Below are positions 1-29,268 of a stretch of 29,268 nt of DNA, one piece after another (positions within the stretch are counted from its first letter, which is position 1; every line of letters starts with the position of its first letter). A program made the translations under genes and the position numbers. The stretch is taken from IMG/VR virus record IMGVR_UViG_3300025901_000008, positions 1-29,268 of that record, one strand, 5' to 3'. The DNA comes from a virus. A model generated the notes under the pieces. That model was not told the origin of the DNA. It ran no database searches and was given only the letters and a program-made list of their open reading frames with translations.

Positions 1-2
1 TG

Positions 3-1292
3 CTGCTCGACCTGGCGGCAGTGGTGCGGCTGAAGACGGCGGCGGAGCGGGCGCTTGAGGCGATCAATTCGGAATGCGCCCAACTGACGGAGGGCCGGGT
101 GACGGCGCCCGGCAGCCAGGTGGCGCGGCTGATGGCGTGGCTGGCTAGCGAAGGCACGGCGCTGACGGATGTTTCACGTGAAACAGTCGGCGTGGCGCTG
201 GACGCTCGGCATCCGGCGGTGGTGCATCGGGTGCTGGAGCTCCGCCAACAGGCGGCGAAGTCGTCGGTGGCGAAGCTGGAGCGGATGATCGACGTCGCCT
301 CCAACAAGGACGGCAGGGCGCGGCATCTGCTGCAGTTCTACGGAGCGGGACGGACGGGCCGCTGGGCGGGGCGGTTGATCCAGCCGCAAAACCTGCCGCG
401 GACGCCAGAGGACCACGACGCAGAGGCGGTTATCGGCCTCGCTGAGGGGCTCGACGTGTTTTGGGCATCGCCGATGGCGGAGATCTCGAAGACGCTCAGG
501 GGCTGCTTTGTGGCCAAGCCTGGCCATGTCCTGGTGGCTGCCGACCTCAGTCAGATCGAAGCCAGGGTGCTGGCGTGGCTGGCGGGGCAGAAGGACGTCG
601 TCGAGGCGTTCGCGCGGGGTGATGATGTTTATGTCCAAGCGGCGCGCAAGGTCGGCAGCGCCAATCGGCAGCTGGGCAAAGTGCTGGTGTTGGCTTGTGG
701 TTACGGCATGGGGGCGGAGAAGTTTAGGACGACGGCGGCTGCGGCACCCTACTTCGTCGAGCTGACGGCGGCGCAAGCGACGGCGCATCTATGGGCGTGG
801 CGCGACGGCAATTCAGCGATCTTGCGCTATTGGCGGGCGGTCGAAGAGGCGGTGCGGCGATCGGTGCAGCGCCACGGCGCGGTGATCGGGCTCAGCCACG
901 GCATGGCAGTCAGGACGCTTGGGAGGACAACGCAGGTCAAAAAACCCAATGGTGTCCCCTTGACGTACCACAACATGCGGCTGGCGGCGGAAAGCGGGTT
1001 GGTGTTCGACGGGGTCAACGGGGTGACCAAGAAGTGGGGCACCGAACGGACCTATGGCGGCCGGCTGGTGGAGAATATCGTCCAGTCGGTGGCGCGTGAC
1101 GTGATGGCGGAGGCGATGCTCGATCGGACGGCAGTGCCAGTGATGACAGTGCATGATGAAATCGTCTGGGAGTTGCCGGAAACCGAGTTCAGCGGCTGGG
1201 ATCGGGCGGCTTTTACGCCGGAGGCGCCGGCGTGGGCGGCGGGGCTGCCGGTGGCGGCGAAGTTGTCCACAGGGCGGCGCTACGCGAAGTGA
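3..1292 (+). CDS. DNA polymerase, family A (Pol I-like), C-terminal part, truncated by window start
   Basis: Replicative DNA polymerase of the phage. The reading frame is open to the left edge, so about 429 C-terminal residues are visible and the start and any 3'-5' exonuclease domain are outside. Counting from the GTG at 21, motif A is DLSQIEAR with catalytic D175. Motif B is RQLGK (K220) followed by YG at 228. Motif C is VHDE with D379. All three catalytic motifs are intact, so this is the complete palm and fingers of an A-family enzyme. It heads the plus-strand replication module, ahead of the primase-helicase. Odd feature: codons 168-185 all end in A or T inside a gene whose codons mostly end in G or C, and they spell a parS site (separate entry). 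Confidence 0.95.
   Translation: MLDLAAVVRLKTAAERALEAINSECAQLTEGRVTAPGSQVARLMAWLASEGTALTDVSRETVGVALDARHPAVVHRVLELRQQAAKSSVAKLERMIDVASNKDGRARHLLQFYGAGRTGRWAGRLIQPQNLPRTPEDHDAEAVIGLAEGLDVFWASPMAEISKTLRGCFVAKPGHVLVAADLSQIEARVLAWLAGQKDVVEAFARGDDVYVQAARKVGSANRQLGKVLVLACGYGMGAEKFRTTAAAAPYFVELTAAQATAHLWAWRDGNSAILRYWRAVEEAVRRSVQRHGAVIGLSHGMAVRTLGRTTQVKKPNGVPLTYHNMRLAAESGLVFDGVNGVTKKWGTERTYGGRLVENIVQSVARDVMAEAMLDRTAVPVMTVHDEIVWELPETEFSGWDRAAFTPEAPAWAAGLPVAAKLSTGRRYAK
170..185. promoter_or_regulatory. parS: Perfect parS (ParB-binding) palindrome inside the polymerase gene
   Basis: The 16-bp sequence TGTTTCACGTGAAACA is a perfect palindrome and matches the general bacterial chromosomal parS consensus TGTTNCACGTGNAACA. 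It is read in frame as V-S-R-E-T after an Asp codon, using gat-gtt-tca-cgt-gaa-aca. In Rhizobiales the host gene rsmG often carries the same VSRET peptide because parS overlaps its start. ParB is a CTP-dependent clamp that loads at parS and spreads along DNA. No parB or parA is visible here, so the partner would be the host ParB or a gene outside the window. The sequence match is certain; its function here is inferred. Confidence 0.85.
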
Positions 1293-1345
1293 ATGGACCC
1301 TGTTCGCCGACTAACGTAGGTTAAAAACGAATCACCAAATGATGA

Positions 1346-1376
1346 AGGCGATAACCCGTGGCCGGGGATATCGCCT
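1346..1376 (+). other. Stem-loop in the gap between polymerase and the next gene
   Basis: The arms 1346-1353 (AGGCGATA) and 1369-1376 (TATCGCCT) pair over 8 bp. An inner CCCG/CGGG stem around a TGGC tetraloop extends the hairpin. No T-run follows, so it is not a standard intrinsic terminator. It lies in the 124-bp gap 1293-1416, which has no gene. It could be a processing or stability element of the mRNA. The gap also holds one of only four GANTC sites of the window (1329). Confidence 0.5.
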
Positions 1377-1416
1377 CCTGATCCTCAAATCCCTGTACGG
1401 AAGAAAGGAACATCAC

Positions 1417-1797
1417 GTGCCTAAAGCTAATGAAACTGCTCCCCAAAATCAACACACTGTCGTCGCTGCGGCGGCAGGCTGGTCTGTCGTTCAGATCTAC
1501 CTCGGCTGTCAGCTGGTGGACGGCGTATGGATCGTCGATCCGATCGAGATCGCCGAAGCCCCGGTTGTCGCGTGGCGTATTTACCCCGGTTTTAAGCAGC
1601 AGCCATCGGGCGTCTTAGCGTGGCGGCTACCGCTGGTGCCGCGGCTGGATGAGTATCATCTGGATTACCGTGGCCTCGTCACCCCTGATGGCAGGGTCGA
1701 GCATTACAACAAGATTTTTTTGAGCCGCGACGAGTGGCTGGCTCACATCTGCCTCGCCCACGCTGAACGCGCTCAAAGCTGGGAGCTCGACCGATGA
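1417..1797 (+). CDS. Hypothetical protein (126 aa)
   Basis: Family not recognised. The start is taken as GTG 1417 because AAGAAAGGAA lies at 1401-1410, six bases upstream; an in-frame ATG at 1339 lacks such a site. The protein is soluble, rich in Trp and aromatic residues in its middle (WSVVQIYLGCQL, VAWRIYPGF), with no membrane segment or clear motif. Its stop overlaps the primase-helicase start by four bases (ATGA), so the two are translationally coupled. This suggests a replication-related role, but that is only context. Confidence 0.7.
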   Translation: MPKANETAPQNQHTVVAAAAGWSVVQIYLGCQLVDGVWIVDPIEIAEAPVVAWRIYPGFKQQPSGVLAWRLPLVPRLDEYHLDYRGLVTPDGRVEHYNKIFLSRDEWLAHICLAHAERAQSWELDR

Positions 1798-3995
1798 ATG
1801 AGGCGAGCCGAGCGTTTCTGCGCGCTTATTTCGGTGATGATCTCAGCGGCGTCTATGTCTGCGACAGCAACAGCATGAATAGGCCGCGGCTGGCGGCGAC
1901 GGCGACGCTCGACCCGCAGGCTGGCTGGTATTGGTGCCCGGCGCGGCTGTCGGGACTGAATGCCCGCGGGCAGCGGGTGGCGGAGAAGGCCGTCTCGGTC
2001 CACGCTTTGGTCATCGACGATGTCGGACGTAAGGTTCACCCGGCGGAGTTCGCCTGGCTAGCGACGCCACCGCTGACGCTGCTTGAGACCTCCGAAGGCA
2101 ATGCTCAAGCGGGATACCGACTGGGCGACGGGGTGACGCCGGCAGAATGGACGGCGCTGAGAGCGCGGGTGCCGTGGGAGGTCGATGGCACCGACTGCGT
2201 GCATTGGTGGCGGCTGCCTGGCGGCATCAATCAGAAGCGCGGCGGCTTTGTGGTTGGATCGGTCATTTGGGGGGAGGGCGACCTCGGGTGGTTGCCGGAG
2301 ACGCCGTTTAGCAAGGCGGCGCGAGCTCCGCGGAGCGGAGGTGGGCCGCAGGCGGCGCCCTCGGTGGCGGCGGTCAAGGCGGTGCTGGAGGCGCTGAAGA
2401 ACCCCTGGGAAGGCGGCGAAGGCGAAGGCTTGCGCGGCTGGTGGATAGAGGTCCTGCACGCGATCAAGGGAGCGTTGCTGGAGTGGCCGGAAGACGCCTT
2501 TGAATTGGCGCTGGCGTGGTCGAAGGACGAACCTGGGTTCGAGCGGGTGTGGGAGAGCATCGAGCCGCATTCGGCCGGCTGGGGGGCGTTGGAGATTTTG
2601 GCCAAGGACAAGGCGGGACCAGACTTAGCGGCGGCGGCGTTTGATGATGATGCCACTCAGCCAGAGAAAGAGCGGACGACGATTTATGACTTCTACGCTC
2701 ACAACCCTACCGGCAAGTTTGTCTACATGCCGACCGGCGATCTGTGGCCGGCGAGCAACGTCAATTCGCGCTGTGGCCCGACTGGGATATCCGACGCAAA
2801 GGGCAAGCCGCTACCGGCTTCGGAGGTACTGAAGCGGCAGCGGTCGGTGGATCAGGTGTCGTGGCTGCCGGGACGGCCGAAGTTGGTCAAAGACGCGGTG
2901 CTGACCAAGGCGGGGATCGAAGCCGAGAAGGACAATGTGATTTTGAACCTGTACCGGCCGCCGGCGAAGTGTTCGGGGGTGGCGCAACATGCGCTGCCGT
3001 GGCGGCGGCATTTGGAGATGCTCTATCCCGAAGACGCCGAATGGATCAGCAAGTGGATGGCGCATTGCATCCAGCGGCCGTGGGAGAAGAAGAACCACGC
3101 GCTGGTGCTGGGCGGGCCGTCGGGGGCCGGCAAGGATACGATCCTAGCGCCGCTGATCCTCGGGGTGGGCGGGCAGAATTGGCAGGAGGCGACGCCGACG
3201 GCGCTGCTGGGGCGGTTCAATTCGTTCCTGCAGAGCGTCGTGCTGCGGATCTCGGAGGTGCATAACCTCGGTGAGAATATGACCCGGCGGAAGCTGTATG
3301 AGCATCTGAAGCCGATCCTCGCGGCGCCGCCGGCGACGCTGCAGATCGACACCAAGGGGGTCGAGGTTCGATCCATTTTGAACGTCGTTGGGGTGGTGAT
3401 GACGACCAACTACCGGCACGAGGGCTTCTATCTGCCGGAGGAGGACCGCCGCCACTACATGGCCTGGACCGACGTGACGGAACGCCAGGTGCGGCAGGAC
3501 AAGGGGCCGGATTACTATGCGCGGCTGCACCAGTGGATGGATGGTGACGGAGCCGGGCATGTAGTGGCCTTCCTGCGGTCGATCGATCTGAAGGGGTGGG
3601 ATGCCAAGGCGCCGCCGCCGAAGACGCGATGGTGGCATTCGGTGGTTGGAGTGTCGACGCAAGACGTCAATGATGAGGCGCTGGAGGACGCTATCGCAGC
3701 GATGGGTTCGCCTTCGGTGTTCTCCAAGGATCAGTTGATGGCGGCGGCAGAGCCGGGACTGCAGACGTGGATTGACGACCCGAAGAACACGCGAGCGTTT
3801 CCGGCCCGTTTGGATGGCCAAGGATATGAGCGCATTCTGAGCGGCGGCAGCAAGGGAAGATGGTACTTGAAGGACACGCGGAACGTGTCCTTGTATGGAA
3901 AGAAGAGCCTCTCGACATCTGACCAAGTCAATGCTTGCGAGGCTTGGGTGGTCAAAAAGAACGAAGAAATCGAAAAATCGAAAAAAGGTTTCTGA
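1794..3995 (+). CDS. Primase-helicase: RepB-like (AEP) primase domain fused to SF3 helicase
   Basis: Predicted to make primers and unwind DNA at the phage fork. The N-terminal part looks like a RepB-type archaeo-eukaryotic primase. It has a hydrophobic strand ending in the acidic pair D75-D76 (ALVIDD), then ETSEGNAQAGY at 98-108 and WRLPGGINQK at 139-148, the usual order of these motifs. The C-terminal part is a superfamily 3 / DUF5906-type helicase. Its Walker A is GGPSGAGKDT at 440-449 with K447, the B motif VVLRISE ends at E488, and motif C is MTTN with N539. Length 733 aa fits a two-domain primase-helicase. The tail is Lys-rich (KKNEEIEKSKKGF). It is the last gene of the plus-strand replication module and sits beside a large inverted repeat that may be its origin. 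Confidence 0.9.
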   Translation: MNEASRAFLRAYFGDDLSGVYVCDSNSMNRPRLAATATLDPQAGWYWCPARLSGLNARGQRVAEKAVSVHALVIDDVGRKVHPAEFAWLATPPLTLLETSEGNAQAGYRLGDGVTPAEWTALRARVPWEVDGTDCVHWWRLPGGINQKRGGFVVGSVIWGEGDLGWLPETPFSKAARAPRSGGGPQAAPSVAAVKAVLEALKNPWEGGEGEGLRGWWIEVLHAIKGALLEWPEDAFELALAWSKDEPGFERVWESIEPHSAGWGALEILAKDKAGPDLAAAAFDDDATQPEKERTTIYDFYAHNPTGKFVYMPTGDLWPASNVNSRCGPTGISDAKGKPLPASEVLKRQRSVDQVSWLPGRPKLVKDAVLTKAGIEAEKDNVILNLYRPPAKCSGVAQHALPWRRHLEMLYPEDAEWISKWMAHCIQRPWEKKNHALVLGGPSGAGKDTILAPLILGVGGQNWQEATPTALLGRFNSFLQSVVLRISEVHNLGENMTRRKLYEHLKPILAAPPATLQIDTKGVEVRSILNVVGVVMTTNYRHEGFYLPEEDRRHYMAWTDVTERQVRQDKGPDYYARLHQWMDGDGAGHVVAFLRSIDLKGWDAKAPPPKTRWWHSVVGVSTQDVNDEALEDAIAAMGSPSVFSKDQLMAAAEPGLQTWIDDPKNTRAFPARLDGQGYERILSGGSKGRWYLKDTRNVSLYGKKSLSTSDQVNACEAWVVKKNEEIEKSKKGF

Positions 3996-4015
3996 AGCGT
4001 TGAGTTTACCGCATA

Positions 4016-4138
4016 CCGACACTATCCGACACTATGTCTACTCGCCTAGCTCACACTCCTACATGCCCCTATAATAATAAAAAACCCAGAAAAAATTACA
4101 AATTATGGACGAGTAAACATAGTGTCGGATAGTGTCGG
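4016..4138. repeat. 29-bp inverted repeat of tandem 10-bp units around AT-rich loop; candidate replication origin
   Basis: Arms 4016-4044 and 4110-4138 are reverse complements at 28 of 29 positions. Each arm starts (outer side) with two tandem copies of CCGACACTAT, giving four copies in all. The 65-bp loop 4045-4109 is AT-rich and includes TATAAT (4070-4075) and A-runs. There is no gene in 3996-4200. The setting, directly after a RepB-like primase-helicase and between converging operons, fits an iteron-type origin or a hairpin recognised by the primase, as the ssi hairpins of RSF1010 are by RepB'. A role in ending transcription is also possible, but the loop is too long for an ordinary terminator. 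Confidence 0.6.
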
Positions 4139-4151
4139 AGCCGATAGCTGG

Positions 4152-4193
4152 AAAAATAATTATCGCCGCCTCTGCAGGTTGTAGAGGCGGCGA
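4152..4193 (-). terminator. Rho-independent terminator of the leftward operon
   Basis: An 11-bp perfect stem (TCGCCGCCTCT 4163-4173 with 4183-4193) has a 9-nt loop. Read on the minus strand it is followed at once by TAATTATTTTT (4162-4152). It lies eight bases beyond the stop of the last leftward gene. This is a textbook intrinsic terminator. Confidence 0.85.
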
Positions 4194-4200
4194 CGAGGGG

Positions 4201-4416
4201 TCAGGGGATGACCTGCGGATATTCGGTGCCCCAGCTGTGGCGGACGGGGGCGGTGTTGGCGTCGTGGATGGCGGCGACGATGAAGAAGCCGACGATCAGC
4301 AGCGGGATCGCCGCCAGGCAGGCGAGGAAGGCGGCAGCTGCCGCCGAGACGCCCATCCGGCCGAAGACGATGGCGATAGCGGACAGGACAACGCCGCCGA
4401 AGACGAGCAGGGTCAT
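4201..4416 (-). CDS. Small membrane protein, two hydrophobic segments (71 aa)
   Basis: Function unknown. The start is ATG 4416-4414, which overlaps the upstream gene's TGA in ATGA, so the pair is coupled; a longer upstream reading frame would only duplicate that neighbour. Hydrophobic segments run at about residues 2-19 and 23-50 (AAAAAFLACLAAIPLLIVGFF within it), followed by a polar tail ending GTEYPQVIP. It is last in the leftward operon, just before the terminator. Size and two-helix topology resemble small holins or superinfection proteins, but no lysis gene is adjacent and I do not assign one. Confidence 0.75.
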   Translation of the reverse strand: MTLLVFGGVVLSAIAIVFGRMGVSAAAAAFLACLAAIPLLIVGFFIVAAIHDANTAPVRHSWGTEYPQVIP

Positions 4417-4646
4417 GATTGCACCTGCTTGTCGGCATCGAACCAGTAGAGCGGGGTGATCCGCTCGACCCACATGCATTCGGCGATTTCGACGTTGGCG
4501 CCGGCCTTGCGGTGCAGGTGAGCTCGTTCGAGCGCGGCCTTGCGGCTGCGGCTGAACTCGGTCTTGCGATCGGCGAGCTTCGGGTAGAAGGCGATCAGCC
4601 GCCATTTGGTGCCGTCGTAGTACGGGTTGATCAGTTTTTCGGTCAT
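4413..4646 (-). CDS. Hypothetical protein (77 aa)
   Basis: Family not recognised. It is a small soluble, basic protein with Trp/Tyr-rich stretches (PYYDGTKWRLIAFYP near the start, MWVERITPLYWF near the end) around a charged, probably helical middle (KAALERAHLHRKAG). The upstream ribosome site is weak (GAGC, nine bases before the ATG). It is coupled to the downstream membrane protein by an ATGA overlap. It sits after a 105-bp gap with three hairpins, which may uncouple it from the genes before it. Confidence 0.7.
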   Translation of the reverse strand: MTEKLINPYYDGTKWRLIAFYPKLADRKTEFSRSRKAALERAHLHRKAGANVEIAECMWVERITPLYWFDADKQVQS

Positions 4647-4660
4647 TTTGGTTGCTCAGG

Positions 4661-4750
4661 GCGCTCTGTGAGCGCGTTTGGGGTTGGAGGGTGCTGGGAG
4701 ACCCGCCAGCGCAGAACGCGCGTCAGCGGGCTTCCCTGTGGCAAACAGGG
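4661..4750. other. Cluster of three stem-loops in a 105-bp intergenic gap
   Basis: Three hairpins can form between the two minus-strand genes. GCGCTC/GAGCGC lies at 4661-4675 with a 3-nt loop. CCCGC/GCGGG lies at 4702-4730 with an inner GCGC/GCGC pairing. CCCTGT/ACAGGG lies at 4734-4750, directly after the stop codon of the upstream gene. None has a T-run. The order (short hairpin after a stop, then a GC-rich one) resembles the repeat elements at 5381 and 6273, though the sequence differs. Confidence 0.45.
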
Positions 4751-4751
4751 C

Positions 4752-4940
4752 CTAACGCAGCTGGATGGCCAAGCTGCGGTAGTCAGGGTTGAGATCATCG
4801 AAGCCGATCGCGAAAAGGTAGTGATCGAGGGCTTCGGTGGGCGACTGGCCGATGCCGATCGCATCGCAGAGGTCGTAGTCTTCCGGCATTGCCTGCCAGT
4901 AGCCGGCCTGGATGGCCGGCTCGATGATGATGGTGCGCAT
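4752..4940 (-). CDS. Small HicB-like-fold protein (62 aa)
   Basis: The sequence has the pattern of short phage proteins distantly like HicB: an N-terminal strand (TIIIEPAIQAGYWQAMPED), a turn, then an I-G-x-G-x-S-P-x-E-A-L-D helix. HicB proteins are antitoxins, but no HicA toxin is next to it and the DNA-binding tail is absent, so no toxin-antitoxin role is claimed. The start ATG 4940-4938 has GAGGA seven bases upstream. It lies three bases after the preceding gene in the leftward operon. Confidence 0.7.
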   Translation of the reverse strand: MRTIIIEPAIQAGYWQAMPEDYDLCDAIGIGQSPTEALDHYLFAIGFDDLNPDYRSLAIQLR

Positions 4941-4943
4941 GGC

Positions 4944-5150
4944 TCAATCCTCGATGGCGACAGCCTTGTCGCCGTTCCAATGGTGGGTGACGGGATCGTC
5001 GGAGGGGCTGACTTGCATGAAGCGGACGGTGGTCCACCGCCCTAGCAAGTCTTTGGCATACAACTCTGCCTCGTCTGCGGTGGCAAAACGCAACCCATTC
5101 GAGTACCATTTGGGATCGTTGCCGACTTGAACTTCGCCTTTGTAGCTCAT
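4944..5150 (-). CDS. Hypothetical phage protein (68 aa)
   Basis: A small soluble protein of a type I recognise from other phages and prophages of Proteobacteria, without a known function. Typical features are a VQVGNDPKWYSNGLRFATADEAE stretch followed by an L-x-x-RW helix and a DPVTHHWN turn. The start ATG 5150-5148 is well supported by AAAGGAG eight bases upstream. The next gene upstream ends 13 bases before it, so it is part of the leftward operon. Confidence 0.8.
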   Translation of the reverse strand: MSYKGEVQVGNDPKWYSNGLRFATADEAELYAKDLLGRWTTVRFMQVSPSDDPVTHHWNGDKAVAIED

Positions 5151-5163
5151 TGGTGTTGCTCCT

Positions 5164-5367
5164 TTAGTCGATATCGTTATTGTTCAAGCGATACTCGCAA
5201 GCGGCATCATGCATGATGACAGCGCCTAGGCGCTCTGCAGCGCGCGAGTAGGACAAACCTGGCTCAATCTGCACACCATAGGTGACAGTGAATGAGTTAA
5301 TGCCTTCCTGAGTGAGGCGGATAAGGCCGTCGTAAAGGGTGAAGCATTCAAGCGGGAAGTCTTCCAT
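5164..5367 (-). CDS. Hypothetical phage protein (67 aa)
   Basis: A small soluble protein without known function. A central FTVTYGVQIEPGLSYSRAA stretch and a later RLGAVIMHDAACE helix look conserved. Three in-frame ATGs exist. AAAGGA at 5380-5375 is only one or two bases from the ATG at 5373 but about seven from the one at 5367, so 5367 is preferred. The upstream ATG at 5388 lies inside the repeated element and has no ribosome site. The gene follows directly on that repeat. Confidence 0.75.
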   Translation of the reverse strand: MEDFPLECFTLYDGLIRLTQEGINSFTVTYGVQIEPGLSYSRAAERLGAVIMHDAACEYRLNNNDID

Positions 5368-5380
5368 AGTCATTTCCTTT

Positions 5381-5437
5381 GGTCTCATCAGGCAGCGCCT
5401 AACGCTGCGACGGGCTTACCTCATGCCCGTTTCGACC
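5381..5437. repeat. Intergenic double-hairpin repeat, copy 1
   Basis: 57 bp nearly identical to 6273-6323 apart from loop sequences. It carries two stem-loops: GCAGCG/CGCTGC with a 5-nt loop (CCTAA here, TCTTA in copy 2) and ACGGGC/GCCCGT with a 9-nt loop (3 nt in copy 2). The stems are unchanged and differences fall in loops. It fills the space between two leftward genes and ends just upstream of the next ribosome site. It is likely an RNA element of the operon transcript (processing or stability); no T-run, so not a standard terminator. Confidence 0.75.
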
Positions 5438-5441
5438 TTGG

Positions 5442-5642
5442 TTAATGTTTAGATAGCAAGTGTTCGGCGATGCGGTAGCTGCCGCCATCCCGCTCGACCA
5501 TACCGCTATCAAGTAGCTGCGTGGACAAGCGATATTGAGAGCGAATGGCTATGCCTGTAGCTCGCCTCAATTCGGTTAGTGTGTAGGCGCGGGATGGGTC
5601 CCGCTCCATGTAATGCATAGCTCTATCTAGCATGTTTCTCAT
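5442..5642 (-). CDS. Small winged-helix DNA-binding protein, putative regulator (66 aa)
   Basis: The order helix (NMLDRAMHYMERD), short strand (AYTL), helix-turn-helix (TELRRATGIAIRSQYRLSTQLLDSG) and beta wing (MVERDGGSYRIAE) is that of a minimal winged helix-turn-helix domain. It would bind DNA, probably as a dimer. Two ATGs are possible. AAAGGAG lies one base before the ATG at 5648 and about seven before the one at 5642, so the second is chosen. It is the only obvious DNA-binding regulator in the leftward operon and is a candidate to act on the palindromes at 6616 and 7283, which is inference. Confidence 0.7.
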   Translation of the reverse strand: MRNMLDRAMHYMERDPSRAYTLTELRRATGIAIRSQYRLSTQLLDSGMVERDGGSYRIAEHLLSKH

Positions 5643-5659
5643 AGTCATTCTCCTTTGGG

Positions 5660-6256
5660 TTATGCCTGCAGGCAGGCGACGTGATAGGCAGATACGATAT
5701 CGGCCGAAGTCAATGATTTGTTTGCCCTATTTCCAGCGACGGTGGCGCACCAGGTATTCCACCAATGCTTTGAACCGCCGGTTTCACGGCAGATTTCGAC
5801 ATAACGGTCAATCTTGCCGCGCTTGGTTTCAGGCTTGACCGACTTGGCCAGCTTGAAAGCTGTTTCGGCCAAGCCCAAAGCCTTTAAGTTATGGGTATCG
5901 AGGCAGGCGACTTCCAAGCCGCAGATCTGTGCGACAAAGCTTGCCTTGACGATCCCTAAACCCGGTACATTGGACAGGACATCGACAGCGCCAATCACGT
6001 CATTGAGTTCGCAAGCCTTAGTCACGGCAGCAAACAAAACCTCTTGGTGGTTGAGTGCATAGGTGTAGCCAATCCGCTTCGAACCGAAGAGGTACTTTGA
6101 TTGGGCGCCATTCAAGCGAATGTCGCGCATCTGATTGGCAACCGATTGAAGCGGCTGTTGAATGGTCGCCAGCACAAAGGCGATGACATCGGTCAGGCCT
6201 TGCGGCGAAGCGAGCGCATGGGAGCGCATCAGAGGCATATCACGGTCGTACATCAT
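5660..6256 (-). CDS. HhH-GPD base-excision DNA glycosylase-like protein (198 aa)
   Basis: It resembles the helix-hairpin-helix-GPD superfamily (endonuclease III, MutY, AlkA). The hairpin is NVPGLGIVKASFVAQ at about 96-110. It is followed ten residues on by LDTHN, matching the family's VDTHV with catalytic aspartate D120. The position that is lysine in endonuclease III-type lyases appears to be Val (GIVKA against GRKTA), so if active it would be a monofunctional glycosylase. No Fe-S cysteine cluster is seen. At 198 aa it is about the size of the family core. The start is ATG 6256-6254 (or 6253); the ribosome site is weak (CCGAG). An in-frame ATG at 6280 falls inside the repeat element. A role in DNA repair or handling modified bases is inferred. 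Confidence 0.7.
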   Translation of the reverse strand: MMYDRDMPLMRSHALASPQGLTDVIAFVLATIQQPLQSVANQMRDIRLNGAQSKYLFGSKRIGYTYALNHQEVLFAAVTKACELNDVIGAVDVLSNVPGLGIVKASFVAQICGLEVACLDTHNLKALGLAETAFKLAKSVKPETKRGKIDRYVEICRETGGSKHWWNTWCATVAGNRANKSLTSADIVSAYHVACLQA

Positions 6257-6272
6257 CGTTACTCGGGTTAGT

Positions 6273-6323
6273 GGTCTCATCAGGCAGCGTCTTACGCTGC
6301 GACGGGCAAAGCCCGTTTCGACC
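6273..6323. repeat. Intergenic double-hairpin repeat, copy 2
   Basis: 51 bp matching 5381-5437. The first 35 bases differ at two loop positions and the last 13 are identical. The second stem ACGGGC/GCCCGT has a loop of only AAA here. It begins at the stop codon of the NGWSNRETW-type gene and ends before the glycosylase-like gene. In both copies a GATGAGACC runs in frame into the downstream gene. Confidence 0.75.
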
Positions 6324-6577
6324 TATTCGGCGCTGAGACTGTTGGCGATTTCGAACCAATTGACGTGGATCAGCGCGGCGCCGATCAGATCGTTAGCAAA
6401 GCCCGGGACAGTTGGATTGGCGCAGACATCGTCAATCAAAAGTTCGACGTAGTCTGAGATGTGGTCAGCACTCATGCCTCTCACTTCGTTGTAGGTGGCT
6501 TCGTCATTGGTGAGCCAGAGATTGACGAGCCACGTCTCGCGATTGCTCCAGCCGTTGTAGGGTGTCTCGGTAGTCAT
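6323..6577 (-). CDS. NGWSNRETW-type phage protein (84 aa)
   Basis: It carries the signature YNGWSNRETWLVNLWLTND at residues 7-25, found in a widespread family of small phage and bacterial proteins of unknown function (listed as DUF7249, if I recall the number correctly). The rest is acidic and helical, with a WFEIANSL end. The start ATG 6577-6575 has AAGGAG eight bases upstream. It is the first gene of the leftward operon and directly follows the promoter at 6606-6634. Confidence 0.85.
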   Translation of the reverse strand: MTTETPYNGWSNRETWLVNLWLTNDEATYNEVRGMSADHISDYVELLIDDVCANPTVPGFANDLIGAALIHVNWFEIANSLSAE

Positions 6578-6605
6578 TTGCTCATCTCCTTGTTTCTATG
6601 GATGT

Positions 6606-6639
6606 AATATAGCCGAACCATTGACCCGGGTCAATGGTT
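6606..6639 (-). promoter_or_regulatory. Sigma-70 promoter of the leftward operon overlapped by a 24-bp palindromic operator
   Basis: On the minus strand a -35 TTGACC (6634-6629) and a -10 TATATT (6611-6606) are separated by exactly 17 bp. A perfect 24-bp palindrome, AACCATTGACCC followed by its complement (6616-6639), covers the -35 and most of the spacer. A protein bound there would block RNA polymerase. Transcription would begin about 6600, some 23 bases before the first gene. A further TTGACCC half-site occurs at 6643-6649. Confidence 0.8.
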
Positions 6640-6674
6640 TTGTTGACCCATCCCAATGTTTTTCGATCACGAAA

Positions 6675-6683
6675 TGTTACAAT
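6675..6683 (+). promoter_or_regulatory. Possible extended -10 promoter for the packaging operon
   Basis: TGTTACAAT gives an extended -10 (TGN plus TACAAT) on the plus strand, about 40 bases before the terminase small subunit start. No good -35 is found 16-18 bp upstream. TTGACT at 6684 is followed only by a poor -10. The gap 6578-6723 has no gene and separates the two divergent operons. Confidence 0.4.
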
Positions 6684-6723
6684 TTGACTGTTGTGTGGTA
6701 TCTGCTTACCGTTCGCGGCTGAG

Positions 6724-7245
6724 ATGTCGCGAACGCCCACAATCACGGTTTTAAAGCCCGCACAGGAGCTCTTTCTAATCCTGCTAGTGGAACAAGGCTT
6801 TAGCGCAACGCAAGCCTACGGGCAGGCCTATCCGACCTGTAAGCCGTCGGCCTTGCCGGCCTGCAGTTCGCGTTTGCTCAAGAACGCTAAAGTGTTAGCT
6901 CGCAAGGCTGAGTTAGAGGCACAGAAAGCCGTTGTGAGCCGCGCCGCGACACGTGTTACGGCCGAGCTCATAACCCGCGAATTGCTGGAAGTTGCGCGCC
7001 TCGCAAAGCAGGATAAGCAGCTTGGCGCGGCTTCGGCTGCGCTGATGGGCGTCGCCAAGATACACGGAATGCTTGTAGAGAAGCATCAAGTGGACGCCTT
7101 GATCAGGCGACCTACAACAGCCATCAGTGGCCCTGATCAGATGACTGAGCTGCAATGGCTGCAGGATTTTGGTACAGTAATAGACGTAGTAACGAATGGT
7201 AATGATGATGGTATAGTTGATGTATTCGGAGTAGATGCTAAGTAG
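6724..7245 (+). CDS. Terminase small subunit (173 aa)
   Basis: DNA-recognition subunit of the packaging motor. The N-terminal half has the Terminase_2-type helix-turn-helix pattern: QELFLILLVEQGFSATQAYGQAYP, then SSRLLKNAKVLARKAELEAQ. A helical segment (ITRELLEVARLAKQDKQLGAASAALMGVAKIHGM) follows, with a mixed tail. ATG 6724 is chosen; a TTG at 6691 in the same frame falls on the putative promoter. No clear ribosome site precedes it. The last 100 bp are much richer in AT than the other structural genes. It is followed by the large subunit after a 201-bp gap. Confidence 0.85.
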   Translation: MSRTPTITVLKPAQELFLILLVEQGFSATQAYGQAYPTCKPSALPACSSRLLKNAKVLARKAELEAQKAVVSRAATRVTAELITRELLEVARLAKQDKQLGAASAALMGVAKIHGMLVEKHQVDALIRRPTTAISGPDQMTELQWLQDFGTVIDVVTNGNDDGIVDVFGVDAK

Positions 7246-7263
7246 TCTAGAGTATAGCGTGAC

Positions 7264-7304
7264 AGTATAGACAAGCGGCTGACTTGGTCAATCGATTGAC
7301 CAAG
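7264..7304 (-). promoter_or_regulatory. 22-bp palindrome overlapping a second leftward promoter, antisense to the terminase small subunit
   Basis: CTTGGTCAATC and its complement form a perfect palindrome at 7283-7304. On the minus strand TTGACC (7291-7286) and TATACT (7269-7264) lie 16 bp apart, a good sigma-70 pattern. The heptamer ATTGACC is shared with the palindrome at 6616-6639, where the -35 also lies inside the palindrome. No minus-strand gene begins just downstream, so the RNA would run antisense through the terminase small subunit. The palindrome could also act as a hairpin after that gene. Confidence 0.55.
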
Positions 7305-7358
7305 AGACGGTGGGGCTTACCCGAAAAGTGGGTACACGTCGCGGTTGTAGGGGGGTAG

Positions 7359-7375
7359 GGGGGTGTCCCACCCCC
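7359..7375. other. G/C-run hairpin upstream of terminase large subunit
   Basis: GGGGGTG and CACCCCC pair around a TCC loop. A second G6 run lies at 7350-7355, spaced by TA. The 201-bp gap 7246-7446 has no gene. It holds the palindrome above, this hairpin, an A-rich stretch around 7407-7422, and the ribosome site of the next gene. No T-run follows, so this is not a standard terminator. It may mark a processing or packaging-related structure. Confidence 0.4.
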
Positions 7376-7446
7376 TCCACGGATTTCCTTCTCGGAGCCG
7401 AACCCGAAAAAAATCCAAAAAATTGCTTTCCTGAGGAGTGCAACCT

Positions 7447-8865
7447 ATGAGTGCATTGGCAGAGCGACAGGTCCAGATCGGTTTTCGCCCCCAGCCGGGA
7501 CCACAGGTGGCCTTCCTCCGAGCCCCCTTCGACATCGTCGTCTACGGCGGCGCCCGTGGCGGTGGCAAGAGCTATGCCACTCTGGGCGAGTTCTGGCTGC
7601 ACGCCGAAGCCCACGGTCAACACGCCAGAGGGCTGATGGTTCGTAAGACGCGAGAAGACCTTAAGGACACCATCGACACCGCGCTGATCATGTATGGCAA
7701 CGCTGCCACTTGGAACGAGCAGAAGAAGTTCTTCCGCTTCCATAACGGTGCCGTTCTACATATGGCTTACTTGGAAAGCGACAGCGATGCTCAGAATTAC
7801 CAGGGTTGGTCACTGACCCGAGTCTATGTCGAGGAGCTCACCCAGTACGCCGATAGTCGGCCGATCTTCAAGCTGATGGCGACGCTCAGATCCGCAAAAC
7901 AAGGCATCAAGTGCCAGTTCCGCGCCACCTGTAATCCCGGCGGTCCTGGTCACCAGTGGGTCAAGCAGTGGGTCATCAACCTTGGTCCTAATCGACCGTA
8001 CAAAGATCCAGACACTGGCCTCTCCCGCGTCTTCATCGCCGCCAAGGTCACCGACAACCCCGCCCTCCTTCACAATGACCCCAACTACGTCAACCGTCTC
8101 CGCGCTTCAGGATCGCCGGAGCTGGTCCGCGCCTGGCTGGAAGGCGACTGGGATGTCGTCGAAGGCGCCTTTTTCCCTGAGTTTTCAAAGGCCAAGCACG
8201 TCACCCCCAAGTTCACCATCCCCCGCGATTGGACCCGTTTCCGCTCAATGGACTGGGGTTCCGCGAGACCCTTCTCCATCGGCTGGTGGGCCGTGGTCCA
8301 GGACGACCACCCCCTCGACGGCCACATTCTTCCCAGAGACGCCATCGTCCGCTACCGCGAGTGGTACGGCAGCAAAGGCCCCAATGAAGGCCTGAAGATC
8401 CCCGCCGAGACCGTCGCTGCCGGCATCCGCCAACGCGAGCTCGGCGAACAGATCGCCTACGGGGTGCTGGACCCAGCCGCCTTCGCCGTCATCAGCGGCC
8501 CAAGCATCGCCGAAACCCTCGCCCGCAGAGGTGTCTACTTCCGCCGTGCCGACAACGCCCGCCTTAGCATTGCCAAGCGGTTCGGCGGCTGGGATCAGCT
8601 GCGTTTCCGTCTCAGAGGCAACGACGACGGCCAGCCGATGATCTTTTTCACCGAGGATTGCCATGCTATCCTCCGTACGCTGCCGATGATGCAGCATTCC
8701 GAGGTCAATCCCGAGGACCTCGACACCTCAGCCGAAGACCACGCCGTCGATGAGGTCAGATATGCTTGCATGTCGCGTCCGTTCAGGCAGACCCACTTCC
8801 ACGAGGCCAACCACGATAATCCGTTCTTGGTCGCCAATGCTTTCCGCCTCAAGGATCTGGATTGA
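7447..8865 (+). CDS. terL: Terminase large subunit (ATPase and nuclease, 472 aa)
   Basis: Motor that pumps DNA into the procapsid and cuts concatemers. The ATPase half has Walker A GGARGGGKS at 34-42 (K41), Walker B VYVEEL with acidic pair E129-E130, and coupling motif ATCNPGG at 160-166. The nuclease half has MDW with D269, YGVLDP with D342 and DHAVDEVRY with D435, the three acidic positions of the RNase H-like fold. Full family length. The start is ATG 7447 because GAGGAG (7433-7438) lies eight bases upstream; the GTG at 7438 overlaps that site. The stop overlaps the next gene by one base (TGATG). Confidence 0.97.
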   Translation: MSALAERQVQIGFRPQPGPQVAFLRAPFDIVVYGGARGGGKSYATLGEFWLHAEAHGQHARGLMVRKTREDLKDTIDTALIMYGNAATWNEQKKFFRFHNGAVLHMAYLESDSDAQNYQGWSLTRVYVEELTQYADSRPIFKLMATLRSAKQGIKCQFRATCNPGGPGHQWVKQWVINLGPNRPYKDPDTGLSRVFIAAKVTDNPALLHNDPNYVNRLRASGSPELVRAWLEGDWDVVEGAFFPEFSKAKHVTPKFTIPRDWTRFRSMDWGSARPFSIGWWAVVQDDHPLDGHILPRDAIVRYREWYGSKGPNEGLKIPAETVAAGIRQRELGEQIAYGVLDPAAFAVISGPSIAETLARRGVYFRRADNARLSIAKRFGGWDQLRFRLRGNDDGQPMIFFTEDCHAILRTLPMMQHSEVNPEDLDTSAEDHAVDEVRYACMSRPFRQTHFHEANHDNPFLVANAFRLKDLD

Positions 8866-9065
8866 TGAGCCCCTTCAGCTTCCCTGAGAAGCCCAACAAT
8901 TCCAACCTGGAGCTCTGGGAAGCCCGCCTCAAGGGCGCCCGCAAGGTCATCAACCCAGACCGTCCGCCCGACCGCAAAATCCGCCATTCGACCTGCGGCC
9001 TCAGATACACCGTCGACCCAAGAGGCATCTCGATCCCCTACGTCAGAGGCTATCCGAGTGGCTGA
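8865..9065 (+). CDS. Hypothetical protein (66 aa)
   Basis: Family not recognised. A small basic soluble protein with PDRPPDRKIRHSTCGLRYTVDPRG in its second half and one Cys. It starts at ATG 8865, sharing one base with the terminase stop, and its end overlaps the next start by eight bases, so it is embedded in a translationally coupled run terminase, this gene, zinc-finger protein, portal. Confidence 0.65.
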   Translation: MSPFSFPEKPNNSNLELWEARLKGARKVINPDRPPDRKIRHSTCGLRYTVDPRGISIPYVRGYPSG

Positions 9066-9282
9066 ACCGTGGAAGAACCGCTTCACCGCCCGGTCCCCCA
9101 GCGGCTATCGGCTGCACCGCCGCACCGCCTTTCACTGCCAGGTTTGTGACGCCAAATGCGTTGCCGGCAATACTCTGGCCCGATATTGCAGCAAACAGTG
9201 TTACAACAAGGCCCTCTGGCGGCGTCGGCGGCAAAAACAAGCCCTCCTGCGTCAGCAAGCCAAGGAGCTGTTTGGTGGCTAG
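9058..9282 (+). CDS. Small zinc-finger protein (74 aa)
   Basis: Four cysteines in the order C-x2-C ... Y-C-x3-C (FHCQVCDAKC then ARYCSKQC) form a likely treble-clef or MYM/FCS-like zinc site at about 27-49. The C-terminal third is very basic (ALWRRRRQKQALLRQQAKEL), suiting nucleic acid binding. It starts with GTG 9058 inside the previous gene, and its stop lies eight bases into the portal gene. Function unknown. A role in packaging or binding DNA ends is suggested only by its position between terminase and portal. Confidence 0.7.
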   Translation: MAEPWKNRFTARSPSGYRLHRRTAFHCQVCDAKCVAGNTLARYCSKQCYNKALWRRRRQKQALLRQQAKELFGG

Positions 9283-11671
9283 AACCTTCGACGAGCACCC
9301 CAAGGTCTTCCAGCCGCTCAGTGCTGAGATCGGCAAACCGGATCGCGTCGATCTTCCCCAAGACGACAGCCAGCAGGACGACCCGATTGCCGAAGTCGAC
9401 CGGGAATTTTGGGAGAAAGCCTTAGCCGACGCCGAGCGTGCCGAAAAGGATTGGCGCGCCAGAGGCCGTGAGATCATCCGCATCTATAGAAACGATGGAT
9501 ATTATACCCAAGCCGGCAAGAAGGCGCTGAATAAAGACATTGTTTTCAATGTCTTATTCTCAAATACCGAAGTCATGCTGCCGAACATCTACGCCACCCC
9601 GCCGAAGCCGGTGGTCAAGAGCCGTTTCGTCAGGAAGTCCGAGCCGGTAGAGCCGCCGCCGCCGCCGCCACCATTCCCTGGGCTGCCGCCCATGGGAGGT
9701 CCGACCCCCATGGAAGGTCCGCCCACAGGAGCCCCGCCGCCGGAAGCACCACCCCTTGGAGCCCCGCCCGGCGGCGGTGGTCCTCCTCCTGAGATGCTGG
9801 CACAGGGACCGCCGCCACCAATGCCGCCGCCTGGCCCCAATACCGGCGGCGCCATGGAAAGTCCTGATGTCAACATCAGGGTGACCACCGAAGACACCAC
9901 CCCGCCGCCACCGCCAGAACCCGCTGCCCCGCCGCCACCGGAAAAGCCGGGACCGCCACTGCCGCAACCGCTGGTCGCCGGGCCGATGCAGCCGAAGCCA
10001 CCGCCACCGGGGATGCCGACCCAGGAGGACGCCGAAACCGCCGCCGCGGTGATGGAAAAAGCCTTGTCGATCGTGCTGGACGACAACGACAGCCACGAAG
10101 CCGTCAAGGCTGCCGTGAAAGACCTGCTGCTGCCTGGACGTGGCGTCGTCCGCGTCCGCTGGAAGCCGCAGCTGCAGCCGGCGCCGGAGCCGCCAGCCCC
10201 CAACCCGATGGCAGTGATGGGCGCCCCCGAACTGCCTCCCCAAGAACCCGAGATGGTCAAGGCGTGGGAAACCGTCAACGACGAGTATGTTTACTGGGAG
10301 GACATCCTCTTCGACCCCGTGCGCCAATTCAGCGACACCCAATGGGTCGCCTTCAGACACCTGTTTACCGAGAAGCAGCTGCTGGCCGAGTTCGAAGACA
10401 GCGAGAAACTGCAACGGCTCAAGGCCAAGGGCCGCATGGAGGACGTGCTCAAGTGGACCGAGGAGGCCGCCGCCAAGAACACGGTTGGTGGTGGTGGGGC
10501 GATGAAGACCTCCGACAAGCTTGGTGATGTTATTAAGAAAGCGATGGTCTGGGAGATCTGGAACCGTGACAAGCGAGAAGTCATCTGGTTCATCCGAGAA
10601 GTCAGTGGGATCGTTCTCCGGGTGGACCCTGACGCGCTTGGGCTTTCCAACTTCTTCCCCATCCCGAAGCCATTACTTGCTGTCACCACCACCGACAGCC
10701 TCTTGCCCCGCCCGTATTATGACTTGTATCGACACCTCGCGACCGACCTCGACGAAACCTCCAAACGGATCTCCGACCTAACCAAGAAGATCAAGGTCAG
10801 GGGCGGCTATAACGCCGCCAACCGCGACATCGCCCAATTGCTGCTGGCCGACGACGGCAAGATGCTGCCGATCGACGGCGTCGACCTCATCAACGGAGGT
10901 TTGCAAAATCACATCTGGATCGTCCCCATCCTCGAATGGGCCAACGCCTTGAGGGAGCTCTATGTCGACCGCGAGCAGGTCAAGGGGGCGATCTACGAGG
11001 TGATGGGCATTTCCGACATCATGCGCGGCAATTCCAACCCTTACGAGACCGCCACCGCGCAGCGCATCAAAGGCACCATGGGCACCAACCGCCTCGACGG
11101 CCAGAAGATGGTGTGCGCCAACTTCGCCCTCGATCTTCTCCGCATGAAAGCTGAGATCATCGCCAAGAATTTCGACGCCGCCACCTTGACCCGAATGACC
11201 AGCGAGGAGGTGACGCCTGCCGTCGAAGCCATTCTCCGCGACGACTTCCAGCGTGTTTGCTCGATCGACATCGAGACCGACTCCACCGTGCAGATCGACG
11301 AGCAGATGGAGCAAGAGAGCAACGCCAAGATGCTGATGGCGATGCAGGGCATCCTGCAGGGCGCCCAGGGCCTGCTGATGACCGGCGTTCTCCCCCCGCC
11401 GATGATCATGCAGTTCACCTTGGAGCTCATCAAGATGATGCTCCATCCGCTGCGCAACTCCCGCGGTGTCGTCGATTTGATCGACGGCTTCCAAGATCAA
11501 TTGGCGGCGCTGGCGATGGCGCCGCCACCGCCGATGATGCCTCCGCCAGGCGGTGCCGCACCCGCTGGCGCTGGGCCACCGGGGGCTGGCCCGCCTGGCG
11601 CGGCGCCGCCCTCGGGCGGTCCACCGCAGATGAATGGCGGCGGGCCGATGCCGATGGGGCCGCTGTCGTGA
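9275..11671 (+). CDS. Portal protein with polyproline insertion (798 aa)
   Basis: Forms the ring at the packaging vertex. The start is GTG 9275, seven bases after AAGGAG (9262-9267). The portal core can be followed from EVDREFWEKALADAERAEKDWR, through NKDIVFNVLFSNTEVMLPNIYATPPKP, and after an insert from the segment holding YWEDILFDPVRQFSDTQWVAF to the long helical region with IYEVMGISDIMRGNSNPYETATAQRIKG, typical of podoviral portals. Odd features: residues about 123-249 are an almost pure Pro/Gly insert (runs of seven and five prolines), and the last 50 residues are a second Pro/Gly/Ala/Met tail. The N-terminal part and the core are joined across the insert without a frame break. Confidence 0.9.
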   Translation: MARTFDEHPKVFQPLSAEIGKPDRVDLPQDDSQQDDPIAEVDREFWEKALADAERAEKDWRARGREIIRIYRNDGYYTQAGKKALNKDIVFNVLFSNTEVMLPNIYATPPKPVVKSRFVRKSEPVEPPPPPPPFPGLPPMGGPTPMEGPPTGAPPPEAPPLGAPPGGGGPPPEMLAQGPPPPMPPPGPNTGGAMESPDVNIRVTTEDTTPPPPPEPAAPPPPEKPGPPLPQPLVAGPMQPKPPPPGMPTQEDAETAAAVMEKALSIVLDDNDSHEAVKAAVKDLLLPGRGVVRVRWKPQLQPAPEPPAPNPMAVMGAPELPPQEPEMVKAWETVNDEYVYWEDILFDPVRQFSDTQWVAFRHLFTEKQLLAEFEDSEKLQRLKAKGRMEDVLKWTEEAAAKNTVGGGGAMKTSDKLGDVIKKAMVWEIWNRDKREVIWFIREVSGIVLRVDPDALGLSNFFPIPKPLLAVTTTDSLLPRPYYDLYRHLATDLDETSKRISDLTKKIKVRGGYNAANRDIAQLLLADDGKMLPIDGVDLINGGLQNHIWIVPILEWANALRELYVDREQVKGAIYEVMGISDIMRGNSNPYETATAQRIKGTMGTNRLDGQKMVCANFALDLLRMKAEIIAKNFDAATLTRMTSEEVTPAVEAILRDDFQRVCSIDIETDSTVQIDEQMEQESNAKMLMAMQGILQGAQGLLMTGVLPPPMIMQFTLELIKMMLHPLRNSRGVVDLIDGFQDQLAALAMAPPPPMMPPPGGAAPAGAGPPGAGPPGAAPPSGGPPQMNGGGPMPMGPLS

Positions 11672-11856
11672 TCGTCGTCGCGATCCTGTGGCTGCTGGCG
11701 GCGACCGTGCTGGCCGTCATCCTTGGTGGCGTGATCGGCGCCCACAAGCGCATCGACCGCATCGAGAAAGCCCTTCACCGGCAGCGCGTTGTCACCCGCC
11801 ATAGCCACGGCATACCGGATCAGTACGTTCATAGGTCTATGAACAACCACTCTTGA
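11668..11856 (+). CDS. Small membrane-anchored protein (62 aa)
   Basis: It starts with GTG 11668, overlapping the portal stop by four bases (GTGA). Residues 1-25 are a single hydrophobic helix (IVVAILWLLAATVLAVILGG). A basic, His/Arg-rich tail follows (HKRIDRIEKALHRQRVVTRHSH). This is the topology of an inner-membrane anchor with a cytoplasmic or periplasmic tail. It could belong to the lysis cassette that starts here (pinholin or spanin-like), but no specific family is recognised. Confidence 0.65.
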   Translation: MIVVAILWLLAATVLAVILGGVIGAHKRIDRIEKALHRQRVVTRHSHGIPDQYVHRSMNNHS

Positions 11857-11905
11857 AGAACGTTTGATCAAAGTGGCGGGGGCCACATCGAGAGGAGAAC
11901 AATCG

Positions 11906-12082
11906 ATGGCACAGCAACCAAAACCCGGCCAGGGCAACCCCGGTCAAAGTAACCCCGGCCAGACGAACCCCGGCCAGGGAACCCCAGGACAGGGGAGCCC
12001 AGGACAGGGGAGCCCTGGCCAGGGGAGCCCTGGTCAGGGTCGCCCCGGGCAAGGTGGTGGTTCCGAGCGCGATAGCGACTAA
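11906..12082 (+). CDS. Pentapeptide (GQxxP) repeat protein (58 aa)
   Basis: After MAQQPKP come eight tandem units of the form G-Q-x-x-P (x mostly G/S/T and N/S/T/R), then GQGGGSERDSD. It is a disordered, collagen- or gluten-like chain. ATG 11906 is chosen because AGAGGAGA lies at 11891-11898. The repeat is visible in DNA as 15-bp units. Function unknown. Two other genes in the structural region (portal, 26016) also carry Pro/Gly-rich segments. Confidence 0.65.
   Translation: MAQQPKPGQGNPGQSNPGQTNPGQGTPGQGSPGQGSPGQGSPGQGRPGQGGGSERDSD
11927..12046 (+). repeat. Tandem 15-bp repeat, eight units
   Basis: Eight 15-bp units encode GQxxP. The middle units are nearly identical in DNA (GGACAGGGGAGCCCA twice, then GGCCAGGGGAGCCCT), showing recent unit duplication. 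The outer ones have diverged. Length changes by whole units would keep the frame. Confidence 0.85.
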
Positions 12083-12094
12083 GCCATCTCACTC

Positions 12095-12122
12095 TCGGGG
12101 CGGCTCACTAAAGTCGCCCCGA
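12095..12122 (+). other. Stem-loop between small genes
   Basis: TCGGGGCG (12095-12102) pairs with CGCCCCGA (12115-12122) around a 12-nt loop. No T-run follows. It lies 12 bp after the repeat-protein stop, in a 114-bp gap without a gene. It is possibly an mRNA stability element or weak terminator. Confidence 0.5.
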
Positions 12123-12196
12123 AGTCTGTGATGAGCGCCACGCTCGACGGTTTCATCCTAATGAAGCACTTCGATATTCGTGCTGGAGAACAAGAC

Positions 12197-12370
12197 ATGC
12201 CGAACACCAAATCCACAGGCAAATCCACCGCCGGCCAGAAGATCCACGGCGCTCACTCGATCGAGACCGCCAAAGGCCGCGCCAACATCGCCGGCAAGAT
12301 GGCCACCGACGGTGCCAAGCTGGCCAAGGGCGGCAAGGGCGGTTCACGGGCCGCCAAGTCGTCCAAATAA
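12197..12370 (+). CDS. Small basic protein (57 aa)
   Basis: ATG 12197 is chosen from GGAGA about eight bases upstream; a longer in-frame reading from 12128 lacks such support. Very rich in Lys, Gly, Ala, Ser and Thr ([31 protein letters not shown]) and without hydrophobic core. Probably disordered and able to bind nucleic acid. Family not recognised. The next gene begins one base after its stop. Confidence 0.6.
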
Positions 12371-12371
12371 G

Positions 12372-12545
12372 ATGCCTTCGGTCAGCGAGAAGCAGCGGCG
12401 GGCGATGCAGGCCGCCGCGCACGGCAAGAGCACCTTGGGTATCCCAAAGTCCGTGGGTAAAGAGTTCGCCGCCGCCGACAAGGCCAAGGGCGCCAAGAAC
12501 CTGCCGATGAAGAAGGCGTCCTCCAAGGGAAAGAGCCGGCGATGA
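12372..12545 (+). CDS. Small basic phage protein, SEKQRRAM type (57 aa)
   Basis: It begins [20 protein letters not shown] and continues [18 protein letters not shown]. This is the pattern of tiny basic proteins found in many tailed phages near head genes, function unknown. It ends [11 protein letters not shown]. Start ATG 12372 directly follows the previous stop. Its own stop overlaps the next start in ATGA. Confidence 0.7.
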
Positions 12546-12622
12546 GAGCCGACAACATGATCTGGCTGCTGGTCGCCGCGGTGGCGGTCATCGGCTTGGT
12601 CATCTGGTGGATCGTGTATTGA
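12542..12622 (+). CDS. 26-residue single-helix membrane peptide
   Basis: ATG 12542 overlaps the previous TGA (ATGA), and the stop at 12620 is followed one base later by the endolysin ATG. The peptide is MRADNM followed by about 20 hydrophobic residues ([20 protein letters not shown]). Its exact fit between two coupled genes and its clean transmembrane character support it as a real gene. Its place directly before the endolysin suggests a lysis helper, though it is shorter than known holins. Confidence 0.55.
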
Positions 12623-12623
12623 G

Positions 12624-13217
12624 ATGCGCTTCGACAGGAACACCTACTTCAATCAAGTTCGCGATATGTTCGGTGGCGCTCTGACCCAACAGCAGGTCGA
12701 CGGCCAGTCGGTGATCCTCGCGGTGTGGGAATACCAAGCCGGCGGCACGCCGATGGATGACATCCGTTGGCTCGCCTACATGCTGGCCACTGTATATAAA
12801 GAGTGCGCCATGCGGATGTGGCCGACCACCGAGTACGGCTCCCAGGATTATCTACAAGATCGTGAATACTATCCGTACATCGGCCGCGGCTTCGTCCAGC
12901 TGACCTGGGAAGAGAACTACGACCGCGCCAGTGCGGCACTCAGCCTGATCGACGACCGCGACCTGGTCAAACATCCCGAAGTGGCGCTCGATAGCCTGAT
13001 TTCAGCCCGCATCATGTTTCGCGGCATGGCCGAGGGCTGGTTCACCGGCGCGCAATTGGGCGAGTTCTTCAATGACGACACCGACGACCCCTACAATGCC
13101 CGTACCATCATCAACGGCCACGACTGCGCCAAGGAGATCGAGGGCTATTACGACCAGTTCCTCGACGCTTTGCAGGAAGCCCTGATCGACGAAACCCCCG
13201 TCGAACCGGTCGTATGA
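12624..13217 (+). CDS. Endolysin, GH19 chitinase-like muramidase (197 aa)
   Basis: Predicted to cut peptidoglycan glycan strands. It has the GH19 features in order: LAYMLATVYKECA with the likely catalytic acid E60, a nearby second acidic residue (E70 in PTTEYG), GRGFVQLTWEENY at 87-99, PEVALDSLISARIMFRGM, and NARTIINGHDCAKEIEGYYDQF. No signal peptide or membrane segment is seen, so export would need a holin, or the enzyme is carried in the virion. Its place inside the head gene block is unusual. The stop overlaps the next start in ATGA. Confidence 0.85.
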   Translation: MRFDRNTYFNQVRDMFGGALTQQQVDGQSVILAVWEYQAGGTPMDDIRWLAYMLATVYKECAMRMWPTTEYGSQDYLQDREYYPYIGRGFVQLTWEENYDRASAALSLIDDRDLVKHPEVALDSLISARIMFRGMAEGWFTGAQLGEFFNDDTDDPYNARTIINGHDCAKEIEGYYDQFLDALQEALIDETPVEPVV

Positions 13218-13447
13218 TACAGCGTAACCCTTACGACCCCGAGCCTGAGCTGCTGGCGCTGTTCGACCGGCACAATGTGGTGACCGTCTACGAGGCTCTC
13301 AGCGTCTACCGAGGCACGCCGCGCCAGTGCTATCGCTGCCTGCTGGGTCTGGCCCGGCGCGGTGTCATTAGAAGTCGTCACCCTTGGCCATCACCGTGGC
13401 GACCGCAATGGTCGGATCGTATCCGCCGCCAATGGGAGATTGTCTGA
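13214..13447 (+). CDS. Small putative winged-helix protein (77 aa)
   Basis: ATG 13214 overlaps the endolysin stop (ATGA). Residues 10-55 (PELLALFDRHNVVTVYEAL, then TPRQCYRCLLGLARRGVIRSR) have the helix, helix-turn-helix, start-of-wing pattern of small winged-helix proteins, ending in a Trp/Arg-rich tail (PWPSPWRPQWSDRIRRQW). It could bind DNA. The assignment is by pattern only. Confidence 0.6.
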   Translation: MIQRNPYDPEPELLALFDRHNVVTVYEALSVYRGTPRQCYRCLLGLARRGVIRSRHPWPSPWRPQWSDRIRRQWEIV

Positions 13448-13593
13448 TGCCGATCAAGCCGCCGCCCGACAAGGAAGACGCCGAGCCGTTCGTGCTGCCG
13501 CCGGTCAACGACGGTAAGAAGAAGCCCAAAGCCCCAGAGTTTGTGCCTCAGCTCCCCCCTGACGCACATGATGTTGCTAAATCAACCAAATGA
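13447..13593 (+). CDS. Short Pro/Lys/Asp-rich protein (48 aa)
   Basis: It starts at ATG 13447, which shares a base with the previous stop (TGATG). It reads MPIKPPPDKEDAEPFVLPPV, then a Lys-rich stretch and VPQLPPDAHD. Low complexity and charged, probably unstructured. No family recognised. The coupled start is the main support. Confidence 0.5.
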   Translation: MPIKPPPDKEDAEPFVLPPVNDGKKKPKAPEFVPQLPPDAHDVAKSTK

Positions 13594-13628
13594 CCCCAGA
13601 GTGAACTGGATTTCGGTTAACACTGGGG
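13594..13628 (+). other. Stem-loop before the Ig-like protein gene
   Basis: CCCC-AG-AGTG pairs with CACTGGGG (13621-13628), with a two-base bulge and a 17-nt loop. The 3' arm runs into the purine-rich ribosome site GGGGGAAG of the gene at 13639, so the structure could limit its translation. It starts right after the previous stop. Confidence 0.4.
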
Positions 13629-13638
13629 GAAGTCTGAG

Positions 13639-14403
13639 ATGGCCGACGTTACCGTCAGAAGCGCCAAGCGGAGCGATGACGGCTCCGTCACCGTCAAAGG
13701 CTCCGGTTTTACTAGAGCGAGCACCAACGTTCAGGTTGACGGCGTCGACACCGATTTCACCTTGGTTTCGCCGAATGAGCTGACCATCGACGCCGAAGAC
13801 GACGCCAAGGAAATCCGCGTCCGCAAGAACGGCGTCGAAGCCACCGCCCAAATCACCGATGACGACGGCGAAGACGACAGCGACGACGATAGCGATACTG
13901 GCGCCAGGACGGCAGCCGGTGCCGAAGCTGGCTCCGACGATAAAGGCGAGCGGCCCGACCCGGCTGCCGACCCTCAATCCAACGAAGGCACCGAGACCGG
14001 CCGCTACCAGCCGGCGAAGATCGAGCCCGGCACCGGGCCGGAGCCATACCCCATCAACACCAACACCAACGTCGGCAATCAGGTCGACCCGACCCGCTTT
14101 GGCGGCGGTGCGCAGCATGGTATTGCCGGCACCGGCGATAGCGAAGTGTTCACCACCTACGCCGGCGACGAGATCTATAAAGCGTTCGTCCCGGCCGGCA
14201 TGGAAGCTGCCCCGCAGGCGATTACGCCCGGCACTTGGCCTTCCCCGATTGATGGTTATCGCGCCGCGGTGGCTGGCGTTCCCCTAGTCGGGCTGATCCC
14301 GGTCGGCGACGAGAAGACGCCTTATCCAACCGGAGCGAGCCTCGGGGCTGGCAAACGTTTCTGGCTGCAGACCGGCTATTACAAGTCCGCGACCCCGACG
14401 TAA
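13639..14403 (+). CDS. Ig-like (IPT/TIG-type) domain protein, probable virion decoration (254 aa)
   Basis: Residues 5-72 have the IPT/TIG pattern: VTVKGSGFTRASTNVQVDGVDTDFTLVSPNELTIDA, then EIRVRKNGVEATAQI. An acidic linker (DDDGEDDSDDDSD) follows at about 74-86, then a Pro/Gly/Asn-rich region with no known domain. GPEPYP and KTPYPTG resemble motifs in the next two genes. GGGGGAAG supports ATG 13639. Ig-like domains of this kind are common on phage capsid surfaces, and its place between endolysin and scaffold fits a head decoration or adhesion protein. Confidence 0.65.
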   Translation: MADVTVRSAKRSDDGSVTVKGSGFTRASTNVQVDGVDTDFTLVSPNELTIDAEDDAKEIRVRKNGVEATAQITDDDGEDDSDDDSDTGARTAAGAEAGSDDKGERPDPAADPQSNEGTETGRYQPAKIEPGTGPEPYPINTNTNVGNQVDPTRFGGGAQHGIAGTGDSEVFTTYAGDEIYKAFVPAGMEAAPQAITPGTWPSPIDGYRAAVAGVPLVGLIPVGDEKTPYPTGASLGAGKRFWLQTGYYKSATPT

Positions 14404-14417
14404 GGAGCCTAAAAGCG

Positions 14418-15071
14418 ATGGCTCTCACGCCGCAGCCTCTTTTCAGAGCTCAAGACGTCGGCACCTCGACCGTGCTGGGTCCGACCGTGCCACGCAATTG
14501 GCGGACCAAATCCAACAAGATCGGCGACCTGACCGACGCCAACCCGAATGCGGCCAAGCCACGCTATACCCCAGCCGGCGCTGCTGCCGACTGGGCCGGC
14601 GGGGCCTACGGCGACGACGTCGCCCAAGCCCAGGCCACGGTCGCCCTGGCCGATAAAAACGGTGGCCCGAACCAAGCCAATTACGGCCCCCGTAACCAGG
14701 GCGACCGCTCCACCCTGTTAGGGATGCCGATCGCAGTGGATATCGGCCGCCGCCGTGGCGGTATCGGTCCCAAAGATCCCTATCCCGACAAGAACACCGC
14801 CGCCGTGGCCGCCCCGACTGTGACTTTGCTGACCCCGGCGACCGGCGTTTCCGGCCCGAACAAGCCGGTGATCACCGTCAAGGTCACCGGCACCGGCTTT
14901 ACCGTCTGGTCCGTCGCCTACGTCGCCAACCAACCGTATGCGTCGAAGTACATCAGCCCAACCGAGATGTGGGTGCCGCTCGACCCGAAGCAGTCGTTCC
15001 CCGGCACCGCGACGATTGCGATCATGGATCACGGCGTCTTGAGCACCTCAGCCACCTTCACTTGGACCTGA
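14418..15071 (+). CDS. Protein with C-terminal Ig-like domain, probable head decoration (217 aa)
   Basis: The last 85 residues (TVTLLTPATG, VITVKVTGTGFTVWSVAYVANQ, SPTEMWVPLDP, GTATIAIMDHGVLSTSATFTW) form an IPT-like beta-sandwich pattern. The first 130 residues are Pro/Gly/Asn-rich without a recognised fold and may anchor it to the capsid. It contains KDPYPDKNT, akin to PYPTG in its neighbours. AAGGAG about ten bases upstream supports ATG 14418. It probably works with the 13639 product. Confidence 0.65.
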   Translation: MALTPQPLFRAQDVGTSTVLGPTVPRNWRTKSNKIGDLTDANPNAAKPRYTPAGAAADWAGGAYGDDVAQAQATVALADKNGGPNQANYGPRNQGDRSTLLGMPIAVDIGRRRGGIGPKDPYPDKNTAAVAAPTVTLLTPATGVSGPNKPVITVKVTGTGFTVWSVAYVANQPYASKYISPTEMWVPLDPKQSFPGTATIAIMDHGVLSTSATFTWT

Positions 15072-15075
15072 CGCC

Positions 15076-15315
15076 ATGGTCGACGAGCCCCTCGCCAAGC
15101 CGGCGCCCGAGCAGCAAGTCGCCACCATCGTCACCGTCGCCAAGGACGAGCCTTATCCGACCGGCACCCCGGCGGTCACCAACATGGCCAATGTCCATAC
15201 CCCCCAAGAGCGCACCGCCGGGCCGATCGGCACCAACGGCAATCTGTGGGAGCGGCAGAAAATCCAGAACCTCGCTGCTGGCGGGATGATCGCCGGAGGC
15301 GCTGCGGGAACGTGA
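15076..15315 (+). CDS. Hypothetical small structural-region protein (79 aa)
   Basis: It starts five bases after the previous stop. Flexible Pro/Thr/Ala-rich first half with DEPYPTGTPAVTN, the PYPTG motif shared with the two Ig-like proteins, then QERTAGPIGTNGNLWERQKIQN and a Gly/Ala end. No known domain. It is probably a virion or assembly protein associated with the Ig-like pair. It overlaps the next gene in GTGA. Confidence 0.6.
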   Translation: MVDEPLAKPAPEQQVATIVTVAKDEPYPTGTPAVTNMANVHTPQERTAGPIGTNGNLWERQKIQNLAAGGMIAGGAAGT

Positions 15316-15584
15316 CTGTTTGGGTCTGGCGCGGCGGCCAGTTGGTCGAGAAACGGAATGCACCCCCGAAGGCCTACCGCTTCAGGGAGTACGAAAGCCC
15401 CATCGACGGGGCGCTGATCACCTCGCCGCGCCAACGCGAGCGTGATCTCAACAATTCGGGGTCGATCGACCCCCGGGATCTGCCCAAGGACCACCGCTGG
15501 TCGAACGGCAGGGAAGCCCAGAGGGAAGCAGTGCATGTTGCCGGATCAACCGGACGACAACTCGATTTCTGGCGTCGAGCCTGA
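15312..15584 (+). CDS. Hypothetical protein upstream of scaffold (90 aa)
   Basis: GTG 15312 overlaps the previous stop (GTGA). It begins with a strand-like TVWVWRGGQLVEKR. It then has YESPIDGALITSPRQRERDLNNSGSIDPRD, resembling a small protein often found near scaffold genes of podovirus-type phages (I-x-G-x-x-I-x-S-R-x-x-x-x-x-x-L). Function unknown. Its last 50 bases overlap the scaffold gene in another frame. Confidence 0.65.
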   Translation: MTVWVWRGGQLVEKRNAPPKAYRFREYESPIDGALITSPRQRERDLNNSGSIDPRDLPKDHRWSNGREAQREAVHVAGSTGRQLDFWRRA

Positions 15585-16701
15585 AGAGCGTGCGCCGTCT
15601 CTGCGCGAGATCGCGGAAGCCGCATACGACGAAGGTCTAGACGACAGCGACGATGGTGACGACGGCCCCTCGGACCGAGGTGACGGCCGCGACCGTCGCG
15701 GAAGATTTGCGTCAAAAGAGCAGGCGCAAAAAGCGGGTGAAGCAGAGGACGACGAACCTCCCAGCCCCGACCCATCCGAAGAGGCTCAAGACCGACCTGA
15801 TCCAGCGCCGAAAGGGCCTAGCAATCAGCCGCCGGAGCACTGGAGCGCCGAGGATCGAGCCGCCTTCGACAGACTACCGTCAGACGCGAAGAATTTCTTC
15901 ATGCGGCGGTATTCCGAGATGGAGGCCGATTATACGCGCAAGTCTCAAGCGAACGCTCAAGCAGTCCAAGCCGTCAATGCCCTCAATCCGATCTTCCAAG
16001 ATCCTGACATCCAACGATCGATGCAGGAAAACAACATCAACGCCATCCAGGCGATTGGTGACTGGGCGCGTCTCCACAAGGGCGCCATCAGTCCCGACCC
16101 GCGGGCGAGGGCGTCGATCCTCTATGAGATCGCCGAGCGCATGGGCTTCGACCCAGCGAAGGTATTCGCCACAAGTCGCCCGCCGGAGCCGCAGCTTCCA
16201 GAGCATCTGAAGCAGGACCCGGCAGTCCGTTATGTCGCCGACCTCCACGGCAGAACGACCAGCGATTTGCAGGCTCTCCGTGCTGAACTCCATCAATTCA
16301 GACAGGCTGAAACGCAACGTCTGGAGCAGGACGCCGTCAAGGTGACGCGCGGGTCGATCGATGCTTACGCGGATGAGAAGGACAAGGACGGACGGCCGCT
16401 CCGCCCCTACTTCGACGCCGTGCTGCCGTACATCATCGACGCCTTCCGCGCCAACCCGCAACGCGACCTCCACCAGACCTACGACGAAGCCTGCTGGGCT
16501 CACCCGCAAGTTCGCGAACAGATGCTGCAGGCGGAGCGAAACCGCGTCAGCCAGCAATACTCCAACGAACGAGCCAGGGTGGCGGCGCGTAGCAACGTCA
16601 GGGGGTTGACCAGCCCCGTGTCGAAGCCGTCGCAGGAGAAAAAAGGCAACGGCAGCCTCAGAGACACACTGGAAAATTCTGCAGACGAGGTTGGCTTCTA
16701 G
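15535..16701 (+). CDS. Capsid scaffold (assembly) protein (388 aa)
   Basis: Guides procapsid assembly and leaves before maturation. ATG 15535 has GAGGGAAG upstream, inside the preceding gene. The N-terminal 110 residues are acidic, Pro/Asp/Glu/Arg-rich and disordered. The rest is highly charged and mostly helical, including HLKQDPAVRYVADLHGRTTSDLQALRAELHQFRQ and a late SIDAYADEKDKDGRPLRPYFDAVLPYIIDAF region typical of podoviral scaffolds. It lies 17 bp upstream of the major capsid gene, the usual order. Confidence 0.8.
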   Translation: MLPDQPDDNSISGVEPEERAPSLREIAEAAYDEGLDDSDDGDDGPSDRGDGRDRRGRFASKEQAQKAGEAEDDEPPSPDPSEEAQDRPDPAPKGPSNQPPEHWSAEDRAAFDRLPSDAKNFFMRRYSEMEADYTRKSQANAQAVQAVNALNPIFQDPDIQRSMQENNINAIQAIGDWARLHKGAISPDPRARASILYEIAERMGFDPAKVFATSRPPEPQLPEHLKQDPAVRYVADLHGRTTSDLQALRAELHQFRQAETQRLEQDAVKVTRGSIDAYADEKDKDGRPLRPYFDAVLPYIIDAFRANPQRDLHQTYDEACWAHPQVREQMLQAERNRVSQQYSNERARVAARSNVRGLTSPVSKPSQEKKGNGSLRDTLENSADEVGF

Positions 16702-16718
16702 ATCCCTAGGAGCCGGCC

Positions 16719-17669
16719 ATGGCCGAACCAACAGTCAACCAATTAGTCGCTACAACTTTAGCGAACTACCATAAACAGTTCGCGGATAACGTGTCCAACA
16801 GTAACGCTGTGACAGCTTTACTGCGTGAAGGCAATAGAATTCGTATAGTTGACGGTGGTCGTAGTATTAACTGCCCGTTGACCTATGCGGAGGAAACATT
16901 CGCCTGGTATATGGGCACGGAACTACTCAGCCGTGCTGTCAAAGAAACCATCAGCGAGGCCGACTATGAGCCGGCCAATGCCGTCGCTTCGGTCACCCTC
17001 TCCGGTCCTGATCTGGCCAAGAACAAGGGCCGCGAGCGCATCTTGAACCTCCTCGAGGGCAAGATGGATAACGCCGAAGCAACGATGAAGAATAACATTA
17101 CTAAAGCCGTCTATGGCGATGGTACTGTTGCGAAATCGTTCGCTGGTCTTAAAGCAATGATCACCAACGATGGCACCGGTATTGTCGGTGGTATCGATGC
17201 CTCTACCTGGACTTTCTGGAAAAACCAGTTCCAGACCGCCACCAGGCAGACCGGTGTGCTTCAGTATGCCGACCTGAAAGCCGCAATGAACGCTTTGTGG
17301 CTTAAATTGGTGCGTGGTACCGAACATGCCGACCTGGTCGTCGTCGACGGCGAAATCTACGCCACCTACGAGGGCGGACTGCAGGAGCAGCAGCGGTACG
17401 CTGACGCCAAACTCGGCGGCTTGGGCTTTGAAACGCTCAAGTACAAGTCGGCGTCCCTGGTGTTCGACGGTGCCGCCACCGGCCTCGTCGGAGGCTACTT
17501 CATCAACACCAAATACTTGAAATTCGAGGTCTACGAAGGCCGCAATTTCGAGAAGCTCGACCTCCCCGACAGCTCCACCGACATGGATGCGATCACCAAT
17601 CACATCGCCTTCATGGGGGCGCTGACCCTCAGCAACCGCTCGATGCAGGGCCGGCTCATCATCGCCTGA
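16719..17669 (+). CDS. Major capsid protein (316 aa)
   Basis: Forms the head shell. It follows the scaffold and has AGGAG seven bases before ATG 16719. The sequence has capsid-like blocks: INCPLTYAEETFAWYMGTELL, KTAVYG-like NNITKAVYGDG, ADLVVVDGEIYATYEGGLQEQQRYADAKLGGLGFETLKYKSASLVFDG, and a late GGYFINTKYLKFEVYEGRNFEKLD. An HK97-type fold is expected but not proven by motif. Odd feature: the first 180 bp and part of 17085-17200 use many A/T-ending codons (tta, aca, aat, ggt, cgt, att), unlike the rest of the gene and its neighbours. A hairpin follows the gene. Confidence 0.88.
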   Translation: MAEPTVNQLVATTLANYHKQFADNVSNSNAVTALLREGNRIRIVDGGRSINCPLTYAEETFAWYMGTELLSRAVKETISEADYEPANAVASVTLSGPDLAKNKGRERILNLLEGKMDNAEATMKNNITKAVYGDGTVAKSFAGLKAMITNDGTGIVGGIDASTWTFWKNQFQTATRQTGVLQYADLKAAMNALWLKLVRGTEHADLVVVDGEIYATYEGGLQEQQRYADAKLGGLGFETLKYKSASLVFDGAATGLVGGYFINTKYLKFEVYEGRNFEKLDLPDSSTDMDAITNHIAFMGALTLSNRSMQGRLIIA

Positions 17670-17679
17670 TCTGTATCGC

Positions 17680-17716
17680 TGGAGCCCCCCATGCCTCCCA
17701 GGGGGCTCCACCTTTC
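17680..17716 (+). terminator. Hairpin after the major capsid gene, likely partial terminator
   Basis: TGGAGCCCCC (17680-17689) pairs perfectly with GGGGGCTCCA (17701-17710) around an 11-nt loop, then CCTTTCC. The stem is strong but the T-run is short, so partial termination or 3'-end protection of capsid mRNA is likely. Such hairpins are common after capsid genes. Confidence 0.6.
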
Positions 17717-17730
17717 CATGGAGATTTCAG

Positions 17731-18267
17731 TTGTCCGACACCCCCACTTTGGCGCGCTTCTACACCTCGTGGAAACAGGACGGCGTCTCCGACGACGGCC
17801 TGCCGCGCTACTACGAGACCATCTGCATCCGCCTCGATCGGCCGCCCTACCTGTCGGTGCAGCGCGAAGCCGAACCGCAGGATTTCGAAGAGCACAAGCA
17901 CGCCTTCGAAATGTTCCAGAAGGAGAACGCCGCCCGCAGGGTGCTGCTCGCCGAGGGCTACCCGCTGGCAATGTGGCCAGCCTGCACCGAGGCACTGTTC
18001 AAGATGCTCGCCGACCGTGACATCGTCACCGTCCAGCAGCTCGCCGCGCGGCGTAAGGACGGCAACATGCCGGCCGAATTGCGCGAGCTCGCCGAGCGTG
18101 CCGCCAAGCTGATCGAACTGCAGGGCCAAGCCGGCAAATATGAGGAGCTGCTCAGGGCTCGCGACGGCCGCATCGGCGCCCTCGAAGAGAGCCTAGAGGA
18201 TGCCCGCCGCACCATCATCAGCAACAAGGAGACCATCGAAGCCTTGCGGACGAGGGCAGCCGGCTAA
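17731..18267 (+). CDS. Coiled-coil protein downstream of capsid (178 aa)
   Basis: Starts with TTG 17731, eight bases after GGAGA. The N-terminal half (TLARFYTSWKQDGVSDDGLPRYYETICIRLDRPPYL) is globular. The C-terminal 80 residues form a long charged coiled coil (LRELAERAAKLIELQGQAGKYEELLRARDG, then EESLEDARRTIISNKETIEALRT). Family not recognised. A head or neck accessory role is inferred from position. The stop shares a base with the next ATG (TAATG). Confidence 0.7.
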   Translation: MSDTPTLARFYTSWKQDGVSDDGLPRYYETICIRLDRPPYLSVQREAEPQDFEEHKHAFEMFQKENAARRVLLAEGYPLAMWPACTEALFKMLADRDIVTVQQLAARRKDGNMPAELRELAERAAKLIELQGQAGKYEELLRARDGRIGALEESLEDARRTIISNKETIEALRTRAAG

Positions 18268-18689
18268 TGGCAGAGCTGATCTCCGTTGTTCAGGCCGTTT
18301 CGGATGCATCGATGGAGATCGGCATCCGCCAGACGCCGCTCGCCCAGGCGCTCGGATCGGCCGACGAAGACGTCGTCCAGATGACTGCGTTGCTATCCGC
18401 CGTTGCCGACGACGTGCTGATGGATGAGCATTACCAAGACCTGCTCGGCGACGGCCACTGGCTGGTCAATAAGGATGGCAAGTTTCTGACGCGGCCATCC
18501 TCTGATGATGATCGTCTTTTGTTCGACGCCCGCGTCGCCGTCAACGGCCTCAAATATCGGTTTTTGCAAGCTAAAGGGCTCGAATTTGGCGAGGCGATGC
18601 GCGACTTCGTCGTTCGTCTCAACAAGCTGGCGGTGCGAGCCAACAATCGCGTCCTTGACCTGAACCTCGACGATGGGCGGTTCGTATGA
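18267..18689 (+). CDS. Putative head-tail connector/adaptor (140 aa)
   Basis: A helical protein whose start (ELISVVQAVSDASMEIGI, then SADEDVVQMTALLSAVADDVL) looks like the N-terminus of podoviral adaptors of the P22 gp4 / T7 gp11 kind. The gene place, between the capsid and the nozzle-like gene, is the place for this part. It has a central LLGDGHWLVNKDGKFL and ends in a helical region (EAMRDFVVRLNKLAVRANN). Assigned by pattern and order, not by strong motif. Overlaps the next gene in ATGA. Confidence 0.55.
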   Translation: MAELISVVQAVSDASMEIGIRQTPLAQALGSADEDVVQMTALLSAVADDVLMDEHYQDLLGDGHWLVNKDGKFLTRPSSDDDRLLFDARVAVNGLKYRFLQAKGLEFGEAMRDFVVRLNKLAVRANNRVLDLNLDDGRFV

Positions 18690-20572
18690 GGCTGGTCCCC
18701 AACAAATTCGTCTTCCCCGACAAACCGGTCACGGTCAAGAAGACGCGCGCCAAGCTGCTGCACATCTCGCCGCCGATCAAAGGCCTGATGGATGACGCCA
18801 AGACCCAGGAGGCAGACCAGAAGTTCGCCGCCATTCTTACCAATCTTTACCCGAACGACGACCGGCTGACGGTTCGCGCCGGCTATAAGAAGCTCGCCGC
18901 CATGCCCGGCGGCCTGCCGGTCGAGCATCTGGTGCCGTATTACGGCGAACCGCAGCGGCTGGCGGCAGCGACCAATAACCGACTGTGCGATGCCGAAACC
19001 GGACTGACGCTGAAGACCGGCTTCACCTCCAATGATTGGCATTGGACGACGCATTCGGATCTCGGCGACACCGAACGCACGGTGATGGTCAACGGCCAAG
19101 ACGGCGTCTGGTCGTGGGACGGCCTGCAGAGCGGCGATGTCGGCCCGATCACCATCACCAAGCTCGGCAAGAATACGCTCACCGGAACGCCGCCGGCGAC
19201 CGACGCCATCGTTACGGTTGGTGCCGCCGACATTTCCAAGTTCAAGAATGGCGACGCGGTAGTCGTCTCCGGCGCCGACGCCGGTCACGCCAACGCCAAC
19301 GGCTCGCAGAATATCGCCAAGGTCAACGACACGCCGAACACCTTCACCTTGGTCGGCGTCGACACCACCAACTGGGGCAGTGATCAGACCACCGGCACGA
19401 TGCGCGTCACCAAGCAGGGCTCCTTTGTCCAAGAAGCCGTCAAGCCGCCGAAGGGCAACACCTGGCTGCTGGTCGCCGATTTGTCGATCGTCGTCAGCCA
19501 CATGAACCGGTTGTTCTTCGCCGACGAACAGAACCTCGCCGTCTACTACCTGCCGCTGCAGCAGCGTCACGGCGAGCTATCGGTGCTGCCGATGAACGCC
19601 ATCTTCCGCCGCGGCGGCTCGATCAAGGCGATGGCGACGTGGACCGTCGACGGCGGCGCCGGCATGGACGACCAATTGGTCGTCTTTTCCACCAATGGCG
19701 AAGTGGCGATCTATTCCGGCGTCGATCCAGCCAGTGATTTCTCGCTTGTCGGTGTTTTCCGCATGGAAGCGCCGATGTCGAAATGGTCGGTGATGAACTA
19801 CGGCGGCGAGCTGTATCTGCTGTCGCCGGTCGGACTGACGCCGATGTCGACGGTGCTGAAGTCGGGCCGCGAGGGCACCGAGGCGTCCGACAAATCGGTG
19901 GTCACCCGGTTCCAGCGCAACGCCTACCTCTACCGCGACAATTTCGGTTGGGAGCTGCAGTTCAACCCCAACTCCGGTCGGGCGATGTGCAACATCCCGC
20001 TCGGCGGTGGCCGCTACATGCAGATGGTGCGGGCAATGGCCAAGCCGGCGTGGAGCGAGTGGCAGGACGTTCCGGCGCGCTGCTGGGGGTGGATCGAGCC
20101 GTATGTCTATTTCGGCGACGACCTCGGCAACACCTACCAAATGCACCCCAATCTGCAGAGCGACGACGGCAAGCCGATCAGGATCGACGTGCAGACCGCC
20201 TGGAGCCAATACAAGACCCCGGCGATCAAGCACTTCAAGATGATCCTGCCGTACATTCTGACCGATGGCTTTCCGCGGCCGGCGGTCGATGTGCAGGTCG
20301 ACTACGACAACTCCGCGGTCCTCAACACCCCCGACATCACCGCGAGCGGCAGCCAAGACGCCACCTGGGATGTCTCCAAATGGCCGGAGGACCCGACCGC
20401 CGGACCTAACGACACTTACTGGGTCTACAGCTCCAAGAATTGGACCAATTGGACCGGCGTCGGCACCATCGGCCGCGTCGGCGCCATCCGCATGACGGCG
20501 CGGATACAGGACTGCAGCTTCTCGATCCTCGGTTGGGACATCCTCTATGACACCGGGTCGGTGTTCGGATGA
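18686..20572 (+). CDS. Tail nozzle / DNA-stabilisation protein (628 aa)
   Basis: Probably forms the short tail's nozzle and closes the portal channel. The N-terminus has the typical PPIKGLMDD ... AAILTNLYPNDDRLTVRAGYKK block. A likely beta-propeller follows with repeated strands (RTVMVNGQDGVWSWDG, ADLSIVVSHMNRLFFADEQN, DDQLVVFSTNGEVAIYSG, WSVMNYGGELYLLSPVGL). Residues about 155-245 are an inserted small domain of a kind common in these proteins (GDAVVVSG ... NTFTLVGVDTTNWG). Length fits. Coupled by ATGA overlaps on both sides. Confidence 0.8.
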   Translation: MRLVPNKFVFPDKPVTVKKTRAKLLHISPPIKGLMDDAKTQEADQKFAAILTNLYPNDDRLTVRAGYKKLAAMPGGLPVEHLVPYYGEPQRLAAATNNRLCDAETGLTLKTGFTSNDWHWTTHSDLGDTERTVMVNGQDGVWSWDGLQSGDVGPITITKLGKNTLTGTPPATDAIVTVGAADISKFKNGDAVVVSGADAGHANANGSQNIAKVNDTPNTFTLVGVDTTNWGSDQTTGTMRVTKQGSFVQEAVKPPKGNTWLLVADLSIVVSHMNRLFFADEQNLAVYYLPLQQRHGELSVLPMNAIFRRGGSIKAMATWTVDGGAGMDDQLVVFSTNGEVAIYSGVDPASDFSLVGVFRMEAPMSKWSVMNYGGELYLLSPVGLTPMSTVLKSGREGTEASDKSVVTRFQRNAYLYRDNFGWELQFNPNSGRAMCNIPLGGGRYMQMVRAMAKPAWSEWQDVPARCWGWIEPYVYFGDDLGNTYQMHPNLQSDDGKPIRIDVQTAWSQYKTPAIKHFKMILPYILTDGFPRPAVDVQVDYDNSAVLNTPDITASGSQDATWDVSKWPEDPTAGPNDTYWVYSSKNWTNWTGVGTIGRVGAIRMTARIQDCSFSILGWDILYDTGSVFG

Positions 20573-21063
20573 AGCGTTTCCGCGTCTCCTTCAAGCCGCT
20601 CAACGGACCTGCCCGCGAGTTCCTCTCGTGGATGACCGGCACCGACTACAGCCGCGTCGATTTCAGTGATGCCGATGAATGGTTCTGCTGCACGGTGTTC
20701 GACGGCGCCGCCCCGGCGGTGGTCATCGTGTTCGAGTTCAAAAGCCCGCATGACGCCCACTTCAGTCTCGCCGTCGCCAACCCCAAGGGGCTGTCGCGAC
20801 AGCTGATCACCGCTCTTTACAGAACTGTATTTTCCCGTGCGGCGCGGATCACCGCCTTGGTCGAGCCCGACAACCTCTCCGCCAACAGCCAAGTGTGGCG
20901 GATGGGGTTCAAGCCGGAAGGCTATTTGAGGCGCGGCTACGACCACCACCAGGATGCCCGCGTCTGGGGGCTGCTGCCGGAAGACTGTCCGTATCTGAGG
21001 GGCACGCCATTCCGCTTTCGGGTCGTCCAGCAGACCCACGATACGGTCGAAAGGATGCAGTGA
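20569..21063 (+). CDS. GNAT-fold protein in the tail module (164 aa)
   Basis: The C-terminal half has the GNAT pattern: a strand RITALVEPDN at 93-102, a helix NSQVWRMGFKPEG at 106-118, and a following REG-like YLRRGYDHHQDARVWGLLPEDC. The acetyl-CoA pyrophosphate loop (Q/R-x-x-G-x-G/A) is not clear, so acetyltransferase activity is uncertain. Such GNAT-like proteins occur in podovirus structural clusters. Both neighbours overlap by a few bases, so it is co-translated with virion proteins. Confidence 0.65.
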   Translation: MKRFRVSFKPLNGPAREFLSWMTGTDYSRVDFSDADEWFCCTVFDGAAPAVVIVFEFKSPHDAHFSLAVANPKGLSRQLITALYRTVFSRAARITALVEPDNLSANSQVWRMGFKPEGYLRRGYDHHQDARVWGLLPEDCPYLRGTPFRFRVVQQTHDTVERMQ

Positions 21064-22028
21064 TGGGCTCGAAACCCAAGGCACCAGACCCCTACAAGCA
21101 GGCCGACGCGCAGCGCCAGGAGAACACCTGGACCAGCCAGTACAATACCATTGGCTCGAATGCCAATCAGTCGACGCCCTATGGCGACGTCACCAATTCG
21201 CCTGGCCAGCAGATCCCGATCTACGACGCCAAAGGCAACATCACCGGCTACGGCACCCAGTGGAACCAGAAGACGACGTTGTCTCCCGCCCAGCAGGCGA
21301 TCTTCGATCAGGAGAACAACGCCAAGCTGGGTTTCGGCAAGCTCGCCAATCAACAGCTCGGCATGGCCAAGGATATCCTCGGTCGGCCGATCGACACCTC
21401 CGGCATGGTCAATTGGCAGCAGTATGAGAAGGCGCCCGACCTAACTCAAGCCAACTACCAAGGCACCGACCGGCAGGCGATCGAAGACGCCATCATGGCG
21501 TCAACCCGGCGTGGCGCGCAGCCGACCTGGGAGAACCAAGACGTGCAGCTGGCGGCGCGTGGCATGGGCGCTCCTGGCTCGAAGATGGCCTACGCCACCG
21601 ACCAGGCGCGCGGCGACGTGATGACCGAAGCCGCTCGTCAGGCCTATTTGGCTTCAGGTCAAGAAAGCCGCCAGCAGGCTGGCGAAGCCCGCAATGTTGC
21701 CGATGCGTCGAACAAGGTCACCCAGCAGGGGTGGCTCAACAAGAACACCTGGGCCGACCAGGCCAATGCGCTCAGACAATCGCAGTGGGGCGAGAAGACC
21801 GGGCTGCGCAATCAGATCTTGAATGAGCTGTCGGTGCTGGCTGGAAATGCGCCCGCAACAGTGCCGCAGGCGGCGGGCTTCCAGGGCAGCCAGGTCAATC
21901 CCTTCGACATCGCCGGGGCGATCCAGACCAAATACGGCCAAGACAGCGCCAACTACCAGAACATGCTCAACGGCCTGTTCGGCATCGGCAAGTCGGCGCT
22001 CGGCATGTTCTCGTTCGGCGGCGTATAG
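21063..22028 (+). CDS. Probable internal virion / ejection protein A (321 aa)
   Basis: ATG 21063 shares a base with the previous stop. Begins MGSKPKAPDPYKQADAQRQEN, an N-terminus typical of small internal or tail-associated proteins of podoviruses. It then reads STPYGDVTNS and a long Gln/Ala/Asn-rich helical body (AQQAIFDQENNAKLGFGKLANQQLGMAKDIL, ARQAYLASGQESRQQAGEARNVAD) and ends with a short hydrophobic stretch (GLFGIGKSALGMFSFGGV). It is probably packaged and ejected with DNA; this is inferred from composition and place. Confidence 0.65.
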   Translation: MGSKPKAPDPYKQADAQRQENTWTSQYNTIGSNANQSTPYGDVTNSPGQQIPIYDAKGNITGYGTQWNQKTTLSPAQQAIFDQENNAKLGFGKLANQQLGMAKDILGRPIDTSGMVNWQQYEKAPDLTQANYQGTDRQAIEDAIMASTRRGAQPTWENQDVQLAARGMGAPGSKMAYATDQARGDVMTEAARQAYLASGQESRQQAGEARNVADASNKVTQQGWLNKNTWADQANALRQSQWGEKTGLRNQILNELSVLAGNAPATVPQAAGFQGSQVNPFDIAGAIQTKYGQDSANYQNMLNGLFGIGKSALGMFSFGGV

Positions 22029-22037
22029 GAGGCGGCG

Positions 22038-22514
22038 GTGGGCAGCAAACCAAAGAAAAGCGGCTCCGGCGCCATCGGCACCAGCGCCCAGCAGAATTAC
22101 AGCTACGGCGGTCAGAACATGACCCAGGACGCCGCCAACCAGAAGTACCAAGCCGACCTGGCGGCGTGGCGGGCGCCGACGACGACTGGGACCGGCACCT
22201 ACGGCATGGACGCCGGCAACATCGTCAATGAGGCGTCCGCCGCCGTCGAAGGCGGCAACGGCGTTGCCCCGACCCATCTCGGGGTGCCGACGACGACCAT
22301 CAATTACGGCATGGGCAGCGGCGGCCCGGCGATCCCTACGGTCGGCGTGCTGCCGACGGCGCCGACGCGGACCACGCTGGCCAAGACAATGACCCCGGCA
22401 GTCAGCACCGCCTACTACAACAACCAAGGCAACGGCGGCACTGCCGGCGGCCGTGCAGCGAGCGCCGGTTACTCCTCGTCGAGTGGCCGGGCGAGAGGCA
22501 CGGGGCTGCACTGA
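22038..22514 (+). CDS. Low-complexity structural-region protein (158 aa)
   Basis: AGGAGG (22027-22032) and GTG 22038 give a strong start. The first six residues, MGSKPK, are identical to those of the gene before. The rest is Gly/Ser/Thr/Ala-rich and probably disordered, with NYSYGGQNMTQDAANQKYQADLAAWRAPT as its most structured part. Function unknown; probably a virion accessory. The stop shares a base with the next ATG. Confidence 0.6.
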   Translation: MGSKPKKSGSGAIGTSAQQNYSYGGQNMTQDAANQKYQADLAAWRAPTTTGTGTYGMDAGNIVNEASAAVEGGNGVAPTHLGVPTTTINYGMGSGGPAIPTVGVLPTAPTRTTLAKTMTPAVSTAYYNNQGNGGTAGGRAASAGYSSSSGRARGTGLH

Positions 22515-23728
22515 TGGCAAGAAGCCCTGTCCTCGACGGCGTCGACCCTCGCCTGGTCAACCTGCTCAATCAGGTGGGAGAGGGCTACAAGCCCTATGGG
22601 ATGCGGTTGGTCTCTGGTTACCGCCCCGCCGGCGGCCGGGGTGGCCAAGGCTACCACCCAAAGGGCTCCGCCCTCGACGTCGAGCTATTCGATCGTGCCA
22701 CCGGGGAGGCGCTGAAGAACTACCAAGATCCGAAAAGCTTCGCCGCCTACCAGCAGTTCGCCAACACCGCCTATGGTGCTGCCGACCCTGAATTGCAGAA
22801 ACAGCTCAGATGGGGCGGCTATTTCTCCGGTCCCGCCGGCAAGTACGGCGCCTTGGATTTGATGCATTTCGATCTCGGCGGCGCCGAAACGCCGATGGGC
22901 GGCGGCTCCTGGGCCGGCGGACTGACGCCAGACCAGGCCAAGCTATGGAACCTGCAGGCTGGTGGCGGCCTGCAACAGGGGCCGGCGATGCCCAAGAACC
23001 GCACCGACTACACGCCAGAGCAGCGCCGCAACGCCATCGCCGCCATCGAGAGCGCCGGTTCTGGTGATTATGCCGCCCTGGGGCCTGAGATCGCCCGTCG
23101 TGGCGGTGCTGGTCCCGGCGTTAAAGACCGCGCCTACGGCCGCTATCAGGTGATGGGCGCCAACATCCCGGCGTGGACCAAGGAGGTGCTCGGCCGCGAG
23201 ATGACGCCGCAGGAGTTTCTTGCTGATCCCAAGGCGCAGGATGCGGTGTTCGACAAGAAGTTCGGCGACTACGTCGCCAAGCACGGCGAAGCCGGTGCCG
23301 CGTCGATGTGGTTCACCGGACGGCCCGATGCCCCGCAGGCCAAGGATGCGTTGGGCACCTCCGGGGCCAGCTACATCGACAAGTATTTGAACAGTCTCGG
23401 CAAGCCGGTCGAGGGTGCTCCTTACCCCGACCAGAAGACCCCTGCGGGAGCTCCGGCGGCTGCCGGGACGCCGGTCGCCGGCGCCGACAAGACCAAGCCG
23501 GAAAACAAGATCGACACCGCCATTGCCGGCATGGCCGACAGCCTCGGTTCGGTGGCCGGTGCCGGCAGCGGTGGCCGCCAGCAGCCGCTCGCCCGCGCCG
23601 CGCCGCCGACGGCGTCGCCGACCTTCAGCGAGGCGGGGCAGCTGGTGAACCCACAGGTCGCCGACGCCCAGCGGCAGCAGCTGGCGATGGCGCTACAACG
23701 CCTCAACTCTGGAAAGCTCTGGGTCTAA
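22514..23728 (+). CDS. Dual peptidoglycan enzyme: M15-like peptidase plus lytic transglycosylase (404 aa)
   Basis: Probably opens the cell wall during DNA injection. The N-terminal domain has the M15 zinc-peptidase pattern: LVSGYRP at 32-38, YHPKGSALD with likely ligands H48 and D55, and DLMHFD with H118. The second domain (residues 172-300) is a lytic transglycosylase-like domain: AAIESAGSGDY with probable catalytic E179, GRYQVMGANIPAWTKE at 209-224, and TPQEFLADPKAQDAVFDKKFG. The tail is Pro/Ala-rich. Two wall-cutting activities in one chain inside the ejection gene block fit a virion-borne enzyme rather than a lysis endolysin. Confidence 0.82.
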   Translation: MARSPVLDGVDPRLVNLLNQVGEGYKPYGMRLVSGYRPAGGRGGQGYHPKGSALDVELFDRATGEALKNYQDPKSFAAYQQFANTAYGAADPELQKQLRWGGYFSGPAGKYGALDLMHFDLGGAETPMGGGSWAGGLTPDQAKLWNLQAGGGLQQGPAMPKNRTDYTPEQRRNAIAAIESAGSGDYAALGPEIARRGGAGPGVKDRAYGRYQVMGANIPAWTKEVLGREMTPQEFLADPKAQDAVFDKKFGDYVAKHGEAGAASMWFTGRPDAPQAKDALGTSGASYIDKYLNSLGKPVEGAPYPDQKTPAGAPAAAGTPVAGADKTKPENKIDTAIAGMADSLGSVAGAGSGGRQQPLARAAPPTASPTFSEAGQLVNPQVADAQRQQLAMALQRLNSGKLWV

Positions 23729-25203
23729 TGGCCAACATCTTCCAAACCACCTCCGGCGGTTATCGCGACGCCAACAAGGCGCTGACCATCAAGGCGCTGG
23801 AGGCACGGCAGAAGGCTGCCTTGGATGCCAAGGCGGCGGCGCTGCAGCCGACCACCATTGCCGATCCGCTGCAGGGCATCGCCGGGATGATGGATGTGCT
23901 CGGTGCAGGGATGCAGCAGCGTCGCGCCGACCAGGCAACCTCCGAGGCGCGCAACACTTTGGCGAAGCTGAAAGCCGGGATCACCGACTACAGCCACATC
24001 GATCCCAACACCTTGTCGCAGATCGGCACCCTCGACCCCGATACCGAGAAATGGCTGACCGAGCAGCAGCTGAAGATCCAAGACCGCGAGGACACGCAAT
24101 CGTTCACTCATGGCGAGAACGTTGGTTCCCGCGAGGCCACCGCCGCCGAGAACGAGCTGAACCGCAAAAGCCAAGCCACCCTGCAGGATGACCAGCAGCA
24201 GGCCCAACGTGACGCCGACGCTGCCCGCGCCAAAGCCGACGCCGAAGCGGCGACCCTCGCCGACACCCGGGCGAAGGAGCAGAACATCCAGCAGGCTGGG
24301 CTGTCGTCCGACTACGCCAAGCTGCAGGCGGAGAGGACCTCCGGCACCATCGACGAGGCCGAATTCACCCGTCGCAAGGCGACGCTCGACGAGGCGGCCC
24401 AGGTGGCGATCGAGAAGAACAAGCCGGAAAGCTTCGGCCCGATTGTCCAAGGCAAGGACCTCGGCCTCACCGGCGCTGCGGCGGACGTGCCGTTCCAGCA
24501 GAACGCCAAGACCAAGCAGTGGGAGCCGGTGACCGGCAAGGGCGGCACCTCGGTGTCGATCAAGACCGGGACCGACAAGCTGTATGACACCCTCGGCACC
24601 AAGGAGGGCGAGCGTTGGGACAAGATGCGCGGCAACCGCGATGTCGCCGTCTCCCGCAAGGCTGATCTGGAGATGCTTGACCAGCTGATCAACGTGGCGC
24701 CGCAGGGGCCAATCACTGGGGCGCTGATGGAGAAGTTCCCGATCCTCAAGGGCTACTCCAATGCGGCGACCGCGCTCGATGCGATCACCAAGCGACTGGC
24801 GCCGACCATGCATATCAGCGGCACCGGCTCGCAGTCCGACATCGAATACAAGGGCGCTTTGGACAGCCTCACCAGCATCAACAATATGCCCGACGCCAAC
24901 CGACTGATTGTCCAACTGCTGCGCAATCAATCGAACCTCGATATCCAGCGCGGCACCATCATCGATGATTTAACCGACAACAAAATCGACCTCCCTGAAG
25001 CTCATGCGAGAATGCGAGAGCTGGAGACCCAGAGCGCCGTCACCCCAGAGATGCGGCAGAAGCTCGACATCGCCACCAACGGCAAATGGCTGAGTGGCGG
25101 CATCACCGTCGACAACAAGCCGGGTGAACCAGCAACGCCGGCCGATGCCAACGCGCCGGCCGGCAGTAAGCCGCGGGTCACGGTGAAGAGGGTCAGCCCC
25201 TGA
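23728..25203 (+). CDS. Coiled-coil internal virion / ejection protein B (491 aa)
   Basis: ATG 23728 shares a base with the stop before it. It opens with MANIFQTTSGGYRDANKALT and a GMMDVLGAGMQQRRADQ segment. Residues about 115-245 form a very long charged coiled coil (ENELNRKSQATLQDDQQQAQ, then RDADAARAKADAEAATLADT). The C-terminal 170 residues are helical (AVSRKADLEMLDQLINVAPQ) and end in a disordered Pro/Ala/Asp tail. It matches the size and composition of podoviral ejection proteins, without a named family. Confidence 0.65.
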   Translation: MANIFQTTSGGYRDANKALTIKALEARQKAALDAKAAALQPTTIADPLQGIAGMMDVLGAGMQQRRADQATSEARNTLAKLKAGITDYSHIDPNTLSQIGTLDPDTEKWLTEQQLKIQDREDTQSFTHGENVGSREATAAENELNRKSQATLQDDQQQAQRDADAARAKADAEAATLADTRAKEQNIQQAGLSSDYAKLQAERTSGTIDEAEFTRRKATLDEAAQVAIEKNKPESFGPIVQGKDLGLTGAAADVPFQQNAKTKQWEPVTGKGGTSVSIKTGTDKLYDTLGTKEGERWDKMRGNRDVAVSRKADLEMLDQLINVAPQGPITGALMEKFPILKGYSNAATALDAITKRLAPTMHISGTGSQSDIEYKGALDSLTSINNMPDANRLIVQLLRNQSNLDIQRGTIIDDLTDNKIDLPEAHARMRELETQSAVTPEMRQKLDIATNGKWLSGGITVDNKPGEPATPADANAPAGSKPRVTVKRVSP

Positions 25204-26006
25204 TGCCCAGTTTCATCGTCAACATCGATGGGGTTGACTATCAGGTCGACGGTGCCGCCGACGAGGCGGAAGCCAAGTCGCACGCCATGACCCAGCACGT
25301 CGACGAGAGCAAAGCCGACACGTGGTACGGCCGCGCCGGCCAGGCCGTCGGCGACGCCGGCCGGGTCGCCGAAGACATGTTGACTATGGGGCTGCAGGAC
25401 AATGCCCGCGCCTGGCTGAAGGACACCAATCTGGAGGACGAGCGGGTGGCGACGCAGATGGCCAAGGGCCGCTTCGGTTCGGCTCTGGCGCCGTTCCAGG
25501 CGTCGACCGCCATCGCGGCAATGCCGGTCGAAGCTGTCGGCGCTCCGATCCTCGGCAACGCCGCCATCGGCAGCGCCTTTAGTGCAGCGGATGCATCGGG
25601 TCACGGCGGCAGTCCCGAAGATATCGCCAAGGGGGCCGGCTGGGGCGCCTTGTGGGGTGGTCTCGGTGGTGGTCTCGGGCGTTACGCCGGCCGTGATGTG
25701 AAGGTCCGCTCGAATGAGCCGCCGGTGCCGTCGCCGACGGCCAACGTCATCAGCACGGTGGGCGGTATGCCGAAATGGGCGACCTTGGCCGCTGACGCCG
25801 GCCTTGGTGCTATCGGTTTGCCTCCAGTCGTCACCAAGACCTCCGCCATCGCTGAAAAGATCGCCCCGTTTGCCCAACGCTACCTGACCAAGGCGCCTGA
25901 TGGCCGCCTGGCCGTCGACCCGGTGATGGCACAGCAAGCCCGCGATGCGCTCGCCCGTCTGACCCTCGGCAGCGGCCGTGCTGGAACTCAACCGGAAGTG
26001 AAATAG
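25203..26006 (+). CDS. Probable internal virion protein with glycine-zipper segment (267 aa)
   Basis: It begins with a strand pair (SFIVNIDGVDYQVDGAADE) seen at the N-terminus of several phage internal proteins. Its middle is Ala/Gly-rich and weakly hydrophobic (ASTAIAAMPVEAVGAPILGNAAIGSAFSAAD; GAGWGALWGGLGGGLGRYAG), able to insert in a membrane. This suits a protein that helps form a channel during ejection. The start shares a base with the previous stop. Role inferred. Confidence 0.6.
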   Translation: MPSFIVNIDGVDYQVDGAADEAEAKSHAMTQHVDESKADTWYGRAGQAVGDAGRVAEDMLTMGLQDNARAWLKDTNLEDERVATQMAKGRFGSALAPFQASTAIAAMPVEAVGAPILGNAAIGSAFSAADASGHGGSPEDIAKGAGWGALWGGLGGGLGRYAGRDVKVRSNEPPVPSPTANVISTVGGMPKWATLAADAGLGAIGLPPVVTKTSAIAEKIAPFAQRYLTKAPDGRLAVDPVMAQQARDALARLTLGSGRAGTQPEVK

Positions 26007-26015
26007 GAGGCCCAG

Positions 26016-26783
26016 ATGGCCCGCGAGACCCGCAGGAAGAACGACCACCAGAACGCCCGCGGCGGGATCAAGCCGGAGCGGCTCGGCTCCTCGGCGGTGC
26101 CCGGCCGCAGCTATAAATCCCAGAGCGGCTCCGGCCGTGCCGAGAGTGCCGGCTACACCACCTCCAGCCCCGGCTGGCGCCGCGAAAGTGCGGCACCGAA
26201 ACGCGCCGCCGCTGGCGGTGGTGGTGGTGGAGGCGGGAGTTCCCGCAAGCACGACAGTGGTGGCGGCGGCCACAAGAAGTCAGCCAAGAAGAGCGGCGGC
26301 GGTGGCGGCGACAGAGGTCCACGGACGACCAGCGGCATCAACCCGCCGGATATCCCACAGTCGCAGCTCGGCGGTCCCAAGGGGATCTCCACCGGCGGCG
26401 CCGGAGCCTTCATCCCACCGGCCATCCCGCCGTCGATGCTGTCGCCGCTGAACTCCCCGCAGCTCCAAGGTGTGCCGCCACAGCTGGAGGGGCCGCAGAT
26501 GAACCCTCTCGCGCCGGCCGCGCTGCAGGGCGTGCCGCCGGCATTGGACATGCCGCCGATCAACAACCCGGCGCTGCAGGGTGTGCCGCCCGGCCTTCAG
26601 AGCCAGCCGCATTCGCCGCAGGGCAACATCGCTGCGGCACTGCTGCAGCGGTTAAACGAGCAGCAGCAGCCGCCGCCAGTCATTCAACCCGGTGTCGCCA
26701 GTGGCAACTCGCCGCTGGGGGCCGCCAACTCACCACTTGGCCAGGGCAATCCGCTGGTCCGTAATCCGTTCTTCGGATCGTAA
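26016..26783 (+). CDS. Gly/Pro-rich disordered protein with LQGVPP repeats (255 aa)
   Basis: AGGAGG six bases before ATG 26016 gives a strong start. The first 110 residues are basic and Gly/Ser-rich (eight Gly in a row at about 68-75). The rest is Pro-rich with LQGVPP three times (near 149, 174 and 191), spaced by MNPL-, MPPIN-type links. No known domain; expected to be unfolded. It sits directly before the tail fibre, so it may be a linker or internal virion protein. Confidence 0.6.
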   Translation: MARETRRKNDHQNARGGIKPERLGSSAVPGRSYKSQSGSGRAESAGYTTSSPGWRRESAAPKRAAAGGGGGGGGSSRKHDSGGGGHKKSAKKSGGGGGDRGPRTTSGINPPDIPQSQLGGPKGISTGGAGAFIPPAIPPSMLSPLNSPQLQGVPPQLEGPQMNPLAPAALQGVPPALDMPPINNPALQGVPPGLQSQPHSPQGNIAAALLQRLNEQQQPPPVIQPGVASGNSPLGAANSPLGQGNPLVRNPFFGS

Positions 26784-26804
26784 GCCTACGCATAGGAGAG
26801 CCCC

Positions 26805-28385
26805 GTGCCATTTGACTCGAACGGTACGTTCAACCGGGTCCACGACTGGAAGTCGGACGCGGCGGCCCAGATCAAAATTCGCGCCGACCGCCACGACGAG
26901 GAGGACAACAATTTCGCTGCGGGGCTCTCCGGCGTCATCACCAAGGATGGCCGCACTCAGCCGCTCGCCAATCTGCCGATGAACCAGAAGAAGCTGATCA
27001 ATCTTGGCGAGCCGTCGCAGCCCTCTGATGCGGCGACCAAGAACTACGTCGACAATCTCAAGTCATTCACCACCGGGATCAACATCACCGGCGCCAATTA
27101 TCCCAACGGCATCATCTATTTCGCCGCGACGACGGGGACCACCGGACTGGCCTGGGCCAACGCCAACATGTCGTGGGTGGGCAAACCCGCTGAAACAGGC
27201 AAGTGGCGTGGCCGCATCGCCGCCACCGGCACCACCGATGGCACCGGCACCGAGGTCGTCACCATCGACGGTGGCGGCATCCTCGGTCTGAACAGCGGCT
27301 ATCTCAGCAACAACCTGTCATTCGACGGCACCGACTGGCGCACCAATGCGCTTGGCACCGGCACCCTGCTGCAGATGACCAGCAGCGGCACCTTCACGTT
27401 GTCGTCGAATGACGTGGCGACCGTGCAGGCGAACCAGATCGCCACCCTGAACCCATTCCTTCAGGTCACTCAGGCTTACCTCCTGCATGACAACAGCAGC
27501 AGCGTCGGTGGTGGCAGCTCATCGCTGTACCTGCAGAAGAAGGACGGCACCACCAGCCAGGGCTGCTACATCTACGGCCGGGTCGGCACCTCGGCTCGCT
27601 GGCGCATGGATCTGGGCAACGCCACCTCGGAAGCTGCTGGGGGTTATGCGGGTTCTGACTTCTACATGTATGGGTTCGACAATGCCGGCGCCAACGCCAA
27701 GGCGATGTTCGCGCTCATCCGCACCGACAACCACGCGCAGTTCTGGGGCGATGTCTGGAGCACCACCGGCGCCTTCAGGGGCAACAGCGCGGTCGCCATT
27801 TTGTCAGCGCAGGCAGGCCCGGTGATCCTGCGGCCCTACGGCGCCGACAGCCAAACCTACCAAGCCTACGCCCACACCGACGGCTACTTCCACGTCAACA
27901 GCCACTTCTCCATCGACGCGCCGACCACCTACGGCTGCTATCTCGGCCTCGGGCACATCGGCAAGAACGGCATCTACGGCGGCTACATCGGCAACTGGCA
28001 CAACTTTTTCTACAGCAGCGGCTACGTCTACTGCACCGTCGACAACAGCAATCTCGGCGCCATCCAGATGGTCTGCGACTACCGGACCAAGAAGAACATC
28101 AAGCCGCTGGCGTCGATGTGGGACAAGGTCAAGAGCCTCCATCCGATCCGCTACCAGTACAAAGCCCGACCCGACATCAGCGGCGACGAGGACGACGACG
28201 AGGAGCGTTGGGGCTTTGTCGCCCATGAGCTGCAGGGGACGCTGACCCACCATGCGGCGTCGTTCGACAAGGACGTCAAGAACGCGCTGCAGGCACCCAA
28301 CCTGATGGTCGTCGTCGCGGCGCTGACCAAGGCTCTCCAAGAAGCCCAGACACGCATCGAGGCGCTGGAGGCCAAACTCGCATGA
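26805..28385 (+). CDS. Tail fibre / spike with C-terminal S74 chaperone domain (526 aa)
   Basis: Receptor-binding fibre. GTG 26805 follows AGGAGA. The N-terminus carries the fibre signature NLPMNQKKLINLGEPSQPSD then AATKNYVD, the body is beta-rich and Gly/Ser/Thr-rich, and the C-terminus is an intramolecular chaperone (peptidase S74). In that domain the self-cleavage motif is CDYRTKKNI at 424-432 where the usual form is S-D-x-R-x-K, so the nucleophile Ser is Cys424; the lysine five positions on (K429) is kept. The final 40 residues form the coiled coil (MVVVAALTKALQEAQTRIEALEAKL). Confidence 0.88.
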   Translation: MPFDSNGTFNRVHDWKSDAAAQIKIRADRHDEEDNNFAAGLSGVITKDGRTQPLANLPMNQKKLINLGEPSQPSDAATKNYVDNLKSFTTGINITGANYPNGIIYFAATTGTTGLAWANANMSWVGKPAETGKWRGRIAATGTTDGTGTEVVTIDGGGILGLNSGYLSNNLSFDGTDWRTNALGTGTLLQMTSSGTFTLSSNDVATVQANQIATLNPFLQVTQAYLLHDNSSSVGGGSSSLYLQKKDGTTSQGCYIYGRVGTSARWRMDLGNATSEAAGGYAGSDFYMYGFDNAGANAKAMFALIRTDNHAQFWGDVWSTTGAFRGNSAVAILSAQAGPVILRPYGADSQTYQAYAHTDGYFHVNSHFSIDAPTTYGCYLGLGHIGKNGIYGGYIGNWHNFFYSSGYVYCTVDNSNLGAIQMVCDYRTKKNIKPLASMWDKVKSLHPIRYQYKARPDISGDEDDDEERWGFVAHELQGTLTHHAASFDKDVKNALQAPNLMVVVAALTKALQEAQTRIEALEAKLA

Positions 28386-28804
28386 TCGATTGGCGCCAAG
28401 AACTCTCTCGGATCATGACTTCGCTGCCACAAGGCGGGACACCGAATGTTAATTTCAGCGGCCGTCAATCGACCAATGTCGATGTCGGCGACAGTAATTT
28501 CCGTCCTGACCGCACCGACATGGAGCACCTCTCGCCCGGCTGGTCGGACTGGGACTTCCTCCACAAGCGCCACGGCATGGACCAGACGCCGGTCGCCGAA
28601 CAGGCGCTCGGTGCAGTCAAGCAGCCGAAGCTCCCGACCAATCTCGCCACGCTGATTGATCCGGCCTCCGGCAATCTGCAGATGCCGCTACTGCCGGGTT
28701 CAAGCTCGGCGTTTTCTGGTGCCGTGCCGCAGAATTGGCAGTCGGTTGGCCCGACCCGACCCGGCTTACGACTGGCACCGTGGAATATCGATTGGAGCCG
28801 ATGA
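28382..28804 (+). CDS. Hypothetical tail-region protein (140 aa)
   Basis: ATG 28382 overlaps the fibre stop (ATGA). After a short helix (IDWRQELSRIMTSL) the chain is Pro/Asn/Ser-rich with Trp (SPGWSDWDFLHKRHGM; LAPWNIDWSR at the end). No known domain. It may be a fibre accessory or assembly factor, from position only. Confidence 0.6.
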   Translation: MIDWRQELSRIMTSLPQGGTPNVNFSGRQSTNVDVGDSNFRPDRTDMEHLSPGWSDWDFLHKRHGMDQTPVAEQALGAVKQPKLPTNLATLIDPASGNLQMPLLPGSSSAFSGAVPQNWQSVGPTRPGLRLAPWNIDWSR

Positions 28805-28808
28805 GATC

Positions 28809-29268
28809 ATGAGCACCATCCACCGCACCTTGGTGCTCAACCCGGTCGAGCCGGCGCCGATTTCGATGAAGCTGCGGACGGGGATCGAGAACGTCGTCGA
28901 GGTCGAGTATCTGCGCCAGAACGGCGCCCCCTACAACACCGACTTCGGCGCTCAGATGTACCTGATCGAGCGGACCACGGGGTCGGTCAGGGCCTACATC
29001 CTGCCGTCCATCGACGTGATCAACGGTCGGGCGCAGGCCTACATCCCCGCCGGCGATATCAAGGACAGGAATGGTTATAACGTTCAAATTATAGGAACCG
29101 TCGAGGGCGAGCCCCGGCTGATCGCCAGGGGCTCTGCCAGCGTCTACGAGACCGAGGCTCTGGGCGTCATCCCGGTCGACCTGATCGACATGGTCGACAT
29201 CACCATCGCCTACGGTCTGGGCGCCTCCATCGATGTCGCCTTGTGGAGAGACGTCAACAAGGCGACCC
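28809..29268 (+). CDS. Probable tail/fibre-associated protein, truncated by window end
   Basis: Translating from ATG 28809 gives an open frame to the last base (153 residues, MSTIHRTLVLNPVEPAPISM ...). The ATG at 28801, at the previous stop, closes after three codons, so 28809 is used. The visible part is beta-rich (VVEVEYLRQNGAPYNTDF, GRAQAYIPAGDIKDRN, LIARGSASVYE), like the N-terminal Ig-like domain of phage baseplate or fibre proteins (BppU-like). The remainder lies outside the window. Confidence 0.6.
   Translation, partial: MSTIHRTLVLNPVEPAPISMKLRTGIENVVEVEYLRQNGAPYNTDFGAQMYLIERTTGSVRAYILPSIDVINGRAQAYIPAGDIKDRNGYNVQIIGTVEGEPRLIARGSASVYETEALGVIPVDLIDMVDITIAYGLGASIDVALWRDVNKAT

Follow-up and report, generated by a model that had tools for sequence, protein, structure and literature searches.

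In a metagenome-derived virus record of 29,268 bases, described as a soil phage and here called the window, positions 4016 to 4138 very probably form the replication origin of this phage. Judged by its layout, location and conservation, the segment would be of the type in which an initiator gene is followed by its own iterons. It appears to be a new case of a known origin layout whose breadth in tailed phages seems undocumented; no paper describing that breadth was found in the open-access literature. Replication origins are unknown for most uncultured phages. If the reading holds, origins could be located straight from metagenomic contigs by looking for inverted tandem 9-10-mers close behind the 3' end of an SF3/D5 helicase gene, and dozens of natural helicase-iteron pairs would be at hand for working out the recognition code.

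The window encodes the tailed-phage genes for a family A DNA polymerase, a primase-helicase, a terminase, a portal, a major head protein and an endolysin-like protein, and near-identical copies of the phage (99.8%) occur in two other samples. The DNA polymerase ORF (21-1292, 423 amino acids) is without the N-terminal part present in the relative L010 (650 amino acids); it may have been truncated at the end of the contig or represent a shorter version. The primase-helicase gene (1794-3995, plus strand) encodes 733 amino acids with a RepB-type (AEP) primase-like N terminus, a PriCT-2-like middle part, an SF3 AAA+ helicase of type DUF5906 (amino acids 440 to 553; Pfam E = 1.6e-8) and a C-terminal domain; its PHROG match is DNA primase. 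The N terminus is 32% identical over 101 amino acids to the product of a separate primase gene in the relative L011 (4e-7), and the middle part is 48% identical over 111 amino acids to the N terminus of the L010 helicase. The C-terminal domain (amino acids about 611 to 733; 3624-3995, plus strand) carries a block conserved in the helicase clade, RKNxRxIPHRLExxGYVxVRNPDAxDGxWKIxGKRQxIYAKxxLS, and its predicted secondary structure is winged-helix-like, helix-helix-strand-strand (H655-661, H669-675, E678-682 and E690-694 in a low-confidence model). From this pattern, and by analogy with Cch2 and SaPI Rep, we propose it as the iteron-binding domain. The AlphaFold2 model of the window protein, built on a 12-sequence alignment (pLDDT 45), was not used as structure evidence. 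Among those ORFs near the gene that were compared with Pfam and PHROGs, DNA polymerase A and unknowns were found and no repA/repC-type match.

The repeat consists of two 29-nt arms (4016-4044 and 4110-4138), complementary at 28 of 29 positions (97%) and separated by 65 nt. Sequence inspection and a repeat search identified a left pair of CCGACACTAT units at 4016-4025 and 4026-4035 on the plus strand and an inverted right pair of CCGACACTAT at 4119-4128 and 4129-4138 on the minus strand. The dyad is lengthened inward by GTCTACTCG at 4036-4044 and, as found by inverted-repeat search, CGAGTAAAC at 4110-4118; such inner arms are also visible in relatives. The AT-rich spacer, our proposed melting region (4045-4109), has a GC content of about 0.34-0.37, 25 points under that of the window (0.62), with 0.16 in its core (4070-4107), and harbors a TATAAT at 4070-4075. 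The earlier note had described 29-bp arms matching at 28 positions, four 10-bp units and a 65-bp AT-rich loop with TATAAT, all of which were found where it had placed them, and its picture of iteron-like units beside an AT-rich stretch holds in the window. No other inverted repeat in the window is as strong, and first-order Markov shuffling of the 29-kb sequence, repeated 200 times, never produced a perfect tandem-inverted 20-mer. Beyond the four units, no copy of CCGACACTAT exists in the window with one mismatch allowed. A possible likeness of GACACTAT to the SP6 promoter needs no special explanation, the units being lineage-specific.

The repeat is free of genes and starts 21 nt past the primase-helicase stop codon; the downstream gene block (about 4.2-6.6 kb) lies on the minus strand, so that genes converge at it. 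The lack of genes and the convergence had been pointed out before and are true of the window, but the convergence is incidental; in most relatives the downstream gene is co-directional with the helicase gene. The convergence and a strong predicted RNA hairpin would agree with a transcription terminator, or an RNA structure, where the two operons end, but this reading is extremely unlikely: most relatives show no convergence, the loop measures 65 nt instead of 3-8, neither arm is followed by a T-run, and no terminator was called at the repeat. A separate hairpin followed by TAATTATTTTT (4163-4193, minus strand), outside the proposed origin, is the probable intrinsic terminator of the minus-strand block. 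That the repeat is a small MITE-like insertion is barely conceivable. Its 123 bp with terminal inverted repeats would be a typical size for such a mobile element, but there is no target-site duplication at its ends, it is single copy in the record, its copies among 2.9 million viral contigs are confined to the same phage, and its position is fixed in relatives although the sequences differ.

Since the window helicase is of SF3 type DUF5906, unlike the D5 set described below, its own relatives matter most as a test of the origin reading. A search with the single window protein retrieved only near-identical copies, and a 9-sequence alignment had no conserved stretch; a three-sequence alignment search yielded 28 loci (L272-L299) with 34-40% identity to the window over the helicase, which were dereplicated to 18 lineages. 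Several of the relatives compared in this work are contig fragments. We defined an array as at least two head-to-tail 9-10-bp units facing two inverted units over an AT-rich spacer; the clade test came after this definition and used the same scan. The strict scan found an array just 3' of the helicase gene in 14 of 18 lineages and nowhere else in those loci. When the tandem criterion was relaxed and up to two mismatches between the arms were allowed, the count was 15 of 18; control windows (0/347), shuffles (0/360) and more distant homologs (0/48) gave no array, and three lineages of the clade were without one even then. Dropping the arm-mismatch limit gave 17/18, yet 87/347 control windows were also positive, and this version was discarded. 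These counts strongly support the origin reading of the earlier note, which was to fall if relatives with the same primase lacked the repeat; this check was run, and the repeat is present in relatives of the same helicase clade. The clade arrays start -8 to +249 nt from the helicase stop codon and have spacers of 27-138 nt, which in the 14 strict-scan lineages average 16 GC points under their locus. The unit sequence differs in most lineages and matches inside each locus.

Furthermore, the same layout exists after other helicases. In L010 and L011, whose polymerase is 53-55% identical to that of the window, an inverted repeat with arms of tandem 9-10-bp units lies just after the helicase gene, and the unit sequences, CATGGCGCA and GTTGTGTAYA, differ from that of the window. 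Scanning 1.7 Mb of loci for tandem units opposite their inverted copies returned only such sites and a few weak ones, compared with one in Markov sequence of equal length. Further terminase-linked relatives carry AAGTGACCC units (L120) or GGTGACGCT units (L131 and L140), and inspection by eye revealed TGTGGAGGGT units in L160, TGCCGTAC units after a RepA-like AAA_25 helicase in L143 and GGTGTACAG-like units after a VapE-like helicase in L123. In Cheetobro, a cultured array-bearing phage growing on M. smegmatis mc2 155, GGGGACATGT units directly follow the primase gene. A D5-helicase alignment search gave 80 loci, about half of them with an array, and clustering at 85% amino-acid identity yielded 59 lineages, the window and the first relatives included. 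An array lies within -60 to +150 of the helicase stop in 26 of these 59 lineages (starts at -41 to +144 nt, spacers mostly 51-86 nt), with four matches in the remaining 437 kb (binomial p 7e-37); the first few D5 relatives had defined the pattern, and about 20 of the 26 were found afterwards. Of the downstream windows, 29/59 had exact 7-mers occurring two or more times on both strands, versus 6/331 control windows. A word-count statistic with one mismatch gave controls as high as the test regions and was replaced by the tandem-inverted scan.

In the window's own clade, N-terminal primases are of the TOPRIM (L272, L274 and L289), Prim-Pol (L288, L295 and L298) or RepB type (L294; here the array was seen only in the unrestricted relaxed scan, with its high background), and across primase types the SF3 domain is kept together with the C-terminal block RIPHRLExxGYVxVRNPDAxDGxWKI. 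Comparison of L011 with L134 shows primases of 39% identity next to helicases of about 95% and C termini of 94%, and the iteron units are the same. L131 and L140 share both iteron pairs identically, while their protein domains are 37-71% identical (primase part 37%) and their 3' flanks have diverged. As the primase was exchanged while helicase, C-terminal domain and repeats stayed together, these sequence comparisons assign the array to the helicase and its C-terminal domain, whatever the primase type, and the helicase-plus-origin unit appears to have been exchanged independently of the primase.

This bears on the RSF1010 RepB'/ssi mechanism put forward in the earlier note. The RSF1010 oriV/ssi system has a RepB-type primase and inverted repeats near replication genes, and its ssi sites are primase-dependent. 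The window likewise has a RepB-type primase domain and an inverted repeat near a replication gene, a long stable hairpin is possible (RNA parameters, z -9.2 and -8.7), and inner arms are extended in many relatives, all in keeping with a primase domain that recognizes a single-stranded DNA hairpin and primes there. Nevertheless, we regard such a single-strand initiation site as quite unlikely: the array persists with TOPRIM or Prim-Pol primases, goes with the helicase where primase and helicase have recombined, and shows no primase dependence. Tandem units with some mismatched stems (GTTGTGTACA versus GTTGTGTATA in L011) also suit iterons better than a stem.

The position of the arrays likewise makes it very unlikely that the repeat is an operator at which dimers of a phage transcription regulator, bound to tandem units beside the replication gene, control the next transcript. 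Regulators typically bind inverted and tandem sites, and the loop has two weak promoter-like matches. However, the array stays with the helicase gene even though the genes downstream are unrelated and face either way, no regulator gene is consistently adjacent, and two D5 phages with the array, phiadh and A2, have this region annotated as origin. An operator may be an additional role, and the initiator could regulate its own gene alongside the origin function. In these Lactobacillus phages (AJ131519 and AJ251789), the depositors placed a rep_origin at the end of the D5-type primase gene; as in the window, inverted groups of about 10-11-bp units surround AT-rich DNA, whereas copies are more numerous and more loosely spaced, and helicase family and hosts are different. 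We also observed that AAACTATACACAACTATACACAACCCTTGG is identical in a metagenomic phage (L107:6977-7006) and in the right arm of phiadh (L257).

Among known systems, PICI origins lie 3' of rep and have an AT-rich region with a set of iterons on either side (PMC6092414), and pri-rep-ori replicons are known from PICI/SaPI (PMC6092414; Ubeda et al. 2007, as cited in PMC7581432). In this organization the initiator binds its iterons via the C-terminal domain, and gene and ori together drive autonomous replication, an assay carried out for EcCICFT073 in E. coli DH5alpha. The window has the same 3' location (21 nt past the stop codon of the putative initiator helicase gene), element-specific sequence, two iteron sets (2+2, inverted) and an AT-rich region in between, and its conserved C-terminal domain would, by analogy, bind the iterons. 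It differs in having only 2+2 units and a DUF5906-type SF3 helicase. Moreover, the window, part of a tailed-phage genome, encodes terminase, portal, capsid (major head protein) genes, whereas a PICI is a satellite island without virion structural genes; given its virion genes, the window phage is not a PICI, and only its origin is laid out like one. PMC6092414, in which the alpha protein of satellite phage P4 is also mentioned, states that the PICI origin organization is found in no further known bacterial replicon. In contrast, a PICI-like layout was found here in dozens of phage lineages, which bears on the source of phage-satellite replicons, as a layout described as PICI-only would be widespread in tailed phages. 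P4 alpha is a fused primase-helicase that binds short iterons; by this description the window protein would resemble it, while the P4 ori/crr layout differs.

SCCmec Cch2 binds AAGTG iterons just downstream of its own gene via its C-terminal domain; three direct repeats matter, and inverted repeats are dispensable for binding (PMC7581432). It shares with the window a D5/SF3-family helicase and short repeats just downstream of the gene, and differs in its direct repeats, which are inverted pairs in the window, and in its helicase clade. The nearest solved structures by sequence profile are those of the phage NrS-1 primase-polymerase-helicase (6k9c/6k9e, E = 4e-6), a hexameric SF3 ring with a C-terminal tail domain whose primase recognizes GTG-containing sites, according to the available text of PMC7102993 and PMC8718748. 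There, the published recognition site TTTGGTTA is a primase site, and no paired inverted iterons are described in that text. The best model for the window is an SF3 initiator that would bind iterons via its C-terminal domain, as in PICI/SaPI and Cch2.

Following this analogy, the SF3 primase-helicase, whose gene lies directly upstream, would use its C-terminal domain to bind two tandem units per side as double-stranded DNA, and the head-to-head units would place two helicase hexamers face to face over the AT-rich spacer. The hexamers would then open the spacer, each loading on a different strand, and the first primers would come from the fused primase domain. For the D5 relative L011, a model with pLDDT 80 matches hexameric and dodecameric viral D5/PrimPol structures and is consistent with ring and double-ring assembly, which for the window protein would hold by analogy. 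The GC-skew check proposed in the earlier note did not support an origin at the repeat: in the window and two relatives, the extreme of cumulative skew lies near the terminase gene. Taken more broadly, we lean toward the view that the SF3 DUF5906-type and D5 helicases of tailed phages form, with their C-terminal DNA-binding domain and head-to-head iterons, a portable cassette with a fast-diverging DNA code, recombined as a unit with interchangeable primases, and that origins laid out like those of PICIs are a general phage type and no satellite hallmark.

Several minor observations were made on units and spacers. In 19 of the 26 D5 lineages, purines and pyrimidines alternate in the spacer over an unusually long run, e.g., CACGCGCGCGCGCGCACATACGCGTG (shuffling test, p<0.05; examples 3' of the helicase stop in L176, L199, L212, L010 and L131), often accompanied by TTTTCC...GGAAAA inner arms. 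Such a run, absent from the window spacer, is a possible Z-DNA or cruciform melting element. Many iteron units across lineages contain GTG or GTGA, and the NrS-1 primase recognizes GTGA/GTGG (PMC8718748); a core shared by GTG-type units with the NrS-1 and Cch2 sites is possible. If AGTG is the same core, the window unit would run opposite to the GTGA-containing units of its relatives. Inverted TGCSGKAC units at L142:4482-4620 and L143:3777-3890 show the same layout with a non-SF3 helicase; in the respective protein, a RepB-type primase is joined to a RepA-like AAA_25 helicase whose C terminus is winged-helix-like.

Phages with a named, more distant relative of the window helicase vary: in Burkholderia phage AH2 the gene is followed by repeated inverted AGGTCCGAAT units, and in Thiohalocapsa phage LS06-2018-MD04, Vibrio phage 1.021.A and others no such units follow it. 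In some distant homologs without iterons (L326-L346), inverted pairs such as TGTGGACAATGTGGATAA lie about 1.6-2.4 kb past the helicase stop. Read on the other strand, TGTGGATAA is a DnaA box, which suggests a host DnaA-type origin in these phages instead.
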